Positions 1 to 64,000 of a stretch of 64,000 bases of DNA are shown here, one piece after another. The stretch covers positions 1 to 64,000 of the forward strand of contig CALUVE010000010.1 in NCBI GenBank assembly GCA_944324135.1, written 5' to 3'. The stretch comes from Candidatus Gastranaerophilales bacterium (GTDB lineage Bacteria > Cyanobacteriota > Vampirovibrionia > Gastranaerophilales > Gastranaerophilaceae). The notes beneath the pieces were generated by a model that worked only from the letters and a program-made list of their open reading frames with translations, searched no databases and was not told the DNA's origin. Both the position numbers and the translations under genes were made by a program. The number at the start of each line of letters is the position of its first letter. Positions within the stretch are counted from its first letter, which is position 1.

Positions 1-432
1 GAAATCAAAGATAAATTGTACGAAGTTGGGTACAAAAAGCCACCTGTCAGCGGACAATTTAAAAAGGGTGTAAGCGGAAATCCTAAGGGGCGGAAGAAGA
101 AAGTACTGCCTAAAACAATTATGGAGGCGTTGCGTCTAGCATTTATAAGAGAAGCTACGATTACTAATGAAAACGGAAATCGTGAAAAAATTTCTTTTAT
201 ACAGCTTTTCGCACAAAAAATAGTACAAGATGCGATTAAAAATGACGGACCTTCTCGGAAAATGCTTCTGCAGAACTTGAATTTGCTGAACTTTGATTTC
301 TGGCAGATGATTGAGAATAAGGCTTTTGAGGATTTTGAGCCTGAGACAAGTGCAGAAGATGAAAAGTTCTACAAAGATACTTTGCGCAAAATCTTAGAAG
401 ATTATTACCGAAATAATCCTGACGAACTGTAA
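1..432 (+). CDS. DUF5681 domain protein, 5' end cut by window edge
   Basis: The frame is open from the first base, so the TTG at 16 is probably not the true start and the gene begins outside the window. The opening residues (YEVGYKKP, then GQFKKGVSGNPKGRKKK) are the basic Gly/Asn/Pro signature of the DUF5681 family, which is common next to phage terminase or plasmid genes. The rest is a charged, mostly helical protein of about 140 residues with no catalytic motif I can see. Function is unknown; a DNA-packaging or nucleic-acid binding accessory role is inference from the family's usual company. A strong hairpin terminator follows 11 bases after the stop. It lies on the opposite strand to the operon at 700-12679, so it is not part of it. 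Confidence 0.75.
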   Translation, partial: EIKDKLYEVGYKKPPVSGQFKKGVSGNPKGRKKKVLPKTIMEALRLAFIREATITNENGNREKISFIQLFAQKIVQDAIKNDGPSRKMLLQNLNLLNFDFWQMIENKAFEDFEPETSAEDEKFYKDTLRKILEDYYRNNPDEL

Positions 433-442
433 TGTAACTGCG

Positions 443-476
443 AAAATTCCCTGTTTTTATTTGAACAGGGAATTTT
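443..476 (+). terminator. Intrinsic terminator after the DUF5681 gene
   Basis: A perfect 13-bp stem (443-455 pairs with 464-476) encloses an 8-base loop. The 3' arm runs directly into the T-run, as in a rho-independent terminator for the gene ending at 432. Confidence 0.85.
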
Positions 477-530
477 TTAAAAGCCTTACCGCAAGAGTAT
501 TTTAATAGTAAAAAACTCATATTCCAAATA

Positions 531-563
531 AAATTCCCTGAAAATTGAATTAGCAGGGAATTT
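531..563. terminator. Second hairpin with near-identical stem
   Basis: A perfect 10-bp stem (531-540 with 554-563) has a 13-base loop, an A-run on one side and TTTTT on the other. Its core AATTCCCTG is the same as in the hairpin at 443-476, so the two are probably duplicates. It may back up termination in either direction. The rest of 433-699 shows no gene. Confidence 0.55.
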
Positions 564-699
564 TTCTCTATAAATATTCTATTTGTAGGGCCTATAAATA
601 GAGCCTCTTGCTCACGTGTCCGCCCTCTCCAGTTTATAATAAAAAAGCCCTGCTAATCCGAATAGCGAAAGAATTGAGCCGGCAAAGGCAATTTTTCAA

Positions 700-2427
700 C
701 TACATTACCTTGATTGTATAGATTGGGCGGTAGTCAAGAGTGAGTCTGTCTGTTTTTACTGCGTTTTTTATATTCAATGATTCTGCCGGCTGTGAGAATT
801 CTAAACGCTCTACACTACGGAATTGCGGCAGGATTTTTAATTCTTTTATTAAAAACTTTACTACCTCTATCTTTTCCGGATTCGTACTGTCTACCCACAA
901 AACTTTCGGATTTGTCCCAAAATTTCCAAGATATAAATTCACACTATCTTCTTTTTGGTTTCCGTAACCTAGTTTATATCTGCCATTAGATAGTTTGTAT
1001 GTTCGGGCGTTAATATATTCTACCATTTCCGGCGCTAAATCTTTTTTGATATCAGAATCATTTATTGTAAGCACGCATAGTCTGTCCAGTTCTTGTCTTT
1101 CGCGGCTATTCAAGCCTGAACTATTTTCTTTATGCAATAAACTTATTCTTTTTATATTATCATCAACCAGCATCTCTGCTAACTGCTGCCGCTCACGTAC
1201 TGACAGGTTACATACCTCAAACAACTCCCGCAACATCTCAGAATCAGGTTTTGTAATAGCTTTGTTCAATATTTTTTTTATCCTTATACTGTTATTATAT
1301 GTTTCTTGTGAAACATCCCGTCCACCTTGCGCTAACACTTCTGCCAAATGTTCCGAATAAGATTTTTGAGGTTCTGCAATATACCGGTATAACGCTTCTC
1401 TGGATGATTTCTGCAATCCTCCGGTGGAAAACGCTCCGGAGGTTTCATCCGGTACACAAAAATTTGAAAACAACTTGACAGGAACATTATTCTCTATAGA
1501 AAGTAAATATAATTTGTTGTTTCGTTTTAAATTATACAAATTTTGCCACGTTTCAAACGGCATATCTAAATCCTCTATGTCCTTTAGAGAGAGAACTTTC
1601 AACTGCCCCAAATACTCTCTGTCTCTATCAACAGAATCCTGTAGAACAGCCGCTATATTCACCTTGTCAGGATAATCAACATATACATATTGCAGCTTTC
1701 CGTCTCTTGTCAGTAAATCCTGATTCACCAAATGCGGAACTTTACTCGTTATTAAAAAAGTAAGTGCATTGCCTTTATCTGACATTCCAACAGGTTCTTC
1801 ACTACAATAATCTGCAACCCCTTTCATCAAATTTACTATAATTTGATTATAGTCATTTTGAACGGTAAGTTTCTTCTCTGCATCCGTCAAATAAAAATCA
1901 AGCGTACTCTCGGCATCAACAGAATTCACTCCGAAAAAATTGTCTGCATTTTCAATGTAAACTATTGTCTTTGTCTTATTTTGCAGATACTGTGTTTTAG
2001 AATCCCGCAATATACGTTTTACATCTTTTTCAAACAATTCTTTTGGAATACCTGTCAAATCAATTATTTGTATATTTTTACCGACAATTCTATTTGATAT
2101 ATAATCCTTGAATAAATTTATTTCATCATCGCTAGTCCCCGCAAGCATAAAAATCGGCGGCATCTTTTTCCCCTTGCGAGAATTCTGTCTCAACAGCGGC
2201 TCAAGAAATTTCAGCTCTATCTCCTGTTTTTCCGGACGATTAGATATAAAGCCAAAATCTTTTTCTGCCCCTTTGAAGTTCACTAAATCTCTATACACAT
2301 ATTTATAGCCGCTCAGGCAAATTTTCCCGTCAGATATCCTATCCGGTACCGGTCTGGTAGAATTTTGCGGCTGTTGTATATTGTTTTGAATCTGCAGATA
2401 ACTGTAATGAACTGGTAAAATTTTCAT
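700..2427 (-). CDS. Degenerate AAA+ ATPase-like protein (last gene of the AAA/ankyrin operon)
   Basis: This 575-residue protein is a paralogue of the AAA+ ATPase encoded at 4561-6417. Both share the stretch around LLTRDGKL, the preceding sensor-1 strand (FLITSKVPHL here, FITTNYPHL there) and a long C-terminal helical region. Where the paralogue has the P-loop GATGTGKT, this protein has AGTSDDEIN (about residues 96-104). Its Walker B-like strand reads TIVYIEN (154-160). It should therefore not bind or hydrolyse ATP in the usual way and may be a structural or regulatory partner of the active paralogue. The N-terminus carries VNFKGAE (49-55), a tag also seen in its neighbours. It starts 8 bases after the preceding gene, so co-transcription is likely. 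No signal peptide is visible. Function unknown. Confidence 0.8.
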   Translation of the reverse strand: MKILPVHYSYLQIQNNIQQPQNSTRPVPDRISDGKICLSGYKYVYRDLVNFKGAEKDFGFISNRPEKQEIELKFLEPLLRQNSRKGKKMPPIFMLAGTSDDEINLFKDYISNRIVGKNIQIIDLTGIPKELFEKDVKRILRDSKTQYLQNKTKTIVYIENADNFFGVNSVDAESTLDFYLTDAEKKLTVQNDYNQIIVNLMKGVADYCSEEPVGMSDKGNALTFLITSKVPHLVNQDLLTRDGKLQYVYVDYPDKVNIAAVLQDSVDRDREYLGQLKVLSLKDIEDLDMPFETWQNLYNLKRNNKLYLLSIENNVPVKLFSNFCVPDETSGAFSTGGLQKSSREALYRYIAEPQKSYSEHLAEVLAQGGRDVSQETYNNSIRIKKILNKAITKPDSEMLRELFEVCNLSVRERQQLAEMLVDDNIKRISLLHKENSSGLNSRERQELDRLCVLTINDSDIKKDLAPEMVEYINARTYKLSNGRYKLGYGNQKEDSVNLYLGNFGTNPKVLWVDSTNPEKIEVVKFLIKELKILPQFRSVERLEFSQPAESLNIKNAVKTDRLTLDYRPIYTIKVM

Positions 2428-2435
2428 CTTTTTTA

Positions 2436-3329
2436 TTATTTATTTTGATTTTTCTTAGCATCCTGATAGAGATTGCGCAGAGCTGCTTCCAGTGTATTTA
2501 CACGCTGCACAAATACTTCTTTATCTTCTGGCGGAATCTTCAAATCGTCTGCCCCGAGCTTGAAGTCATGAAGATGTTTGTAACTTACAGAGGTACGCTC
2601 AATCTCATCCAAAAATTTGAATGCCGTATCTTTACTCATTTCTCCTGAATATTTGTAGAATAATTTTGCTAAATTTGCAGGGTCGCCGTTGCCTTTAACT
2701 GTCTTTAAAATATTACCTTGTCTGTCATGAGGGATTGCAAATTTACTGTAAACATCTGCATATTTGCCCAAAATTTTGTCTGTTACAGGTTTGAACTCTG
2801 CAAAAACATCTATGGCTGAAGTAACTTCATCCATAAATGACATCCGGTTATTTTCATACGGAGAGAAATTGAAATCTTTTATCAAATGTCCGTTTTGTTC
2901 AAACCAATCCAGCCCATCAAGCATTGATTCTTCTGTTTTGGAGGCTTCATTTGTTATTGATTGAACTTTTTTTACTATTACAGATTTATCCTTAAAATCA
3001 GCCTCTGTTATCTGAATATTACGAAAAACAGAAGAGTTTTGAGGTTTTATAGGAGCTTCTGACAACGGTTCTATGTTAGGTTTCGGAGCTTTTTTGAACA
3101 AATTTGAAAAGAACTGCCCTATTTTTTTTCTGTTTAACAGGATTACAACAGCACCAAGAACACCAAGTGCGGCTCCTGAATAGGCAATTACTTTTTTAGA
3201 AGATATCCCGTTATTGGCTGAAGTGCTGGTTCTGCCCTTTGTTTCTGCCGGTTTTGACATATTCATCGTACTGAATACTGAACTGTTGCTGAATGCTATA
3301 TTATTATTGATTCCGATTTTCATACTCAT
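2436..3329 (-). CDS. Unknown membrane-anchored protein, paralogue of the next gene upstream
   Basis: This is a 297-residue protein with a short Ser/Thr-rich N-terminus, one transmembrane helix at about residues 47-66 followed by basic residues (RKKIGQFF), and a helical domain from about 105 to the end. That domain aligns along its length with residues 201-388 of the protein at 3382-4548 (shared VIxKKV, LDWFxxNG, DxFAEFxP, MxKDTAxxF and YxHxHD patterns). The topology suggests a soluble C-terminal domain held at the membrane; which side it faces cannot be fixed from sequence. I recognise no known family. It sits between the degenerate and the intact AAA+ genes of the operon. Confidence 0.75.
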   Translation of the reverse strand: MSMKIGINNNIAFSNSSVFSTMNMSKPAETKGRTSTSANNGISSKKVIAYSGAALGVLGAVVILLNRKKIGQFFSNLFKKAPKPNIEPLSEAPIKPQNSSVFRNIQITEADFKDKSVIVKKVQSITNEASKTEESMLDGLDWFEQNGHLIKDFNFSPYENNRMSFMDEVTSAIDVFAEFKPVTDKILGKYADVYSKFAIPHDRQGNILKTVKGNGDPANLAKLFYKYSGEMSKDTAFKFLDEIERTSVSYKHLHDFKLGADDLKIPPEDKEVFVQRVNTLEAALRNLYQDAKKNQNK

Positions 3330-3381
3330 ATTTAAACCTAAAAATATTAATTTTTGCTAAATAATGTCAAAAAATTTACAA

Positions 3382-4548
3382 TTACATGTTTTTATTTCTT
3401 TTTAATCTTTTATAACGGTCATAGAGCTTTGCTTCCTGCGTTTCGATTTCGCATGCAAAATCCTCTTTTTCTCCGTCCGTCATATCGGATATCAAGCCGG
3501 CTGAAAATTTAACATCATGGAAATGTCTGTAATTCATTGAAGTACGTTTCAATTCATCAAAAAATGCATAAGCCGTATCCTTGTTCATACTCTCAGAATA
3601 TTTATTAAAAATATTCACAAGATTTGATGCGTCATTACTGCGTTTTAATATGTCATTATTTTCAGCAGGTTTTGCAAACTTTTTGTACAATTTTACATAT
3701 TTTTTCAACACATCATCAGACATTGGATTAAATTCCGCAAACAAATCGACTGTTGAAGAAATTTCGTCTATCAGTGAAACGGCACAGTTTTTATAAACAG
3801 AAAAGTTGCAATCTTTAATCTTTTCACCATTATTATCAAACCAATCTAAAACATCAAGAACTGTTGCTTCGTTTTCCGGTGCCTGATTTATCAGACGATT
3901 AACTTTCTTGATGATAACATCGTTATCCTCAAGGTCTTTGTCTGTTATTACAACTGACGGCATAAATGATGTATTGCTCCGTTTGGCTTCTTCACGTATA
4001 TCCTGATAGGCTTTTTTTCTGGAATCAGTTTCAGGGAGTTTAGTGATTTTAGAATCCAGAATCTCCACAATATCACCGAATTTGGCGTTTTCGTTATTAA
4101 GAGATTCTCTTAATCTTGCCATAAAGTCACTTAAATCATAATCAGTTTTTTGTGATTTTGGGGTACGATGCTCTATTGATGCATCCGGAGCCTTTTCAGG
4201 TTTTCTTTTTTGGGAGGATGGAACCGCAGCAGCAGGTGATTCTTTAACATCAGGCTGTCTTTTACCGGAAGAAACATATGAATCTGCTTTTAGAGAATCA
4301 TTTTGTTTTGCTTTTTTACGCTGCTGATATTCTTTTTCTTTAGCGGCGATATATTTCTTTTCGCTTTTGCTGAGCGGAGGTTGCAGCCCCCAAAATTCAT
4401 AAAATTTGCGAACAAATCTTTCTCCGGTGGTTTCGCCTATCTCACGGTAATGTTCCTCTTTTGCTCTATCAGAATACCGTTTTTGGGAAGAAAAAGGAAC
4501 TTGATAATTTGCATAAGTGTATAATGGACTTATTGGTCTTATATTCAT
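3382..4548 (-). CDS. Unknown soluble protein sharing a domain with its downstream neighbour
   Basis: Of 388 residues, the first 200 are charged and low-complexity (Lys, Ser, Pro, Glu), and residues 201-388 form the helical domain shared with the protein at 2436-3329. It lacks the neighbour's membrane helix. The N-terminus has the tag VPFSSQK at residues 18-23. It follows the AAA+ gene by 12 bases, and a 52-base AT-rich gap separates it from the next gene, the widest spacing in the operon. The duplication parallels the duplicated AAA+ genes on either side, so an ancestral ATPase plus partner pair may have doubled. No family recognised. Confidence 0.75.
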   Translation of the reverse strand: MNIRPISPLYTYANYQVPFSSQKRYSDRAKEEHYREIGETTGERFVRKFYEFWGLQPPLSKSEKKYIAAKEKEYQQRKKAKQNDSLKADSYVSSGKRQPDVKESPAAAVPSSQKRKPEKAPDASIEHRTPKSQKTDYDLSDFMARLRESLNNENAKFGDIVEILDSKITKLPETDSRKKAYQDIREEAKRSNTSFMPSVVITDKDLEDNDVIIKKVNRLINQAPENEATVLDVLDWFDNNGEKIKDCNFSVYKNCAVSLIDEISSTVDLFAEFNPMSDDVLKKYVKLYKKFAKPAENNDILKRSNDASNLVNIFNKYSESMNKDTAYAFFDELKRTSMNYRHFHDVKFSAGLISDMTDGEKEDFACEIETQEAKLYDRYKRLKRNKNM

Positions 4549-4560
4549 GATAATTATCTC

Positions 4561-6417
4561 CTAGTATTCATCATCATCCGGCTCTACGTCTCGAAGCATA
4601 TATTCTTCGAAAGTCATATTATCTAATCTTTGGTATTCTTCAATTTCTTTCAGACGCTCGAGTTCCTTGTCGTTGATTTGTCCGAGTTTTTGTTTTGCCA
4701 AAAGATTTTCTTTATCTGATTCTTCCAGCATTCTGATGTATTCAAGTCTTGCTTTATATTTTTCATCTAAAGCATTCATTTTTTCCAGTCTTATTAATTC
4801 TTCTCTTTCACCGATTTCTAACGGAGCTAGAAGTTTGTAGATTTCATTAAATTTATTGTATCTTTTCGGGCCAATATCACGTTTTTCTCTCATTAAAACT
4901 TTCAAGAAATGTGTATAATACGGGGTTTCAGGATTTTCCAGATAATTTTGGAAAGCATCTTCTGATACTTTTCTGTATCTGTCGTTGCTATATGCTCCGA
5001 GCTGTTTTGTCGGTTTAAACATTGCGGCAATTTTATCATACGGGATAGCATCATAATTAATATAAAGTTTATCCAGATTGCCATTCTTTTTATATTCTTT
5101 CAGTGTAGCTTTTGCTTTATCTGTCAAACCTATCAGAGTGTCAATATCTTCTATATTTTCTACACTCTTTGCGCCCTTGAGAGCTTCTGAATTTAATTTG
5201 GCATAATGTTTGACAACTGCTTCAATATTACTGTCTTCTGCCGGATTAATTGCAATGTAAGGTAATTTGCCGTCTCTTGTCAGCAAATCCGGATGGATAA
5301 GGTGAGGATAGTTGGTGGTTATAAATACTGTCAGACCGCCGCGTTGGATGTCATTTTCATCTGCCGGCGCCTGACTGCAGTGGTCAAGAAATCCTTTGAA
5401 AAAGTTGACGTTATCAACCAGATTTGTATCCTCATCATATTTTCTCAAAAGTTTTTTGTCAGATTCGTCAAGTGAATAATCCAAGTTTTCCTCTGCGTAT
5501 TCAGGAGTCATTGCAAGAATTTTTTCGGCTTCGTTGATTAACAGTATTGTTCTTGTACCATACGGAGATTTAACATCATCTTTTCCTAAAAATCTTCTTC
5601 TGGCAACTCGCAGTTTATTATAGAAATCTTTAACAAGGACTTCGCTGTCTTTTTCTTCTGTCATATCATCTACAACAACGTAACCTGCAGATTGTTCTGC
5701 TATTGCGTCCAGGAATGTTGTTTTACCTGTACCGGTTGCTCCATGCAGCAAAATTGCTGACGGGATTTTTACATCAGGATTTTCTAAAGATTTTGCAAGC
5801 GGCATTACAAACATTCTTTCAATTTTACTTTTTTCAGCTCCGTATCCCGCAATACGTTCCTGCAAACCGCCCTTGGCATTATACATTTTATTTACAGCTC
5901 TTTGCGCTTCATTCAAATTGTTCAATCTGATACCGATTGCTATTTGATTATCAGAATCTTTTAATGCCGTATCGCAGGTTTTTATTATATTTTCTAAATC
6001 TTTTCTTCTATTATTGATATCTCTGATTTCATTGTCACGACTATAAAAATCATTCATCCACTTGTCACGTATTCTCGACTTTTTGCTCCAGTTATACCAG
6101 GATAGATTATTTCTGGAAATTTCTGCCTCAGCGTTTGCGGACGCTCTGTTATGTTCCCTTGTGTAATCCCAATTGTCTGCTTTCTTGAGTTGTGCCTCAG
6201 CAGCTTTCTTTTGGTCAGTCAATTCCTTTTTAGTTTTCTCTAATTTTTCAATATCAATATCCTCACCTTTGAATGACACCAGACTCATGCCGGGAGTATG
6301 AAAGGATGGCAGCGATGTTTGATTCTGATTCTGCTGCACTTGATTGGTGTTCTTTATTGATATTTTTTTATTTGTTATTTGCGATTTTGTATTGATTGTT
6401 TCAAACGTAACTTTCAT
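4561..6417 (-). CDS. AAA+ family ATPase with coiled-coil N-terminus
   Basis: This 618-residue protein has a tag LVSFKGED near residue 46, a charged probable coiled coil from about 55 to 175, then an AAA+ module. The module has Walker A GATGTGKT (226-233), a Walker B-like strand ILLINEAE (291-298) and a sensor-1-like FITTN (365-369). In Walker B the usual Asp is Asn (N295) but the catalytic Glu (E296) remains, so activity is plausible but atypical. The arginine-finger region reads LLTRDGKL rather than the common RxGRF. The C-terminus is long, helical and acidic. It has an obvious degenerate paralogue at 700-2427. A role as a remodelling ATPase in a complex with its operon partners is inference. 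Confidence 0.85.
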   Translation of the reverse strand: MKVTFETINTKSQITNKKISIKNTNQVQQNQNQTSLPSFHTPGMSLVSFKGEDIDIEKLEKTKKELTDQKKAAEAQLKKADNWDYTREHNRASANAEAEISRNNLSWYNWSKKSRIRDKWMNDFYSRDNEIRDINNRRKDLENIIKTCDTALKDSDNQIAIGIRLNNLNEAQRAVNKMYNAKGGLQERIAGYGAEKSKIERMFVMPLAKSLENPDVKIPSAILLHGATGTGKTTFLDAIAEQSAGYVVVDDMTEEKDSEVLVKDFYNKLRVARRRFLGKDDVKSPYGTRTILLINEAEKILAMTPEYAEENLDYSLDESDKKLLRKYDEDTNLVDNVNFFKGFLDHCSQAPADENDIQRGGLTVFITTNYPHLIHPDLLTRDGKLPYIAINPAEDSNIEAVVKHYAKLNSEALKGAKSVENIEDIDTLIGLTDKAKATLKEYKKNGNLDKLYINYDAIPYDKIAAMFKPTKQLGAYSNDRYRKVSEDAFQNYLENPETPYYTHFLKVLMREKRDIGPKRYNKFNEIYKLLAPLEIGEREELIRLEKMNALDEKYKARLEYIRMLEESDKENLLAKQKLGQINDKELERLKEIEEYQRLDNMTFEEYMLRDVEPDDDEY

Positions 6418-6432
6418 ATTTTTCTCCTTTAT

Positions 6433-7578
6433 CTAGTGCTTGTGAGTGTGACCATCGTGTGAGTGTTCGTGATAATGTTCGACAGGAACATCATCAAGTT
6501 CAACTTCTTCTGTTGCATGTTTATGTGTATGGTTGGCTTTGCCTGTCAAATGCTCTCTGTGGTGGATTGCATCGTGAGACAACTCTTCTTTTGAAAAACG
6601 GATTTCTCTGTTGATATCCAGCATAAATCTTGCAGCTTTTTTATCTTTTTCTGATTTAGACAAGCGCAGCATCTGATTAAGCTTATTTACTTTTGCTTCC
6701 GAGAGCTCTGAACCTATGCTGATTTCTCTGCCGTACAAAATTTCAAGTTCTGCTTTTTCTGTTTCTAACTGTTTCTGTTTTTCAACAAGGCTTTTAAGCT
6801 TCGTTTCAAATTCCTCTCCCCATTGAATCGGTCTTGCGTTGTTATCTATTTTTAATAGAAAATCCAGAGAGTCTTTCTTTGAATTAAAATCAGGAGTTGC
6901 ACCGATATTACTTAAATTTATCAGTTTTTCATAAGTATTTGCACCATAAGTGCGGTCTATTTTATCTTTTACAATGGCAGCTAGCTCTTTAATTTCTTTT
7001 TTATTCACAAATACAAGCCCGTCAGCATCTCCTAAATTGTTGTCAATCTGGTTCAAAAGTATTGCCGCTGTATGAACCTGCAGACTTCCGCGGGCTCTAT
7101 TGAGTTGAGCCTGAGTAATTTTACTGTTTTTAACTTTTATATCCTGAAGCAAATTCAATGAAATTAAATTCTGAACAGGGTCTTTGAATATCGGAGATTT
7201 GTTCATTTCTGTTCTTAATTCTTCGTTGTTCATCAAACTCCAGAGCGGAATAAATTCGGCTTCATTTTTCTGACGGTTTGTAAACTGCATTAAAAAATTC
7301 ATTGCCTCTTTGTTGGAGTTATTCGCGATATCTAAATATTCAAGCCTTGTTTTTTTATAATTTGCTTCTTGTTCTTTGGCATTTTGCAATTTCAATTGGT
7401 TAAGAAATATCATTGAAATCTCTTTTGAACGGACCTGATGTTTTTCGCACCAGCCAAAACTTACAGGCAGAGATTTATTGTTTACGAAACTATCCGTATG
7501 TGTTTTATCTGTATTTTGTTTTGTTCTGAGTAAATTATTGTTTGTGTAGAATTTTATTTGGTTAACAGGTTGCAGCAT
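6433..7578 (-). CDS. Unknown helical protein with histidine-rich C-terminal tail
   Basis: This 381-residue protein is mostly charged helix with no recognised domain. The N-terminus has the tag PVSFGWCEKH. The last 45 or so residues are extremely His-rich, with HHREH, HTHKH, HYHEHSHDGH and HTHKH separated by acidic residues. Such tails bind Ni, Zn or Co in proteins like HypB and SlyD, so metal binding or storage is a reasonable inference, not a demonstrated function. The gene lies 15 bases upstream of the single AAA+ gene and 11 bases after the GLUG/ankyrin gene, inside the operon. Confidence 0.75.
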   Translation of the reverse strand: MLQPVNQIKFYTNNNLLRTKQNTDKTHTDSFVNNKSLPVSFGWCEKHQVRSKEISMIFLNQLKLQNAKEQEANYKKTRLEYLDIANNSNKEAMNFLMQFTNRQKNEAEFIPLWSLMNNEELRTEMNKSPIFKDPVQNLISLNLLQDIKVKNSKITQAQLNRARGSLQVHTAAILLNQIDNNLGDADGLVFVNKKEIKELAAIVKDKIDRTYGANTYEKLINLSNIGATPDFNSKKDSLDFLLKIDNNARPIQWGEEFETKLKSLVEKQKQLETEKAELEILYGREISIGSELSEAKVNKLNQMLRLSKSEKDKKAARFMLDINREIRFSKEELSHDAIHHREHLTGKANHTHKHATEEVELDDVPVEHYHEHSHDGHTHKH

Positions 7579-7589
7579 AATTATCCTTT

Positions 7590-10538
7590 CTATTCAGTAA
7601 TTTTTTTAATATAGTCGTTCATAGCATTTCTTACACATTCTGACTCTATGTAGTTCATCGGAGTGTTGCCGAGGATGTCTTTTGAGTTAATTTTCGGGTC
7701 TTTTGAGAGTATCAAATTCAAAATAATTGAGTTATCTGTTTTGCAGGCATCGTGCAAAACGCTTTGCCCGTTGTTGTCTGTCAATTCCAAGTTTGGATTA
7801 TGCTCCAGTAAAAATTTTATGTTGCCGAGCACTGTCATCTTCTCTTTAGAATTCTTCGTGTACAAATAATTCTCTACAGCAAACATAAGAGGAGTTTTTC
7901 CGTTAGCGTTCTGTCTGTTTATATCAAATTTACTGTCCAGAAGAAATTTTATCAGTTCCTTACTGTGAACTGTATTGTTAGCACAAGCCCAGTGGAGCAG
8001 AGTATTATCTTCAAAATCAATTTTTAATTCCGGCATCGGAGGCTGAAGATTTTTCAAATCTCTAATCAAATTGTAGGTTGCAGCCACCTGCTGATTTTCC
8101 TCAAGAGTATCATAATTTTCAATCAAATCCTGTACTGTAGTGAACTGGCGCACCTGACAGTCATCCAAATCCAAATTACACTCAGTATCAGATTTTATAT
8201 TGTTATATTTATACATTTCCTCGTATTTTGTATAAATATCTGCAAGTTTATCCTCCGTTAAGTAATCTTTCGGGGTTTTACCGTTCTTATTCATAGCAAA
8301 CACGTCCGCAAAGTTTTCCAGCAGCAATATCATAGCAGTTTCGTCCTGGTTACTGCAGGCATAATGCAGCGGAGTCTGCCCCTCATTATTTGAAATATTT
8401 ACAGAACCACCTTTTTGCAAAAGATTTTTCATAACATCATAATGCTCAAGATTTACTGCATTTATAAGTGCGGTGTTGCCCTCTGCGTCGCGGGAATTTA
8501 CATTAAATCCGTTTGACAGACAAAAATCAATGAAATTGTTTGCAACATCTTCGTTAGAAATTTGTGAATAGACAAGGAGTGCATTCTCTCCGTTGTTATT
8601 CACAGTATTTTTATCAGCACCGTATTTTAATAGATTGAGACTGATATTATGTTTGTTGTTATTGAGAGCAGTTTTTAACGGAGTTTCGCCGGCTTTGTTT
8701 TTATGCTCTATACTAAATTTGCGATGGATAGCATTCAGAGTAATCTGCAGCCCAATGTTTTCATCCTCAAGAAACGGCGCAACATTCAGAAGTGTGTTCT
8801 GCTGCGAATCTTCAAAATCAGCAGGAATTTCAACAGAAACAAGAACATCTCTGATATTTGATATCTGATCTACCTGTTTTGCCTCTGGCGGGACTATCGT
8901 GTCATAGTCAGGAATATTCGGATATTTTTCAAATAAATCCTGAATCTCCGGAGAAGAAAACCGGCTCAAACTCTTATATTTTTCTATATCAAAGTTCTGA
9001 TTTTTAGCCTTTAACATAACATATACACAGTCGAGCAGATTGTGGTTAATAGCACGTTCCATCACTGTTTTTTTGCCTGTCTCTGCCCAGCCGTTTAATT
9101 TTTCTACATTCCCGAGGTCATTTCTCTTAAAACATTCCTGCAAAAGATACGGTCTGTTCAGTGTTGTTAATATAAATATCGGCGTACAGGAAAAATTATC
9201 ATTTGACGGGATGATATATTTTCTGTTCGGTTCAAAATACGGATTTTTTATAATCTCAAGCAGAATTTCATCATACTGCTTATCTTCAAAATTATTGTAT
9301 AATTTCAAAACCAGATTACCGAACAAATCGTGTAAGTCATTACTATTCTGAGAAATACGTGCCGACTGCAGCAGTAAATCATTTTCCGGATAATGTTTCG
9401 GGCGTTCAAAAATTGAATATTCCGGCAGCTTTATATTGAAATTTCCGGACTTGATATTAAAATTCAAGTCCTCCATAAATATTTTTTCAGGACTTTCCAG
9501 TGTGAGAACTTTTCTCAAACGCGGAAGAAAATTATCTTTTGTATACCATATCTGATTATTCAAACTCAAATCCAAATCGCCGGTTTTATTGATAATTTTG
9601 GAATTACTGATTGTGCAGGAAGAATTATAGCCGATTAAAGATTTCTTACTACAACTTGCATAAGAGTCATTAATCCCTGTAAAATCGCCCCAGCCGACAA
9701 GCCCGCCGGCTTTTTCCACAGTATTAACATCTCCGATAAAACAAGAATTACTGATATTTGTCATATTTGAATACCCGACAAGCCCGCCGCACTCTTCTTT
9801 TGCCCTGAGCGTAGCATTAGAATAATTTGAATCAAGCTGGCTGTATTCATCATATCCAATCATACCGCCTGCTGCATTTTTGGATGCAGTGATTGCAGCT
9901 CTGGAATAACAGTTTGAAATATTATTGTTAGCGCTTAAACCGATAAGTCCGCCTATTTTGTTCAAGCCTGAAATTTTACCGTTTAAAATATTACAGTTGT
10001 CTAACTCGCAATTCTGAGCTATCCCGCAGAGAATTCCGCTTTGCGTCTTTGTCTTAAGACTAAAATCTTTCAGATTTATATTTTTTAGTTTTGCAGACTT
10101 ACATACCCCGAACAGACCGCAATTACTTTTGTCAGGAGATTCAATATTTAAGCCTTTTATTACATAATCATTACCGTCAAACTTACCGCGGAACGGCTTT
10201 TTTACAGTTCCTATCGGTTTGAAATCCTTTATATCCGACAAATCAATATCGCGTGTCAGGACAAAATTCTTATTCCACATATCAGGGCTGTTTGATAGAG
10301 CCGCCAATTTTTCAGGCGAATCTATGATAACTTTATTTGACGGAGATGTAATTGTATTATCTGCAGAAATATTACAAGGTTTGAATCCGGCTTCATAAAG
10401 TTTGGAGGTTGAATAAATACTCGTAAACGGAATATCCTGTGCAGAATTAGACTGAATAGGATTATACCTGTCTGATGCAGAATTTTTCAAATCAATATTA
10501 TTATGAAAAAGTTGAGGAGAAATTCTTAATATCTTCAT
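7590..10538 (-). CDS. GLUG-motif plus ankyrin-repeat protein
   Basis: This 982-residue protein has a tag IPFTSIYS at about 36-43. Residues 90-345 are a beta-helix-like region of GLUG repeats (FDGNDYVIKGL, GGLIG, GGMIGY, GGLVGY and GGLVGW, each followed by a polar N/S-rich turn). Ankyrin repeats occupy roughly 625-790 and 865-975 (TPLKTAL, NTALINAV, TPLHYAC, NTLLHWAC, TPLMFAV, SVLHDAC). GLUG repeats are usually found on secreted adhesins or proteases, but no signal peptide is visible here. Ankyrin repeats mediate protein binding. The start codon overlaps the stop of the preceding AAA+ gene by four bases, so translation is probably coupled. A binding or scaffold role for the operon is inference. 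Confidence 0.85.
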   Translation of the reverse strand: MKILRISPQLFHNNIDLKNSASDRYNPIQSNSAQDIPFTSIYSTSKLYEAGFKPCNISADNTITSPSNKVIIDSPEKLAALSNSPDMWNKNFVLTRDIDLSDIKDFKPIGTVKKPFRGKFDGNDYVIKGLNIESPDKSNCGLFGVCKSAKLKNINLKDFSLKTKTQSGILCGIAQNCELDNCNILNGKISGLNKIGGLIGLSANNNISNCYSRAAITASKNAAGGMIGYDEYSQLDSNYSNATLRAKEECGGLVGYSNMTNISNSCFIGDVNTVEKAGGLVGWGDFTGINDSYASCSKKSLIGYNSSCTISNSKIINKTGDLDLSLNNQIWYTKDNFLPRLRKVLTLESPEKIFMEDLNFNIKSGNFNIKLPEYSIFERPKHYPENDLLLQSARISQNSNDLHDLFGNLVLKLYNNFEDKQYDEILLEIIKNPYFEPNRKYIIPSNDNFSCTPIFILTTLNRPYLLQECFKRNDLGNVEKLNGWAETGKKTVMERAINHNLLDCVYVMLKAKNQNFDIEKYKSLSRFSSPEIQDLFEKYPNIPDYDTIVPPEAKQVDQISNIRDVLVSVEIPADFEDSQQNTLLNVAPFLEDENIGLQITLNAIHRKFSIEHKNKAGETPLKTALNNNKHNISLNLLKYGADKNTVNNNGENALLVYSQISNEDVANNFIDFCLSNGFNVNSRDAEGNTALINAVNLEHYDVMKNLLQKGGSVNISNNEGQTPLHYACSNQDETAMILLLENFADVFAMNKNGKTPKDYLTEDKLADIYTKYEEMYKYNNIKSDTECNLDLDDCQVRQFTTVQDLIENYDTLEENQQVAATYNLIRDLKNLQPPMPELKIDFEDNTLLHWACANNTVHSKELIKFLLDSKFDINRQNANGKTPLMFAVENYLYTKNSKEKMTVLGNIKFLLEHNPNLELTDNNGQSVLHDACKTDNSIILNLILSKDPKINSKDILGNTPMNYIESECVRNAMNDYIKKITE

Positions 10539-12679
10539 TGTTTTCTATATTCCCCCTTGTTAATTATATCCAAAGTTTCTTCTTTTTTTGCAGTAAATGC
10601 CTTTTTCAAATCCTCAGCCGAGACTTCCTTAATGTTATAATCCACAGCTTTTTTTACTGCTTTGTTTATGACTGAAGTAATTGTTGCGCTTGACAAACCG
10701 TCTGTTAATTCTGTCAATTCTTTAATAAATTCCATATTGTTTAACAGATTTTTAGTCTTGACTCTGTTTTCCAGAGAACTTTCTATCAAGCCGAAACGTG
10801 CCTCTGTATCCGGTAAATCAATAAAGATTTTATCGTCGAACCTGCCGTCTCTTACAATTGCATCGTTTAAATCCTGAATTTCATTTGTAGCGGCAATAAT
10901 AATTATCCCGTCGCGTCCTGCGTTGTTCATTTCTTCTTTCAGAGTGTTCAGGTCGTCTGTCTTGTAAGCTTCATTATCTTTAGGATTTCTGAAAAAAGAA
11001 TCGCACTCATCAAAAAACAGAATACTTGCCTCATTTGTATTTTTATATTTTGTTCTCAACTGGTCAAATGCCTGTTTCAATCTGTTAGAGGTCTCATTTA
11101 CGTATTTGCTTCCGAATTCTGACATTTTAATCTGATACAACGGCAGCCCCGCCTGCGCCGTAACCGCTTTTACTATATAAGTTTTTCCGCAGCCCGGAGG
11201 CCCGTATAACAAAATACCGTTTGGAATATTAATACGATTTTCTCTGTATTCTTTCTGTTTCTCAGCGTCAAAAGAGGCTACTACTGTATTGTAAAGAGTT
11301 CTTTTAGCAGTCTCCATACCTTTAACTTCATCAAGAGATTTCGGGTCGTAATCTTTCAAAACTTCCCGTTTCAAGAATGTATCATAAATAACTGTTTTGC
11401 TTTTTTCTGAAATATCTATTTTTCTATCTGCTGCGTATTTAACCATCTCAGATTTCAGAGAGTCATAGTTCAAATCCTTATGCAAAAATTTGGCTTTCTT
11501 AATAATACTCACTATTGCAGCAGGTGAAAACTGACAGGATATTGCGGCTAAATCCGAAATTTCTTCTTCCTGCATTTCTATATTTTTAGTATGTAATTTT
11601 ATTAAATTAGCCCTGTCCTCTATAGTCAGCGGTAATACTTCTATATGTTCGTCAAAACGGTTAGGCGAAATTGCGCCTGGTTCTATGGAAAACATTTTGT
11701 CAGTTGCTGCCAGCAAAATAATCCCTTTTTGTGAAGAATTTTCTATCAGCTGCATAAGCCTTGTGGTCTTTGTATTATCCCTGTAATTGTCTATTTTAGG
11801 GAGGAATGTGTCTATATTGTCTATAAACACCGGTGTTTGTTTTCCTGTTTTGAGGAAATTTTCTTTTGCATTTTCAAGAACTTTTTCAAAATCAGCTATT
11901 GATGCAACTTGCAGATACTCCGCATTCATTGCTTTGAACAAAGATTCTACAAGGAAAGTTTTCCCTGACCCGCTGCTTCCGTATATTAAAAAACCGTTAA
12001 TCGGGATAAACTCCTTGTTCTTAAACGGTTGAATTATCAAGCTATTTAGTTTTTCTTTTGCATTGTCCAAACCTATAACATCATCAAGCAGCTGGTTTTG
12101 TCTGATTGGTTTTGCAGCACCGGCAGGGGTCTGAATACTGCCCGGGGCATTCGTTTCTTCAATTTCATCAAAAAATCCGAAAGTATCCTCTGTTTCAGGA
12201 ATCTCTTCAGCGGCTGAAAGTTCATTCAATTTGTCAGCCGCATCAGGTTCAACAGGAGTCTGCGCAACCGGAAGCTGTCTGCCGCAGAGATTATACAATT
12301 TTTGCTTAATCAACTCATCCCGTGCATAATCAAGAGGTTCGGCACCGGAATTATTCTTTGCAGTGATTATCTTTATACGCTCATCTTTCTTTTTGTTCAA
12401 CAAAAGATTAATCGCCTTTTTGATAAGCGTTTGATTATCATTCATCAAAACAACATGCAGAAAATTATTACCGGTATTTTTGTCCTTGGCTGTTACGTCA
12501 AAATCAAGAGAAGAAAGAGCTTTTAGCTGTTTTTTAGTATCGTTATTCAATGATGCTTCAAAAAAGTCGTCCTCAAGCTGACCCATGAATACAATTCTGT
12601 TATTGGTTTTAGTATTATTTATATAAAAATAATTGTTATAGTATGCGTTAGAAAACTCATTAATCCCGTTTATTCGCAT
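10535..12679 (-). CDS. Tandem AAA+ ATPase with ankyrin-like N-terminus (first gene of the operon)
   Basis: I place the start at 12679 because an AAGGGAAG ribosome site precedes that ATG; an upstream in-frame ATG at 12739 has none. The 714-residue product has a tag RIVFMGQ (28-34), one or two ankyrin-like units (about 45-125), an acidic linker and two AAA+ modules. Module 1 has Walker A GSSGSGKT (234-241) but Walker B VFIDN, with Asn288 in place of the catalytic Glu, then AATD and an NRFDEH arginine region. Module 2 has GPPGCGKT (493-500), LFFDECD (E558), AATNE and DGRFDD, all canonical, as in Cdc48/FtsH-type ATPases. It is probably a protein-remodelling machine in which module 2 hydrolyses ATP. 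It heads the operon, with its promoter in the divergent gap 12680-12860. Confidence 0.88.
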   Translation of the reverse strand: MRINGINEFSNAYYNNYFYINNTKTNNRIVFMGQLEDDFFEASLNNDTKKQLKALSSLDFDVTAKDKNTGNNFLHVVLMNDNQTLIKKAINLLLNKKKDERIKIITAKNNSGAEPLDYARDELIKQKLYNLCGRQLPVAQTPVEPDAADKLNELSAAEEIPETEDTFGFFDEIEETNAPGSIQTPAGAAKPIRQNQLLDDVIGLDNAKEKLNSLIIQPFKNKEFIPINGFLIYGSSGSGKTFLVESLFKAMNAEYLQVASIADFEKVLENAKENFLKTGKQTPVFIDNIDTFLPKIDNYRDNTKTTRLMQLIENSSQKGIILLAATDKMFSIEPGAISPNRFDEHIEVLPLTIEDRANLIKLHTKNIEMQEEEISDLAAISCQFSPAAIVSIIKKAKFLHKDLNYDSLKSEMVKYAADRKIDISEKSKTVIYDTFLKREVLKDYDPKSLDEVKGMETAKRTLYNTVVASFDAEKQKEYRENRINIPNGILLYGPPGCGKTYIVKAVTAQAGLPLYQIKMSEFGSKYVNETSNRLKQAFDQLRTKYKNTNEASILFFDECDSFFRNPKDNEAYKTDDLNTLKEEMNNAGRDGIIIIAATNEIQDLNDAIVRDGRFDDKIFIDLPDTEARFGLIESSLENRVKTKNLLNNMEFIKELTELTDGLSSATITSVINKAVKKAVDYNIKEVSAEDLKKAFTAKKEETLDIINKGEYRKQ

Positions 12680-12860
12680 TTTCTTCCCTTTTAAAATCCT
12701 TTTCGTTGGGAAAACTTCTGATAAAATAATTTTGCGCAATTTCTTATATAAAAAGCAAAAGATTTACATTTCTTTACAACCTTATTTAATTTTCAGAATT
12801 TATTTTTGCCGGATAAATGCTATAATAAAACAAAATGATAAGTGAAAAAGGAGTAAGATA

Positions 12861-14174
12861 ATGCAGGAAATAAAATGCCCCAAATGCGGGGAAGTCTTTC
12901 AGGTTGATGAATCCGGATACGCTGCAATAGTAAAACAGGTAAGGGATAAAGAATTTGAAAAAGAAATCTCCGACAGAGAAGAACGGTTTGAATCCGAGAA
13001 AGATGCTGCCGTTAAACTCGCAAAAGCAGAAGCAGAAAAAGAGTTTAACTCTGTCATGAAAGACAAAGAACTGCAAATATCAGCACTCCAGTCAGAAATT
13101 GATGCCCAGAATAATGCAAAACTTCTGGCGCTTTCAGAAATTGAAACAAAAAAAGACAAAGAATTAGCTGAAAAAGATAGTGAAATCACCAGACTGAAAG
13201 CCCGGCTGGAGGCCTGTGATATGGATAAACAGCTCGCTGTCAGCAACGCTGTTACACAGAAAGACAAAGAACTTGCTGAAAAAGAAACCTGTATAGTAAA
13301 ACTCACCGCGAAACTGGAAACAGGGGAAAAAGAAAATGAATTAACCGTAAAATCGTTAAAAGACAGCTACGAAACCCAGCTAAAAATGAAAGATGAAGAA
13401 GTTGCCCGCCTCAAAGATTTTAAGGCAAAACTTTCCACCAAAATGGTCGGAGAAAGTCTGGAACAACACTGCGAAATAGAATTTAACAAACTCCGCGCAA
13501 CAGGATTTCAAAACGCATATTTTGAAAAAGATAACGACGCCAAAACAGGCAGCAAAGGGGATTATATCTATAGAGAATCCGACTCTGACGGGGTTGAATT
13601 TATCTCCATAATGTTTGAGATGAAAAACGAGATGGATGAAACTGCCACGAAAAAGAAAAACGAAGATTTTCTGAAAGAACTGGATAAAGACAGAAGAGAA
13701 AAAAATTGCGAATATGCTGTTCTTGTATCACTTCTTGAGCCGGAAAATGAATTATACAATTCCGGCATAGTAGATGTTTCGCACCGTTTTCCAAAAATGT
13801 ATGTAATCCGCCCGCAATTTTTCATCCCGATGATTACACTATTGAGAAACGCTGCGCTTAATTCGCTTCAATATAAACAGGAGCTTGCTGTCATAAGAAA
13901 TCAGAATATTGATATCTCAAATTTTGAAGCAGAAATGAACGAGTTCAAAGAAAAATTTTCAAGAAACTATGAACTTGCAAGCAAAAAGTTCAAAACCGCA
14001 ATAGAAGAAATTGACAAAACAATAGAGCATCTGCAAAAGACAAAAGAAGCACTGCTCTCTTCCGAAAACAATCTGCGGCTTGCAAATAACAAAGCCGAAG
14101 ATTTAAGTATCAAACGCCTAACAAAAAATAATCCTACAATGGCTGCTAAATTTGCAGAGCTTGAAACGAAATAA
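12861..14174 (+). CDS. DUF2130 family protein with CxxC N-terminus and coiled coil
   Basis: This 437-residue protein starts after a good AAAAAGGAG site. Residues 6-9 are a CPKC zinc-ribbon half, followed by about 150 residues of charged coiled coil with repeated KDKELAEKE patterns, then the DUF2130 domain (about 200-375). In that domain the order GDY, then FEMKNE, then [10 protein letters not shown] and CEYAVLVS looks like the D...ExK arrangement of PD-(D/E)XK nucleases, a fold I infer rather than know for this protein. A second coiled coil closes the protein. It is transcribed away from the AAA operon from a -10-like TATAAT at 12821-12826. A DNA-processing role is possible but unproven. Confidence 0.85.
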
Positions 14175-14185
14175 TCCTCTCAAAT

Positions 14186-15907
14186 CTATTCGGTAAACAA
14201 ATCTGTTATCTCAAATTTATTCACGTCAATCAGACCTTTGTCAGTTATTTTGAGTTCGGGAATAACAGACAGCGAAAGAAATGCCATGCTCATAAAAGGA
14301 TCAGGTATTTTGCATCCGATTTTTCTTGATGCCTCTTCCAATTCTGCAATTTTTGCCATAACCTCTTCTGAAGTTTTATCAGACATCAGACCTGCAATAG
14401 GAAGCGGCAAATGAGCGAGTGTTTTGCTGTCCCGGACAATAATTTTTCCGCCCTGAGATTTTACAAGTTCAACAGCCGCATAGTACATATCTTCATCATT
14501 AGTTCCGATAACTATCATATTGTGACTGTCGTGGGCAACAGTTGAGGCTATTGCGCCCGATTTCAGACCAAAACCTTTCACAAAACCGAGTCCGATATTT
14601 CCGGTTGCCCTGTGGCGTTCGATTACTGCAATTTTTAGGATATCATTTTCTGTATCCGATACGGCAAAACCGTTTTCATTTTTCGGAGTTGCCACTGACA
14701 TTTTTGTTATAAGCTGTTTTGGAATTACATTTATAACTTTTATTTTAGATTTGTTATCAGGAATTTTTATCTGCAAATCTTCGCGGTATAGGTATTTAAT
14801 ATTGACAGAGCCTCTTAATGCAGGCGGTTTCATCTCCGCCATATCTACAGTAACTTTGCCATTTTTTGCAACCATTTTCCCGTTTTTAAAAACCATAACA
14901 GGCTCAAATGTTTTCAAGTCATCAAACACTGCAATATCAGCCTTGTAACCCGGGGCAATAGCTCCGACATTATGAAGATTAAAATACTCGGCTGTATTTA
15001 TACTTGCCATTTGAACGGCTTTTATCGGGTCAACACCGAGGCGCACAGCTTTTTTAACCATTCTTGAAATATGTTTGATTAAATGTTTCGGGTGTCTGTC
15101 ATCTGTTACAAACATACATTTTCGGGTATTGTATTTTTTCAAAACAGGTATGAGCGGTTCTAAATCACGTGCGCCGGTTGCTTCACGAACCATTAAATAC
15201 ATTCCGAGGCGTAGTTTTTCAATAGCCTCCTCAGGAGTTGTGCATTCGTGGTCGGAAGAGACGCCTGCCGCAATATAGGCATCAAGGGCTTTCCCGCACA
15301 AATTTGGAGCGTGCCCGTCAACCCTTTTTTGTTTTTCAATTCCGAGTTTAACTTTACTCAAAACTCCGGCATCCCCATTTACAACACCGGCAAAATTCAT
15401 CATCTCGGCAATCCCGAGCACCCACGGGGCATCAATCAATAGCGCCAAATCGTAGCTGTTAAGTTCGACCCCTGAGGTTTCCAAAGCAGTCGCAGGAACG
15501 CAGGAGGGAAGCATCATATACACATCCAGCGGGAGATTTTTTGTGGCTTCACGCATAAAACTTATCCCCTGCAATCCCATTACGTTTGAAATTTCATGCG
15601 GGTCTGCAATCACAGTTGTTGTACCCGATGCAAGAACAAGTTTAGCAAACTCTGACGGCATAAGCATAGAACTTTCCAGATGTACATGCCCGTCAATAAA
15701 TGACGGTGTTACATAAGCACCTTTCACGTCTATTTCTTCCTTGCCTTTGTAACCTTTTGCAATACCGGCAATTTTGTCATCAATAATTGCAATATCCGTC
15801 TCGTAAATTTCTTCTGACAGGACATTTACAAGTTTTGCATTCTTTATCACCAAATCGGCGGAGTCTTCACCTTTACTGACACGTATAATTCTTTCCATAC
15901 TGCTCAT
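14186..15907 (-). CDS. ade: Adenine deaminase
   Basis: This is an amidohydrolase-family enzyme that converts adenine to hypoxanthine and ammonia in purine salvage. Features seen are VKGAYVTPSFIDGHVHLESS with the metal-binding HxH, the ADPHEISNV segment, SSDHECTT and the C-terminal GLMSDKT region typical of Ade. Length from the chosen start is 573 residues, normal for the family. I chose the ATG at 15907 because GAAAGG lies 7 bases upstream; an in-frame ATG at 15922 lies inside that site's upstream region. It is convergent with the DUF2130 gene, with an 11-base gap. It appears to be a single-gene unit. Confidence 0.93.
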   Translation of the reverse strand: MSSMERIIRVSKGEDSADLVIKNAKLVNVLSEEIYETDIAIIDDKIAGIAKGYKGKEEIDVKGAYVTPSFIDGHVHLESSMLMPSEFAKLVLASGTTTVIADPHEISNVMGLQGISFMREATKNLPLDVYMMLPSCVPATALETSGVELNSYDLALLIDAPWVLGIAEMMNFAGVVNGDAGVLSKVKLGIEKQKRVDGHAPNLCGKALDAYIAAGVSSDHECTTPEEAIEKLRLGMYLMVREATGARDLEPLIPVLKKYNTRKCMFVTDDRHPKHLIKHISRMVKKAVRLGVDPIKAVQMASINTAEYFNLHNVGAIAPGYKADIAVFDDLKTFEPVMVFKNGKMVAKNGKVTVDMAEMKPPALRGSVNIKYLYREDLQIKIPDNKSKIKVINVIPKQLITKMSVATPKNENGFAVSDTENDILKIAVIERHRATGNIGLGFVKGFGLKSGAIASTVAHDSHNMIVIGTNDEDMYYAAVELVKSQGGKIIVRDSKTLAHLPLPIAGLMSDKTSEEVMAKIAELEEASRKIGCKIPDPFMSMAFLSLSVIPELKITDKGLIDVNKFEITDLFTE

Positions 15908-15960
15908 ATATCTGCCTTTCAATAGTATCTATGTTTAAAACATCATACCACGAAATTGCT

Positions 15961-16020
15961 GGGTTTATACAGCAAATTCCACAAAACATATTAAGACATA
16001 TCAAGTTTGCCGTCATAACA
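15961..16020 (+). repeat. Partial copy of the 152-bp MITE-like element (R2)
   Basis: The sequence from 15961 matches the left end of the element at 48351 (GGGxxTATxxAGCAAATTCC, then CACA and a run resembling the next 15 bases). The rest has decayed. It lies between ade and the efflux gene. Confidence 0.5.
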
Positions 16021-16034
16021 TCCGGCTCTCCAAA

Positions 16035-17600
16035 TTACTTGCCGCCGTAGACAGATTTCGGCTTTTTGATAAATACAAGCATCGGAATCAACAGGAATGT
16101 TGCAAACGCATACCATCTGAAAGTATCAATATAAGCCCAAAGATGAGACTGCTGCACAAGCTGTGAATAGATTTGAGTCTGTGCCATATGATACGCAGAC
16201 AGAGAATCCGTCATTGTAGAAAAAGTTGAAGCCGCCGCCCCCACACGTTCTACAAAAATATTGTTATTTTCATGCAAATGTCCGATAAGCATATTTTGAT
16301 GCACCTGCGCAAATCTTGAGACCATTGTTGTTCCTATAGAAGTTCCTATAGCGCCTCCGATGTTCTTCACAAGATTTTGGAGCCCTGTAGCATTTGTCAT
16401 ACTTTCGTTTTTAATTGTAGAAAATGAAAGCGGAATCAAAGGAGTGAGAGAAAGGAACAACCCTGAGCCGTAAAGAATATTCGGTATAGCAATGGTGGAA
16501 AGATTTATCTGCAGATTAATATTTCCGAAAAATACGCTCCCGAACCCGAGGAGTATCAGACCAATCATAACTATACGTCTGTCGCCTATGTGTTTTGACA
16601 TAGAAAGATACAATGCAACTCCGATAAAACTACCAATACCTCTTGAACCCATAGATAAACCGCTTAGATAAGCAGTGTACCCCAATAGATTCTGGAGCAT
16701 AGACGGCAAAAGCGCTGCCGATGACAAAAATACACCCATCAAAATTACCTGTACAAGAGTTCCGAAAAAGTAAGTCTTATCCTTTAACACATTCAAATCA
16801 ATCAGAGCATCTTTCTTGTTTCTGACCTGAGACACAAAGAACAAAATTGCAAACACAACCGAAATTGCACTCAGCCAGCAAATCCATGCAGCTCCGAACC
16901 AATCCGCATCATTACCTTTATCCAGAACAATCTGGAGCGCAATCAGCCATCCGGACAAAAACATCATTCCTTTAAAATCAAATTTAACATTCTTCTGTTT
17001 TTTAGCATACGGAGGTTCCTGCAAAAGATTTTTGGCAAGATAAACGCACAGAAATCCAAGAGGCACATTTATCAAATAAATCCACGGCCACGACCAGTTT
17101 TCCGTAATCCATCCGCCTAAAACAGGGCCTATCAACGGTGCGAAAATAATCGCTATCCCGAAAATAGCCATTGATTTCGGGCGGTCTTTCTTTTCGAAAC
17201 TCTCAAGCATAATAGACTGCCCCAGAGGAAGCAGCCCGCCGCCGCCAAGCCCCTGCAAAAACCTCGCAAGAACTATCATTATCATTGATGTAGACACAGC
17301 GCACAAGAACGAAGAAAATGTAAAAATTATCAAACAAATCATAAAATAATTTTTACGTCCAAACAATTTTGAAGCAGAATTAACAAGCGGTATAGCAATT
17401 CCGCTTGCGATGAGATAACTTGTCAAAACCCAGGTGGATTCATTCAAGCTGACAGACATTGATCCGGCAATATATGTCAGAGCAACGTTTGATATTGTCT
17501 CATCCAGAACAAACATAAATATTGCAAGCATAACCGGTGTTACCATTAACCAGGGGTTAATCGTAGGCCGCCACTCTTCGGCTTGTGTAATTTCGGACAT
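16035..17600 (-). CDS. DHA2 (EmrB/QacA-type) MFS drug efflux transporter
   Basis: The 521-residue polytopic membrane protein has about 14 hydrophobic segments. The N-terminal DETISNVALTYI corresponds to the family's LDxTIVNVALP motif D1. ARFLQGLGGGGLLPLG is the motif B/C region, and GPVLGGWITENWSWPWIYLINVPLG is the antiporter motif C with the family's WRWIFxINxP continuation. It exchanges protons for toxic lipophilic compounds at the inner membrane, often with an HlyD-type partner; none is next to it here. A GGGAGA ribosome site precedes the ATG. Substrate cannot be inferred. Confidence 0.92.
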   Translation of the reverse strand: MSEITQAEEWRPTINPWLMVTPVMLAIFMFVLDETISNVALTYIAGSMSVSLNESTWVLTSYLIASGIAIPLVNSASKLFGRKNYFMICLIIFTFSSFLCAVSTSMIMIVLARFLQGLGGGGLLPLGQSIMLESFEKKDRPKSMAIFGIAIIFAPLIGPVLGGWITENWSWPWIYLINVPLGFLCVYLAKNLLQEPPYAKKQKNVKFDFKGMMFLSGWLIALQIVLDKGNDADWFGAAWICWLSAISVVFAILFFVSQVRNKKDALIDLNVLKDKTYFFGTLVQVILMGVFLSSAALLPSMLQNLLGYTAYLSGLSMGSRGIGSFIGVALYLSMSKHIGDRRIVMIGLILLGFGSVFFGNINLQINLSTIAIPNILYGSGLFLSLTPLIPLSFSTIKNESMTNATGLQNLVKNIGGAIGTSIGTTMVSRFAQVHQNMLIGHLHENNNIFVERVGAAASTFSTMTDSLSAYHMAQTQIYSQLVQQSHLWAYIDTFRWYAFATFLLIPMLVFIKKPKSVYGGK

Positions 17601-17661
17601 CTTCTCTCCCTGTCACTTGTGTAATCTTATATTTTTACTCTAACATAAATAAACTTTTTTT

Positions 17662-18336
17662 TTACAATTTAAACCTTGTAGAAAAATTCAGCTGAGAATG
17701 GGGTGGTTTTACTGATTCAGAGAACATAACATGACTTGCGCCGACATTAAAATTAACCCTGTCATCATTAAAAGGTTTGATACTAAAAACAAATTCACTT
17801 TTTTTATTTTTTTCAAGAAAATTTGTTGAATAAATATTTTGGATAGACAAATGGTCATTCAATTTATACTCCGGAGAAAAAGCCAGCGTTCCCTGTCCGC
17901 GCTGCTGCCACGAGGCAAAATTTTCATTGTTAAATGAGGTGTCAACGGATAGCTTATTTTTTTGGTATCTGAAGAAAATAGTTTCCGATTGCTTATAATC
18001 ATCAGGTTTTACTGACGCATCATATTTTAGTCCGTAAGAAAAATCACCGGCAGTCTTTTCTTTTTCAAAAGACATCGCGTGAGGGTCATACGGATTTTTG
18101 TTAATATAATCATGAATATTCTGCGCATCAATCTGTCCGGAATTTTGTTCAGCCTCCAAAGCAACCTCATTTTCAACCTGCTCGCGTGCAGTGATATTAG
18201 TAACAAGTTTGGTATGTTCCAGCACAACTACATCAACATTTTCAGCCTGTTGTCCATACGCAGGCATAAAAAATGTTAATCCGGCATATATGAGCAAAAC
18301 TGCTGCGCTCAATATTTTTCTTCCAGCTATTCCCAT
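17662..18336 (-). CDS. Small exported protein, possibly outer-membrane beta-barrel
   Basis: I place the start at 18336. From there the protein opens with a clear signal peptide (basic GIAGRK, hydrophobic SAAVLLIYAGLTFF, then PAYGQ and probable cleavage). The mature part, about 195 residues, alternates polar and hydrophobic residues near the C-terminus and ends in NFSTRFKL, like a small beta-barrel. An upstream in-frame ATG (18420) would place a repeat element inside the gene, which argues against it. No ribosome site is seen; a TATTAT box lies 6 bases before the ATG, so the mRNA is probably leaderless. Function unknown. Confidence 0.7.
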   Translation of the reverse strand: MGIAGRKILSAAVLLIYAGLTFFMPAYGQQAENVDVVVLEHTKLVTNITAREQVENEVALEAEQNSGQIDAQNIHDYINKNPYDPHAMSFEKEKTAGDFSYGLKYDASVKPDDYKQSETIFFRYQKNKLSVDTSFNNENFASWQQRGQGTLAFSPEYKLNDHLSIQNIYSTNFLEKNKKSEFVFSIKPFNDDRVNFNVGASHVMFSESVKPPHSQLNFSTRFKL

Positions 18337-18342
18337 AATCTT

Positions 18343-18371
18343 ATAATATAAAAAAATTCCAACTTTAGCAA
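18343..18371 (-). promoter_or_regulatory. Leaderless-type promoter of the exported-protein gene
   Basis: On the minus strand TTGCTA (18371-18366), 17 bases, TATTAT (18348-18343), 6 bases, then the ATG at 18336. There is no room for a 5' leader. Confidence 0.55.
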
Positions 18372-18383
18372 ATGTTAAGTATG

Positions 18384-18536
18384 CGGGCTTATATAGTAAA
18401 TTTCGCAGGAGACTATACAAAGACTGTCATTGTGAGGGTTTTAACCTGAAGAATCTTTTTTATCAGTACACTTCGCTAACGCTTAGTACTACGTAGTTTT
18501 TTAAAAAATTTTAGTGAAATTTGCCAAATAAGTTCC
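18384..18536 (+). mobile_element. MITE-like element R2 with 8-bp target duplication
   Basis: The element of about 152 bp begins GGGCTTATATAGTAAATTT and ends with the imperfect inverse (AAATTTGCCAAATAAGTTCC). It is flanked by perfect direct repeats TAAGTATG at 18376-18383 and 18537-18544. The interior carries a GTCAT..GTGAG / CTTAGTACTACG-type hairpin shared with the copies at 48351 and 52797. It has no coding capacity. Confidence 0.7.
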
Positions 18537-18591
18537 TAAGTATGTTATTAAACTATAAAATGTGTTATCATATAAAATAAAGGATGTAAAA

Positions 18592-19398
18592 ATGAAATCA
18601 GTCAAAGAAATCTCAATAGAATCAAAAATTTTAAAAAGATTAGAAAACAATCCTAACTGCCTTAAACTAGTTAACTATCTGTTTGCAGACGAAGAACTGC
18701 AGGAAATGCAGGAATATGCAAACAATGTTTCAATCAAAAGGCTGGGATTTAATGACCACGGCCCCGTACACATGAGACAGGTAGTCGGAAACGCAATCAA
18801 AATGCTTAATCTGCTGCAGGATGCCGGTGTCAAAACTTCTCTCGAGGAAGAAGAAATCGGCACATTTGAGGACAGTATGTGCGCTGTTATCCTTGCCGGA
18901 ATAATGCATGATTTAGGAATGATGATAGGCAGACAGGGACACGAAGATATGTCTGCAATGCTTGCACAGCCGATTATAGAACGAGCTTTGATGCACGTAT
19001 TTCCTGATGACTTACACAAGCGCGTTATTATCAAGTCGCTTGCAACTGAAGCAATCATAGGTCACATGTCTTCAAGAAAAATCCATTCAATTGAGGCCGG
19101 TATAATCCTTATTGCTGACGGATGCGATATGACAAAAGGAAGAGCCCGTATTCCGCTTTCTATAAACAAAACTCCGAAAGTCGGAGATATCCATAAATAT
19201 TCTGCAAACGCTATCAACAGAATTGGAATTCACCACGGAACAAGAAAACCTATCCAAATTGATATAGAAATGTCAGGCGATGTCGGATTTTTCCAGATAG
19301 AAGAAGTTCTTCTGACCAAAATCGACTCAAGCCCTGCAAAAAAATACGTTGAACTATACGCAGGTGTCGAAGGTCAGGAACGCAAATGCTACCTGTAA
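18592..19398 (+). CDS. HD-domain protein (predicted metal-dependent phosphohydrolase)
   Basis: The start at 18592 follows AAAGGATGTAAAA. The 268-residue product has the HD pattern: His in DHGPVHMRQV, the HD pair in GIMHDLGMM, a further GHEDMS, and an Asp in LIADGCDMTKGR. HD proteins hydrolyse phosphoester bonds of nucleotides or RNA using two metals. The C-terminal 80 residues (VGDIHKYSAN.. to the end) form a beta-rich extension. The closest general match is to conserved bacterial HD phosphohydrolases of unknown substrate. The stop lies 1 base from the stop of the convergent protease gene. Confidence 0.8.
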   Translation: MKSVKEISIESKILKRLENNPNCLKLVNYLFADEELQEMQEYANNVSIKRLGFNDHGPVHMRQVVGNAIKMLNLLQDAGVKTSLEEEEIGTFEDSMCAVILAGIMHDLGMMIGRQGHEDMSAMLAQPIIERALMHVFPDDLHKRVIIKSLATEAIIGHMSSRKIHSIEAGIILIADGCDMTKGRARIPLSINKTPKVGDIHKYSANAINRIGIHHGTRKPIQIDIEMSGDVGFFQIEEVLLTKIDSSPAKKYVELYAGVEGQERKCYL

Positions 19399-19399
19399 T

Positions 19400-20614
19400 T
19401 TATAACTGAATGTACTGAATTGAATCAACATACTTGATAAAATCAGAATAAGGAACAATTACATCTGCATTTTTGCCGTACCAGGGGTTACAAATAGTTA
19501 TTGTATCGTTTTTGGTATCTATGTTTTTAATAGAGTATGCATGATTTTCGTGCATATCGTATTTCTGACCGAAAGTCCCCCAGTTACCGTCAACGCATTT
19601 GAAAGTACATCCTGCCGCAATATTGGCATTCCCGATTTTTGCAAGATATTTAATAAGACTTTCAGCTTTTTTCTGTTTCTTTTGCATATTCAATTTTTGA
19701 CGACTTTGGTTTGTTTTAGCAGCTTTGATAAAATAGTTATCCGTGCTGTAAATAGCTCTAAAAGGGAGTTTTCCTGTGATAAGAGCGAGATTTTTAGACA
19801 CAAGACCTCCGGATAAATAGTCATCAAAACCTTTTATAGCTTTAGTATCACCGGGACGCAGCTTATAATTTGTATCCTTTCTGTAGCGTTCAACAGCCAA
19901 ATCCAGCAGAATAATGTCAGCATCACCGTGGGAATACTTTTTAACCCTTTTGCCGTTCTTTGTAAAAAATTCTTCCTGAGCTTTTTTAACTTCCTGCTGG
20001 GTAATCTTATAAGTTCTGGGGTTTGGTTTTGCCCCGTAAAGAGTTACAAAATAGTTATCACCTTTAATTTTTATTGATTTTTTAAGAAGTTTCCGACCTT
20101 TTTCTGTATAAGATAGGGCAAAGTTAGAAGCATTCTGATAGCATTCTCCAAGATACGCCTGATTTGACTGACCTATTTTGCCGTCCGGTTTAATAGGATC
20201 ACCAAGCTCACTCAGCAGAATTTTGTGTACAGGAGTTTCTTTTTGGTATGGTGAATCGTTTTTCAGCATATTTTCCAATTCTTTGTAGGTTGGAATATGA
20301 TATTTGATTTCATGTCCGTAAGCTGATTTATAGCTGTTTTTCATATCAGCTACAAATTTTTCATATTCTTTTTGTGATACAGTACTGAATTCATCGGCGT
20401 CAATAACACCATCATAACTTGTTGCGATACCTTTGGACGGAACAGATTTCTGACTGTCAAATTTTGCAAGTATTGAATATTTTATAAAATCTTCCTGATT
20501 AACGGTTTTTGAAAACTGTGTATCAAAGAGCAGTGTCTTATACACAGTGTCAAATGATTCTCTGTTTTTGTAGCAGGACAAATACCCCTGCAAATTCTTA
20601 ATAAAATCAGTCAT
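19400..20614 (-). CDS. Calpain-like (family C2) cysteine protease
   Basis: The 404-residue protein carries the calpain catalytic triad signatures. NQAYLGECYQNASNFAL matches the Q..LGDCW..A block, with Cys158. ENHAYSIKNID matches the HAYSV block, with His358. ITICNPWYG matches the RNPWG block, with Asn376. Order and spacing fit the family, and the oxyanion-hole Gln equivalent is Q152. The segment SYDGVIDADEF (66-76) resembles a short EF-hand-like calcium loop. No signal peptide is visible, so it is probably cytoplasmic or exported by another route. The C-terminal extensions of eukaryotic calpains are absent. Substrate unknown. Calpain-like proteases occur sporadically in bacteria. Confidence 0.8.
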   Translation of the reverse strand: MTDFIKNLQGYLSCYKNRESFDTVYKTLLFDTQFSKTVNQEDFIKYSILAKFDSQKSVPSKGIATSYDGVIDADEFSTVSQKEYEKFVADMKNSYKSAYGHEIKYHIPTYKELENMLKNDSPYQKETPVHKILLSELGDPIKPDGKIGQSNQAYLGECYQNASNFALSYTEKGRKLLKKSIKIKGDNYFVTLYGAKPNPRTYKITQQEVKKAQEEFFTKNGKRVKKYSHGDADIILLDLAVERYRKDTNYKLRPGDTKAIKGFDDYLSGGLVSKNLALITGKLPFRAIYSTDNYFIKAAKTNQSRQKLNMQKKQKKAESLIKYLAKIGNANIAAGCTFKCVDGNWGTFGQKYDMHENHAYSIKNIDTKNDTITICNPWYGKNADVIVPYSDFIKYVDSIQYIQL

Positions 20615-20689
20615 CCCTTAATAATCCTTATATTATTTATAAAAATTTTTATAAGGAAAAATTGACTGCACAACAAAAAAAATTAAATT

Positions 20690-21376
20690 TTATGAAGCCA
20701 AAAAACTGACCAAAAGTATAAACAACATCATTAGTACCGAGATGACAGCCGATATCCCGAATAGCACCCAGAAAACGGATATTTTATGTTGTCCGGCAGT
20801 TTGAGGTCCGGAATTTTTCTTTTTTTTAGCAGATACTTTGTTTTTAGATTTGCTCTTTTTCTCGGGAGAAGATTTAACTCTTTCGGGTTTTAGTTTAACC
20901 TTTGCCTGCTTGTAGCGCTCTGCCAGTGTTTTATTCTTCTGTCCCGTTACAAGAAGTTCTACATCATAATGTTTGTTCAAAATTCTTTTGTCAGCCCCGC
21001 GGTTATAAACGCAATAGCTTATAGCAACTTCAAAAGCACGCTGCAGACATTCCAATGCTTCCATGCCGTCTTTTTTCACTGCAGCAGAATGCACTGACTT
21101 ATTCCCGCTTTTTTTGAGAAAATACAAATCCTCGACAAATTCTTTTTCCTGAACAGTGCCGTTAGATTTGTCTTTCAGAGTTGATAACATGTCATCAAAA
21201 GTTTCTTCGGTTGTTCTGAATGCACCGAGAACATTTTTACATACATTCTCGCCAAAACGCCTTGTCTGGGTCATGCACTGCTCAAAATATTCATCCCTGT
21301 ATAACTTTTCCGCATCAGTGATGATTGAGAATAAATCTTTATCAATATCTTTTAAAAAATCAAAATTAGTCGGCAT
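20690..21376 (-). CDS. DUF4145-like protein with C-terminal membrane anchor
   Basis: Of 228 residues, about 5-120 resemble the DUF4145 domain also found at the start of some type I restriction HsdR subunits (NFDFLK.., QTRRFGENV, then LKKSGNKSVHS). After this comes a Lys/Ser-rich linker (about 160-195) and one transmembrane helix at the C-terminus (about 202-225). It therefore looks tail-anchored with the domain in the cytoplasm. No nuclease or helicase partner is nearby. It overlaps the acetyltransferase gene upstream by 11 bases, so the two are co-transcribed. Function unknown. Confidence 0.7.
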   Translation of the reverse strand: MPTNFDFLKDIDKDLFSIITDAEKLYRDEYFEQCMTQTRRFGENVCKNVLGAFRTTEETFDDMLSTLKDKSNGTVQEKEFVEDLYFLKKSGNKSVHSAAVKKDGMEALECLQRAFEVAISYCVYNRGADKRILNKHYDVELLVTGQKNKTLAERYKQAKVKLKPERVKSSPEKKSKSKNKVSAKKKKNSGPQTAGQHKISVFWVLFGISAVISVLMMLFILLVSFLAS

Positions 21377-21965
21377 CAGAAACTCTGCTTTCTTTTACTA
21401 TTAAATCATAAACCGAATCTTTATGTTCCAAATCCTTATGCAAAGCAGCAAAAGTATCCCGTATCACCTGAAAAATTTTATCGGGTGCCGGAAGTTCTGC
21501 GCTATACGGGATACAATACAAATCCATAGGTAAAAAGCCCTCCTTGTTAGGGTAAAGATAACTGCTGTTCACAAGAACTGCACCATGTTTTTGATAAAAT
21601 TTAATCCGTCTTAAAGTATCCGCTACATTCTCATCAGGCTTTTCTACCTCGAGAAAAATTCCGTAACAATCAGGAAAAAGTTTCTTCAACCCCTCAAGCA
21701 TACGCCCGCCGAACCCTGAAGACTGAAATTCTTTATAAACAGCAATATAATCAAGCCACAAATACCTTTCAGTCCGGTCGCAAAAAACTATTATATAACC
21801 TGCGGTTTGTCCGTCATTCACGGCTAAAATCAGCTTATAGTTTTCTTGCTGCAAAAGCAGATTGAAAGCTTCAAAAGATTTTCGCTCCTCAGGCGGAAAC
21901 TGACGCTCCATATCTTTATAAATTTCGTTAAAGTCTTTATTTTCAGCTACTTTTAATTCAAGCAT
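21366..21965 (-). CDS. GNAT family N-acetyltransferase
   Basis: The start at 21965 follows GGGAGT by 7 bases. The 199-residue product has the GNAT core: GYIIVFCD, LDYIAVYKEFQSSGFGGRML (the acetyl-CoA pyrophosphate loop, Q/RxxGxG/A equivalent QSSGFGG), then LEVEKPDEN and RIKFYQKHGAVL near the C-terminal strand. The family transfers acetyl from acetyl-CoA to an amine; the acceptor cannot be inferred. Its 3' end overlaps the DUF4145-like gene. Confidence 0.85.
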   Translation of the reverse strand: MLELKVAENKDFNEIYKDMERQFPPEERKSFEAFNLLLQQENYKLILAVNDGQTAGYIIVFCDRTERYLWLDYIAVYKEFQSSGFGGRMLEGLKKLFPDCYGIFLEVEKPDENVADTLRRIKFYQKHGAVLVNSSYLYPNKEGFLPMDLYCIPYSAELPAPDKIFQVIRDTFAALHKDLEHKDSVYDLIVKESRVSDAD

Positions 21966-22014
21966 AAACTTACTCCCATAAATAAAGATATACTCAATAT
22001 CACCTGTGTTTGTC

Positions 22015-22030
22015 AATCATCCGGATGATT
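22015..22030. promoter_or_regulatory. Perfect 16-bp palindrome in a divergent promoter region
   Basis: AATCATCCGGATGATT is a perfect dyad midway between the acetyltransferase (minus) and response-regulator (plus) genes. It is a candidate operator, perhaps for the NarL-type regulator encoded next to it; the binding protein is not known. Confidence 0.4.
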
Positions 22031-22121
22031 TTCACAGAAAATATGCCAACTGGGTAATATCATTTTAACAGAATTGAAGTTACTATACAAAAACAAACCA
22101 CATTAGAAGAGGAATAGTCGT

Positions 22122-22790
22122 ATGGAAAACAAAAAAATCAGAATTTATGTTGTTGAAGATTATATGCTGACAAGAATAACTTACAGGCATACACTACCTA
22201 AAAATAATCCTAATCTGGAAATTATAAAAGATTTTGAAACCGCAGAAGCTTGCATTAACGCAATGCAGCAGGAAAGTGCAGATGTAATCCTGATGGATTT
22301 GGGACTGCCGGGAATAAACGGAATAGAAGGCACACACAAAATTCGTCAGATGAATAAAGATGTAAAAATCATTATTCTCACCTCCCATGACAGTGATGAT
22401 GAAGTGCTGGCGAGCCTTACAGCAGGAGCAAATGCTTACGCGCTGAAAGACATAACACCGGAAAATCTGGCAGCGGTGATTGAATCCGTAAACAAAGGAG
22501 CTTTCTGGCTTGACCCGAGAATAGCACGTATCGCTTTGAACCTGTTTCAACGGCTTAAATCTTTGCACGTTGATGATATGTACGGAGAAAAATTTAATCT
22601 TACGGCTCGCGAAAATGAAGTTCTCCAGATGATAGTCGATGGCAAAAGCAATACGGAAATCGCAAAACAAATGATTATCAGCCACAATACAGTAAAAGCA
22701 CATGTCGGAAATATCTTAGAAAAACTTGCCGTCACAGACAGAGTTCAGGCGGCAGTAAAATCCATAAAAATGACCCTGATTCGAAACTAA
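22122..22790 (+). CDS. NarL/LuxR-type two-component response regulator
   Basis: The 222-residue protein begins with a receiver domain: acidic pair E12-D13, phospho-acceptor D59 in ILMDLGLPG, Thr in ILTSHD and Lys109 in YALKD. A LuxR-type helix-turn-helix follows (LTARENEVLQMIVDGKSNTEIA, then SHNTVKAHVGNILEKL), which binds DNA as a dimer after phosphorylation. A GAGGAAT ribosome site precedes it. The histidine kinase gene starts 11 bases downstream, so the pair is one operon and a cognate two-component system is the natural reading. Targets unknown; a palindrome upstream is a possible site. Confidence 0.93.
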   Translation: MENKKIRIYVVEDYMLTRITYRHTLPKNNPNLEIIKDFETAEACINAMQQESADVILMDLGLPGINGIEGTHKIRQMNKDVKIIILTSHDSDDEVLASLTAGANAYALKDITPENLAAVIESVNKGAFWLDPRIARIALNLFQRLKSLHVDDMYGEKFNLTARENEVLQMIVDGKSNTEIAKQMIISHNTVKAHVGNILEKLAVTDRVQAAVKSIKMTLIRN

Positions 22791-22801
22791 CGGAGATATA
22801 A

Positions 22802-24427
22802 ATGTATATAGAACAAAAAGCAGCACAAAAGGTTTTTCTCGCATTAACCTTAATTTTAACAGCAGGAATAATGGCAAACCCTATTAAAATAATAACCCCG
22901 ATGCAAGGGCTTGTCTTTATATTTTTTATATTTTTCATCCACTCTAATATTGAAAAACGTTTCATAATGAAACAATATGCAATGAAAAGTGATGAACAAA
23001 ATAAAATCCTTGAATGTATCTACCGCTATTGTCCGGATTCCATAACATTTAAAGATTACAAATTCCGATACCAGCTCGGAAACGATATCTTCTGCAAAAA
23101 TATAGGAATAAAAGATAAAAAAAAATTAATCAACAAAACCTGCTATGAATTATTTCCGAAAGATATAGCGGATTACATCAGAGCGAAAGATAAAGAAGCA
23201 ATAGAAACAGGCAATTCAGTAACATACGAAATCAGAATGCCTCAAAATAAAAAAGAATTGATTATACAGGTAACAAACGTTCCTGTCATAAAAGACAGTG
23301 ATATAGTAGGAGTTCTGACTATAGGACGTGATATAACCAAAAATGAACACCTGAAAAAAACTCTTCATAACAAACACAGGCAGTTGACAACTCTTCTTAA
23401 CACGCTGCCGATGGTTGCATATTTAAAAAATACAGATTCAGATTACCTGATAGGCAACTTTTCGCCTGAAAGCTCTTATATACAAAAATACCGCCTGCGT
23501 CACAGAAAAAAAATTCAATCCGAGGACAAACAGATAATAGATGAAAAAAAACCTTTGTCCTATGAGATACAAATTAAAAGTGATGACGGTTCAATGTTGT
23601 GGCACAGGATTTACAAATCCCCGATTTTAGACAAAGACAACAACGTCAGCGGAATAACCGTTTTAATAAAAAATATTGAGGATGAAAAAAATCTTCAAAG
23701 CCAGCGCGAAACCTACGTAGCGACCCTGAGCCACGATTTAAAAACGCCGACAATAGCACAAATCAGAGCGCTTGAACTTTTGCTCTCAAAAGATACCGGC
23801 GAAATAAATAAAGATCAGGAAGAACTTTTGAAATTGACACTTGATTCATGCAAATATATGTTTGAAATGGTTTCAACACTTTTGAGCACATATAAATACG
23901 AAAACGGAGAAATAATTCTTAATTACGATTATTTTGACATGAATGAGCTGATAGAAAACTGTTTGAATGAAATATCCCAATTATCCGGAGAAAAGGGACA
24001 CACAGTAATTTTCAAACCAAATGCAGCTGAAAACATTTTGAATGCGGACAAAATACAGGTAAAAAGGATAATTATGAATCTCCTCAGCAATTCTTTAACA
24101 TACGCCTATCCGGATACAGAACTACTTATAACCTCAGAAAAAATCGCCGGCAATCTCAGAGTATGTGTAAAAAACAGAAGTCCTTACATGCCGGAACACG
24201 TGCTTGCAACTATCTTTAACAAATATGTAACCCATGCGGAAAAATTTAATAAAGTAGGCGCAGGTCTGGGATTATATTTATCAAAACAAATTGTACAGGC
24301 ACACGGCGGCAAAATTATCACAAAAAGTTTCAAAGACAACCAATGTATCTTCGGATTTGATATTCCGCTGGAAAAACCCACCGGGAAATTAATAATTCCG
24401 GATTACGAGCTAAAACTCCAAGCCTAA
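22802..24427 (+). CDS. PAS-domain sensor histidine kinase
   Basis: The 541-residue kinase has two hydrophobic segments (about 10-28 and 33-47), two PAS domains (about 65-180 and 195-295), HisKA with H311 in TLSHDLKTP, and HATPase with N-box NLLSNSLTYA and G-box GAGLGLYLSK. The short loop between the membrane helices leaves no periplasmic sensor, so sensing is probably through the PAS domains in the cytoplasm. It is the partner of the regulator just upstream. Its stop overlaps the end of the convergent secreted-protein gene by four bases. Confidence 0.93.
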   Translation: MYIEQKAAQKVFLALTLILTAGIMANPIKIITPMQGLVFIFFIFFIHSNIEKRFIMKQYAMKSDEQNKILECIYRYCPDSITFKDYKFRYQLGNDIFCKNIGIKDKKKLINKTCYELFPKDIADYIRAKDKEAIETGNSVTYEIRMPQNKKELIIQVTNVPVIKDSDIVGVLTIGRDITKNEHLKKTLHNKHRQLTTLLNTLPMVAYLKNTDSDYLIGNFSPESSYIQKYRLRHRKKIQSEDKQIIDEKKPLSYEIQIKSDDGSMLWHRIYKSPILDKDNNVSGITVLIKNIEDEKNLQSQRETYVATLSHDLKTPTIAQIRALELLLSKDTGEINKDQEELLKLTLDSCKYMFEMVSTLLSTYKYENGEIILNYDYFDMNELIENCLNEISQLSGEKGHTVIFKPNAAENILNADKIQVKRIIMNLLSNSLTYAYPDTELLITSEKIAGNLRVCVKNRSPYMPEHVLATIFNKYVTHAEKFNKVGAGLGLYLSKQIVQAHGGKIITKSFKDNQCIFGFDIPLEKPTGKLIIPDYELKLQA

Positions 24428-24807
24428 CGGCATCTTATAATATTACCGTCTTTATCATAAAAAGCGAGTCCGCTGCAGGAAGTAATAGGAGGAGTACGAT
24501 AAACTTCTTTAACAACGGTCTGCTGCGGTCTAACCTCGTCATAAGATGCGACTCTGTTGCGTTTGCTGGTATATCGGGTGCCGCTGTAGTAAACACCGCC
24601 GTATATAGGATAAAATCCGCCTATAGGACGTTTGTATATTCTTGTAGTACCGATTACAGTACGTTTTGGAATATTAACACCAAGCCCAGGCGAGTATACA
24701 GGTCTTACGCTGATTGTACCGCCGCGGACAGGCGCTGCTGCTGCCGGCATTATACCGGTTGCCAGAGCTAAAATACACACAAAAATTATCTGAAAAATTT
24801 TTTTCAT
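24424..24807 (-). CDS. Small secreted or periplasmic protein
   Basis: The start at 24807 follows a GGGAAAA site. The 127-residue product has a signal peptide (MKKIFQIIF, hydrophobic CILALATGIM, then PAAAAPV with an AxA cleavage site). The mature protein is basic, with many Gly, Tyr and Arg residues and a single late Cys, and contains GGFYPIYGGVYYSG. I recognise no family. Confidence 0.7.
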   Translation of the reverse strand: MKKIFQIIFVCILALATGIMPAAAAPVRGGTISVRPVYSPGLGVNIPKRTVIGTTRIYKRPIGGFYPIYGGVYYSGTRYTSKRNRVASYDEVRPQQTVVKEVYRTPPITSCSGLAFYDKDGNIIRCR

Positions 24808-24988
24808 ATATTTTCCCTTACCTGACATCATTAAACCCGAAAAACATATTTTTTTGTTATTTATGGGATAAATTGTTACTTATCTTAACCACCCGGGCTA
24901 TTTTACACACAAATATTACCCAACCGGAATATATGCTTATAAAAAATGATATGCTACGCTTTTTTTATCGTAGAAAAAAGGAGTTTAT

Positions 24989-25894
24989 ATGGGAAATTCA
25001 TTATTAACAGGCAAAAAAAACAGCAAAAAATTCCGCTGCCCGATAGATATGACCGAAAAGAATAATTCTGACACAATTCTTTTCACACAGGTAAAAAATC
25101 TGGCAACTGTACTGGATGTCGGATGCGGGGCAGGCAATCTGGGGATTGCTCTGAACAAAATGAAATCCTGCAAAGTTTACGGGATAGATAACAGCATAAG
25201 ACAAATCGCAGCAGCCAGAAGTTCAGGAGCTTATGAAGAGGTTTTTAATATAAACCTTGACGAAAATTACGGCAAAATGCTTGATGATTATAATGATTTT
25301 TTTGACTGCATAATCCTGGGCAACACTCTTCAGCATCTAAAAAATCCGCAGCTACTGCTAGGAAAATTAAAAAAATTATTAAAAGATGACGGATTTATGC
25401 TTATATCAGTGCCGAATTTTGCCCATGCCAGCACGAAAGCAGAGCTGCTTAATAATGATTTTAACTATGGTTACGAAAACGTTTTTTTAAACATGCAGCC
25501 GTCAAAAATTTTCACCGGCAAAAATCTGCCCTCCTTTCTTTCTGATATAAATTTAAGAATAGAAAATCTGAAATTTACATACAAAAACCTTGCCGGTATA
25601 AAGAATACCCGCTCTTACTCAAAACTACCCTGCAGGATTATAAACTACATCTTCAGCAACCCGCACAGTTTTGTCAAAGAATACATAATCAAAACTCAAA
25701 AAAGTGATTTAACAACAAATGAAATTTTTGATATAAATAAAGAAATTTTTGACAACAGCCCTGACGAAATTAAAAAATCCTTTTTGTATAAAGAGACTTT
25801 CCGCGATGCAAAACGGAAAATAGATTTAATAAAACGACATAATTTTTTAATCTTCCTGAATTCGTGTATAATGAAGAAAAAGCGAATCAGTTAA
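24989..25894 (+). CDS. Class I SAM-dependent methyltransferase
   Basis: The 301-residue enzyme has motif I VLDVGCGAGNLGIA (about 38-51) with VYGIDNS as the acidic motif II strand and DCIILGNTLQHL as the post-motif region, as in Methyltransf_11/23 proteins. Next to UDP-sugar genes this type often methylates a sugar or a lipid-linked glycan; that role is inference. An AAAAAAGGAG site precedes the ATG. It heads a block of four genes read in the same direction (methyltransferase, uxs, glycosyltransferase, ugd) with gaps of 12, 12 and -4 bases. Confidence 0.88.
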   Translation: MGNSLLTGKKNSKKFRCPIDMTEKNNSDTILFTQVKNLATVLDVGCGAGNLGIALNKMKSCKVYGIDNSIRQIAAARSSGAYEEVFNINLDENYGKMLDDYNDFFDCIILGNTLQHLKNPQLLLGKLKKLLKDDGFMLISVPNFAHASTKAELLNNDFNYGYENVFLNMQPSKIFTGKNLPSFLSDINLRIENLKFTYKNLAGIKNTRSYSKLPCRIINYIFSNPHSFVKEYIIKTQKSDLTTNEIFDINKEIFDNSPDEIKKSFLYKETFRDAKRKIDLIKRHNFLIFLNSCIMKKKRIS

Positions 25895-25906
25895 CACGAG
25901 GGAAAT

Positions 25907-26839
25907 ATGAAACGAATATTAATCACAGGCGGAGCCGGATTTATTGGCAGCCACTTATGCAGAAGACTTGTAGAAGAAAATAATGACGTAATCTGTCTGG
26001 ACAATTTCTTTACAGGTTCTAAAGATAATATTCGCGAACTTATCGGCTTGAAAAATTTTGAACTTGTACGCCACGATATTACAAAAGAATACTTTGCAGA
26101 GGTAGACCAGATATACAACCTTGCCTGTCCTGCAAGTCCGCCTCACTACCAGTACAATCCGATAAAAACAATAAAAACTTCAATCCTCGGAACAATGAAT
26201 ATGCTTGGAGCAGCCAAACGCTGCAAAGCTACTATTCTGCAGGCATCTACATCAGAAATTTACGGAGACCCGAAAGTCCACCCGCAAACAGAATCTTACT
26301 GGGGCAACGTTAACCCGATAGGAGTCAGAAGCTGCTATGACGAGGGCAAACGCTGCGCCGAAACCCTGATGATGGATTATCATAGACAAAATAACGTTGA
26401 CATCAGGATTATCCGTATATTCAATACCTACGGGCCGAATATGGCAAAAAATGACGGACGCGTTGTCTCAAACTTCATACTTCAGGCACTGAAAAATGAA
26501 GATATAACCATATACGGAGACGGCACTCAGACAAGGTCTTTCTGCTACGTAGATGACCTTGTAGACGGAATAATAAAAATGATGAATAATCCGCAAAAAT
26601 TTATCGGCCCCGTAAATCTCGGCAACCCGAGCGAACGTTCAATCCTTGATTTTGCAAAACTTATAATTGAAATGACCGGCTCAAGTTCAAAAATTATTTA
26701 CAAGCCGCTCCCGCAAGATGACCCTGTACAAAGAAAGCCGGATATCACGCTTGCAGAAAAAGAATTAGGCTGGAAACCGACTACCGATATTACAACCGGA
26801 CTTCAAAAAACTATTGATTATTTCAAGACAAAAATATAA
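25907..26839 (+). CDS. uxs: UDP-glucuronate decarboxylase (UDP-xylose synthase)
   Basis: This 310-residue short-chain dehydrogenase/reductase has NAD site GGAGFIGSH at 8-16 and catalytic Tyr and Lys in SCYDEGKR. The blocks [25 protein letters not shown] and [15 protein letters not shown] are all characteristic of UXS. It converts UDP-glucuronate to UDP-xylose with bound NAD. The enzyme that supplies its substrate, UDP-glucose dehydrogenase, is encoded two genes downstream. The symbol uxs denotes the activity; bacterial names vary. Confidence 0.93.
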
Positions 26840-26851
26840 CTCGAGGGTTTA

Positions 26852-27700
26852 ATGACATTCAGATTTGAAAATGAGTATGGAATTTTTTTGAAATTTTTCA
26901 ACAAAAATATTAAATTGAAAAGTTTCAAAAATTACCTTGCGATATGTGCAATAATCAAAAATGAAGCGCCCTACCTGAAAGAATGGATTGAATACCACAA
27001 ACTAATCGGGGTAGAAAAATTCTATCTGTATGATAACGAAAGCACAGACAACACAAAACAATTACTGCAGCCGTATATTCAGAGCGGGTTGGTAGAATAC
27101 AATTTTATTAAAGGTACACAAAAACAAATACCCGTCTATAAAAAATCTGTCAAAAAACATAAATATGACAGTTTTTGGATAGCCTATATTGATGCGGACG
27201 AATTTATAGTTCCGCTGAACCCCAAAAACCTCAAAAATTTTCTGCAGAACTATGAACAATATGGCGGGGTCGGAATAAACTGGTGCATATACGGTTCATC
27301 AAATCACGACAAAAAACCTGACGGATTAGTTATAAAAAATTTTAAATACAGGGCAAATAATGATTTTCATGACAACAAGCATATAAAAACCATTGCCAAC
27401 CCGCGCAAAATTAAAAAGTTCAGAAACCCGCACCAGATAATTTGCATTCCGCCGCATAAAATAGTATCACCTGATTTCAAAGTGCTTACCGGATTTTATA
27501 ATGAAGATATCAATTATGAAAAAATCAGAATAAATCATTACTACACAAAATCCAGAGAAGAATTTTTGATAAAAATAAGCAAAGGAAAAGCTGATTCAAA
27601 AGGTGAAAAAAATATAAATCTTTTTTACGCAAATGATAAAAACGATATTTATGATAATATAATGGATGAATATATTGACTTAATGGAGAGAAAGCAATGA
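26852..27700 (+). CDS. Glycosyltransferase, GT92/GT2-like
   Basis: The 282-residue protein opens its fold with LAICAIIKNEAPYLKEWIEYH and the metal-binding DxD-type motif IDADEFI (about 110). These, with NWCIYGSSNHD and HKIVSPDF, are typical of GT92 (DUF23) and related GT-A enzymes that use a UDP-sugar. Flanked by uxs and ugd, it is a good candidate to use UDP-xylose or UDP-glucuronate, which is inference from position. A CGAGGG site precedes the ATG, and the stop overlaps the ugd start by four bases. No membrane segment is evident. Confidence 0.82.
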   Translation: MTFRFENEYGIFLKFFNKNIKLKSFKNYLAICAIIKNEAPYLKEWIEYHKLIGVEKFYLYDNESTDNTKQLLQPYIQSGLVEYNFIKGTQKQIPVYKKSVKKHKYDSFWIAYIDADEFIVPLNPKNLKNFLQNYEQYGGVGINWCIYGSSNHDKKPDGLVIKNFKYRANNDFHDNKHIKTIANPRKIKKFRNPHQIICIPPHKIVSPDFKVLTGFYNEDINYEKIRINHYYTKSREEFLIKISKGKADSKGEKNINLFYANDKNDIYDNIMDEYIDLMERKQ

Positions 27701-29007
27701 AAGTATGTGTAATAGGAACAGGATATGTTGGATTAGTTGCAGGCACCTGTCTTGCAGAAATGGGGAATCAGGTTATCTGCGTTGACAATAACAAAGAAAA
27801 ACTTGAACAGCTAAAAAAAGGTATAGTTCCTATTTATGAACCTGGATTGGAAGAACTCATAAAGGCAAATGTATCAGAAAACAGACTTTCATTTTCAGAT
27901 GATATTAAATATGCAGTAGAAAACTCTCTGGTATGTTTTATTGCAGTAGGTACACCACAGGGAGAAGACGGTTCAGCTGATTTACAATACGTATATCAGG
28001 TGGCAGAAAATATCGGGAAATCAATCAACGGATATAAAGTTATTGTAGATAAATCAACAGTACCTGTAGGCACTGCTGAAAAAGTAACAGGAATTATCAG
28101 TGCGCTCACAAATTCACCTTTTGATGTTGTTTCAAATCCTGAATTTTTAAAACAGGGTGCAGCCGTAGACGATTTTCTACGTCCTGACAGAGTCATTATA
28201 GGCTCCAATTCACAGCGCGCAACGGAAATTATGCAGGAACTTTATGCGCCGTTTTTGAGAACAGGAAATCCTGTAATAATTATGGATGTCAAATCTGCTG
28301 AGATGACAAAATACGCATCAAATTCTTTTCTTGCTTTGAAAATCTCATACGCAAATGAAATCGCAAATCTCTGTGAAAAAGTCGGCGCCAATGCAGAAAT
28401 GGTACGTGTTGGAATGAGTTCTGACAGAAGAATAGGCGCTCAATTTTTATTCCCCGGTATAGGATACGGCGGCAGCTGTTTCCCGAAAGATGTTCAGGCG
28501 CTCATCAAAACAGCGAAAGAATTTAACTGCGGCTATGATTTATTTGAAGCAACAGATAGAGTGAACAAAAAACAACGTTTACTTTTTGTAGAAAAAATTC
28601 TCAACTGGTACAACAATGATATTTCAGGCAAAACTTTCGGTGTCTGGGGTCTGGCATTCAAACCTAAAACCAACGACATGAGAGAAGCTCCGTCTATCAC
28701 TATCATTAATGAACTTTTAAAACACGGTGCTAAAATTCAAGCTTATGACCCGAAAGCATTTGACCTTGCCAAAACAATCTTTGGAGATAAAATAACATAC
28801 TCTCAAAATTCTTATGATGCGTTAACTAACGCAGATGCAATGCTTTTATTGACGGAATGGAATGAATTCCGCCGTCCGGATTTTGACAAAATAAAAACTC
28901 TCCTCAAAACCCCGCTAATTTTTGACGGTAGAAATCAATATGAATCTTACCGTATGAAACAGCGTGGTTTCAAATATATCTGTATTGGAGAAAAACCTCT
29001 ACAGTAA
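27697..29007 (+). CDS. ugd: UDP-glucose 6-dehydrogenase
   Basis: This 436-residue enzyme oxidises UDP-glucose to UDP-glucuronate with two NAD. Seen are the Rossmann motif GTGYVGLVAGTCLAEMG at the N-terminus, KSTVPVGT, EFLKQGAAV, the catalytic Cys in GYGGSCFPKDVQALI, and the C-terminal GLAFKPKTNDMREAPS. Length is normal. With uxs it forms a two-step route from UDP-glucose to UDP-xylose. Confidence 0.95.
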   Translation: MKVCVIGTGYVGLVAGTCLAEMGNQVICVDNNKEKLEQLKKGIVPIYEPGLEELIKANVSENRLSFSDDIKYAVENSLVCFIAVGTPQGEDGSADLQYVYQVAENIGKSINGYKVIVDKSTVPVGTAEKVTGIISALTNSPFDVVSNPEFLKQGAAVDDFLRPDRVIIGSNSQRATEIMQELYAPFLRTGNPVIIMDVKSAEMTKYASNSFLALKISYANEIANLCEKVGANAEMVRVGMSSDRRIGAQFLFPGIGYGGSCFPKDVQALIKTAKEFNCGYDLFEATDRVNKKQRLLFVEKILNWYNNDISGKTFGVWGLAFKPKTNDMREAPSITIINELLKHGAKIQAYDPKAFDLAKTIFGDKITYSQNSYDALTNADAMLLLTEWNEFRRPDFDKIKTLLKTPLIFDGRNQYESYRMKQRGFKYICIGEKPLQ

Positions 29008-29011
29008 AAAA

Positions 29012-29230
29012 TTAATCTTTTCCAAAATTTGTGCGGAATAAAATTTTAACACTCTTCACCAGCTTTTTGAAAAAGCCGATTTTGTTTGTCTCTGCATTAA
29101 ACTTTGATAAGTCAACTATATCCGGTTTAATATCCTGAGGTGAGCGCTGCATAGCTTCTTGAGACTTTCTTGCAGCTTCATTAATGCTGACAAATCTGTG
29201 CGGGGTAACTTTTGATGAAAATCTAATCAT
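29012..29230 (-). CDS. Small unknown protein with FSSK tag
   Basis: The 72-residue basic protein starts MIRFSSKVTPH, the same kind of Phe-containing N-terminal tag as the operon at 700-12679. Helical middle; C-terminal IGFFKKLVKSVKILF could be an amphipathic membrane-surface helix. An AAAGGC site precedes the start. The stop lies 4 bases from the convergent ugd stop. No family recognised. Confidence 0.6.
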   Translation of the reverse strand: MIRFSSKVTPHRFVSINEAARKSQEAMQRSPQDIKPDIVDLSKFNAETNKIGFFKKLVKSVKILFRTNFGKD

Positions 29231-29309
29231 TTTAACATGCCTTTCATTTCTTTTTAGTAATAATATGAAAACAGAAAAAATTTTTATTTGCTAGTTTTAT
29301 TAAGAAAAA

Positions 29310-29585
29310 TTAAATATTATGCATATTATCAAAAATTTCTTTACGCTGAACCCAGATTTCCATCCCGAGTTCTGCACCGACAGACGTTAAAGCTTCCTTA
29401 ATTTCTTTAAAGGAAAACTTAGATTTTTCGATATTTCCGAGAAGAAACATAACAAAATGACCTTGCATCAAAGTTTGTTTAATATCTTCGATATTAACTT
29501 CATATTGAGCCAGAGCAGTTGTAACTCTGGCAACAATACCGACTTTATCAACACCGGATACGGTGACAATTATTTGTTCTGACAT
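29310..29585 (-). CDS. ACT-domain protein (UPF0237 type)
   Basis: The 91-residue single ACT domain contains VTVSGVDKVGIVARVT, then NIEDIKQTLMQGHFVMFL. This architecture matches the UPF0237 (GcvR-like regulatory) proteins, which bind small ligands, usually amino acids. It overlaps the 3' end of the alanine symporter gene by 16 bases, so the two are co-expressed; amino-acid sensing tied to uptake is inference. Confidence 0.88.
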   Translation of the reverse strand: MSEQIIVTVSGVDKVGIVARVTTALAQYEVNIEDIKQTLMQGHFVMFLLGNIEKSKFSFKEIKEALTSVGAELGMEIWVQRKEIFDNMHNI

Positions 29586-31165
29586 AATTCATCGTCCTCA
29601 TTTTCAAGAGCATCAGCAGTTACCGCAACAGCAGCAGGTTTTAATCTCCAGTCTCTGTTGAGATACAAACAAATATTATGACGCTGGCAGTAATCAATTA
29701 AATCTTTCTTAATTTCCGGTGCAAGTACATACAAAGTAATAATATTCGGTACACAAAGTGCAATCATCATTGCATCGGTGATATCAATTACAGACTTAAC
29801 ATTCATAGCAGAACCAACAATAATAAATATACAATAAATCAAATTGAACGCCAGTACGCGTTTTTTACCTTCACCAAACAGGAAAGTCCAGGCTTTCTGT
29901 CCGTAATAAGCCCAGGAAATTAAAGTAGAAAGGGCAAACATAACAGCAATTATAGAAAGAATTATCGGGAAGAACGGTATAACTGATTGGAAAGCATTTG
30001 ATGCAAGCTCAATACCTGAAATTTTACCGACTTCATAATTGTTAAGCACACCGGAGAAAATAATTGCAAAAGAAGTAAACAGACAAAGAACGCCTGTGAG
30101 GAAAGTTTCAATCAAAGCAACAAAACCTTGAGAAACAGGTTCTTTTGTTTGCGCGGTAGCATAAACAATAGCAGCAGCCCCTGTACCAGCCTCATTACAC
30201 TGAACAGAACGTCTCAAGCCGATAATAATAGTACCGAAAACACCTCCGGCCACTGCTGTCGGATTAAATGCTTCTTTAAAAATAAGCGCAAGTGCGTGCG
30301 GAATATTAACAAAATTTGCTCCGATTACAATCAAACCTGAGATAATATACATAATACACATAGTTGGTGTCAAAATAGTTGTAACTTTAGCGATACTCTT
30401 AATCCCGCCGAGAATAACCAATCCGATAAGAATAGCCGCAAGCAAACCAATAACCCATGTATGCCCGTGGAAAAGACTCTGATCTTTTCCGGTAATAAAT
30501 ACAATCTGGTGAGCAGTCTGATTAATTTGAATCATATTACCGCCTGTAATACCGCCTCCTATACAGAGAATTGCATATATTACAGAGAGCGGCTGTCCGA
30601 GCCATCTTAATTTTTTTCTGGTCAAACCGTGAGCGATATAGTGCATCGGCCCGCCGGAAACAGACCCGTCAAGGTTGAATCGTCTGTATTTTACAGCAAG
30701 AGTAGCCTCCACAAACTTGATGGACATACCGAGCAGAGCACCTGCAAAAATCCAAAATGCAGCACCCGGGCCGCCGATAGAAATAGAAATTGCAACACCG
30801 GCAATACTTCCTATCCCGATAGTACCGGAAAGTGCAGTTGCCAGAGCCTGAAAAGAAGAAACTTCACCGTTGGAGTCATCACCGTGTTTGTGAGCCGGCG
30901 CAGCTACCATATCAACAGCATGCTTAAATCCCCAGACGGAAACGCCGCGGTAATAGATAGTAAAAAATATACCGGCAATCAATATCCAGAATATAATCAA
31001 CGGAACTTCATTCTGACAAATATTAATCGGGTAAAAAATAAATCTTGCAACAGCGTCTGAAACAGGGGCAACATGTTTGTCCATAAAAGCATCAACGCCG
31101 GAAGCCATTGCTGACTGAATACTAAAAATCAGTGTCATCAATACAAATAAAAGTTTTTTCATCAA
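29570..31165 (-). CDS. Sodium:alanine symporter (AGCS family)
   Basis: The 531-residue inner-membrane transporter has a hydrophobic or signal-like N-terminus and about 10-11 membrane segments. Family landmarks include SFQALATALSGTIGIGSIAGVAISISIGGPGA (AGCS signature region), GGPMHYI and SVQCNEAGTGAAAIVYA. AGCS proteins import alanine or glycine with Na+ or H+. It is longer than typical by a C-terminal cytoplasmic tail of about 50 residues. The ACT-domain gene follows in the same transcript. Confidence 0.93.
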   Translation of the reverse strand: MMKKLLFVLMTLIFSIQSAMASGVDAFMDKHVAPVSDAVARFIFYPINICQNEVPLIIFWILIAGIFFTIYYRGVSVWGFKHAVDMVAAPAHKHGDDSNGEVSSFQALATALSGTIGIGSIAGVAISISIGGPGAAFWIFAGALLGMSIKFVEATLAVKYRRFNLDGSVSGGPMHYIAHGLTRKKLRWLGQPLSVIYAILCIGGGITGGNMIQINQTAHQIVFITGKDQSLFHGHTWVIGLLAAILIGLVILGGIKSIAKVTTILTPTMCIMYIISGLIVIGANFVNIPHALALIFKEAFNPTAVAGGVFGTIIIGLRRSVQCNEAGTGAAAIVYATAQTKEPVSQGFVALIETFLTGVLCLFTSFAIIFSGVLNNYEVGKISGIELASNAFQSVIPFFPIILSIIAVMFALSTLISWAYYGQKAWTFLFGEGKKRVLAFNLIYCIFIIVGSAMNVKSVIDITDAMMIALCVPNIITLYVLAPEIKKDLIDYCQRHNICLYLNRDWRLKPAAVAVTADALENEDDELCQNK

Positions 31166-31269
31166 AATTCCTCATTTCCTTTCAGGGGGTTTGCTGTAAA
31201 GCGGGTAAACCAACCTTTACTAAGTCTAGCAGAAACATGCGTCGAATGGTTAAAACTTTTGTCAAATGT

Positions 31270-32334
31270 TTACAAAAACTTAAAGATTTGTTCCAAATAT
31301 TCCAGCGCGCAAGCCTCTGAAGTGTATTTATTTATAGTATCAAAACTATTGCCGCGCAAAATTTTCAGCTCATCTGAACTCATATTTTTAATACTCAATA
31401 AAGTTTGTCTTATATCTTCAGCTGTGGGGTAAACAAGAAATCCGTTTTCACCGTCTTTAATAATCCCGTCTATCCCGTCGCCTTTTGTCCCGACAGTAAT
31501 ACAGCCTGCTGCCATTGCCTCAAGATAAACCATGCCAAAAGTTTCGCCGACACTCGGGAGCACAAAAACATCTGCCTCGCCCATTTTCTCCATAACTTCA
31601 TCATGAGAAAGAGTACCTGTAAATTTGACAGAGGAATCAATTTTCTGTAGTTCTCTGCGTCCGGCACCATCACCTATCACGGTCAGTTCAAAACCCTCAA
31701 GACCTTTCAAGGCATAAATAAGTTTATCAATATTTTTCCGCTTTTTAAAATTAGCACATGTCAAAACTTTCAAAGTTTTACCTAACTTTTTCTCTCTCAC
31801 CGGTTTGATTAAAGAAGAGTCAATCCCGGACGGTGCGACAAAAGTTTTTTCTCTGAAATGCGGATATATTTTCAAAAGTTTTTCTCTCAATACATAAGAC
31901 CTGCAGGCTATCAGGGGAGCAAAATACAGTGCCTTTTCCAATCTTGCCCTGAAATAAAAACTGTATTGAGGTTTTGTCAAGACTTCTATATCTGAATTAT
32001 GAATCCCTGCAACAAACGGGATACCCAGCTTGTCTGCGAACAAAATTCCTGACGGCATATGCGCAATAATCAAATCTGTTTCAATCTCCGGCAGCTTATT
32101 TTCAATATTAAACATAAACGGAGTAAAATAATTCACATTAAAAACATTGCCATACTGCCCTGTTTGATAAAACGGCTTTTTGCGTATAAAAGAATTCAAA
32201 AGGAAATTTGGCTTAATAACAGAGACTTCATGTCCTGCCGCCTCCCAGCTTTTTACAAAATTATAAAGCGTTCTCGGTGTAGTTCTCTCTTTTTCTGATA
32301 CAGGATACAAATCAGTTATAAACAAAATTCTCAT
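31270..32334 (-). CDS. GT4-family glycosyltransferase
   Basis: This 354-residue GT-B enzyme has an N-terminal Rossmann half and a C-terminal UDP-sugar half with VLTCANFKKRKNIDKLI, VIGDGAGRREL and the E-x7-E signature in ETFGMVYLEAMAAG. Acceptor and donor cannot be inferred. No ribosome site is present: TATAAT, preceded by TGA (an extended -10), ends 6 bases before the ATG, so translation probably starts on a leaderless mRNA. It diverges from the GH57 gene. Confidence 0.88.
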   Translation of the reverse strand: MRILFITDLYPVSEKERTTPRTLYNFVKSWEAAGHEVSVIKPNFLLNSFIRKKPFYQTGQYGNVFNVNYFTPFMFNIENKLPEIETDLIIAHMPSGILFADKLGIPFVAGIHNSDIEVLTKPQYSFYFRARLEKALYFAPLIACRSYVLREKLLKIYPHFREKTFVAPSGIDSSLIKPVREKKLGKTLKVLTCANFKKRKNIDKLIYALKGLEGFELTVIGDGAGRRELQKIDSSVKFTGTLSHDEVMEKMGEADVFVLPSVGETFGMVYLEAMAAGCITVGTKGDGIDGIIKDGENGFLVYPTAEDIRQTLLSIKNMSSDELKILRGNSFDTINKYTSEACALEYLEQIFKFL

Positions 32335-32340
32335 AAAAAG

Positions 32341-32349
32341 ATTATATCA
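32341..32349 (-). promoter_or_regulatory. Extended -10 promoter placing the start at the GT4 ATG
   Basis: The minus strand reads TGATATAAT, then CTTTTT, then ATG. The expected transcription start coincides with the start codon. Confidence 0.6.
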
Positions 32350-32421
32350 TATATCTTGCATTTGTAATATAAGTTAAACTCTGTTATAATAAATTTAAAC
32401 TTATTTAGGAATTACAAGAAT

Positions 32422-34662
32422 ATGGCAAGCCCGCAAAAAAAATTATCAATTGCTTTCTATTGGCACATGCATCAGCCGGTCTACCAGCTGTCTCCCGAGG
32501 GAGACTACGTAATGCCGTGGGTCAGACTGCACTCGGTTAAAGACTATCTTGACATGGCAAATCTTGTCAGAAAATTCCAAAATATTAAACTAAACTTTAA
32601 TATGTCGCCGGTACTTTTGAACGGATTTGAAAACTACGGAGAAAAGGGGCTTCACGACCTGCATTCACGTTTTACGGTGAGTGATGTGGAAGATTTTTCG
32701 ACCGATGACAAAAACTATATTCTGAACAACTTTTTTGACGCAAATTATCAGTCAATGATACTGAAATATCCGGAATATAACAGACTTTACCAGAAATATC
32801 AGGAATCCGGCGGCGAAGATGTTGAAGTTTTCAATAATCAGGAATATTCTGATTTAATGGCACTTTTCAACCTTGCCTGGATGGATCCTCTCTACAAAAA
32901 TGAATATCCGGAACTGAAAAAACTTTACAAAAAAGGAAAAAATTACACAAAAGAGGATCGGATTAAAATTATAGAAATCCAGCGCCGGATAATAAGACGG
33001 ATTGTTCCTGAGTACAAAGAGCTTATTGAACAGGGGAAAATAGAAGTAACGACCAGCCCGTTTTATCACCCTATCCTGCCGATACTGCTGGATATAAAAG
33101 ACACCGTAAGCGGAGAAAGCGATGACCTGCCGTCTAATTTAAAAACAGAACTGGATGCAAAAATCCAGACTCAGTTTGCGCTGGATAGAATAGAACAGAC
33201 CTTTGGGAAACGCCCGCGCGGAATCTGGCCGTCAGAGCATTGTGTCAGTGAAAAAGAACTCAATATGTTCAAAGAACTCGGTGTTGAATGGACTATATCT
33301 GATGAGGGAATTTTATCTGATTCAATCAATTTTGAATTTGTAAGAGATTTTAAAGGATATCTGGAAGACCCGTATCACCTTTTAAAATCCTACAGATTTA
33401 AAACAAAATATTCAAACATAGATATTATATTCCGTGATGCGGTTATCCCTAATTTAATAAGCTTTGAATACCCGAACCACGACTCTGTCGGTGCTGCTAA
33501 TGATTTGTATGACAGAATAAAAGTTACCCAGAGCAAACTTCTTTCCTCTCCGGACGAAAACCACCTGCTAACAATCGCAATGGACGGAGAAAACTGCTGG
33601 GAAAATTACCTTGATGACGGAAATGAATTTTTGACCACGCTGTACAATCTTATAGATAACGACCCGACACTTGAGACAGTCCTTATCAGCGATTACCTTG
33701 ACAGAGAAAAGCACCCGAAACCTCTCAATAAAATTTGTGCCGGTTCCTGGATAAACAAAACTTTTAAGCTCTGGATAGATGAACCTATAAAAAATCTCGC
33801 CTGGACTTATTTGAAACAAGTTCGCGACGATTTTTGCAGATATGTGAGAAAAAATCCGCTCAATCCGAATATAAAACTTGCCCGAAAGGAACTTTTTGTC
33901 TGCGAAGGCAGCGACTGGTTCTGGTGGTACGGTGAGCCAAACGACTCCGGACGGGATAACATTTTTGATTACTTATTCAGAGAACACTTAAAAAATATCT
34001 ATTTGTATCTCGGGATACCGGCGCCTGAATATCTTGATATTCCGCTGTTGTCAGCAATAACAAAACCATCAAGATTTCCCAAGTCGGAATTTACTCCGAA
34101 AATTACCGGTGATATTGAGGATAATGCCTGGCTTAACGCAGGATGCATAGATATACCTGACGGGCCTGTACTCAAGCAGACCAAATTTTTTGACAGAATT
34201 TGTTACGGCTGCGACAGGGAAAATTTATATCTGAGATTTTATATAAATGAGTACAATTCACATACTCCTATTGCAAAAAAAATGCGGCCGCAAATTTACA
34301 TCTATGCAAAGAACTTTGATAAAAAAGAGACCCTTTCTCCGGTGAGAGTAATCCACAGACGCGAAACCATCCTGCCTGTTGCAAAAGAAAAATTCCATAA
34401 TGAAATAAAAATTTCCATTGATAACAACAAACTTGATGCAGTACGTTTTGCGCAGGCAACAAACAACAATCTCTGGATTGCACGCTCTACAAGAAAAATC
34501 ACCTCTGCCTGCGGAAAAGTTATTGATATGAGCATACCGTTTGATATTCTTAACATTTCCCCCGGTGATACTATTGAATTTATGTTTGCAAATGCTAATT
34601 TTGATGCGCTCGACAGCTATATTCCATACGACAGTTTTCTAACACTCAAAAGAAATAACTAA
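32422..34662 (+). CDS. GH57 family glycoside hydrolase with C-terminal extension
   Basis: The 746-residue enzyme has the GH57 conserved blocks: IAFYWHMHQPVY near the start (HQP), GIWPSEHCVSEKEL (about 270, the region that carries the catalytic Glu in the family), and AMDGENCWENY (about 390, with the catalytic Asp). GH57 members act on alpha-glucans (amylase, 4-alpha-glucanotransferase, branching enzyme) or other alpha-glycosides. From about 550 a beta-rich domain follows, beginning ITGDIEDNAWLNAG, that resembles a CBM9-like or DOMON-like sugar-binding domain. No signal peptide is seen, so intracellular glycogen-type metabolism is likely, by inference. Confidence 0.88.
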   Translation: MASPQKKLSIAFYWHMHQPVYQLSPEGDYVMPWVRLHSVKDYLDMANLVRKFQNIKLNFNMSPVLLNGFENYGEKGLHDLHSRFTVSDVEDFSTDDKNYILNNFFDANYQSMILKYPEYNRLYQKYQESGGEDVEVFNNQEYSDLMALFNLAWMDPLYKNEYPELKKLYKKGKNYTKEDRIKIIEIQRRIIRRIVPEYKELIEQGKIEVTTSPFYHPILPILLDIKDTVSGESDDLPSNLKTELDAKIQTQFALDRIEQTFGKRPRGIWPSEHCVSEKELNMFKELGVEWTISDEGILSDSINFEFVRDFKGYLEDPYHLLKSYRFKTKYSNIDIIFRDAVIPNLISFEYPNHDSVGAANDLYDRIKVTQSKLLSSPDENHLLTIAMDGENCWENYLDDGNEFLTTLYNLIDNDPTLETVLISDYLDREKHPKPLNKICAGSWINKTFKLWIDEPIKNLAWTYLKQVRDDFCRYVRKNPLNPNIKLARKELFVCEGSDWFWWYGEPNDSGRDNIFDYLFREHLKNIYLYLGIPAPEYLDIPLLSAITKPSRFPKSEFTPKITGDIEDNAWLNAGCIDIPDGPVLKQTKFFDRICYGCDRENLYLRFYINEYNSHTPIAKKMRPQIYIYAKNFDKKETLSPVRVIHRRETILPVAKEKFHNEIKISIDNNKLDAVRFAQATNNNLWIARSTRKITSACGKVIDMSIPFDILNISPGDTIEFMFANANFDALDSYIPYDSFLTLKRNN

Positions 34663-34751
34663 ATGTAACATTTCATTTACAAAATAGCCTGTTGTTAAAG
34701 TTTTAGAGGAATTGTGCCGTAATAAAAGATATAAAAATAAAAGGATAACTC

Positions 34752-34934
34752 ATGAGCGAATTTTTTGACAACATAATAAAACCTCAAATCTACGAAGGTA
34801 AAGCACCGCTGCCCGACAATTATCTCACCGGCGATGGGGCTCAACAAAAAGACGACTCAAAATCCGCTCCTCCAATATTCGGAGACATGGTTGAAGTTAA
34901 CTTGAAAAAAGGTTCTCTCTTTAGACAATATTAA
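34752..34934 (+). CDS. Small unknown protein
   Basis: The 60-residue acidic protein (MSEFFDNIIKPQIYEGKAPL..) follows a good AAAAGGATAACTC ribosome site and ends ahead of a clear terminator, so it is probably a real single-gene unit. No signal peptide, cysteines or membrane segment. No family recognised. Confidence 0.6.
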   Translation: MSEFFDNIIKPQIYEGKAPLPDNYLTGDGAQQKDDSKSAPPIFGDMVEVNLKKGSLFRQY

Positions 34935-34971
34935 TTTTCCTCAATATAATATATCCTCAATATCTTACATA

Positions 34972-35000
34972 AAAAACGGAACAGTGAAGTTTCCGTTTTT
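34972..35000 (+). terminator. Intrinsic terminator after the 60-residue protein gene
   Basis: A 10-bp perfect stem (34972-34981 with 34991-35000), a 9-base loop and a T-run. Confidence 0.85.
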
Positions 35001-35117
35001 TTATTACTTGTAAAGTTTTGTAAATTTATCCACCTGAACATTAAAGTTTACACATAACATTGCCGATATAAAGAATATAAGACACTACTTTTACTCAATT
35101 TTTCCCCCTACATTATC

Positions 35118-35139
35118 GGAACCGGCAGGTTCCTTTTTT
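35118..35139 (+). terminator. Compact intrinsic terminator with no obvious gene in front
   Basis: GGAACC, loop GGCA, GGTTCC, then six T. No gene ends just upstream, so it may end a small RNA from about 35001-35117 or back up the terminator at 34972. Confidence 0.6.
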
Positions 35140-35160
35140 ATTGCATTAATTTACAGACAA

Positions 35161-35234
35161 CAGAAATACATACTATTTTCGGAACACACTCTCGCTCTGC
35201 TCCCGTTATCGTCCTCAAATAGTATGTATTTGCT
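35161..35234. repeat. Inverted-repeat element R3, short copy
   Basis: Perfect 15-bp arms (35164-35178 and 35217-35231) enclose a core that shares TCGGAxCACxCTCxCGCxCT, then GCTCCCG and ATCGTCCTC, with the element at 47330-47479. The arms of the two copies differ in sequence but are each self-complementary. Besides this element and the hairpins, the gap 34935-35268 shows no gene. Confidence 0.6.
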
Positions 35235-35268
35235 ACTGTTTTAAAGCTTAAAATATTCCCGCCATTTT

Positions 35269-35706
35269 CTACTTGCCGGTAGAGCCGAATCCGCCTGTAC
35301 CGCGAACAGTTTCCGTCAACTCGGCAACGACTTCTATCTCAGCCTGTTCAACGCGGGCAATTATCATCTGGGCAATCCTTTCCTGCGGCTGAATAGTGTA
35401 GGTTTCATTAGAAAGATTTACAACAGGCACACATACTTCACCTCTGTAATCTTCATCAATAGTGCCGACACAATTAATCAGTGTGATACCGTGTTTGATA
35501 GAAAGCCCTGAACGAGGACGGATTTGCGCTTCATACCCGTGTTCCAGCTCTATTTTCAAACCGGTAGGGATAAGAGCTCTTTCGAGAGGTTTTAAAGTAA
35601 CCGGCTCTTCAATTGCCGCGCACAAATCCATTCCTGCGGCGCCATCTGTTTGATACTGCGGAACATTCACGTTATGGGCAAGTCTTTTTATTTTTAGTAA
35701 AGTCAT
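35269..35706 (-). CDS. dut: dUTP diphosphatase
   Basis: Start at 35706 (MTLLKIKRLAHN) is chosen because AAGGAG precedes it and the longer frame adds a non-conserved 14 residues. The 145-residue trimeric dUTPase hydrolyses dUTP to dUMP and PPi. All five motifs are visible: AAGMDLCAA, RSGLS, GTIDEDYRGEV (catalytic Asp region), ERIAQMII and RGTGGFGSTG. Confidence 0.95.
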   Translation of the reverse strand: MTLLKIKRLAHNVNVPQYQTDGAAGMDLCAAIEEPVTLKPLERALIPTGLKIELEHGYEAQIRPRSGLSIKHGITLINCVGTIDEDYRGEVCVPVVNLSNETYTIQPQERIAQMIIARVEQAEIEVVAELTETVRGTGGFGSTGK

Positions 35707-35775
35707 AATATACAAAAATCTCCTTATACTATCTAATATAAAGTACAAGGAGAGATTTGTAAAACTGTTAAGCTG

Positions 35776-36249
35776 TTAATTAATTCTTAAAACTCCTGCC
35801 AATCTGTCTATAATTGACGGTTTCTTATTATTATACTTTTCAGCTTGAAAATTTGCTATATCTTCTGCAATAGCAAGTTTTCTTCCTTTTCCGCCATACC
35901 TGAAAGCAAGGGGTTCCTCAACCTCATGGATAATCGTTTTAAAAACAGTTTTACCCCAAATAGCTTTTTGACGGGTAAACAACATCTCCTCAAAAGGCTT
36001 GCGGCCTGGACACTGGCTGAAGATACTGCCTAGAACTTTCCACTTTTTACCGTCAATATCTACAAAAACACTTGAGCCTGTGACAGTAATATTTGAGGTT
36101 TTGTTATCGGATTGCCGCCTGATGAATTCATCACCAAGTTTCGAATTTTCTTTAAAAACTCTTTGAAAAAATTTTTTGCCTCTGGGGGTAAAATTCACAG
36201 CCATCCCGAAAGTCGGGGCTGAATTTTGCTGCGGGGTAATCGTATTCAT
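35776..36249 (-). CDS. Unknown protein with FGM tag
   Basis: The 157-residue protein starts MNTITPQQNSAPTFGMAVNF, another example of the short Phe-containing N-terminal tag in this genome. The remainder is basic and mixed alpha/beta, without catalytic motif, signal peptide or membrane segment. It follows GAAG-type ribosome spacing and precedes dut by 27 bases past its stop; they may be co-transcribed. No family recognised. Confidence 0.65.
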   Translation of the reverse strand: MNTITPQQNSAPTFGMAVNFTPRGKKFFQRVFKENSKLGDEFIRRQSDNKTSNITVTGSSVFVDIDGKKWKVLGSIFSQCPGRKPFEEMLFTRQKAIWGKTVFKTIIHEVEEPLAFRYGGKGRKLAIAEDIANFQAEKYNNKKPSIIDRLAGVLRIN

Positions 36250-36474
36250 TTTTCTACTTCCTTTACAATTTCAGATTTCTTTAACAACTATATTGTATAT
36301 CCTAAACAATATTAAATCAATCATGTAAATTTGGAACTTACATAAGTCCCGTAATTTGTACAAAAAAGAAAAACTAGTCTGAAATTATCATTTTTTCGTG
36401 TAAGATACTTTCTGTTTCTATAATTTTTTTTGGGGTATAATTTTCTTACTTGGATATTAAAATTAAGAGGAATT

Positions 36475-39108
36475 TTGAAAACTATGCTAACCGGAAATCA
36501 AATCAGACAGTTATATTTAGATTATTTTAAGAATAAACACCAGCATACAATAGTTGAAAGCTCCAGCCTTGTGCCGGATAACCCGACAGTACTTTTGACT
36601 ACAGCAGGTATGCTCCAATTTTTGCCAATATTTTTAGGCATTGTAAAATCGCCTTACGACCCGCCGCGAGCAGCTTCCTGCCAAAAATGCGCACGTGCCG
36701 GCGGTAAAGATTCAGATATCGAAAACGTCGGACGCACCCCGCGCCATCATACATTCTTTGAAATGCTCGGCAACTTTTCTTTCGGCGATTACTATAAAAA
36801 AGAAATTATTCCGTGGGCATGGGAATTCGTGACAGAAGTTCTTAAACTCGACAAAGACAGACTCTGGATTACTATTTTTGAAACTGATGACGAAGCATAC
36901 GAAATCTGGAGAAGTGTCGGCGTCCCTGCAGAACGCATCAAGAGAAAAGGTAAAAAAGATAACTTCTGGGGCCCTCCGGGTGCATCAGGTTCTTGCGGCC
37001 CTTGCTCTGAAATCCACTACGACTTAGGAGAACAATACAAATGCAACGACCCGCGCGGCTGCGGAATTGATACCTGCGAATGCGACAGATGGGTCGAAAT
37101 CTGGAATCTCGTATTCACCGAATTGTATCAGGATGAAGAGGGCAACCAGTCTCCTCTCGACAGTAAAAATGTTGATACAGGAATGGGCTTGGAACGTATC
37201 ACTATGGTTTGCCAGGGTGTGGCTTCCACTTTTGAAACTGATTTGCTCAAACCTATTCTTGACAAAGTTTCCGAGATGTCAGGAGTACCTTATAAAAAAT
37301 CAGAAAAAACAGATATTTCGCTCAGAATTATTACAGACCACGCAAGATGCGTCACATTCCTCATCTCTGACGGCGTAATCCCGGGTAATGAGGGAAGAAG
37401 TTATGTTTTGAGAATGATTTTGCGCCGTGCATTACGCCACGGAAAAATTCTTGGCATGGATTTGCCGTTCCTCTACAAACTTGTTGATGTCGTTATTGAT
37501 AACTACGGCGAGGCATATCCTGATTTGGTTAAAAATAGAACCAAAATTATTGACACAATCAAAAAGGAAGAAGAAAGATTTGCCAAAACTCTCGACCGCG
37601 GATATAAAATGCTCAATGAATTTATTGACGCTAAAAAAGATATTGACGGCGAAAGTGCATTCAGACTTTATGACACATTCGGTTTTCCGCTGGAACTTAC
37701 AAAAGAAATCGCGGCAGAAAACGGCTTGAATGTTGATGAAGCCGGCTACAAAACAGCTATGCAGGAACAAAAAGACCGAGCAAAAGCAGCTACTGCAAAA
37801 ATCTCTGTTACCGGAGATATGAAATATGCCAAACTTGAAGATGAAGTAGGTTCAACTGATTTTGTCGGTTATGAACAAAATGAATGCGATGCTAAAATCC
37901 TCGCAACAATTGAGGGTGACGGATACGTTGATATTGTTCTGGACAAAACCCCGTTCTACGCAGAGTGCGGCGGTCAGGTCGGAGACAGCGGAGTTATTGA
38001 AAGTGAAAATCTCAAGGCGGAAGTCTTGACGACTTTCAAGGTAAATAAACTCTTTGTCCATCGTTCAAATGTTATCAACGGTGAAATTATCATAGGTGAT
38101 AAGGTTAAAGCCATGATTGATGTTCCTCGCAGAGAAGAAATACGGCTTCATCACTCCTCTGCACACCTGCTTCAGGCTGCATTGATTAAAGTTCTGGGAG
38201 ATGAAGTTCATCAGGCAGGCTCTCAGGTTGAACCTGACAGAATGAGATTTGACTTTAGCTTTTCAAGAGCTATGACTCCTGAAGAAATTTTTAAAGTCGA
38301 AGATATCATGAACGATTGGATTGCAAAAGGGCTGGAAATCCATACTGACGTTATGGACATTGAACAGGCAAAACTTACCGGAGCAACCGCATTGTTCGGT
38401 GAAAAATACGATGACATTGTCAGGGTTGTTTCTATAGGTAAAGGCGTTGATTGCATTTCAAAAGAATTTTGTGCAGGAACTCACGCAAGAAATACACGTG
38501 ATTTAAGACTTGTAAAAATTGTATCAGAGGGTGCAATTTCTGCAGGAACAAGACGTATTGAACTTGTCGTATCAAAAGCTGCCTTTGCATTCATGAACGC
38601 CAAAGTTAAAGAAATGGACAAACTTTCTTTGATGTTCAAAACCCACTACAACGAAACTGTAGAGCGTGTAGAAAAACTTCTTGAAGAAAATCGTGAGCTT
38701 ACAAAACACATCGAAAAACTTGAAGAAGAAAACACCAGAGCCAAATTCGCAACATTCCTTTCAAAAGCACAGGATATCGCAGGCGGCAAATTGTTTATTA
38801 CTAAAATAGAAAATCTTAACGGTAATGCAATCAAAGCAGGAATTGAGTTTGGCGCACAAAAACTGGGTGAAAGCATTATAATATTGGCTTCCGAAAAAAC
38901 AGTTGCTGTAAAAGTTTCAGACAGTTTTGTACAAAAAGGTGTGAATGCCGGAAAAATTGTCGGAGAAATCTCCAGAGCAACAGGAGCAAACGGCGGCGGA
39001 CGTCCGAATTTTGCTCAAGGCGGTATAAAAGATGCCTCCAAACTTGATGAAATTCTGACAAAAATTGAAAATGATTTGAAAAGTCAAGAAGTCCTATCTG
39101 TAGACTAA
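36475..39108 (+). CDS. alaS: Alanyl-tRNA synthetase
   Basis: I give the TTG at 36475 (AAGAGG 4 bases upstream); the ATG at 36484 is equally possible. The upstream frame lacks conserved residues. The roughly 877-residue product has class II motifs (RTPRHHTFFEMLGNFSFGDYYK), the editing-domain zinc site HHSSAHLLQAAL and CAGTHARN, and the C-terminal DHHA1 block GGGRPNFAQGG. It charges tRNA-Ala and edits mis-charged Ser and Gly. A TATAAT at 36436-36441 may be its -10. No T-box leader is visible in 36250-36474. Confidence 0.97.
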   Translation: MKTMLTGNQIRQLYLDYFKNKHQHTIVESSSLVPDNPTVLLTTAGMLQFLPIFLGIVKSPYDPPRAASCQKCARAGGKDSDIENVGRTPRHHTFFEMLGNFSFGDYYKKEIIPWAWEFVTEVLKLDKDRLWITIFETDDEAYEIWRSVGVPAERIKRKGKKDNFWGPPGASGSCGPCSEIHYDLGEQYKCNDPRGCGIDTCECDRWVEIWNLVFTELYQDEEGNQSPLDSKNVDTGMGLERITMVCQGVASTFETDLLKPILDKVSEMSGVPYKKSEKTDISLRIITDHARCVTFLISDGVIPGNEGRSYVLRMILRRALRHGKILGMDLPFLYKLVDVVIDNYGEAYPDLVKNRTKIIDTIKKEEERFAKTLDRGYKMLNEFIDAKKDIDGESAFRLYDTFGFPLELTKEIAAENGLNVDEAGYKTAMQEQKDRAKAATAKISVTGDMKYAKLEDEVGSTDFVGYEQNECDAKILATIEGDGYVDIVLDKTPFYAECGGQVGDSGVIESENLKAEVLTTFKVNKLFVHRSNVINGEIIIGDKVKAMIDVPRREEIRLHHSSAHLLQAALIKVLGDEVHQAGSQVEPDRMRFDFSFSRAMTPEEIFKVEDIMNDWIAKGLEIHTDVMDIEQAKLTGATALFGEKYDDIVRVVSIGKGVDCISKEFCAGTHARNTRDLRLVKIVSEGAISAGTRRIELVVSKAAFAFMNAKVKEMDKLSLMFKTHYNETVERVEKLLEENRELTKHIEKLEEENTRAKFATFLSKAQDIAGGKLFITKIENLNGNAIKAGIEFGAQKLGESIIILASEKTVAVKVSDSFVQKGVNAGKIVGEISRATGANGGGRPNFAQGGIKDASKLDEILTKIENDLKSQEVLSVD

Positions 39109-39162
39109 AGCCCATACAGAAGCCGGCACTACAAGAATGACTGCAATTTTTTATACACATGC

Positions 39163-39200
39163 TAAAAAGCTTTCGTACTGTACAATACGAAAGCTTTTTA
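39163..39200. terminator. Bidirectional terminator between alaS and the HEAT-repeat gene
   Basis: A perfect 15-bp stem (39163-39177 with 39186-39200), an 8-base loop, and A/T runs on both sides, between convergent genes. Confidence 0.88.
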
Positions 39201-39234
39201 TTATAACAATTTCGGGATTGCTATGTTTAAAATT

Positions 39235-40092
39235 TTAGAATGCTGCAGCTGGTTTCTTTTGAGCTGTTGCACCCGGGATAGCCTGCCAGTTAGCTGCCAT
39301 AATTTTCTTGAATGATTTCAAAGCAGTGTCTTCAAGTTCGCCGAGTTCTTCAGCTTCCATAATCAATTCTCTTAACGGAAGCAATGCTCTCTGGTCTCTC
39401 AAGACACCCAATGCAGCAGCTGCACCGGCTCTAACCAGTTCGTTTTCATTGCGGTTTTTCATAACATCAATCAAAGCCGGAACAGCTTTTGTGTCATTTA
39501 ATTTACCCAATGAAGTAACTGCATAAATTCTTACGTTTACCCATTCGTCATAAAGCATATTGATAACTTTATCAACAGCTTTTTTGTTGCCGATTTCGCC
39601 GAGAGCTCTTGTTGCATCGCAGCGAACATTAACTTTTTCGTGATCAAGTGATGCAATCAAAGCATCTGTTGCAACATCACCGATTTCAATCAAAGCATCG
39701 GTTGCAGTGATACAAACTTGCGGGTTTTCATCGTTGAGGGCTTCAACAAGCGGTTCAACAACAATTTCGCCGCCCAAACGTCCTAATGCACGGGCTGCGC
39801 GAACTCTAACATCGACATTTCTGTCTTCGCGCAAAGATTCAATCAGGTGAGTTGTAGCTTTTGAATCGCCGAGTTCACCGAGTGCACGGGCTGCATATAA
39901 TCTTACCGAACCGTTTTTATCATGTTTCAATACGTCAATAAGTGGTTCTACTGCCTTGGAATCGCCCATTTCACCAAGAATTCTTGCAGCATTATATCTA
40001 ACTTTTTCCGAATTGCTTGTGCGTAAATCCATTAATAATTCATCAAAAGTCTTTTTTACTTGCTTTTTCTTGCTGTTAACACTAATTGTCAT
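39235..40092 (-). CDS. HEAT-repeat (PBS-lyase type) protein
   Basis: The 285-residue protein consists of about eight HEAT-like repeats with the recurring pattern VRxxAARALGxLGD..AVxPLIxxL, the short type first described in phycobilisome lyases and common in cyanobacterial-lineage proteins. The last 50 residues are a degenerate repeat and an Ala/Lys-rich tail. It is a protein-interaction scaffold by family; partner unknown. A GGAGGA site precedes the ATG. It is a single-gene unit. Confidence 0.88.
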   Translation of the reverse strand: MTISVNSKKKQVKKTFDELLMDLRTSNSEKVRYNAARILGEMGDSKAVEPLIDVLKHDKNGSVRLYAARALGELGDSKATTHLIESLREDRNVDVRVRAARALGRLGGEIVVEPLVEALNDENPQVCITATDALIEIGDVATDALIASLDHEKVNVRCDATRALGEIGNKKAVDKVINMLYDEWVNVRIYAVTSLGKLNDTKAVPALIDVMKNRNENELVRAGAAAALGVLRDQRALLPLRELIMEAEELGELEDTALKSFKKIMAANWQAIPGATAQKKPAAAF

Positions 40093-40406
40093 CTACATTC
40101 CTCCGACACTACATTATCATTCTACCTACACTTCTTTATAAAAAATTTTTGGAGAATGATATTGCCTTTTTTACCTACTTTTATTAATTTATGTAAACAA
40201 TTATTTATTTACCTTTTATTTGTGTTTGTTTTAATTAGGAATTTTATTAAGGGTAACACAAACACTTTATACTATAATAATAACATATTTTTCTAATCTC
40301 TGCTTGCATTATATGTATTATTTTTAAAAGCGCTGTGAATGTTTTATTAAATTTATGGTTTATTCAAATATATCAACACGGTTTTTGTAACATATTTTTA
40401 CAAATA
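40093..40406. other. 314-base AT-rich gap without a visible gene
   Basis: The stretch holds the promoter region of the HEAT-repeat gene. An 8-bp inverted repeat GTGTTTGT / ACAAACAC spans about 40218-40265. I see no ORF with a ribosome site and no known RNA. Confidence 0.5.
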
Positions 40407-42068
40407 CTACTCACCAGAGATAGTAATAACAAACTCCGTACCAACCCCGACTTCGCTATTTACCTTAATTTCCCCGTGATGTTTTTCAATTATTTTTGAA
40501 CAAATTGCAAGTCCGAGCCCTGTGCCGACCCCTACACCTTTTGTAGTATAGCCGGCTGTAAATATCTTGGGAAGCTCGTTTTCAGGAATTCCTTTGCCGG
40601 TATCTTTTATTTTTACGATTAATTTATTATCCTGAAAATCCGTACTGATTGTTATTTTCCCTCTTCCGTCTATTGCCTGGCACGCATTTATCAATATGTT
40701 TGTAAAAACCTGATTAAGCATATTCGGGTAGCATTTTATAATAGGGATTTGCCCGTAAAGTTTGACTATATCTATTCTATTCTTGGTTTCGTGGCGTATC
40801 AAATTCAGGGTCAAATCAAGTTCCTTGTTTATATCAGCCTCTTGCAATTCTGCTTCATCCAGACGGACGAATTTTTTTAAAGAGACGACAATATTACTTA
40901 TTCTCTGAATGGCATCGGCATCAATTTCATTGATTTCTTTGAATATATCTGCGATTTCAGGGTCTTGAATCTGCGGAATAAACTTTGCCATTATTCCGTT
41001 ATTTGATTTTATTGAAGCTACCGGGGTATTGATTTCGTGGGCGACTCCTGCAACAAGCTGACCGAGAGAGGCCATTTTTTCAGAATTTATAAGCTGAATT
41101 TGAGTTTCTTTCAATTCTTTTAAAGTTTTTTGGAGTTCTTCTACCGTTCTAATGTTCTTCTGATAAAGCTCTGCTCTTATAATTGCGCTGCCAAGCTGGG
41201 AGGATACAGCCTCAAGAATTTCAATTTCATCAGGGATTTCTCTAATCTGTCTGGTCAGCAAAACTATGATGCCTGTAACGTTTTGCATATTATGAACAGG
41301 AACAATCACACGCATAACCGGTTGTTTCAGAGGTGGGGCATCAAGATATTCAATCAAACAATTTGCAACCGAAATTTCCCGTGAATCAATAGTTTTCAGG
41401 GTATTCACATCAAAATTAACTATCTGATTTTTTGTTGCATTGGAAGTATCTCCGAAAGATTCTTCTATCTTAAAGCCGGCATCAACACTTGAAGCATAAT
41501 AAGCGCTGTATGCGCCGAACATCATTGACAATTCCGAAAGGGTAGATTGAAGAATTGTGGAGATATCTATTGACTCTCTGATAATGTTGGAAACTTTGTT
41601 TATGAGTGCGATACGGATAGCTTGAGACTGCGCATTTTTTTTAATTTTCTGGAGTTCTTCATTCTCAAAATTCAAAGTCTCAAGATTTTTATTCAGGAGA
41701 TTTAATCTTCTGTTGAGTGTTTCATTTTGAACCTGCTCTGTCACATCGGAAAAAATCATAATCGTATAACGACTTCTTTTGATAGCAGTCAGGTCAAAAT
41801 ATTTTGTCTCTGTAGGAGAAAACTGATAGGATATTCTGGAGAAAAAATCTTCTTTTGAATTAATCGCGTTAAAAATCGGGGTATAGTTTTCTATCCCGTC
41901 ATTATACAGAGGACAAATTTCAAAATTTGTATTGTGGGAAAATTTTTTGATGTCAGTAAAATTCGGGAAAACTCTCTCGAAAGAATGGTTTTTATAAACG
42001 ACCTTATATTTGTTATCCGTGACTATTACAGCATCCCTAAACTGATTAAAAAAATCAAACTTTCTCAT
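40407..42068 (-). CDS. PAS-GAF sensor histidine kinase (soluble)
   Basis: The 553-residue protein has a PAS domain (about 8-115), a short coiled coil (118-150), a GAF domain (about 155-305) and HisKA with H344 in LVAGVAHEINTPV. HATPase follows, with an N-box INACQAI, a G1 box DTGKGIPE and a G2 box VGTGLGLAICSK. No membrane segment, so it senses an intracellular signal. No response regulator gene is adjacent (orphan). A TATAAT box ends 6 bases before the ATG and no ribosome site is seen, indicating a leaderless mRNA. Confidence 0.92.
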   Translation of the reverse strand: MRKFDFFNQFRDAVIVTDNKYKVVYKNHSFERVFPNFTDIKKFSHNTNFEICPLYNDGIENYTPIFNAINSKEDFFSRISYQFSPTETKYFDLTAIKRSRYTIMIFSDVTEQVQNETLNRRLNLLNKNLETLNFENEELQKIKKNAQSQAIRIALINKVSNIIRESIDISTILQSTLSELSMMFGAYSAYYASSVDAGFKIEESFGDTSNATKNQIVNFDVNTLKTIDSREISVANCLIEYLDAPPLKQPVMRVIVPVHNMQNVTGIIVLLTRQIREIPDEIEILEAVSSQLGSAIIRAELYQKNIRTVEELQKTLKELKETQIQLINSEKMASLGQLVAGVAHEINTPVASIKSNNGIMAKFIPQIQDPEIADIFKEINEIDADAIQRISNIVVSLKKFVRLDEAELQEADINKELDLTLNLIRHETKNRIDIVKLYGQIPIIKCYPNMLNQVFTNILINACQAIDGRGKITISTDFQDNKLIVKIKDTGKGIPENELPKIFTAGYTTKGVGVGTGLGLAICSKIIEKHHGEIKVNSEVGVGTEFVITISGE

Positions 42069-42074
42069 AACAAT

Positions 42075-42103
42075 ATTATATAGGAAACTGATATTTGCAG
42101 CAA
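42075..42103 (-). promoter_or_regulatory. Leaderless-type promoter of the PAS-GAF kinase gene
   Basis: On the minus strand TTGCTG (42103-42098), 17 bases, TATAAT (42080-42075), ATTGTT, then ATG. Confidence 0.65.
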
Positions 42104-42140
42104 TATAAATGAATGGTGAAGAGTCGTTTACAAAATACTT

Positions 42141-42329
42141 CCCTCACCCACCTAGCCTCCCCCGCGGAGTGGGGAGGAATGAAAAACTTTGTCAGAGGGG
42201 TGAATGTAGTGAAACTCTTTCGGGCGATGTAAAAGCCGACTCTTGAAAGACTTTTAAAGTTCATTGAACATCTGCATAAGGCGATATCTCAGTTTGCGGA
42301 AATAATGGTGATGCAAACATTATGTTTGC
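42141..42329 (+). repeat. R1 repeat, copy 1 of a tandem pair (about 189 bp)
   Basis: It starts with CCTCCCC(C/G)CGGAGTGGGGAGG (a palindromic head) and ends with the near-palindrome GCAAACAT-x-ATGTTTGC. The body (TGTCAGAGGGGTGAATG.., CGGGCGATGTAAAAGCCG..) matches copies at 42330, 47184 and 60806. Confidence 0.75.
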
Positions 42330-42516
42330 CCCCCACCTAACCTCCCCCACAGAGTGGGGAGGAATGAAAAACTTTGTCAGAGGGGGTGAATGTTGAGAAT
42401 CTCTTTCGGGCGATGTAAAAGCCGCATCTTAAAAGATATTTAAAATTCATTAAATATCTTCAAAAAGGCGGTTTTTCAGTCTGCGGAAATAATGTTGATA
42501 CAAACATCATGTTTGC
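42330..42516 (+). repeat. R1 repeat, copy 2 of the tandem pair (187 bp)
   Basis: It begins immediately where copy 1 ends and has the same head, body and GCAAACAT-type end. Together with copy 1 it fills the 532-base gap 42069-42600, where I see no gene. Confidence 0.75.
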
Positions 42517-42600
42517 TATCCGTCATTCTGACCAAAATTATTGTAAAATGCTTGCGGGCAGTTTAAAAACATCTTAAATTTGTATAAATCTTCCTAAAAA

Positions 42601-43029
42601 TTACTTGAACAGCCCTGTTATACCGTTCCAAACCCATTTTGCAGCTTTGGCAATACCGTTTCCGACCCATTTTAAGCCGTTCCAAATTCCGTTACCGAGC
42701 CACTTCATACCGTTCCAAATGCCTTTGCCGGCCCATTTAAGCCCATTCCAGATACCCTTGCCGACAACGCCGATTCCCTTAAAAATCGCAGGCATAGCCA
42801 TCCCAACGCCAAGACCTAAACCAATACCGGCACCAAGTGCCCACGGATTAGGGCCGCAACACCCGAACATTGGGGCCGGAGCACAAATACCACCTATGAG
42901 CATAGGCGGTCTATATCCGAATATCGGTCCTATAGGCATCGGAGCAACGGGAACGCAAGGACGGCAGAACCCGCCAAATCCAGGCCCTATATAATTATTG
43001 AAACTATTGAATATTCCAACGTAACTCAT
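42601..43029 (-). CDS. Gly/Trp-rich repeat protein, unknown
   Basis: The 142-residue protein has two parts. Residues 1-80 are Gly/Pro/Cys-rich (RPCVPVAPMPIGPIFGY, CAPAPMFGCCGPNP). From about 85 to the end an 11-residue unit repeats four times: GKGIWNGLKWA, GKGIWNGMKWL, GNGIWNGLKWV and GNGIAKAAKWV. Amphipathic Trp/Lys-rich repeats of this kind could bind membranes or assemble. No signal peptide in the usual sense; a hydrophobic stretch ALGAGIGLGLGVGMAMP precedes the repeats. No family recognised. Confidence 0.6.
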   Translation of the reverse strand: MSYVGIFNSFNNYIGPGFGGFCRPCVPVAPMPIGPIFGYRPPMLIGGICAPAPMFGCCGPNPWALGAGIGLGLGVGMAMPAIFKGIGVVGKGIWNGLKWAGKGIWNGMKWLGNGIWNGLKWVGNGIAKAAKWVWNGITGLFK

Positions 43030-43199
43030 TCCCCAGGTATCCCCAATTTAATCTCATGTATATAAAGTATATTTACGGCTGATAATTGCCTGCTATAATA
43101 CAGCATGTTACAAAAAGTTAACAATAATCTTAATGGACAAATCCCTTATAAAACTTGAAACTATGTGGTACAATAAAAAGAGATAAAGGAGAGTTTGAA

Positions 43200-43826
43200 A
43201 TGAAAGTTTTGATGATAAACGGCAGCCCAAACCAAAATGGCTGCACTTATACTGCATTAAACGAAATTGAAAAAACACTTAATGAAGAAAATATTGAAAC
43301 GGAAATAATTCAAATCGGAAACTCTCCGATAAGAGACTGCATCGGATGCGGCGGATGCGGAAAAAACGGCGGACTCTGTGTTTTTAAAGATGATATTGTA
43401 AATCAAATCATTGAAAAAGCCAGAAACTCAGACGGATTTGTTTTCGGGACACCTGTATATTACGCACACCCGAGCGGAAGAATATTATCTTTGCTGGATA
43501 GGGTATTTTATGCCGGCAAAGCTGACTTTGCCTACAAACCGGCAGCTGCGGTTGCCTCGGCAAGACGAGCAGGCACAACTGCGTCCGTTGATGTTTTGAA
43601 TAAATACTTTACAATCAACAATATGCCTGTTGTTTCTTCAAACTACTGGAATATGGTTCACGGGAACCGCCCTGAAGAAGTAAGAAAAGATTTTGAGGGA
43701 TTGCAGATTATGAGAAACCTCGGGAAAAATATGGCTTGGATGCTTAAATGTATAGAGGCAGGAAAAGCTGCAGGCATTACACCGCCGGAAAATGAAAGCA
43801 AAATTTGGACTAACTTTATTCGTTAA
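43200..43826 (+). CDS. Flavodoxin-fold iron-sulfur flavoprotein (NADPH-dependent FMN reductase family)
   Basis: Start at 43200 after AAAGGAGAG. The 208-residue protein has the FMN phosphate loop NGSPNQNGCTYTA (about 7-19), a compact Cys cluster C-x2-C-x2-C-x6-C in DCIGCGGCGKNGGLCVF (about 47-63) as in iron-sulfur flavoproteins, and GTPVYYAHPSG in the FMN isoalloxazine loop. It is a redox protein; electron partners unknown. The next gene, another Cys-cluster protein, begins 1 base after its stop. Confidence 0.88.
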   Translation: MKVLMINGSPNQNGCTYTALNEIEKTLNEENIETEIIQIGNSPIRDCIGCGGCGKNGGLCVFKDDIVNQIIEKARNSDGFVFGTPVYYAHPSGRILSLLDRVFYAGKADFAYKPAAAVASARRAGTTASVDVLNKYFTINNMPVVSSNYWNMVHGNRPEEVRKDFEGLQIMRNLGKNMAWMLKCIEAGKAAGITPPENESKIWTNFIR

Positions 43827-43827
43827 T

Positions 43828-44409
43828 ATGATTCAAAATTATTTAACATATCTGGATTTTATAAACAAAAAGCTTCAAAAATTTTTTGAGGCGCAATCAC
43901 CTTACATATTTTGCCAAAAAGGATGCGCAAAATGTTGTCAGGATGGTGAATATCCTTTTTCACAGATAGAATTTGATTATATCTTGAAAGGATTCACTGC
44001 CCTGCCAAAAGAAACTCGGTATAAAATTCTAAATAATATAGCGGAAATAAAACTTGCCAAAAAAAATTTTACGGGCGACAAATTCCTTTACCGATGTCCG
44101 TTTCTTATTGACAATGAATGCGCTGTATACGCGCACCGCGGAATAATCTGCCGTTCTTTCGGACTGATATACACAGTTGAGGGTGAAGAGAAACCCAAAA
44201 TTCCGTTTTGTGCTTATAAAGGGCTGAATTATTCAAATGTATTTGACACAGAAACAGGTATAATGACTACTGAAAAATATAAAGCTTTAAATATCCCGCA
44301 AGAACCGCTTGCTTACAACGTGAGCTATGATTTTTTGACAGGCGAGCATTTTGAAAAAATGTACAATTTTAAATTTGGAGACAAAAAACCTCTCATCGAT
44401 TGGTTTTAA
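43828..44409 (+). CDS. YkgJ-family cysteine cluster protein
   Basis: The 193-residue protein has the YkgJ (UPF0153) pattern: CQKGCAKCCQDGEYP near residue 30, then RCPFLIDNECAVYAHRGIICR. Six or more conserved Cys probably bind a metal or Fe-S cluster. The ATG at 43828 directly follows the flavoprotein stop, suggesting translational coupling, and the radical SAM gene starts 3 bases after this one, so three metal/redox genes form an operon. Function of the family is unknown. Confidence 0.85.
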   Translation: MIQNYLTYLDFINKKLQKFFEAQSPYIFCQKGCAKCCQDGEYPFSQIEFDYILKGFTALPKETRYKILNNIAEIKLAKKNFTGDKFLYRCPFLIDNECAVYAHRGIICRSFGLIYTVEGEEKPKIPFCAYKGLNYSNVFDTETGIMTTEKYKALNIPQEPLAYNVSYDFLTGEHFEKMYNFKFGDKKPLIDWF

Positions 44410-44412
44410 CAG

Positions 44413-45975
44413 ATGAAAGCACTTTTTATTTATACGCTAAACAACAAATACTCAACAGAAATGCCAATCAACAATGACTGGGATATATATTTTGGCATAA
44501 GCATGATTTATACAGTCTTAAAAGAACACGGACATGAAGCTGATTTACTTGTATTGACCCACGAAAGCGACATCTCTGTTCTATACAACAAGATAGAGGA
44601 CTTCAAACCTGATATGATAGGTTTTACCTCGGTTGCATCAGAATATAGTTATGTGAAGTCTCTCGCCGGAAAAGTGAAAGAAAAATACCCATCAATTTAT
44701 CTTGTGCTGGGCGGGGTTCACGCCACAATATTCCCGAGTGAAAAAATGCTGGAAATTTTTGATGCAATTTGTATAGGAGAAGGAGAATACCCAATCCTGG
44801 AATTGCTTGAGCAGCTTGCTAAAAGGGCTACCCCCCCCCCGGAAATTAAGAACTTGTGGGTAAAACAGCCTGATGGCACTATTAAAAAGAATCCCGTACG
44901 AGACTGGATAGAAAATCTTGACGAACTGCCTTATATAGATAGAGAAGTCTGGGGCAAGTATATTGATAAAACAAACAAAAATATAACTCCGTCAATAGTA
45001 ATAGGCCGTGGCTGCCCTTATCTCTGCACATATTGCTGCAACCATGCGTTGAGAAAAGTTGCCAATGGCAAATACACAAGGTACAGAAGCCCACAAAATA
45101 TTATAGGTGAAATCAAAACCCTCCATAAGTACTACAAAAACTTTGATTCTATCTACTTTGAAGTTGAAACTTTCGGCGCTGATTTAAAATGGAGTCTGGA
45201 GTTTTGCGATGCACTGGAGGCTTATAATAATTCAAGAGCCGACAAATTAAAATTCTGCATAAATTTAAGAGTCACGCCGTCACTTCTAAAAAATGCCGAC
45301 CATCTGCTAAAAAGAATGGCTGATGCAGGATTCAATATGATTAACATAGGACTTGAATCCGGTTCAGAGCGCTTGAGAAAAGATATTCTTCACAGAAACT
45401 ATTCTAATGAACATATTGCACAAATTATCCGGCTGGCACGCAAATACAATATTGAATCAAATTTATACGTATTAATCGGACTTCCGACAGAAACCGTCGA
45501 GGAATATAATATGACGGTTGACTTTATGAAAGAAAATAATTTAACCTCATATTCTCTTTCTATTTTTTACCCGTACCCCGGGACAGATTTGTACGATTTC
45601 TGCGTTAAAAACAAATTTATCCCGCACGAATCCGACTCCTTTCAGGAACGTATTAATGCAAGTATAAATTACCCGCAGTTTTCTAAAGCAAAAATCCAAA
45701 AAGCTTATTTCTGGTTTTTATTCTACATAAGAAAAGAGAATGAGTCTTTTGACACGCTATACACTATGATGATTAATGTATACCAGTATTTCTACTCATC
45801 AAAATACAAAAAGAAATTCATCCCGCTCTTTGTATTTTTAGATGCTTTTTTACCGACAAGACAAATCCGTCCTCATTCCGGAGAAAAATTATTCACCCTG
45901 CATTTTCTTTATGAATGTTTCAGAAGATATGTGATAAGATTGGTAAAAAAGATAAACATTTTAAAAAAAATTTGA
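44413..45975 (+). CDS. B12-binding domain radical SAM protein
   Basis: The 520-residue protein has a cobalamin-binding-type Rossmann domain (about 1-165; GISMIYTVLKEHGHEADLL, LVLGGVHATIFPSE). The radical SAM core follows with the [4Fe-4S] motif CPYLCTYC in GRGCPYLCTYCCNH (about 198), then INIGLESGSERLRKDI and VLIGLPTET. Members methylate or rearrange unactivated carbons; the product is unknown. A C10 tract at 44831-44840, inside the codons of ATPPPE, is a slippage hotspot: one extra C gives a stop 3 codons later. It may thus be phase variable. Confidence 0.88.
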   Translation: MKALFIYTLNNKYSTEMPINNDWDIYFGISMIYTVLKEHGHEADLLVLTHESDISVLYNKIEDFKPDMIGFTSVASEYSYVKSLAGKVKEKYPSIYLVLGGVHATIFPSEKMLEIFDAICIGEGEYPILELLEQLAKRATPPPEIKNLWVKQPDGTIKKNPVRDWIENLDELPYIDREVWGKYIDKTNKNITPSIVIGRGCPYLCTYCCNHALRKVANGKYTRYRSPQNIIGEIKTLHKYYKNFDSIYFEVETFGADLKWSLEFCDALEAYNNSRADKLKFCINLRVTPSLLKNADHLLKRMADAGFNMINIGLESGSERLRKDILHRNYSNEHIAQIIRLARKYNIESNLYVLIGLPTETVEEYNMTVDFMKENNLTSYSLSIFYPYPGTDLYDFCVKNKFIPHESDSFQERINASINYPQFSKAKIQKAYFWFLFYIRKENESFDTLYTMMINVYQYFYSSKYKKKFIPLFVFLDAFLPTRQIRPHSGEKLFTLHFLYECFRRYVIRLVKKINILKKI

Positions 45976-45993
45976 TATAATAAAAATGTGCAA

Positions 45994-46066
45994 GCCGATA
46001 TAGCTCAGATGGTAGAGCAGCTCATTCGTAATGAGCAGGTCAAGGGTTCGAGCCCCTTTATCGGCT
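45994..46066 (+). tRNA. tRNA-Thr (anticodon CGU)
   Basis: The acceptor stem is GCCGATA with TATCGGC, the D-arm is GCTCAGATGGTAGAGC, and the anticodon stem GCTCA / TGAGC holds the loop TTCGTAA with anticodon CGT at 46027-46029. The T-arm is normal. The discriminator is T and no CCA is encoded. Confidence 0.95.
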
Positions 46067-46137
46067 TTATTTTTTTCAAACTGAATTGTAAAAACAAACC
46101 GATAATGCTATAATCAAATATAGAATAGATTGGAGAT

Positions 46138-47175
46138 ATGATATCAATGGAAACAAAAATGAACATAGACTGGGCAAATTTAGGATTTGGATATTTAAAA
46201 ACAGATTACCGTTTTGTATCAAATTACAAAGACGGCAGGTGGGATGACGGAGAACTCACAACTGACGCGACTATCACATTAAATGAAAGCGCCGGAGTTC
46301 TGCAATATGCACAGACATGTTTTGAGGGATTGAAAGCCTACAGAACAGCTGACGGACATGTTGTATGTTTCCGCCCTGACCTGAATGCCAAAAGAATGGC
46401 AGACTCTTGCCGCAGACTTGAAATGCCTGTTTATCCGGAAGAAAAATTTGTCGAAGCTATAGAAAAAGTTGTTAAGGCAAACCTCGACTATGTTCCGCCG
46501 TACGGCACAGGTGCAACTTTGTACCTGAGACCGTATATGTTCGGTTCAAACAACGTAATCGGCGTAAAACCTGCAGAAGAATATCAGTTCAGAATTTTTG
46601 CAACACCTGTAGGTCCGTATTTTAAAGGCGGCGCAAAACCTATCACCGTTAGAATTTCTGACTTTGACAGAGCAGCCCCTCACGGTACAGGTCATATCAA
46701 AGCCGGCTTGAATTATGCAATGAGCCTCCACGCTATTGTTGACGCTCACAAACAAGGGTTCAATGAAAATATCTATCTTGACCCTGCAACAAGAACAAAA
46801 ATCGAAGAAACCGGCGGAGCTAATATTATTTTTGTAACTAAAGACAACAAAGTAATAACACCAAAATCAAATACTATTCTCCCGTCAATTACAAGACGTT
46901 CATTGATGTATGTTGCAGAGCACTATCTTGGTTTGCAGGCAGAAGAAAGAGAAGTCCGCCTTGATGAAGTGAAAGACTTTAAGGAATGTGCTCTTTGCGG
47001 AACTGCCGCAGTTCTTTCACCTGTAGGCAAAATCGTCGACCACGGAAAAGAAATTCTGCTCCCGTCAGGTATGAATGAAATGGGTGAAATAACCAGAAAA
47101 CTTTATGACACCTTAACCGGAATTCAAATGGGCAGAATAGAAGCTCCGGACGGCTGGATTAAAGTTATCAGTTAG
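46138..47175 (+). CDS. ilvE: Branched-chain amino acid aminotransferase
   Basis: The 345-residue fold-type IV PLP enzyme has the catalytic Lys in GTGHIKAGLNYA (about 180), LDPATRTKIEETGGANI and the GTAAVLSPVGKI block. It interconverts Leu, Ile and Val with their keto acids. The ATG at 46147 is an alternative start, better spaced from GGAG (about 11 bases) than 46138 (3 bases). It is a single-gene unit between tRNA-Thr and a repeat-rich gap. Confidence 0.93.
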   Translation: MISMETKMNIDWANLGFGYLKTDYRFVSNYKDGRWDDGELTTDATITLNESAGVLQYAQTCFEGLKAYRTADGHVVCFRPDLNAKRMADSCRRLEMPVYPEEKFVEAIEKVVKANLDYVPPYGTGATLYLRPYMFGSNNVIGVKPAEEYQFRIFATPVGPYFKGGAKPITVRISDFDRAAPHGTGHIKAGLNYAMSLHAIVDAHKQGFNENIYLDPATRTKIEETGGANIIFVTKDNKVITPKSNTILPSITRRSLMYVAEHYLGLQAEEREVRLDEVKDFKECALCGTAAVLSPVGKIVDHGKEILLPSGMNEMGEITRKLYDTLTGIQMGRIEAPDGWIKVIS

Positions 47176-47183
47176 ATGTTCTG

Positions 47184-47274
47184 ATGGGTTGAATGTTGAG
47201 AACCTCTTACGGGATGATGTAAAAGGCGGTTTTTTAGTCTGCGGGAATAATACTGATGCAAACATCAAGTTTGC
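47184..47274 (+). repeat. R1 repeat, internally deleted copy
   Basis: It matches R1 from the GGGTTGAATG part through the CTGCGGGAATAATAC segment to the GCAAACAT-type end, but lacks the middle 45 or so bases. A REP-like GTCATTCTGAGCGAAGCGAA (about 47279) follows. Confidence 0.6.
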
Positions 47275-47329
47275 CATCCGTCATTCTGAGCGAAGCGAAG
47301 AATCTCATAATTTTTTCTAGAATGAGACC

Positions 47330-47479
47330 GAAATATTATTTTCGGAGCACGCTCCCGCCCTGCTCCCGCGTCTTGCTCGCTCGCGATTAACGGGTCTGCG
47401 GACTGCTCCGCCGGCTCATCGCCGCCGTGTGCGTCCTCGCCCTCAGCTCGTTCGCGCTATCGTCCTCAAATAACATTTC
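47330..47479. repeat. Inverted-repeat element R3, long GC-rich copy
   Basis: The arms GAAATATTATTT (47330-47341) and AAATAACATTTC (47468-47479) are complementary but for one base. The 126-base interior is much more GC-rich than the surroundings, and its ends match the core of the short copy at 35161-35234. It occupies most of the gap 47176-47615, where I see no gene. Confidence 0.65.
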
Positions 47480-47539
47480 TGCCTCTTTATTCAGACAACA
47501 TCTAATTTATGCCTCGCGCGGGCGAGGGGAGTATTTTAG

Positions 47540-47600
47540 TTCCTCCCCACTCCGTGGGGGAGGTTAGGTGGGGGGGGGCAAACATCATGTTTGCATCAAA
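47540..47600 (-). repeat. R1 repeat junction fragment (minus orientation)
   Basis: Read on the minus strand this is a GCAAACAT-type end followed directly by the CCCCACCTAACCTCCCCCAC head, the same junction as between the tandem copies at 42329/42330. It contains a G9 run at 47570-47578. Confidence 0.6.
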
Positions 47601-47615
47601 CAAATAATCTAACAT

Positions 47616-48302
47616 TTACTTACATTTGGTTTTGCCGTTCCATTCCAAATCAGTACAGTGTAAATAATCAAGATTTTCGTTATACAACGCCCACGCCGTA
47701 CATCCGTAACCTTTTTCCGTCAAACAATACTGTACAAAATAATCTTCCCCTTGAGTTTCCGGAGCCCCGGCAGGAATTATCTTGTTATCATAAACAAAAA
47801 AGTAATGGAAATCGTCCCCGAGTTTGTTCGGCCCCTTGAATCCGTTCAAATCAACATAAATCTGCGCATCGGATTCGCCTGCTTTTGTCATATTAAACAT
47901 TATAAGAGTCCCGTCAGGAAGTATTGCTTTTGCTCTGTCACCCAATTCATTCCAGTTTGCGTATTCTGTGCCCTTTACTGTCAGGTATGGCTGGTCAGGG
48001 AAACACCCTTTATCATGCCCGCAAATTTTAGTGAATCTCATATATTTAGAGAATTTATCAAGCAAAACAAGTTCCCCGCCGGTTTCCACCCCGCGCAAAG
48101 CACCCCAGAATTTTGTAGGGCCTTCCTCCATCATAGTGTAATTATATGCAGTTTGAATAGTAGAATATACTTTCTTCAAACGGGTAACCGTCTCTTTTTC
48201 TTTATAGCTGGTAATCAATGCCGGCAGAGTCATCGCCGCAACGACGCCAATTATCCCAAGGGTTATTAATACTTCCGCTAAACTGAATCCGTGCTTTTTC
48301 AT
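47616..48302 (-). CDS. Type IV pilin-like prepilin (pseudopilin)
   Basis: The 228-residue protein begins MKKHGFSLAEVLITLGII with a class III signal peptide: cleavage by prepilin peptidase is expected between Gly5 and Phe6, then Glu10 (E5 of the mature protein) and a hydrophobic helix ending in VVAAMTLPALI. The C-terminal domain has several Cys (CGHDKGC, YGCTA, LHCTD) and a GspH/pilin-like globular part. Many copies of this type occur in Gastranaerophilales-like genomes; a surface pilus or secretion role is likely. An extended -10 (TGTTATAAT) ends 7 bases before the ATG and no ribosome site is present. Confidence 0.88.
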   Translation of the reverse strand: MKKHGFSLAEVLITLGIIGVVAAMTLPALITSYKEKETVTRLKKVYSTIQTAYNYTMMEEGPTKFWGALRGVETGGELVLLDKFSKYMRFTKICGHDKGCFPDQPYLTVKGTEYANWNELGDRAKAILPDGTLIMFNMTKAGESDAQIYVDLNGFKGPNKLGDDFHYFFVYDNKIIPAGAPETQGEDYFVQYCLTEKGYGCTAWALYNENLDYLHCTDLEWNGKTKCK

Positions 48303-48309
48303 ATTTTTT

Positions 48310-48318
48310 ATTATAACA
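48310..48318 (-). promoter_or_regulatory. Extended -10 of the pilin-like gene
   Basis: The minus strand reads TGTTATAAT, 7 bases, then ATG. This fits a leaderless or almost leaderless transcript. Confidence 0.5.
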
Positions 48319-48350
48319 TATTTTCTCTAAATCATACAGATTAAAAAAAA

Positions 48351-48502
48351 GGGACCTATGTAGCAAATTCCACAGATACTATTAAAAGCCTGTCATTCTG
48401 AGGGCTTTTGCCCGAAGAATCTTCCTTATTTAGATACTTCGCTATCGCTCAGTATGACGTAATTTTGAAAAATTTTTTGTGAAATTTGCTATATAAGTTT
48501 CC
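48351..48502 (+). mobile_element. MITE-like element R2, full copy
   Basis: A 152-base element begins GGGACCTATGTAGCAAATTC and ends AATTTGCTATATAAGTTTCC, an imperfect inverted repeat. The interior holds GTCATTCTGAGGGC..., GAAGAATCTT and GCTCAGTATGACG, which can pair as a hairpin. Runs of A flank both ends, so a target duplication cannot be delimited. It has the same length as the copy at 18385-18536. Confidence 0.75.
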
Positions 48503-48568
48503 AAAAAAGATTCCCCGCTTAAAATATACACAAGCGAAGAATCTTTTTATATATCATTTTATAAAATT

Positions 48569-49675
48569 TTATGATTCTACATATTCTCTCAAACGTTTGC
48601 TTCTGTTCGGGTGGCGTAATTTTCTCAAAGCTTTTGCCTCGATTTGTCTGATACGTTCACGGGTTACACCGAACAATTGTCCAACTTCTTCAAGAGTTCT
48701 CTGGCGTCCGTCATCCATACCGAAACGGAGTCTCAATACATCGCGTTCTCTCGGAGAGAGTGTGCAGAGAACTTCTGCCAAATCTTCTCTCAAAAGTTCT
48801 GAAGCTACTGTTTTAATAGGTGCATCTGCCTCTTTGTCCTCAATAAAATCACCAAGACGGGAATCTTCTTCTTTTCCGATTGGAGTTTCCAAAGAGAGAG
48901 GTTCTTGCGCAATTTTGATAATTTCACGAAGTTTCGGAATAGAAACATTCATTTCAATTGCGAGTTCATCTTCGGTAGGTTTTCTTGAAAGTTCCTGAGC
49001 CAGACGGCGGGTAACTTTTTTCAATTTGTTAATTGTTTCTACCATGTGAACAGGAATACGGATTGTTCTTGCCTGATCAGCAATTGCTCTTGTGATTGCC
49101 TGTCTAATCCACCAAGTTGCATAAGTTGAGAATTTGAAACCTCTTTCGTGGTCAAATTTTTCAGCAGCACGTATTAAACCGAGGTTCCCTTCCTGTATAA
49201 GGTCTAAGAACAACATTCCGCGTCCGACGTATTTTTTAGCGATACTTACTACAAGACGCAAGTTTGCCTGTACAAGTTTTCTTTTAGCAATTGCACCCGG
49301 AGTGCCCCCTTGCAATATTTTTCTTGCAAGTTCAATTTCTTCGTTTGCTGACAACAATTTGATTCTTCCGATTTCTCTTAAATACAATCTAACCGGATCA
49401 TCTACCGCTATTCCTTTTGGAAGTTCAAAATCACTGTCATCATTTTCTTCTTCACTTGAATCATTCATCATATAGATATCATCCAGATTCATTTTTCCGC
49501 CCATTTTTTCGGTAACGATATCTTCGATGTTATCAGTACTGATGTCCATATTCATATAATTTACGCCGTCATTTTCAGAGCCTAATGCTCCATCCTCATC
49601 AATTTCGTGTAAATCCAGATTATCTTCATCTAAAATACTAACAATTGAGGAGTTGGGTTGTCTTTTTTTAGTCAT
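48569..49675 (-). CDS. rpoD: RNA polymerase primary sigma factor (sigma-70 type)
   Basis: The 368-residue protein has region 1.2 ([13 protein letters not shown]), region 2 with [21 protein letters not shown] and [14 protein letters not shown], region 3 ([14 protein letters not shown]) and region 4 helix-turn-helix ([23 protein letters not shown]). The N-terminus is short and acidic. It directs transcription from TTGACA/TATAAT promoters like those seen in this window. Its start overlaps the dnaG stop by 8 bases: a dnaG-rpoD operon, as in many bacteria. Confidence 0.96.
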
Positions 49676-51557
49676 TCATTTTCTCCGATTTATTTCTGTT
49701 ATTTATTTTATCTCTTAGCTGCATCTGAAGTTTAAGGGCTTCTATTTCATCATCATTTGCGCTTTTGTACAAATTTCTTAACTGTTCGCGTTCCTTTTCG
49801 TGTTGAATTTGATTAATTTTTCGTTTAGTTTCTTCGATTGCTGTTTGCATGTCATGTTCCGAAAGATGGCTGTACATTTCCGATGTTGTTATTAAATCTG
49901 TTAAAACCTTTTGGGCTTCCGGCTGTTGAAGAAATTCTGTATATAAATTTTCAATCAATTCTTTTACATTATTTACGCTACATAAAAATTTGTCAATTGT
50001 AGATTTTACAATTATTAACGTTTCGTCATCAAGCTGCATTTCTCCAATCATTGTATTTACCTGTTGCAGATTGAAACGATTGTCTGCTACAAAAAAAATG
50101 CTCAATAAATTTTTTTGCGCTTTTTCGAGAATTGATGAATTTTTTGTTACAATCTTAACAATATTTTCCTCCGGCCGGCTCGTCGAAATGATTGATTTTT
50201 GCACCTCGCGCATAAGCGCATTCTCGTCTATATCAAGGGCATGGGCAGCCATTTTGACATATTCGGCACGTACAATCCCGTTTTTTATTTCCTGTAAAAC
50301 AGGTATAATTTTCTTAACAAGATTTGTTTTATCAAGTGCGTTTTTAATCTCGTGTTTGCTCTTCAGAATATTATTCATCTGAAAATCAATCAAGAGCGGT
50401 GCGTGCTGCATATAGGCTTTGTAGCTTTCAGCGCCGGCGGAGCGGATAAATTCATCCGGATCTTTACCCTCAGGAGGTGAAATTACACGGATTTCGCAGG
50501 AATATTTGTCCTCTGAAGATGTTGTATATGCTTCATCAAACTGTTTTATGTCTCCCAGCCCCTCAAAGGCCTCTCTGATAATTTCAGCACCGCGCTCGGT
50601 AGCTTTTTGGCCGGCTGAATCCGTATCAAATGAAAGGTAAATTCTTCTTGATTTTGTATATCTTGATAAAAGTTTTACGTGGTCGGAGGTCAGGGCAGTT
50701 CCGCAGGCAGCAACACAGTTTTCTATCCCGTGAGCCTGAGCTGATATTACATCAAAGTATCCCTCCATCAAAACTACGCTGTCCTCTTCTTTTATCGCAT
50801 CTTTTGCAGTATATAATCCGTAAAGCAGCTTGCTTTTGTTATAAATTAAAGAGTCTGAAGAATTCAAATACTTTGGAGACTGTCCCTCTTCAACAGCTCT
50901 AGCTCCAAATGCAACATAGTCGCCGAATTCGTTCTGGATAGGAATAATAACACGGTTTCTGAATCTATCTATATATTTGTTGTCGCGGTCTTTCAATATC
51001 AGCCCTGCTTTTTCCAGAACTTCATCACTAAATTCACCTTTCAGGGCGTCATAAAGAGTTGTATAAGATTTCGGGGCAATCCCGAGGGTGAATTTTTTTA
51101 TTATATCTTCATTGATTCCTCGTCCGTTCAGATATTTCAAAACTTTTCCGGTTTCTGTGGAAACATCTTTCAGCAATCTTTTGTGGTAAAATTCTGCGGC
51201 TTTCTTGCAGGCTGATGTCATATGTTCTTTCAAATCCTTTGAAGAACCGCTTCTTTTGAAACTCGCAGGCATCTCGAGTCCGTATTTTTCCGCAAGTTCT
51301 TTTATCAAGTCCATAAACTCGATATTTTTTGTTTTCATGATAAAAGACAGCGCATCTCCACCCTCGCCGCAGCCAAAACATTTATAAATCCCGAGAGACG
51401 GATTTACAGAAAAGGACGGGGTCTTTTCTTTGTGAAAAGGACACAATCCCCAGTAGTGACCGCCGTTTTTCTTTAAAATAACCTGTTCCGATACGACTTC
51501 TACTATATCAAGACGGTCTTTTATCTGCGATATAAGTTCTTCCATTGTGTCAGCCAT
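49668..51557 (-). CDS. dnaG: DNA primase
   Basis: The 629-residue primase has an N-terminal zinc ribbon ([23 protein letters not shown]), a central domain, then TOPRIM with LMEGYFDVI (Glu) and SFDTDSAG (DxD). A C-terminal helicase-binding region follows. It makes RNA primers for replication. There is no ribosome site: the minus-strand promoter TTGCTT, 16 bases, TAAAAT, TTTATT, ATG places the start at the initiation codon. It is transcribed with rpoD. Confidence 0.96.
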
Positions 51558-51563
51558 AATAAA

Positions 51564-51591
51564 ATTTTAACATCAAATTTTTTTTAAGCAA
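51564..51591 (-). promoter_or_regulatory. Leaderless-type promoter of dnaG-rpoD
   Basis: TTGCTT (51591-51586), 16-base spacer, TAAAAT (51569-51564), six bases, ATG. The divergent kinase promoter lies at 51614-51641. Confidence 0.55.
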
Positions 51592-51613
51592 AGCATATTA
51601 CCATAATGGGTAA

Positions 51614-51641
51614 TTGTATATTGCCTTTTTATATATAAAAT
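51614..51641 (+). promoter_or_regulatory. Leaderless-type promoter of the receiver-kinase gene
   Basis: TTGTAT (51614-51619), 16 bases, TAAAAT (51636-51641), CTATAT, then ATG at 51648. No Shine-Dalgarno precedes it. Confidence 0.45.
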
Positions 51642-51647
51642 CTATAT

Positions 51648-52787
51648 ATGCTTTGGCAAACTAACAAAAATGAGGAGAATAATGTTCAGCAGCAGTTATT
51701 TAATAATAACCCTCTCAAGCTCTCCAAAATTCTTGTTATAGTAGAAGATGACAGGCAGATTTCATATTACAAATGCATCTTGCACAGTTTCAATGTCAGA
51801 TTTTGCAATATTAATAATATTAACACCGGTGCAAATACACTTTCATTACAGTCTGCAGAGGTATGCATTCTGTGCTGTGACAAAAAACTCAAGAGTTTTT
51901 ACAAACTTTTAAAATATATTAAAGCGCTCGAATCACAAAAAGTCCAAATTCCGCTGGTTATATTCATTGCTAAAAAACACGACGTAGCTCATATTGAACA
52001 CGCATACAAACACGGAGCTGATTTATATCTGACAAAACCATTCAACCGGAATATTTTGATAGCTGAAATTCACCACCTTATTGAACGAAAAGCTGATTAT
52101 CAAAACAGTATGGAGATGAAAGAATCTTTTCTTGCAATGGTCACGCACGACTTAAAAACGCCTGTAAACGCATCTATCCTCGCTTTCAATCTTTTGATGA
52201 ACAACGAAATCAGCGAAGAATCTGATAGACAGGAGATTATGTCCCAGATATTCAGTTCAGTAAAATATTCAAAACTTATGATAGATAATATCTTAACCCG
52301 TGCCAAAATTGAAAACGGCAAATTAGAAATTGTAAAACGCCCCCTCTGTTTTAAAAAACTTGTCAACAACTGCATAAGACAGGTCGAATTTTTATCAAAT
52401 GACAAACATCAAATGATTAATCTGCATTGTGATATTCCGGAAATACAGGTAATGGCAGATGAGATGGAGTTGTCGAGAGTAATTCTGAATCTTATGAGCA
52501 ACGCAATAGAATATGCGCCAGCCGGAACAATTATAGACATAAACCTTAATCAAAATGCTTCCGTAACAAGCTTTGCAATCACAAACACCGGCCCGGGTAT
52601 TAACCTCAAAAATCCCAATGATGTTTTTGACAAATATATTTCCTACGCTAAAAAACACAAAAAGGTAGGAACAGGACTCGGCTTGTTTGTTGCAAAAGAA
52701 ACCATTCTGGCGCACGGCGGAAGCATTAATGTCACAAGTTCCGCAAATAATTTCACAACCTTTCAATTTTCTATTCCGAATAATTAA
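51648..52787 (+). CDS. Hybrid protein: degenerate receiver fused to histidine kinase
   Basis: The 379-residue protein starts with a receiver-like domain (about 25-145) that keeps the acidic pair E33-D34-D35 and Lys130 (LTKPF). The phospho-acceptor strand reads EVCILCCDKK, with Cys76/Cys77 where Asp is expected and an Asp one residue later. HisKA (H167 in VTHDLKTPVN) and HATPase (NLMSNAIEYA, VGTGLGLFVAKE) follow. It is soluble, with no membrane helix, so the receiver may bind a ligand rather than accept phosphate. A 19-residue overlapping ORF with a strong GAGGAG site lies in another frame at 51682-51741. No cognate regulator is adjacent. Confidence 0.88.
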   Translation: MLWQTNKNEENNVQQQLFNNNPLKLSKILVIVEDDRQISYYKCILHSFNVRFCNINNINTGANTLSLQSAEVCILCCDKKLKSFYKLLKYIKALESQKVQIPLVIFIAKKHDVAHIEHAYKHGADLYLTKPFNRNILIAEIHHLIERKADYQNSMEMKESFLAMVTHDLKTPVNASILAFNLLMNNEISEESDRQEIMSQIFSSVKYSKLMIDNILTRAKIENGKLEIVKRPLCFKKLVNNCIRQVEFLSNDKHQMINLHCDIPEIQVMADEMELSRVILNLMSNAIEYAPAGTIIDINLNQNASVTSFAITNTGPGINLKNPNDVFDKYISYAKKHKKVGTGLGLFVAKETILAHGGSINVTSSANNFTTFQFSIPNN

Positions 52788-52796
52788 ATTGACGCT

Positions 52797-52920
52797 ATAA
52801 ATTTTTAAAACTGCGTCATACTGGGCGTTAGCGAAGTTTCTCAATAAAAAGATTCTTCGGACTTTAGTCCTCAGAATGACGGATTTTTATAGTATTAGTG
52901 GTATTTGCTACATAAATCCC
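52797..52920 (-). mobile_element. MITE-like element R2, copy with one end lost
   Basis: Read on the minus strand it starts GGGATTTATGTAGCAAAT and contains CCGTCATTCTGAGG, GAAGAATC and CTTCGCTAACGCCCAGTATG like the full copies. The right terminal repeat is missing. It lies just upstream of the leader promoter at 52933. Confidence 0.65.
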
Positions 52921-52932
52921 TAAAAATTTATA

Positions 52933-52959
52933 TTGACATATTTTTTTATTTTTTATAAT
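52933..52959 (+). promoter_or_regulatory. Promoter of the Met-rich leader
   Basis: TTGACA at 52933-52938 and TATAAT at 52954-52959, both perfect hexamers, with a rather short 15-base spacer. Confidence 0.75.
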
Positions 52960-52989
52960 CTCAAATTAGATAAAAAAGGAAAAAATATT

Positions 52990-53079
52990 TTGAATATACG
53001 TTCTTTTGAAAAAATGTCAGATATGATGATGGATATGCAAATGATGATGTGCATGTCAGCTTCAGTCTGCCGAATGTAA
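52990..53079 (+). CDS. 29-residue Met-rich leader peptide
   Basis: TTG at 52990 lies 9 bases after AAAAGGA. The peptide is MNIRSFEKMSDMMMDMQM, then MMCMSASVCRM, ending at the TAA 53077-53079. Eleven of 29 residues are Met (counting the initiator), with 8 Met in codons 12-22. The last codons overlap an RNA segment (53055-53069) that can pair with 53101-53115. A start at the in-frame ATG 53014 has no ribosome site. This looks like a cis-acting leader peptide whose translation speed or product controls the gene at 53179; it could instead be a functional Met/Cys-rich metal-binding micropeptide. No homologue is known to me. Confidence 0.7.
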   Translation: MNIRSFEKMSDMMMDMQMMMCMSASVCRM

Positions 53080-53115
53080 TGAACATTTTTTCAAAATTAA
53101 CAGATTGAAGCTGAC
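53055..53115 (+). promoter_or_regulatory. Antiterminator hairpin overlapping the leader peptide
   Basis: Segment A GTCAGCTTCAGTCTG (53055-53069) pairs with B CAGATTGAAGCTGAC (53101-53115) over 15 bp with one G-U. Forming A:B uses up B and so prevents the terminator B:C at 53108-53136. Confidence 0.75.
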
Positions 53116-53141
53116 GGTAAACTAACGGGTCAGCTTTTTTT
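53108..53141 (+). terminator. Attenuator-type intrinsic terminator (B:C)
   Basis: AAGCTGAC (53108-53115) pairs with GTCAGCTT (53129-53136), with a 13-base loop and T-run to 53141. It ends 37 bases before the ATG at 53179 and shares segment B with the antiterminator. Confidence 0.8.
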
Positions 53142-53178
53142 ATGCGTGTATTACAGAATTATAAAGGATTTAAAAATT

Positions 53179-54525
53179 ATGATATCGGATTATAATGTTA
53201 CATTTACTGCAAAAACTCCACGTAAAGTGGGTAAAATTTCAAAGGATTTACTGGATAATCTTCCCCCGAAAAACAGATTTCTGGCAAAAGTGATAGAGAT
53301 GAAAGAGGGAGATTCAGGGTTGTCGCATTCAAGATTTGCACAGGCAACTGCGACAAACTGGCTGCCAAAAGCGATATTTGCGAGAAGTTTTGCGGATCTG
53401 GCAGAGATAAGTTTTCTGGAAATTTTTGAATCTGCGCTGTTTTTCTACCTGCCGTCGCTTATGGGAGAATTTCTATCCAGACGGAAGATTTTTTCAAAAT
53501 TTTTGCCTGAGAATTTACATAAAAGTATCTCCAAACCTGTCTCCGAAATCGCGGATACACCGGCAGCTAAAAAACTTCTTCCTGTAAAAGCCGGCATTGT
53601 ATTGAGTTGTGCTGCGATACCTGCAGCCGAATACGGTTTGAGTTTTGCCAAAAATCTTTTCACGCAGAAACTTTTTCATAAAGCCGATTTCAGCAATGTT
53701 GTAAATCTTGATAAAACCCAAAAAGAAAACCCTGAAGTGCACGAAAGAGTTGAAAAAAGCGCAATTTCACATCTAAAAAAAGCGGGAATATTTTCAGCAG
53801 CAGCATTTGGGGCTAGCCTCGCTCTTGCTTCAGCAGGTCAAAAAAGCAAAACTATTCAAAAAGCGTGTGAAGTTTTCCTCAATCCGGGCGCGAAAATCTA
53901 TCAACAGTTTGAGAAAAAAGGGGTTAAATCAAAGGGATTTAAGAATTTTCTGGACACTTATATAAATCTTGATTTTGCTCGGAAATCAGACGGTTCTCTG
54001 GCGCTTGGAAACGGACAGCTTGCTGTAACAGTGCTCTCTGGTGTCGCAGGATACTTTGACGCCGCAAAAGACAGAGGCAAACTTGAAGTTCAGGAGGTAG
54101 CAACAAGAGTTCCTGTAATCGCACTGTATACAATATTCGGAAGCACACTTTTTGATGCAGGATTTAAAAAACTTCTCCACAAAAACGGAAAGTATCCTGA
54201 AATTCTCTCCGATAACCTTAAAACCGCTTCCTTAAACGATATTCCGAAAATCGCAAAACAACTTGCAGGAGATGACAAGAACCTTTACAGACAAAAAATA
54301 GCAGAACTCTTTAAAGGAAAAGCCGTCATCTCTATGGTGCCGTTCCTGTTCAGTCTTGTCGTTGTAGGCGGATTGCTTGCGCTTATATCAAGAATTTGGA
54401 CACAATACCGTTATAATCACGGAGTTGGCAACGCAAACTTTTTAGAACAAACTCAAAATGCACAAACCTCTTTTACAGCTCTTAAACCATCAAAAGACAG
54501 CCCGTTTAATGTGTTTGTAAAATAG
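53179..54525 (+). CDS. Unknown membrane-associated protein behind the Met leader
   Basis: The start at 53179 follows AAAGGA; a longer frame from a GTG at 53146 overlaps the terminator. The 448-residue product begins MISDYNVTFTAKTPRK (FTAK tag). It has several moderately hydrophobic segments (about 75-95, 150-165, 205-225, 315-330, 395-415, the last the strongest: MVPFLFSLVVVGGLLAL), separated by Lys-rich stretches. No known family recognised. Control by the Met-rich attenuator is inferred from position. The downstream XRE gene is convergent, 11 bases away. Confidence 0.7.
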   Translation: MISDYNVTFTAKTPRKVGKISKDLLDNLPPKNRFLAKVIEMKEGDSGLSHSRFAQATATNWLPKAIFARSFADLAEISFLEIFESALFFYLPSLMGEFLSRRKIFSKFLPENLHKSISKPVSEIADTPAAKKLLPVKAGIVLSCAAIPAAEYGLSFAKNLFTQKLFHKADFSNVVNLDKTQKENPEVHERVEKSAISHLKKAGIFSAAAFGASLALASAGQKSKTIQKACEVFLNPGAKIYQQFEKKGVKSKGFKNFLDTYINLDFARKSDGSLALGNGQLAVTVLSGVAGYFDAAKDRGKLEVQEVATRVPVIALYTIFGSTLFDAGFKKLLHKNGKYPEILSDNLKTASLNDIPKIAKQLAGDDKNLYRQKIAELFKGKAVISMVPFLFSLVVVGGLLALISRIWTQYRYNHGVGNANFLEQTQNAQTSFTALKPSKDSPFNVFVK

Positions 54526-54536
54526 GATAACGTTTA

Positions 54537-54782
54537 TTATTTATCAGGTGTATAGCGCAATAAGTCCTGAGTTGTACAGTTCAGCGTACTGCAAAGCCTG
54601 TCTATTGTTTTGAAATCAATACGGGTAGTGTTGTCATGGTATAGATTATACACTGTCGTATAATCCAGCTCTGCAAGCTGCGCAACTTCTTTAATCTTTA
54701 ATCTTTTCTCTCCGAGTATTGCGGATAATCTGTTTGTTATCATATTTTCAATTTTATAATTTAGGGGCTGGATTGTTGACAT
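54537..54782 (-). CDS. XRE-family helix-turn-helix regulator
   Basis: The 81-residue protein has a Cro/CI-type DNA-binding domain: LGEKRLKIKEVAQLAELDYTTVYNLYHD, then IDFKTIDRLCSTLNCTTQDLLRY. A shorter start at 54743 (MITNRL) is possible. Just upstream are an inverted repeat (54812-54834) and a perfect promoter on the opposite strand (54776-54804) that starts within this gene's first codons. It probably represses that promoter and perhaps itself. No toxin gene is adjacent, so an antitoxin role is not supported. Confidence 0.85.
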   Translation of the reverse strand: MSTIQPLNYKIENMITNRLSAILGEKRLKIKEVAQLAELDYTTVYNLYHDNTTRIDFKTIDRLCSTLNCTTQDLLRYTPDK

Positions 54783-54804
54783 ATTTGCGGATGTTCTATA
54801 TAAT
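54776..54804 (+). promoter_or_regulatory. Perfect sigma-70 promoter (TTGACA, 17, TATAAT)
   Basis: Both hexamers match consensus with an optimal 17-base spacer. The expected start is near 54811, and no protein gene follows on this strand until 55650, so the product is probably a short RNA. Confidence 0.8.
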
Positions 54805-54811
54805 ATTGTGT

Positions 54812-54834
54812 ATATTACAGAATTTTTGTAATAT
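54812..54834. promoter_or_regulatory. Candidate operator for the XRE regulator
   Basis: ATATTACA (54812-54819) and TGTAATAT (54827-54834) form perfect inverted 8-base half-sites with a 7-base spacer, plus a third TTTTGTAATA half-site to 54844. They lie at the expected start of the promoter at 54776-54804. Confidence 0.5.
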
Positions 54835-54870
54835 TTTGTAATACTTCCAACAAATAAATTTTTTTATTAA

Positions 54871-54902
54871 AAGAGGCGTCATTACAACGCCTCTTCCTTT
54901 TT
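54871..54902. terminator. Hairpin terminator
   Basis: AAGAGGCGT (54871-54879) and ACGCCTCTT (54887-54895) form a 9-bp stem, followed by CCTTTTT on the plus strand and TTTTAATAAAAAAA in the other direction. It can serve the candidate RNA or the minus-strand hsp20 transcript. Confidence 0.65.
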
Positions 54903-55015
54903 GACTGCAAATTTAAGACAGGTAAACGTGCTGACCCGCCTGCAGTCATGTAAAGGAACACATCGCCTTGTTTTGCACGCCCGCACAGTCGCGGGAGAAC
55001 TGCGACGAATTGTTC

Positions 55016-55495
55016 CTATTCTGTTATGGTTAGTTTTCGGGGTTCTTTATGTGCAGATTCCTGTTTTGGCACAGTTATACTTAGTATGCCGTTTTTATAT
55101 TTGGCGGAGGCGCCATCCGGTTTTACCGGGGTATCAAAGGAGATTGTTCTCCTGTATTTGCCGTAGCGGAATTCGCTTGTGTGGAAGCGTTCATTTTTTT
55201 CGCCCTCTTGTTTTTCTTCTTTTTCTTCTTCAATTTCGGCCGTTATGGTCATAAAATCGTTGTCTAATTCAATGTCAATATTATCTTTCATAACACCCGG
55301 AAGCTGGACTTTTATTTTATAGTTTGCATCGTTTTGTTTAATTTCAACAGCGGGACGCCAGGTTGTTTTTTTCTTTATATTCAACGGATTGGCAAAACTA
55401 TTTATGAGCAGGGTATCTCTCAAAAAATTATTCAGTTCCTGATGCAGACTGTCAAAATACAAATCAGGTTCTTTGATTATCAAATCGTGTTTCAT
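55016..55495 (-). CDS. Small heat-shock protein (Hsp20/alpha-crystallin)
   Basis: The start at 55495 follows AAAGGAGTTAAACCCG. The 159-residue product has the alpha-crystallin domain: WRPAVEIKQNDANYKIKVQL PGVMKDNIDI, an acidic Lys/Glu insertion (about 100-115), then RTISFDTPV, SAKYKNGILSITVPK with the NGxL motif, and a short C-terminal tail. It is an ATP-independent holdase chaperone for unfolding proteins. The frame extends upstream to 55597 but without family similarity. Confidence 0.92.
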   Translation of the reverse strand: MKHDLIIKEPDLYFDSLHQELNNFLRDTLLINSFANPLNIKKKTTWRPAVEIKQNDANYKIKVQLPGVMKDNIDIELDNDFMTITAEIEEEKEEKQEGEKNERFHTSEFRYGKYRRTISFDTPVKPDGASAKYKNGILSITVPKQESAHKEPRKLTITE

Positions 55496-55649
55496 CGGGT
55501 TTAACTCCTTTCGTATTACCAGAATAAAAAATTTTGAGGGAGATTTCATTACCGGTTGGAGTAAAATCCTTTTCCGAAAGATTAAACTTCCGTGCAATAG
55601 ATTTAAAAGCAGATTTCCGGATAATTTAAAACAAAAGGAGATAAAATTT

Positions 55650-56684
55650 ATGGCAGTAAAAATGTTAGTATTTGATTACAGAGATACTGAAAAATCATAT
55701 TTTCAAAAACATATTGAAGATATTAACAATTTTGATATAAGTTTTTATAAGGAGAGTTTAAACAGCGATACTGTCAAAAATCTGCCGGTTGAAGAAAAAA
55801 ATAGTACACAGGTAATAAGTGTTTTTATTAATTCAGTTGTAGATAAAAAAGTCATTTCGGAGTTTAAAAATCTGCGTGTAATTTCAACGCGCTCCACAGG
55901 GGTTGACCACATTGACAAAAAAGCCTGTGAACAGCGTAATATTATGCTTGTGAATGTAGAAAATTACGGTTCAACAACGGTTGCGCAGTACGCATTCGGT
56001 TTAATTATCGCGATTACAAGAAACATCATTCCTGCAGACCTGTCTATAAGATACAAAAAGTTTTGTGATTACAAATTTATAGGGAGAAACCTCGGATATC
56101 TCACCCTCGGAATAATCGGAACAGGTGCTATCGGGGCTAATTTATGTAATTACGCCTCCGCATTCGGAATGGGTATTCTTGCTTATGACCTGAAACCTAA
56201 ACTGGAACTTATAGAAAAACAGAATATAAAATATGTTGAACTGCAGGAATTGTTAAAAAATTCTGATATTATTTCACTTCACCTCCCTTATACCGGAGAC
56301 AATTACCACCTGCTCGGGGCAAAAGAATTTGAAATGATGAAAGACGGAGTAAAAATCGTCAATACCTCACGCGGGGAATTAATTGATATTGCCGCACTTT
56401 ACAATTCTTTGTTGAACGGTAAAGTAAAAGGGGCAGCACTTGATGTACTTGAATGTGAAGATATTTCTTTCAAATGTAAAGAATTATCGGACAATCTCGG
56501 GGAAGTTGGCATAACCTGCAGTCAGGAGGCAGAAATTATTCAAAAAATGGGAGAACTCCCGAATGTTATTATAACACCACATATTGCTTATGAGACACAA
56601 GATGCCATAGATTATATTCTGAAAATTTCAATAAACGGCATCAAAGATGCACTCTCCGGCAGCAGCCGCTATCGGGTCGTCTGA
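55650..56684 (+). CDS. D-2-hydroxyacid dehydrogenase (D-lactate dehydrogenase-like)
   Basis: The start at 55650 follows AAAAGGAGATAAAATTT. The 344-residue enzyme has STRSTGVDHID, the NAD loop GIIGTGAIGANLCNYA, NTSRGELID with the substrate-binding Arg, and the catalytic His in ITPHIAYET. Its profile (FDYRDTEKSYF at the N-terminus, the GKVKGAALDV block) is closest to D-lactate dehydrogenases (LdhA type), giving NAD regeneration in fermentation. The 3' end overlaps the convergent methyltransferase gene by 16 bases. Confidence 0.88.
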   Translation: MAVKMLVFDYRDTEKSYFQKHIEDINNFDISFYKESLNSDTVKNLPVEEKNSTQVISVFINSVVDKKVISEFKNLRVISTRSTGVDHIDKKACEQRNIMLVNVENYGSTTVAQYAFGLIIAITRNIIPADLSIRYKKFCDYKFIGRNLGYLTLGIIGTGAIGANLCNYASAFGMGILAYDLKPKLELIEKQNIKYVELQELLKNSDIISLHLPYTGDNYHLLGAKEFEMMKDGVKIVNTSRGELIDIAALYNSLLNGKVKGAALDVLECEDISFKCKELSDNLGEVGITCSQEAEIIQKMGELPNVIITPHIAYETQDAIDYILKISINGIKDALSGSSRYRVV

Positions 56685-57343
56685 CGTTTCATAACCGTTG
56701 CGCACATCATACCAAACGAATAGTATTTTTGTGTGACGTATTTTAGTCCGTGAGACTGAAATTTTTCAACCAGTTCTTGCGGATTAAAATACTCCTGTTT
56801 TGATTTGACAAGATAATTATAGGGCACCGTATTATTGTAAAAAATACGCACCAGAAAAGGGACGATTCTGTCAAAAACAAAATCACCTGCAAGGTTTGTT
56901 TTGCTGAAATCAAGATGAAGAAAAAGCCCCTCCGGCTTCAAGACCCTGCCAATTTCATCAAGGGCAAGGTCAGAATTCTCTATATTTCTCAAACCAAACC
57001 CCATAGTGACAAGGTTAAAAGTTTCATCCTCGAAAGGCAGGTGCGTACAATCTCCCTCAACAAATCTAACCTCCGGCACTTTTTTTGATGCAAGGGCAAG
57101 CATATTTTTTGAAAAATCAAGCCCCGTAACGTGTCCGGAATTTTTCAGGAAAAATGCCAAATCACCTGTACCTGTACACAGGTCAAGAATTTCCGCATCA
57201 TGAGCAAGCACCGGCAAATCTTTTATTGCCTGTTTTTTGCCGTATCTGTGAGTCCCAAAAGAAATTATCCCGTTGATAAAATCGTAACGGTTTGCAATTG
57301 AGTTAAACATTTCTTTTATCTTTTCAGGATTTTTATAAGTCAT
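56669..57343 (-). CDS. Ubiquinone/menaquinone methyltransferase (UbiE/MenG family)
   Basis: The 224-residue methyltransferase has ILDLCTGTGDLAFFL (SAM motif I), GLDFSKNMLALA, NLVTMGFGLRNI and LFLHLDFSKTN, the four blocks of the UbiE/COQ5 family. It C-methylates demethylmenaquinone or an analogue. No other quinone genes are in view, so which quinone is used cannot be said; MenG is more likely in an anaerobe, by inference. Confidence 0.9.
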   Translation of the reverse strand: MTYKNPEKIKEMFNSIANRYDFINGIISFGTHRYGKKQAIKDLPVLAHDAEILDLCTGTGDLAFFLKNSGHVTGLDFSKNMLALASKKVPEVRFVEGDCTHLPFEDETFNLVTMGFGLRNIENSDLALDEIGRVLKPEGLFLHLDFSKTNLAGDFVFDRIVPFLVRIFYNNTVPYNYLVKSKQEYFNPQELVEKFQSHGLKYVTQKYYSFGMMCATVMKRQTTR

Positions 57344-57379
57344 ATTTTTTAACCATTTTGCCTTTTTTGTATCTTAACA

Positions 57380-57385
57380 TATAAT
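57380..57385 (+). promoter_or_regulatory. -10 box of the DUF4127 gene (leaderless type)
   Basis: TATAAT, then GAAGAA, then ATG at 57392. A weak TTTGCC or TTGCCT sits near the -35 position. Confidence 0.5.
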
Positions 57386-57391
57386 GAAGAA

Positions 57392-58717
57392 ATGAAAATA
57401 GGATTTCTCCCGATAGACAACAGACCTGTGTGTTATACGCTTCCGGTACAAATTGCCAGATTAGACAGGAGCATAGAATTTTTTATACCGGAAAGAAAAC
57501 TCCTCGGTGACTTAACAATGCAGGCCGATATAAGCGGACTTTTCAAATGGCTGGAAAATCTACCGGAATGTGATGCCATCGTACTTTCGCTTGATACCAT
57601 TGCCTATGGCGGTCTAATACCGTCAAGACGTTCTCCTGAGACTTTTGAAGAAATTAAAGACAGGATAGAACGCCTGAAAGAAATTTGGGAAACCAAACAC
57701 GCAAAAATCTATGCTTTTTCAAGCATAATGCGCATTTCAAATAACAACATAAATGAAGAAGAAAAAGAGTATTGGGCAAGATGGGGGAAAAGAATTTTTG
57801 ACTATTCATATCAGACCCACAAGCTCGGCTGTGAAAGCTGTATTGCAAATATTATCCCCTCAGAAATTCTTGATGATTATATATCAACAAGAAAACGTAA
57901 TTTTGAGATAAATAAAATTTATCTTGAATGGCAAAAAGAAAGGCTTTTAGACACCCTTGTATTCTCAAAAGATGATTGTGCGGAATACGGGTTCAATGTA
58001 CAGGAGGCAAAAGCCCTTGAGGCACTCGGCGGATTTACCAAAACCGGAGCTGATGAAATCCCGCTCACTCTTCTTGCAAGAGCTATAAATAAACCTCTAA
58101 AAATCGCACCTGTCTTTTCAGCACCTGAAAGCCGGAATTTGATATCAAATTATGAAGATGTGCCGGTAGAAACTTCTGTCAAAGGTCAAATTGAACTTGC
58201 AGGATGTTCAGTTGCAGAAGTTGAGGAGGCTGATATTATTCTTTACGTGAATAATTTTGAACACAGACAGGGCGAAATTGTTATGGGAGTAGATACCAAA
58301 CCATTTGACGGCATCTGGGAAAAACCGGATAAGCCTTATATGATTGCTGATGTCCGATTTGCCAACGGAGCAGATAACGCATTTGTAGAACAGATAATAA
58401 AATCAGGACATGACAGGAATTTTTACGGATACTCCGGATGGAATACAACGGCAAACACTCTCGGGAGTCTGATTTGTGCGGGGAAAATACGATTCTGTGC
58501 CGAAGATTACAATGAAAATGCGTTCCAAGCGCTTGAAGCTATACGGCTGCTGGATGATTGGGCTTATCAAGCAAACACCCGCCAGATGAGGGATATAGAT
58601 TTAAAACATGCAATGTATGGTTATGAAGAACGTGTGAATAAATTCCTCGGAACAAATTTTGCACCTGAATATAAATTCCCTTGGAACAGACGATTTGAGG
58701 TAGAAGTAACGCTATGA
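57392..58717 (+). CDS. DUF4127 family protein
   Basis: The 441-residue protein opens with MKIGFLPIDNRPVCYTLP, then LDTIAYGGLIPSRRS and KIYAFSSIMRISNNN, hallmarks of DUF4127. The C-terminal half includes YGYSGWNTTANTLGS. The DNRP and YGG segments suggest an enzyme, but activity is unknown to me. No signal peptide. Its stop overlaps the mntP start by four bases (ATGA), so the two are translationally coupled. Confidence 0.88.
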   Translation: MKIGFLPIDNRPVCYTLPVQIARLDRSIEFFIPERKLLGDLTMQADISGLFKWLENLPECDAIVLSLDTIAYGGLIPSRRSPETFEEIKDRIERLKEIWETKHAKIYAFSSIMRISNNNINEEEKEYWARWGKRIFDYSYQTHKLGCESCIANIIPSEILDDYISTRKRNFEINKIYLEWQKERLLDTLVFSKDDCAEYGFNVQEAKALEALGGFTKTGADEIPLTLLARAINKPLKIAPVFSAPESRNLISNYEDVPVETSVKGQIELAGCSVAEVEEADIILYVNNFEHRQGEIVMGVDTKPFDGIWEKPDKPYMIADVRFANGADNAFVEQIIKSGHDRNFYGYSGWNTTANTLGSLICAGKIRFCAEDYNENAFQALEAIRLLDDWAYQANTRQMRDIDLKHAMYGYEERVNKFLGTNFAPEYKFPWNRRFEVEVTL

Positions 58718-59253
58718 GTCTGATATCAATTATATTTCTTGCTGTAGCTTTAGGTATAGATTGCCTTGTTGTTTCATTTTCACAGGGGTTAATCTTTACA
58801 TCAAAACGAATAAAAAATTCGCTGGCACTGGCTTTCACAATGGGGATGTTTCAGGGTGTAATGCCTGTTATCGGATATGCCGGCGCTGATGTAATCCACA
58901 GATATGTAGAGGCTTACAGCCGCTGCTTGGTTTTCGGCATCTTTTTAATTCTGGGATTAAAATTTATATTAGAAGCTTTTCAGGAAAAAGAAGAAGAAAT
59001 TTGTTGTATCGGTATAAAATGCCTGCTGGGTATGGGGTTAGCGACCAGTATAGACGCACTTGTCTCTGGTGCAAGTCTTAATTTTACCGGCACGCCGCTT
59101 TTGCTGTCTGCTATTATAATAGGTGCGGCATCATTTTTGATGTCATTAACCGGTTTCTGGTTCGGGAATTTTTTCAAAACATTCCCCTCCAAATACCTTG
59201 AAATTTCAGGCGGGATGATTTTAATAATTTTGGCTGTGAAAGCTCTTTTTTAA
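58714..59253 (+). CDS. MntP/YtaF-type manganese efflux pump
   Basis: The 179-residue protein has six hydrophobic segments and the family's acidic motifs in helices: VALGIDCLVVSFSQG near the start, and ATSIDALVSGASL in the fourth helix, where the Asp residues bind the metal. It probably exports Mn2+ from the cytoplasm. A Lys/Glu loop with CCIGIKC lies between. It is coupled to the DUF4127 gene. Confidence 0.82.
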   Translation: MSLISIIFLAVALGIDCLVVSFSQGLIFTSKRIKNSLALAFTMGMFQGVMPVIGYAGADVIHRYVEAYSRCLVFGIFLILGLKFILEAFQEKEEEICCIGIKCLLGMGLATSIDALVSGASLNFTGTPLLLSAIIIGAASFLMSLTGFWFGNFFKTFPSKYLEISGGMILIILAVKALF

Positions 59254-59298
59254 ATTTATGGTAAAATATTAAAAGAGTGAGACTTTAAAGGGGAAAAT

Positions 59299-60783
59299 AT
59301 GTCAATAATTATAATGATACTGCTGTTAAGCATACTTGTCCTTGTCCATGAGGCAGGTCACTTTTTTGCGGCAAAAATGTTTAAGATGAAAGTATCCGCA
59401 TTTGGTTTTGGTCTGCCTATAGGTCCTACATTGTGGGAAAAACAGGTCGGTGATTTGACGTTGAGAATTCACGCATTTTTGCTTGGCGGCTATGTATCAT
59501 TTCCGGATGATGAACCGGAAAATAAACTTCCGAAAGATTCCCCTGACAGATTTGCCAATAGACCGGTTTATCAGCGTTTTGTCGTAATTTCAGCCGGGGT
59601 GCTAGCCAATGTAATCTGTGCTTTTGTAATCGTCTTACTTACAGCGCTGTTGTGGGGGCAGCTGCCATCCAACACTTATGATATAAAGTTTGAAAAAGTT
59701 GTTGAAAAATCAAATATCAGTTTCAGCAATATTGATTTGAGTTATAATGGCGAAAAACTTCTCCCTCTAACAGATTCTCTAACCCGCGACAGCGAAGAAT
59801 TAACCGAATATTTGTATAGAAAATCAGTTTCTCCGTCTGCGGAAGCTTCCGGAGCACAAAAGGGTGATAAAATAATTAAAATTAACGGCTCGGACGTAAC
59901 CTCAAGATATGCCCTCCGCCTATATGCTATGTACAGCGCAAAAAATGACGGCAAAATTACGCAGGAGCAGCTTGATTCTGTCTACAAAAGCTTGAAGAGT
60001 TATAACCACGCGTACGAACGGGATGAAATTATCCTGAAAGATTCACTGGTAAAACTTCCGCCACAGCAGCGCGAAGAAAAAATTTATCTTGATAATAACG
60101 TTCTGAAAGGAGTTGCAATTTATCAGGATGAGCAAATTCAACTGAATGAAAAGCAAAAGAATATCAGAGATTCAATAAAAAATCCGCTCTACTGGATTGC
60201 AGACGGAGAAAGTTCTTTGAATGATATAGCTTATGCACTTGCGGATAATGTTCACCCGCTGGATATGACAGTAGAACGCATGGGACAAAGAATTGATTTG
60301 AATACCATTTACCCGAATGAGGCTGGCTTAATCGGAATTTCTTACATAGCAGATGAAAGAATGATGCCTGTAAAAGGTTTCTTTTCCGCAATCGGAGTCA
60401 GCTACAAATACCTATACAATGAAACAAGCGGAATGCTGGTTACTTTAAAACAGCTGTTCACCGGCAAAATTCCGCTCAAATATCTCCACAGCATTGTTGT
60501 AGTGACAAAAATAGGCGGCAATATTATTGATAATCAGGGGATTTTCTACGGGCTATTACTGACAGCAATGATATCAATGAACCTTGCCATATTTAATTTT
60601 CTACCGATTCCGGCACTGGATGGCGGACACGCACTGTTCCTTATCTTAGAGAAAATCCTCGGCAAACCGGTTGATGAAAGAGTGATGGAAAGAATCAGTT
60701 CTACATTCTTTATGATGTTAATTTTGCTGATGGTATTTATGCTGTGTAATGATTTTTACGTAATCTTTACTCAAAAAATTTAA
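59299..60783 (+). CDS. rseP: Site-2 protease RseP/RasP family
   Basis: This 494-residue intramembrane zinc metalloprotease has its active site HEAGH at residues 17-21 in the first helix and the second catalytic motif FLPIPALDGGH near 440, with membrane segments before and after. Two PDZ-like regions lie between them (about 165-205 and 300-335). It cleaves membrane-spanning regulators such as anti-sigma factors. The central region is longer than in the E. coli protein. A strong AAAGGGG site precedes the ATG. Confidence 0.92.
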   Translation: MSIIIMILLLSILVLVHEAGHFFAAKMFKMKVSAFGFGLPIGPTLWEKQVGDLTLRIHAFLLGGYVSFPDDEPENKLPKDSPDRFANRPVYQRFVVISAGVLANVICAFVIVLLTALLWGQLPSNTYDIKFEKVVEKSNISFSNIDLSYNGEKLLPLTDSLTRDSEELTEYLYRKSVSPSAEASGAQKGDKIIKINGSDVTSRYALRLYAMYSAKNDGKITQEQLDSVYKSLKSYNHAYERDEIILKDSLVKLPPQQREEKIYLDNNVLKGVAIYQDEQIQLNEKQKNIRDSIKNPLYWIADGESSLNDIAYALADNVHPLDMTVERMGQRIDLNTIYPNEAGLIGISYIADERMMPVKGFFSAIGVSYKYLYNETSGMLVTLKQLFTGKIPLKYLHSIVVVTKIGGNIIDNQGIFYGLLLTAMISMNLAIFNFLPIPALDGGHALFLILEKILGKPVDERVMERISSTFFMMLILLMVFMLCNDFYVIFTQKI

Positions 60784-60805
60784 AGTACTGATACAAACAT
60801 CATGT

Positions 60806-60992
60806 CCCCCCACCTAACCTCCCCCACGGAGTGGGGAGGAATTAAAAACTTCGGTAGAGGGGTAAACGTTGGAAACCTCTTACGGGCGATGTAAAGACGA
60901 CTTTTGAAAGACATTTAAAAGTTTCTTGAACATCTTCAAAAGGCGGCTTTTCAGTTTGCGGAAATAGTACTGATGCAAAACATCATGTTTGC
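60806..60992 (+). repeat. R1 repeat, full single copy (187 bp)
   Basis: It has the same head, body and end as the tandem copies at 42141-42516, and is preceded by a short remnant of the preceding unit's end (60787-60805). The gap 60784-61080 otherwise shows no gene. Confidence 0.75.
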
Positions 60993-61080
60993 CACTGTCA
61001 TCCAAATGAGGGATTTATTTAAAGTTTTCAGGCAAAAATGCCGTATATACATGAGGTTAAAACCGTGAGGCATCCTAAAT

Positions 61081-61446
61081 ATGTTTAATTCTGTAAACAA
61101 TCCATTCAGCAGAAAAATAGAATCTTCAACCTCTTCTGATCAAGGCAAAAAAGAACGCCAGCAGGATAAAAAAGAACCTGAGAAAAAATACCTTGAACAG
61201 GAAGAACAAGATGAAGTCCGAATCGGCGGACTGCCGCTTTTAACAGAAGATGAGATTAAGTATCTCGTCCACAACTATATCTCAAACCTGAAGTCAGAAC
61301 ACGAAGAAAATACTAAAATCTGTCAGAAATTAGACAAATATCTGGAAAAATTTGATGTCCAAAAATTTATGAAACGAAATCCTAATATTACAAGCTCTGA
61401 TTTTTATATGATTATGTATAATGAAACAGAAAGTCTTGTGAAATAA
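61081..61446 (+). CDS. Small unknown protein, paralogue of the next gene
   Basis: The 121-residue charged protein has a low-complexity Lys/Gln/Glu middle and a C-terminal domain (LTEDEIKYLVHNYISNL, then KLDKYLEKFDVQKFM, MIMYNETES). That domain aligns with the neighbouring protein at 61533-61895. A GAGG site sits about 10 bases upstream. No family recognised. Confidence 0.65.
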   Translation: MFNSVNNPFSRKIESSTSSDQGKKERQQDKKEPEKKYLEQEEQDEVRIGGLPLLTEDEIKYLVHNYISNLKSEHEENTKICQKLDKYLEKFDVQKFMKRNPNITSSDFYMIMYNETESLVK

Positions 61447-61532
61447 AATTTAACATTTAACGGAAATTTTTAAAGTTTTGAGAAAAAAATTCCGTCAAAA
61501 AACATGAAACATGTTTTAGAAAGGACGGATAT

Positions 61533-61895
61533 ATGGAAATTTCAAATGTAAATTCAAACCCTTTTGTAACATCAGCAAAAGTTGAAGAAGACGACGAAAA
61601 AGAAGTAAAAGAAGAACAAACCGGCGAAGCTGCCGTTAAAAATCCGCTTGAAAAAGGCGAAACAGACAAAGCTGAATTTTCAAAATCATCTTCAGCACTT
61701 ACACAAGACGAAGTTCAAGATACAGTAGAGCGCTATATCAAAGACAAAATTGCCTCTGCACCGCCGGAAGTTGCAGCAAAACTTTCTCAATATCTTGCAA
61801 CTTTTGATGTAGCAAAATTCATCCGTGACAACGGCAATTTGTCAATTGCTGAACTCTACGCTGTCTTGTACAACAAAACAGCAGATTATGAATAA
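61533..61895 (+). CDS. Small acidic unknown protein, paralogue of the previous gene
   Basis: The 120-residue acidic protein shares the C-terminal pattern LTQDEVQDTVERYIKDK, KLSQYLATFDVAKFI, AVLYNKTAD with the gene just upstream, and has its own Glu/Lys-rich N-terminus. A good GAAAGGACGG site precedes it. A very strong terminator follows at 61921. No family recognised. Confidence 0.7.
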   Translation: MEISNVNSNPFVTSAKVEEDDEKEVKEEQTGEAAVKNPLEKGETDKAEFSKSSSALTQDEVQDTVERYIKDKIASAPPEVAAKLSQYLATFDVAKFIRDNGNLSIAELYAVLYNKTADYE

Positions 61896-61920
61896 TAATA
61901 TTCATTAAAAAAACAATTTA

Positions 61921-61990
61921 AAAAGAAATGTTATAGAAAAAATCCAAACATGGATATAATCAGATAAAATTTTCTATAGCATTTCTTTTT
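61921..61990 (+). terminator. Long intrinsic terminator
   Basis: A 20-bp stem with one G-U (61921-61940 with 61970-61989) encloses a loop that contains its own small hairpin (ATCCA / TGGAT), followed by T. Confidence 0.85.
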
Positions 61991-62036
61991 TATGTGAGCA
62001 AACAGCACAGAATAAATCCGCTATAGACCAAATCCG

Positions 62037-62065
62037 TTGACAGCCCCACGTGCTTTTAATATAAT
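62037..62065 (+). promoter_or_regulatory. Perfect promoter placing the start at the hisS ATG
   Basis: TTGACA (62037-62042), 17 bases, TATAAT (62060-62065), then TTCCGT and ATG at 62072. Both hexamers and the spacer are consensus. Confidence 0.85.
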
Positions 62066-62071
62066 TTCCGT

Positions 62072-63316
62072 ATGGCTAAAATAATAAACGTAATAAAGGG
62101 AACAAAAGATATACTGCCTCAGGATATAGAGCAGTGGCACATATTAGAGAGCAAAGCTCTGGAAATTTTTTCAAAATACGGATACAAAGAAATCAGAACC
62201 CCGATATTTGAGGCAACAGAACTCTTTGCACGCGGTGTCGGCGACACAACTGATATAGTAAACAAAGAAATGTACACTTTTGAAAAAAGTGACCGTTCTC
62301 TGACTCTCCGTCCTGAAAATACTGCCGGAGTTGTCCGTTCATATATAGAAAACGGAATGTCACGTCTTCCGTCACCTGTCAAACTCTGGTACAAAGGTCC
62401 GATGTTCCGTTATGAGCGTCCGCAAGCCGGCAGACAACGCCAATTTCATCAGGTTGGGGTTGAAATGTTCGGGATTAAAAATGCAACAGCAGATGCCGAA
62501 GTCATTCTGCTTGCCGTTAATTACCTGAAATCACTCGGATTGAATAATCTTGAAGTGGAACTGAATTCTCTTGGCTGCCCGAGCTGTCGCGAAGCTTACA
62601 AGGCAAAAATTAAAGAAGTTCTAAAACCTGAATTTGACAATCTTTGCGAAGATTGCCAGAACCGTTATGAAAAAAATCCGCTCAGACTTCTGGATTGCAA
62701 AGTTGAAAGCTGCAAAGCAATATTCGAAAAACCTGAGATCCAAAAAGTCATCCAATCAGATTTTATCTGTGAAGAATGCTCCGCACACTTTGAAGAATTA
62801 AAAACATACCTTGACAAACTCAATGTAAAATATACAGTGAACAAGCTCCTTGTAAGGGGTTTAGACTACTACAACCGTACGGTATTTGAAATTAAATCAA
62901 ACAACCTCGGTTCACAAAACGCAGTCTGCGGCGGCGGCAGATACGACAGTCTTGTAAGAAACCTTGGCGGCGATGATACTCCTGCTGTCGGCTGGGCAAT
63001 GGGTATGGAAAGATTAAATTCCTTGCTGCCTGTACCGGAGGCTGAGCTTTTGGACGGATATATTGTTTCAACATCTCCGGCTGATGCCTTTGAACTTGCA
63101 GAAGAATTGAGAGCAGAGGGATTTAAAGTAGAATTTGACTTAGCAAATAAAAAATTCACCAAACAACTTGAAAAAGCATCAAAATCAGCAAGATTTGCCC
63201 TGATTTTAGGAGAGGACGAAATCAAAGCAGGAAAAGTTTCTGTGAAAGATCTTGCAACAGGCGAGCAATCACTTTATGAAAGACAGCAGCTGCCTAAAAT
63301 CCTTGCACAGAGCTAA
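62072..63316 (+). CDS. hisS: Histidyl-tRNA synthetase
   Basis: The 414-residue class II synthetase has motif 2 FRYERPQAGRQRQFHQVGVE, LVRGLDYYNRTVFEI and GGGRYDSL (motif 3 region), and a C-terminal anticodon-binding domain. Four Cys in CEDCQNRYEKNPLRLLDC and CEECSAHF may bind zinc. There is no ribosome site, and the consensus promoter starts transcription at the ATG (leaderless). Confidence 0.96.
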   Translation: MAKIINVIKGTKDILPQDIEQWHILESKALEIFSKYGYKEIRTPIFEATELFARGVGDTTDIVNKEMYTFEKSDRSLTLRPENTAGVVRSYIENGMSRLPSPVKLWYKGPMFRYERPQAGRQRQFHQVGVEMFGIKNATADAEVILLAVNYLKSLGLNNLEVELNSLGCPSCREAYKAKIKEVLKPEFDNLCEDCQNRYEKNPLRLLDCKVESCKAIFEKPEIQKVIQSDFICEECSAHFEELKTYLDKLNVKYTVNKLLVRGLDYYNRTVFEIKSNNLGSQNAVCGGGRYDSLVRNLGGDDTPAVGWAMGMERLNSLLPVPEAELLDGYIVSTSPADAFELAEELRAEGFKVEFDLANKKFTKQLEKASKSARFALILGEDEIKAGKVSVKDLATGEQSLYERQQLPKILAQS

Positions 63317-63463
63317 TTAAAAAAAGAGACTTAATATACACTACAGATATTAAGAAAAGCCTGTCCATTTTGGGACTTTAGACGTAAGAAAATTTTTCAA
63401 TAATTAATACTCTTATCTTCCTAACGTCCTGGCGTCTTATCGTCTTTCCAACATCACATTCTT

Positions 63464-63545
63464 TCCCGCTCCGTGGGGAGCAAACATCATGTTTGCATCA
63501 AAACTATTTCCGCAGACTGAAATGCCGCCTTTTGAAGATATTCCA
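63464..63545 (-). repeat. R1 repeat fragment (minus orientation)
   Basis: Read on the minus strand it has the body end (TCTTCAAAAGGCGGCATTTC), TGCGGAAATAGT, the GCAAACAT-type end and the start of a next head. The gap 63317-63567 also has an 8-bp inverted repeat (63330-63337 with 63347-63354) but no gene. Confidence 0.6.
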
Positions 63546-63567
63546 GTAATAAATGCTTTTTACATTA

Positions 63568-64000
63568 TTAATAATCTTTTTGTTTAAAAAATTTTAAGTA
63601 TTTATGAAATTCTATTCTGATATTATTGATGTATTCTATTGGAAAATATTTATTTAAAATTTGCTCAACTTCATCGTTAAGAAGTTTTTGATTGTTAATA
63701 GCAGATGAAATTCCTCCTGTATCAAATACTGATACAATCATAGGTGTATAAACAAAATTTGCACCATTTTGAATAAACCTTAACCATAGCTCTCTGTCGC
63801 TTGAAATTTTATAATTTTCATCAAAATTTCCATACTTATCAAACCAAAATTTTTTAACAAAAATTGAAGGTGTTTGGATATTTGACAAAATAAAAAATTC
63901 TTTAGTAATTTGCTTAGGATTTTTACTGATAAAATTTTTTTCAGGATTTGTTTTGCTTGAGAAATAGGTACATCCATATAAAATGTCATCATCGAATTTC
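63568..64000 (-). CDS. GT2-type glycosyltransferase, 5' part beyond window
   Basis: The frame continues to the last base with no stop, so the gene starts beyond 64000; the TTG at 63888 is not the true start. The visible 144 residues read FDDDILYGCTYF, then QTPSIFVKKFWFDKYGNFDE and ISSDRELWLRFIQ, matching the acceptor-side half of GT2 enzymes. The typical DxD region would lie outside. It is AT-rich. It is convergent with hisS. Confidence 0.8.
   Translation of the reverse strand, partial: KFDDDILYGCTYFSSKTNPEKNFISKNPKQITKEFFILSNIQTPSIFVKKFWFDKYGNFDENYKISSDRELWLRFIQNGANFVYTPMIVSVFDTGGISSAINNQKLLNDEVEQILNKYFPIEYINNIRIEFHKYLKFFKQKDY

Follow-up and report, generated by a model that had tools for sequence, protein, structure and literature searches.

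A short inverted-repeat element with IS1595-type ends and enclosed REP-like hairpins in Candidatus Gastranaerophilales

The R2 element and its copies

The window, a stretch of 64,000 nucleotides from a genome of Candidatus Gastranaerophilales (gut bacteria related to cyanobacteria, placed within Melainabacteria by NCBI), contained a short repeat, termed R2, in two full copies, one copy with a lost end, and a single-end remnant (Table 1). The genome of the window (G000) comprised 1.82 Mb in 47 contigs and was 99.88% complete. The original prediction gave 152 bases to both full copies; this length was correct for copy 2, while copy 1 is 153 bp long, starts at 18384, and directly abuts both of the perfect TAAGTATG repeats that had been predicted around it. 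The predicted third copy was recovered with a single intact end on the reverse strand, and the predicted remnant as a single end.

Table 1. Coordinates of R2 copies and their parts in the window
Feature	Position	Strand	Basis
R2 copy 1, type-A MITE, 153 bp	18384..18536	+	sequence, genome matches, duplication, empty site
Left 8-bp target duplication TAAGTATG	18376..18383		single copy at empty site in G003, G001
Right 8-bp target duplication TAAGTATG	18537..18544		flank comparison, empty site
Left terminal inverted repeat CGGGCTTATATAGTAAATTTC, copy 1	18384..18404	+	end-pattern search
Right terminal inverted repeat, copy 1 (reverse: GGAACTTATTTGGCAAATTTC)	18516..18536	-	end-pattern search
First REP-like hairpin, copy 1 (GTCATTGTGAGGG...GAAGAATCT)	18426..18456	+	copy alignment
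Second, inverted REP-like hairpin, copy 1, degraded	18465..18492	-	copy alignment
R2 copy 2, 152 bp, flanks AAAAAAAA / AAAAAAGA (7/8 match)	48351..48502	+	missing at same place in G002
First REP-like hairpin, copy 2	48392..48422	+	copy alignment, pairing
Second, inverted REP-like hairpin, copy 2	48432..48458	-	copy alignment, pairing
R2 copy 3, retaining only the end at 52900-52920	52797..52920	-	end-pattern and genome matches
Single-end remnant, R2-type; 2 mismatches to end pattern	15961..15982	+	end-pattern search

The inverted ends of R2 are approximately 21 bp long, with the consensus end GGGAYTTATATAGCAAATTYCAC, and no open reading frame (ORF) of at least 80 aa in the ORF list of the window is contained in its 152-153 bp. 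Rfam gave a single match on the window, a tRNA, and none for R2. An ORF at 17662-18420 has its listed TTG start (18420) within R2, and this start is therefore probably an artefact. The search for further copies, which had been proposed as a check, gave 18 matches in the genome with copy 1 as the query and 26 with copy 2. Additionally, the end pattern was searched allowing up to three mismatches, with the reversed pattern as a control, and gave 69 matches versus 25 in G000, 82 versus 0 in G003, and 34 versus 0 in G018. R2 is thus short, non-coding, present in multiple copies, and bounded by terminal inverted repeats, as are miniature inverted-repeat transposable elements (MITEs).

Flanking 8-mers were compared at 66 loci from G000, G003, and G018, of which 58 had two ends, against 2000 shuffles of the partners. 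Of the 58 two-ended copies, 30 had adjoining 8-mers that differed at no more than one position, whereas the shuffles gave 1.0 such copies on average and never more than 5. These results bear out the earlier description, in which R2 is non-coding, has GG-ended inverted repeats, and makes 8-bp duplications, and such duplications occur at other copies as well as at copy 1. A comparison of empty sites in relatives had also been proposed as a check, and in G003 and G001, both of the same genus, the site of copy 1 is uninterrupted with one TAAGTATG, which is a clean empty site. At the place of copy 2 in G002, a short terminator-like hairpin was found and R2 was absent, the flanks being too diverged for a base-exact empty site. 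The copies of R2 differ among genomes of the same genus, and many are decayed. With target duplications and an empty site in addition to the features above, R2 is a genuine MITE and is largely explained: the parasite is of a known kind, but both its passenger and its partner are unusual.

A terminator-like hairpin (AAAAAGATTCCCCGCTT...AAGCGAAGAATCTTTTT, 48503-48550) adjoins copy 2, and its A-run is the duplicated target of that copy; the hairpin in G002 without R2 is similar to it.

IS1595-family transposons with the same ends

An exact scan of the GTDB collection with the 23-base end returned 83 stretches, whose listed source titles were Candidatus Gastranaerophilales, Ca. Adamsella avium, Ca. 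Scatousia, 'uncultured bacterium', and one Muribaculaceae MAG, in which the match is terminal on a contig of 6.3 kb. The 87 ends in these stretches were sorted by script into 44 of type A (the R2 type), 18 of type B (a second MITE type, see below), 21 transposon ends, and four unclear ends; by eye, two of the 21 transposon ends (L196 and L221) and three of the four unclear ends (L222, L233, and L260) were type-B-like. Eight of the 83 stretches encode an IS1595-family transposase, and in all eight the end forms the right boundary of the element. Seven of these transposases showed 71-84% identity, and the eighth, a fragment of 179 aa, showed 69%.

The IS1595 DDE domain (PF12762) was present in 18 of the 192 genomes of the order. 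The transposase was assigned to the ISXO2-like DDE family by PF12762 (7.8e-34) and NCBIfam NF033547 (155.7 bits, cut-off 75), and the PF12762 profile spans the predicted DDE domain end to end. An R2-like end (at least 19 of 23 bases) was found downstream of the transposase gene at 11 of 18 IS1595 loci and was not found at the other seven. The end GGGACTTATATAGCAAATTCCAC lies beside the transposase with 23 of 23 bases at four of the loci (L154, L155, L157, and L158), where homology between copies stops at the end or within a few bases of it; L157 and L158 have a common outer flank and are not independent for this boundary. Related ends (19-20 of 23 bases) lie beside seven further loci. L157 (G059) and L158 (G160), whose genomes are labelled as different genera, agree at every base over the right part of the transposon and the next 77 bp outside it; this identity could stem from a host element common to both, from mixed binning, or from transfer in recent times.

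Transposons of the IS1595 family have GG-type inverted ends and make 8-bp duplications, and both features were observed in all five complete elements found in relatives (Candidatus Gastranaerophilales). These elements are 11,672, 11,626, 7,953, 8,151, and 8,698 bp long, and their perfect duplications are TAATATTT, TAAAAAAA, TTTTTGGA, AAATAAAA, and AAATAAAT. A DUF2130-type gene (verified by Pfam in one element) lies at the left of all five. At the right stands the transposase, accompanied by a small ORF, one copy of which was compared with Pfam and NCBIfam and gave no match; in the CANAIK element, one further ORF follows beyond these. The middle part varies among the elements; it was read in four of the five (all but CANAIK), and restriction-modification genes were identified in these four: G105 carries an EcoRII-C endonuclease, a C5 methylase, and a nicking-type endonuclease; G003 a C5 methylase and a type II endonuclease; G160 an Eco57I-type IIG protein and a PLD/SNF2 helicase; and CASDPF, judged from position and the start of the sequence, cargo like that of G160. 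R2's own ends stand on both sides of the G160, CASDPF, and CANAIK elements (23 positions, save one C/T position), so that R2 has its ends in common with an autonomous element. The G105 and G003 elements have the end variant TATATCGCAGTTTACAC, and the end of the resident transposon in G003, GGGACTTATATCGCAGTTTACAC, differs from that of R2.

A search of the genome for a full-length insertion sequence with the same ends had been proposed as a check. Such elements were found in the relatives described above and not in G000, which has no IS1595-family transposase and retains, as a relic, 116 bp of the left end of the partner with 87% identity (C2:1763 onwards, L019). The transposase was not confirmed on any viral contig, and among 311 plasmid records IS1595 relatives occurred only at less than 60% identity, the best of which, from Bacteroides faecis, has plasmid transfer genes as neighbours and shows no such cargo.

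IS1595-type elements with passenger genes between their ends have been described, namely tISCpe8 and MTnSag1/tISSag10 (PMC5704250). The partners found here resemble these forms, as far as the available part of that source describes them, in the PF12762/NF033547 DDE transposase, inverted ends, target duplications, and passenger genes, but differ in their size of 8-12 kb, the constant DUF2130-type gene, the transposase accompanied by a small ORF, the restriction-modification genes in four of five, and the existence of a non-coding relative, R2. Large IS1595 transposons in Melainabacteria were not found in the open-licence literature; such elements, four of five with restriction-modification genes, are now described in uncultured gut Melainabacteria.

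REP-like hairpins inside R2 and a sister element

The interior of R2 consists of two inverted hairpins between A/T-rich arms. Hairpin 1 reads CGTC-ATTCT-GA-GGGC-loop-GCCC-GA-AGAAT, and hairpin 2, in reverse, CGTC-ATACT-GA-GC-loop-GC-GA-AGTAT. The tag columns C41, G42, T43, and C44 (copy 2 numbering) were conserved in at least 90% across 32 copies. The internal hairpin that had been predicted is well supported, since copy 2 folds at -51.3 kcal/mol versus -25.6 (sd 3.7) for shuffles (z -7.0). The REP hairpins were 94.9% paired, and double changes in their stems showed a modest excess (6 cells versus 1.8 in shuffles, with 3 of 500 as high), whereas no covariation beyond shuffles was found for the whole-element hairpin (93 and 83 of 500 as high).

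The CGTC/TGTC tag with an A-T first pair, which marks published CGTC-type REPs, is present in type A at positions 41-46 of copy 2. The type-A stem is not an uninterrupted stem of 8-9 bp with a loop of 4-5 bases, but has 5 + 4 pairs with a two-base mismatch between them, and type A is therefore called REP-like only. The tail of the type-A repeat reads CTT, where published CGTC-type REPs have a short tail that is mostly CCA. In some R2 copies, the loop of the second REP-like hairpin contains a palindrome of about 44 bp (ACTCTGCC...GAGAGG), seen in G000 at L004, L009/L027, and L040 and also within the relic stretch L019.

The type-B MITE has the same left end as R2, with 38 bp at 87% to the left end of the transposon, and encloses a different pair, GTC-ACCCTGAACTTGTTTCAGGGT and GTC-ATTCCGAACTTGTTTCGGAAT, which reads as an 8 bp stem with a 5-base loop. 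Four type-B copies, two from each of G000 and G003, have perfect 8-bp flanks (L023, L030, L109, and L115). Another insert occurs in type-B loops of G003; in both MITE types, hairpins are nested in hairpin loops. In the same genome, the 8.7-kb IS1595 transposon is inserted right beside the right end of a type-B MITE (L176:4167-4419), its duplication beginning just past the last base of the MITE.

The type-A pair also stands free in G004 and G020, where 20 stretches were examined. R2-like ends on both sides beyond shuffles were found in one of the 20 (L331); at L340, an R2-like end reached p = 0.04, but the match falls within the REP pair. Considering the interior, type B, and the free pairs, R2 is a combination of transposon ends and a REP-like pair rather than a transposon that has simply lost its interior. 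The two RAYT-like Y1_Tnp genes of G000 (C34:1138-1464 and C7:34228-34443) have no neighbouring REPs. The CGTC-tagged pair, the second MITE type with a common left end, and the large cargo partner, which mostly carries defence genes, lay beyond the view of the original prediction.

Mobility of R2 and its relation to known REP systems

On the strength of sequence comparison, R2 is very probably a non-autonomous MITE with IS1595 ends that is moved in trans by a visiting partner and holds REP-like passengers inside. This reading builds on directly established features, namely the ends, the 8-bp duplications, the copy number, the empty site, the boundary identity with the partner, and the left-end relic in its own genome. 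The IS1595 transposase of a visiting partner would bind the 21-23-bp ends of R2 in trans and would move or copy it into A/T-rich 8-bp targets; the partner would later be lost, leaving R2 copies that remain and decay, and the CGTC-tagged REP-like hairpins would spread as passengers within R2. It is possible that R2 affects neighbouring genes through a transcribed hairpin, by being terminator-like or by insertion in a promoter region.

The presence of R2 and of the transposase was compared over the 192 genomes, with the full-span R2 count taken from the strongest matches (up to four candidates scored per genome). Among the matches listed, 17 genomes had full-span R2, 18 had PF12762, and only G003 had both, versus 1.6 expected by chance (Fisher p = 1). 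No IS1595-family transposase was found in the nearly complete G000, and none in G018 with its 35 R2 matches. From this rare co-occurrence, we infer that the MITEs outlive a transposon that comes and goes, which suggests that they may record past visits of a transposon since gone.

Elements of the ISL3 and IS256 families also have GG ends and 8-bp duplications, and the end style and duplication length of R2 fit both; ISL3 had been named in the original prediction as a fitting example. Nevertheless, movement by a transposase of either type is extremely improbable. The ISL3 domain PF01610 was absent from all three genomes searched (G000, G003, and G018) and was found in four of 14 control genomes, the IS256 domain PF00872 was likewise absent from the three genomes with its positive controls present, and the ends of R2 (GGGACTTATATAGCAAATT) match IS1595 elements exactly, in 23 of 23 bases, so that the ISL3 suggestion is not retained. 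We also give little credence to the REP-like pair itself being the real mobile unit, a REPIN that depends on a tyrosine transposase of the RAYT type, with the R2 ends secondary. RAYT-like Y1_Tnp genes are present in G000 (2), G003 (2), G004 (1), and G008 (3), and the pairs stand free in G004 and G020, but the 8-bp duplications and the empty site coincide with the outer ends rather than with the REPs. A RAYT gene flanked by the same REPs was not found at any of the eight Y1_Tnp loci; only L268 in G008 has REP motifs in reach, of other sequence, and L264 shows one non-REP match. Moreover, the copy-rich genomes G018 and G020 lack Y1_Tnp.

Alternatively, R2 might be kept as an RNA element through its hairpin, acting as a terminator or mRNA stabiliser, with transposition only its history. 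The strong whole-element fold, the paired REP stems with their excess of double changes, and the proposal that REPs act in RNA (PMC3733652) are in agreement with such a role, but the whole-element hairpin does not covary beyond shuffles, copies vary between genomes of the same genus, and many are decayed. A retained RNA function is thus unlikely as the explanation for R2, though less so than the two transposase alternatives, and movement in trans by IS1595 transposons remains the preferred reading.

REPINs are inverted pairs of REP hairpins that form mini-mobile DNA (PMC3116915). R2 resembles them, as characterized in the available part of that paper, in both respects but differs in that no RAYT link was found and its mobility would run through the outer ends of a DDE transposon. 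REPs have been sorted into GTAG and CGTC classes by Di Nocera et al. 2013, and the CGTC class was reported without a dedicated transposase in the available part of that paper (PMC3733652). The R2 pair shares with CGTC-tagged REPs the CGTC/TGTC tag, the A-T first pair, the inverted dimers, and the lack of a flanking tyrosine transposase, but differs in the GA/GA mismatch of the type-A stem, the tail, and the placement of its dimers between the transposon ends of a MITE that shows 8-bp duplications. A concrete transposase family is now offered for a repeat of this class, so that the spread of such REPs can go to bench test. No mention of IS1595 was found in the available part of a MITE review (PMC10969869), no open-licence paper joining MITEs, IS1595 ends, and CGTC REPs was found, and a short-motif search gave no related paper among the matches listed by title and abstract.

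In Halothiobacillus neapolitanus, CGTC-1 dimers lie inside GGG-starting palindromes of 41 bp (PMC3733652). As in R2, REP dimers are enclosed there by a GGG-starting inverted repeat that never occurs without them, while neither a transposase nor a target duplication is reported for these palindromes in the available text. We tentatively propose, as a speculative and rather doubtful generalization, that CGTC-type REP dimers spread enclosed in end shells of unrelated DDE transposons, with shells and pairs exchanged and with the palindrome-enclosed REP dimers of H. neapolitanus and Anabaena variabilis as further cases. If this were true, R2 with its IS1595 ends would be the case with a named partner, types A and B would exemplify the exchange of shells and REP pairs, and the traffic of defence transposons would seed regulatory hairpins across genomes.

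In G020, which represents another family, three of the nine free REP-like pairs (L340, L341, and L345) lie within inverted arms of 29-39 bp that are locus-specific. These arms recall the published palindromes in which CGTC dimers are enclosed.

Follow-up and report, generated by a model that had tools for sequence, protein, structure and literature searches.

Control by methionine is known to be exerted through S-box/SAM riboswitches, Met T-boxes and MetJ, which, like the device described below, respond to methionine status, but which sense SAM or uncharged tRNA or use a repressor. Both SAM riboswitches and Met T-boxes have been documented in this role (PMC3766115). The attenuators of E. coli and Salmonella (trp, his, leu, thr, ilv and pheA) resemble the device in design: the leader contains a run of regulatory codons, antiterminator and terminator structures are alternatives to each other, and the position of the ribosome decides between them. 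Codon-run attenuators of this sort are textbook regulation, and methionine is a special case since it also starts every protein. None of the attenuators listed for E. coli and Salmonella has Met codons (PMC1183508), and a survey of Actinobacteria found no Met-codon leaders upstream of Met operons (PMC1262725). The sequence-only reading that preceded this analysis knew of no described Met-codon attenuator, and our literature search, which left out most subscription papers, agreed with it in finding no described case of Met codons in leader peptides. As far as we know, the leader described here would be the first methionine version of the classic codon-run attenuator.

The window, that is, the whole 64,000-nucleotide stretch of DNA that was analysed, comes from a Candidatus Gastranaerophilales assembly of 1.82 Mb in 47 contigs, and its nearest relatives are Candidatus Gastranaerophilales MAGs. 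With high confidence, a leader in this window is best explained as a putative ribosome-mediated transcription attenuator that would sense charged elongator methionyl-tRNA; this explanation rests on comparison of sequences, and there are no RNA or protein data. By this means the Gastranaerophilales, which are gut bacteria, appear to turn on a membrane protein whose function is unknown when methionine is short. In contrast to the E. coli and Salmonella attenuators, the codons are Met, no segment-1 hairpin is conserved in the Met type, and the target, rather than a biosynthetic operon, is one gene whose function is unknown, in another bacterial group. The Met codons, the lack of a conserved 1:2 hairpin, the order, the target family and the swap of codons between paralogs are all new here.

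The leader lies on the forward strand between a response-regulator/histidine-kinase gene (51648-52787) on its 5' side and a 448-aa gene that begins with an ATG at 53179. The intergenic sequence at 52781-52900 carries CTCAGAATGACGG, which was also seen 5' of the leader of another family member (L006) and looks like a dispersed genome repeat.

A sigma-70-type promoter was recognized at 52933-52959, with TTGACA at 52933-52938, TATAAT at 52954-52959 and a 15-nt spacer, slightly below the usual 17; a TTGAC at most 90 nt 5' of the start of the leader is shared by 98 of 119 non-redundant members of the family. It is followed by a Shine-Dalgarno sequence, AAGGA (52976-52980), and by a 29-codon leader ORF (52990-53079) with a TTG start and a TAA stop at 53077-53079. 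The predicted peptide, (M)NIRSFEKMSDMMMDMQMMMCMSASVCRM*, has 11 Met if the TTG start is read as Met, eight of them in codons 12-22, where they form the putative regulatory run MMMDMQMMMCM (53023-53055). Among the 75,280 eleven-codon stretches in the six frames of the window, only overlapping stretches at the leader locus had at least seven Met. Every coordinate that the sequence-only reading gave proved right. Translation of the leader is inferred from sequence only, though from an ORF and Shine-Dalgarno that are conserved over the order.

The end of the ORF contains segment A (53055-53069), the predicted 5' arm of an antiterminator; segment B (53101-53115) is common to antiterminator and terminator, and segment C (53129-53137) is the 3' arm of the terminator. 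The intrinsic terminator (53107-53141) consists of a B:C stem, 53107-53115 with 53129-53137, and a T-run. The target gene (53179-54525) has its own Shine-Dalgarno, AAAGGA, at 53163-53168.

RNA polymerase would start from the promoter at 52933-52959, with a ribosome translating the leader ORF behind it. In ample methionine, this ribosome would cross the Met codons onto A and then reach the stop; A could not reach B, B would pair with C, and transcription would end in the T-run. Under methionine shortage, the ribosome would wait at the Met codons 5' of A, allowing A to pair with the nascent B, and C would be left without a partner while the polymerase went on to transcribe the gene at 53179. It is inferred that the pairing takes effect while the RNA is being transcribed and that amino acid starvation is the signal.

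Folding of the window's leader was in agreement with most of this scheme. The 15-bp pairing of A with B and the terminator formed by B and C, both proposed earlier, were confirmed: 15 of 15 A:B positions pair, with one G-U, and B:C forms a 9-bp stem followed by the T-run. The hairpin folded alone gave z = -2.6, and the segment from A to the terminator gave z = -3.1 against shuffles (1 of 200). When the ribosome was modelled as a footprint masked from the leader RNA before folding, a stall at codon 13 or 18 gave A:B and a ribosome at the stop gave B:C. The earlier proposal that stalling in the Met run frees A thus held at these two codons but not at codon 20, where the footprint overlaps part of A and B:C was formed. 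Without a ribosome, the minimum-energy fold of the whole leader includes the terminator because 53004-53016 pair with 53084-53096, a long helix between the 5' part of the ORF and the region after the stop which showed no conservation across the family (p 0.74).

Pairing of A, B and C was much better conserved than the sequences themselves. In the 58 non-redundant Met leaders, the A:B duplex averaged -17.3 kcal/mol with its own B and -11.1 kcal/mol with a swapped B taken from other species, a mean gain of 6.2; the native pair was better in 57 of the 58 (p 5e-11). B:C was 6.8 kcal/mol stronger than with swapped partners, again in 57 of 58 (p about 1e-11). B occurred as 50 distinct sequences, and in 55 of the 58 leaders at least six bases of B paired with both A and C, so that the two predicted helices are mutually exclusive. 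Within the window's subclade of ten sequences, 86.7% of A:B cells pair, and this fell to 21-44% when the alignment was slid by one to three columns. Six of the 15 A:B pairs in this subclade were changed on both sides, a number reached in none of 500 shuffles (slid controls, 0-1). B:C was counted per sequence, as the multiple alignment is out of register at C in some rows. Both A:B and B:C pairing also hold in the Trp leaders described below, and an intrinsic terminator with a T-run before the target gene, a requirement of an amino acid attenuator, is met in the family.

The one classic element for which no signal was found in the Met leaders was the protective 1:2 (pause) hairpin, where own and swapped partners gave -5.4 and -5.2 kcal/mol (p 0.81); the signal is present in the Trp paralogs (p 0.002). 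The absence of this hairpin lowers the claim for the Met leaders to that of a variant attenuator. This hairpin is part of the trp layout in its classic form, and the basic logic of an attenuator works without it. A default ON state without translation, which the missing hairpin might imply, was rejected, as the minimum-energy fold of the free RNA holds the terminator in 54 of 58 leaders.

The spacing of the elements also fits a ribosome as the sensor. The Met leaders have a median of 6.5 Met codons upstream of A, and in 36 of 58 the last Met before A starts 13-18 nt 5' of A; most others, including the window's, have a Met nearer to A. A distance of 13-18 nt is about that from the A-site to the front of the ribosome, and therefore A would just stay clear of a ribosome waiting at this codon. 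Relative to the stop, the median position of A is -26 to -19 and B begins at about +25, so a ribosome that had moved on would rest either on A or in the gap that separates A from B. Many relatives have an A whose end lies about 19 nt before the stop, and in these a ribosome that had reached the stop would be placed between A and B with A uncovered. The earlier claim that the ribosome at the stop covers A and leaves B to C was accordingly supported by the model of the window's leader but not, as to the covering of A, in these relatives. Antiterminator folds had minimum energy in 4 of the 58 leaders when free, in 25 when stalled and in 7 with a ribosome at the stop, and energy minimization still favoured the terminator in 32 of 58 under the modelled stall. 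As the modelled stall does not flip all folds, the decision must be partly kinetic, which is expected for attenuators.

The target family was collected as 202 members, 123 of them non-redundant at 88% identity, and a short ORF followed by a terminator was found upstream of nearly all 123. The window's group has Met-rich leaders: the 58 non-redundant members, which include the window's own, plus an eroded leader (L142) and one before a masked gene that was recovered by pattern (L088). The sequence-only reading had named as its test a search for related genomes that lack the Met run or break the A:B and B:C pairing; its proposal passed this test, and the Met run was kept in the 58 relatives, down to about 40% protein identity. 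The trp-type logic it proposed is thus supported by a Met run and a three-way pairing that were retained in relatives, the pairing with compensatory changes. One member (L036) has two Met-rich leaders in series before a single target gene, each with its own terminator, between 435 and 200 nt ahead of where the matched protein starts (5' of position 3246). No such leader was found in the distant relatives of ~350-380 aa (L103, L104 and L209-L214), which serve as a natural negative control.

A paralog clade has Trp-rich leaders with WW or WWW in 61 members, plus one with a single Trp. Both leader types are present in the window's own genome, where the Trp-type leader (L093) reads MNYIQQNKTQNWWWLQIGAGTFCWR; a further Trp-rich example (L015) is MINLQQNQKNNSWWWLANSASGFCWR. 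The Trp leaders (for example L093 and L019) have the same target family, the same promoter-leader-terminator-gene layout and, in many cases, a terminal regulatory codon, but differ from the Met leaders in their codons, in having a 1:2 hairpin like that of the classic trp attenuator, and in a stronger helix between leader stop and target start. The Trp members group in a single clade of the protein tree (support 100), and the distribution of leader types over this tree takes no more than the minimum of six changes. One member of the Met group (L098, G015:C33) has an Ile-rich leader, MITSLNIAIISLIIISLLDSKRLLYCECEI, with eight Ile in 30 codons and Ile as its last codon; it sits upstream of a gene at 504-2087 (-), and just one genome of its genus was available. 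The occurrence of Met, Trp and Ile codons in one predicted device before one protein family indicates codon-specific sensing, to which the alternatives are hard to fit. Paralogs with a swapped codon amount to a natural codon-swap experiment that backs the mechanism. A point against the reading is that Met has only one codon, so sensing of the codon and of the residue cannot be separated by synonymous changes.

This replacement of codons bears on the possibility, also raised by the sequence-only reading for copper or antibiotics, that copper, an antibiotic or a secretion defect causes a Met-rich nascent chain to arrest the ribosome, with the RNA switch reading the stall. The leader peptides are indeed Met-rich, contain some Cys and His, and in most cases have RM or RMC at the end. 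However, paralogs whose device is equivalent have Trp or Ile as the residue concerned, the Met residues vary freely in number and order, as do the residues other than Met, and many Met leaders lack Cys. Conserved residues at fixed distances were not found; only Met richness and the RM ending recur, and that ending is tied to a nucleotide motif. An arrest peptide is therefore disfavoured, and we consider it unlikely.

The motif in question, CGAATGTR (53071-53078), lies at the end of the leader ORF, and CGAATG was found just before the stop in 50 of the 58 Met leaders. The Ile leader of L098 keeps CGAATGTG in another reading frame; a motif that survives out of frame is probably read as nucleic acid, and on the same evidence the RM ending is unlikely to have a meaning at the level of the peptide. 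The pattern ATGATGATGN{15,45}CGAATGTR matched 51 genomes of the order, and the matches inspected were just 5' of a family gene except in two genomes, which have matches outside the family and one of which holds a true leader too. Another pattern, ATGATGNNNATGATG, was tried in the window's own genome and rejected; it missed the leader and matched two other loci, where the inspected stretch contained no family gene. The TGYG end of this motif resembles the elemental pause consensus known from NET-seq work. A consensus RNA polymerase pause has been described (PMC6336406). It is possible, although no more than a guess, that CGAATGTR is an RNA polymerase pause or another nucleic-acid-level signal; a pause there would keep the polymerase waiting for the ribosome.

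Segment D (53075-53081), at the leader stop, is weakly complementary to D' (53149-53155), 5' of the target Shine-Dalgarno; in the family, D is the leader stop region and D' the region at or just 5' of that Shine-Dalgarno. Translation controlled by this helix, or coupled through it to the leader, could be the main control, with the terminator-like hairpin merely ending a leaky leader transcript. D:D' beat swapped partners in all 26 Trp leaders with a terminal Trp (p 3e-8) and in 35 of the 58 Met leaders (p 8e-4), with clear examples in L019, L020, L113 and L122. Against this, the B:C stems end in T-runs, A:B covaries in nearly all members, D:D' is weak in the window (about -6.6 kcal/mol), and the swap test gave no D:D' signal in the 19 Trp leaders without a terminal Trp. 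We regard control mainly at translation as very unlikely, and D:D' is more likely a second layer on top of the predicted methionine attenuator. The terminal regulatory codon goes with the stop-to-start helix, and a ribosome held at that codon would keep D:D' open, which suggests a second, translational layer of control. Short leader peptides that combine transcription and translation attenuation are known from tlrB and vmlR of Bacillus subtilis (PMC12288461). They resemble what D:D' would imply here, but respond to antibiotics and not through a regulatory codon run.

A conserved structured RNA (riboswitch, T-box or protein-binding leader) with incidental Met codons, which the conserved hairpins ahead of one gene family might suggest, is hardly tenable, as the window and seven sampled relatives had no Rfam match and covariance models gave only tRNAs, three kinds of single-residue-rich ORF occupy the same place, and the A, B and C sequences differ among members with no conserved aptamer-like core.

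The protein that the putative attenuator would control was modelled by AlphaFold2 as confident and all-helical (pLDDT 89, pTM 0.84), and its hydropathy points to one strong membrane helix and several moderate ones, so it is probably a membrane protein. Searches of Pfam, NCBIfam, PHROGs, PADLOC and PDB sequences gave nothing usable on function, and Foldseek found no structural match in the PDB. The family was present in 105 of 192 genomes of the order, and in a phylum-wide sample of 194 genomes matches were found only in members of the window's own family; across the sampled genomes the protein is confined to the order. The target gene is mostly followed by opposite-strand or unrelated genes, which give no neighbourhood clue to function. 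In the window's genome, a profile search detected no MetE, MetH, S-methyltransferase domain, MetQ or full-length TrpB, and therefore methionine and tryptophan must probably be imported. The Trp paralog was also found in several genomes that have trpB. Plausibly, the targets are part of methionine and (in the paralogs) tryptophan acquisition, an inferred role that fits but is unproven for proteins with no known relative. The device assigns this likely physiological role to a relative-less protein family of gut bacteria that have not been cultivated and that, by prediction, synthesize neither Met nor Trp.

A broader picture is offered only tentatively and may well not hold: order-specific membrane proteins for amino acid acquisition would each be assigned Met, Trp or, rarely, Ile by the codon run in an attenuator that they have in common, and a translational layer would be added where the leader stop pairs with the target start and is held open by the terminal regulatory codon. 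If this is true, the codon run reveals the substrate of each uncharacterized protein of the family.

A further observation concerns the N-termini of the target proteins (53179-54522 in the window), in which a motif like F-K-G, F-Q-A or F-T-A recurs. It is also seen in unrelated neighbours, with FKGPLDG and FTGPLDG in the genes preceding three of the loci (L031, L032 and L036), and is possibly a sorting or processing signal.

Follow-up and report, generated by a model that had tools for sequence, protein, structure and literature searches.

We predict that two modes of translation initiation coexist in the genome of a Candidatus Gastranaerophilales bacterium (assembly GCA_944324135.1; 1.82 Mb in 47 contigs, A+T 63%), an uncultured gut bacterium from an order placed in the Cyanobacteriota/Melainabacteria group in NCBI taxonomy. 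Beside a Shine-Dalgarno majority, a minority of genes, estimated at about 5-7% from start calls that are themselves approximate, very probably have leaderless mRNAs, made from sigma-70-type promoters whose transcription start falls on the A of the ATG.

A sequence-only reading of the window (the whole 64,000-nucleotide stretch of contig CALUVE010000010.1 analysed here) had listed eight genes with a -10 box just before the ATG and no ribosome-binding site, and had called leaderless mRNAs common in this genome. All eight sites are present, with six bases between box and ATG at seven of them and seven bases at 48302 (Table 1). The sequence evidence supports the mode itself; "common" overstates what appears to be a minority of genes. 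Two coexisting modes, as that reading proposed, are the best interpretation of a peak one base wide, Shine-Dalgarno sites missing exactly there, the preference for ATG and for T at -1, and a conserved geometry.

Table 1. Predicted promoter elements and starts of the eight window genes
Feature	Position	Strand	Support
hisS -35 box TTGACA	62037..62042	+	present in 81/81 upstream regions of hisS (window counted)
hisS -10 box TATAAT, 17 bases past the -35	62060..62065	+	exact in 78/81; spacer of 17 in 79/81
hisS start codon ATG, with predicted transcription start (+1 = A)	62072..62074	+	ATG in 81/81; T at -1 in 81/81
hisS, histidine--tRNA ligase, predicted leaderless	62072..63316	+	TIGR00442, 486 bits
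-10 TATAAT, 6 bases before DUF4127 gene (57392-58717)	57380..57385	+	-10 at 6-7 bases in 13/23 orthologues
-10 TAAAAT, 6 bases before histidine kinase gene (51648-52787)	51636..51641	+	sequence; weakest site
Extended -10 (TGT)TAAAAT, 6 bases before dnaG (49668-51557)	51564..51569	-	-10 at 6 bases in 8/26 orthologues
-10 TATAAT, 7 bases before type IV pilin-like gene (47616-48302)	48310..48315	-	sequence; PF07963 / TIGR02532
-10 TATAAT, 6 bases before histidine kinase gene (40407-42068)	42075..42080	-	6-7 bases in 16/24 orthologues
Extended -10 (TGA)TATAAT, 6 bases before glycosyltransferase gene (31270-32334)	32341..32346	-	6-7 bases in 9/12 orthologues
-10-like TATTAT, 6 bases before ATG 18336 (gene 17662-18336, unknown family)	18343..18348	-	sequence; two relatives

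The hisS promoter

The hisS gene of the window, an essential gene of protein synthesis, is preceded by TTGACA, 17 bases, TATAAT and TTCCGT, directly followed by the ATG, exactly the arrangement without a Shine-Dalgarno site that had been described for it. Residue 1 of the encoded HisRS pairs with residue 1 of the solved structure 1kmm, so the start is correct on protein grounds. We compared the locus with 80 hisS relatives from the order Gastranaerophilales (81 upstream regions with the window). These loci were retrieved by protein similarity alone and are therefore unselected for promoter; the nearest are 81-92% identical, and their labels are mostly Candidatus Gastranaerophilales or Melainabacteria. 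Promoter, spacing and ATG are kept in 80/80 relatives, while divergence has changed the upstream DNA and the greater part of the spacer. None of the 80 has a Shine-Dalgarno site before hisS, and no conserved element was found upstream of -36 across the 81 upstream regions.

Excess of -10 boxes six bases before the ATG

The sequence-only reading had suggested a genome-wide scan for an excess at this spacing. We ran the scan and found the excess: TATAAT-N6-ATG has 88 matches in the whole genome, against 13 for the reversed pattern. Gene-start statistics come from 40 genome stretches plus the window (862 kb), with 645 called gene starts, the calls being approximate. We counted TATAAT with at most one mismatch as a -10 match and at least four bases as a Shine-Dalgarno match. 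By these rules 37 genes have a -10 box at spacing 6, 8 at spacing 7, and 1-12 at each of the spacings 3-5 and 8-12. Exact TATAAT is found at spacing 6 in 15 of the 499 genes with free upstream space. GTG and TTG starts show no excess of TATAAT at spacing 6 in the 862 kb. Loose TANNNT counts over all ATGs were unusable, since coding background swamps the signal.

At 63% A+T, a genome will contain many TATAAT hexamers, some of which stand six bases before an ATG by chance; the background is about 20 TATAAT per spacing before any ATG in the 862 kb. The same count gives 46 at spacing 6, however, and called gene starts give 37 against about 5 at the other short spacings. The reversed and shifted controls are low, and the geometry recurs in all 80 hisS relatives from the order. 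Chance is refuted as a general explanation, and we give it next to no weight. Because the background at spacing 6 is nonzero, perhaps 4-6 of the 37 genes are there by chance, which may explain single sites such as 51648.

The first start caller overlooked several of the eight window starts, and a second, mixture model was added, with a flat spacing prior and the reversed motif as control. This model divides 646 genes into 465 with a Shine-Dalgarno signal, 127 with no signal and 54 led by a -10 box. The box lies at 6-7 bases in 31 of the 54, and the reversed motif gave none.

Shine-Dalgarno matches are found in 2 of the 37 spacing-6 genes, compared with 338/645 (52%) overall. Sorted by distance of the -10 box, the fraction with a Shine-Dalgarno site is 6% at 6 bases, 0/16 at 4-5 and 7-9 bases, and 62-69% from 13 bases on. 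A 16S rRNA, sought for its anti-Shine-Dalgarno tail, was not found in the assembly GCA_944324135.1.

Promoter make-up and proposed mechanism

The start codon is ATG in 36 of the 37 spacing-6 genes, and T stands at -1 in 32. A pyrimidine-purine (YR) pair is the usual site where bacterial transcription starts. TG is found one base before the -10 box in 19/37, against 52/367 for boxes at least 20 bases from the start, so many of the spacing-6 sites are extended -10 promoters. A -35 box is not general, as the 37 genes show only a mild enrichment of TTGACA-like hexamers at 16-18 bases, and several of the -10 boxes are imperfect.

A/U-rich regions without a Shine-Dalgarno site may serve some Bacteroidetes and cyanobacteria (Nakagawa 2017, PMC5397173), and the A+T-rich element, instead of being a promoter, could act in longer transcripts as a translational enhancer of this kind, e.g. 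one for ribosomal protein S1. We consider this very unlikely. TTGACA is kept 17 bases off at hisS, the TGn extension is enriched, the matched sequence is TATAAT and not generic A/U, and there is no conserved element upstream of -36 to act as an alternative hisS promoter.

The preferred reading is an ordinary sigma-70-type promoter, with a -10 TATAAT that is often TGn-extended or, for hisS, accompanied by a TTGACA -35, whose placement would set the RNA polymerase start on the A of the ATG. We infer RNA 5′ ends at this A, on mRNAs that would lack both a 5′ leader and a Shine-Dalgarno site. The 5′-terminal AUG would presumably be read by 70S ribosomes or by 30S with IF2, a route worked out in E. 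coli. The transcription start could be 1-3 bases off the A, and leadered transcripts could also arise from another promoter farther upstream.

Transcripts that began 1-5 bases before the ATG, or at either of two adjacent bases, would have very short leaders and be nearly leaderless. In bacteria the transcription start commonly shifts by one or two bases, and the minority at spacing 7 (the 8 genes above, and 5-6 orthologues in each of three gene families) would give a start one base off. The peak is at a single spacing, however, and both the T at -1 and the +1 A are nearly invariant; we regard very short leaders as possible and rather unlikely.

Genes with the predicted leaderless layout

Besides hisS and dnaG, the leaderless layout is found at dnaA, uvrB, prfA, mnmG, tsaD, rsmH, rsmI, purB, purD, alr, ispG, dxr, folP, mgtE and a gene for a DnaJ protein, with names inferred from Pfam families. 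Most of these examples are housekeeping genes. For many such starts the domain match opens within the first dozen residues, and for hisS, prfA, rsmH, ispG and others it opens near residue 1, which supports many of these start calls.

Conservation and predicted switching among orthologues

Exact TATAAT is found at five of the eight window sites (62072, 32334, 42068, 57392 and 48302), and a -10 box with one mismatch at the other three (TAAAAT at 51557/dnaG and 51648, TATTAT at 18336). Orthologues were taken from other genera of the family, and the window genome is counted in each tally (kinase, DUF4127, glycosyltransferase, dnaG). Four window genes besides hisS have orthologues that partially keep spacing 6-7, from 8/26 (dnaG) to 9/12 (glycosyltransferase), and the geometry claimed at dnaG, 32334, 42068 and 57392 is thus backed by orthologues. 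The site claimed at 18336 exists, and its two best relatives (L242, L243) have TATAAT-6-ATG with the start a few codons off, which weakly supports the geometry. The site at 51648 also exists; the evidence for it is the sequence itself, and no orthologue of this kinase gene was found among 23 family genomes. The kinase gene and dnaG diverge from a 90-base gap (51557-51648), which would need two opposed leaderless promoters.

A Shine-Dalgarno site is often present instead where the ATG is farther from the -10 box or the gene lies within an operon. Several DUF4127 and kinase orthologues without the -10 box have such a site, and the dnaG orthologues other than the 8/26 have a displaced ATG or a Shine-Dalgarno site. 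The dnaG genes of three species (L156, L159, L160) have the same extended -10, with 16-18 bases rather than 6 between it and the ATG; the 10-12 added bases hold a GGTG/GGGTG-type site. In these species dnaG is a predicted natural switch between leaderless and Shine-Dalgarno initiation.

Distribution across the phylum

The extended pattern TGNTATAAT-N6-ATG has 15-38 matches per genome in nearly all genomes of the family, whereas the reversed control gives 0-4; at spacing 9 the TGNTATAAT pattern has 1-9. One genus of the family (g47) has only 7 matches of the extended pattern. The three genomes of the sister family f4 (G003, G009, G027) have 9-15 matches against 0-2 reversed. They also give 4-10 at spacing 9, so the excess in f4 is weak, and the hisS genes of this family are without the leaderless layout. 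The other families of the class, and about 70 genomes from the phylum's other classes, gave little or nothing above control.

Among 30 hisS loci from outside the family, none has a -10 box at 6 bases and two have a possible one at 7. The promoter layout is therefore not common to the class. Given the family-wide excess, the little found elsewhere and the confinement of the hisS layout, the trait belongs mainly to Gastranaerophilaceae. We think it probable, if far from certain, that leaderless initiation is a fixed trait of this family, gained or kept on its branch, and that the sister families and photosynthetic cyanobacteria are without it. On this account a hisS-led core would be held leaderless by selection, and others such as dnaG would switch modes via small shifts of the ATG; with such switching, the evolution of initiation modes would be readable directly from orthologues.

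Relation to known leaderless systems

Many bacteria are known to have leaderless genes marked by a -10-like signal (Zheng et al. 2011, PMC3160421; Deinococcus-Thermus, PMC12340547). Predictions by GeneMarkS-2 put leaderless use at 21.6% of bacterial species, and Cyanobacteria are cited as an unclear group (PMC9581028). The genes described here resemble the TA-like signal genes of Zheng et al. (2011), a minority with TANNNT about 12 bases before the start and without a Shine-Dalgarno site, and the extended -10 has a parallel in the TG extension reported in Lactococcus (PMC3160421). Whereas many Cyanobacteria had neither mode in that survey of 953 bacterial genomes (PMC3160421), the sister lineage studied here appears to have both.

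In Deinococcus-Thermus a -10 box adjoining the ORF was experimentally shown to be a leaderless promoter (PMC12340547, 2025), and we see the same layout here in sequence. The share there is about 30% of ORFs (PMC12340547), compared with about 5-7% of genes here. Unlike those bacteria, this genome combines an A+T-rich, often extended -10 TATAAT with almost exclusive use of ATG at such starts and a pronounced Shine-Dalgarno majority. Mycobacterium tuberculosis likewise has two modes in one genome, with leaderless transcription starting at the start codon (PMC3898074); its starts were mapped by RNA-seq, whereas ours are predicted, and GTG starts are without excess here.

We found no report that joins leaderless with Melainabacteria or Gastranaerophil- in the main texts of the open-access papers searched, in agreement with the sequence-only reading, which was aware of no description in this lineage. 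The phenomenon is known elsewhere, the lineage appears new for it, and the comparative evidence is unusually clean. Initiation in Cyanobacteria and their relatives had been classed as unclear or as neither Shine-Dalgarno nor leaderless. With a leaderless set conserved in these common gut bacteria, there would be a family-sized case for tracing gain and loss gene by gene. Gene callers that seek only Shine-Dalgarno sites could misplace such starts. Some antibiotics act differently on leaderless translation (PMC9581028), which bears on the drug response of these gut bacteria.

Other sequence features around hisS

A palindrome around the hisS -35 box (AATTGACAATT) was considered and rejected, as its left half is unconserved among relatives. 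ATT directly follows the -35 box in about 85% of the relatives (L023-L102; TTGACAATT), and the window itself differs at these positions (62043-62045). The other TTGACA promoters of this genome show no clear preference for ATT. Between the gene at 61533-61895 and hisS lies an inverted repeat (61920-61990) with 21-base arms that are 95% complementary and 29 bases between them; it is perhaps the terminator of the upstream gene.
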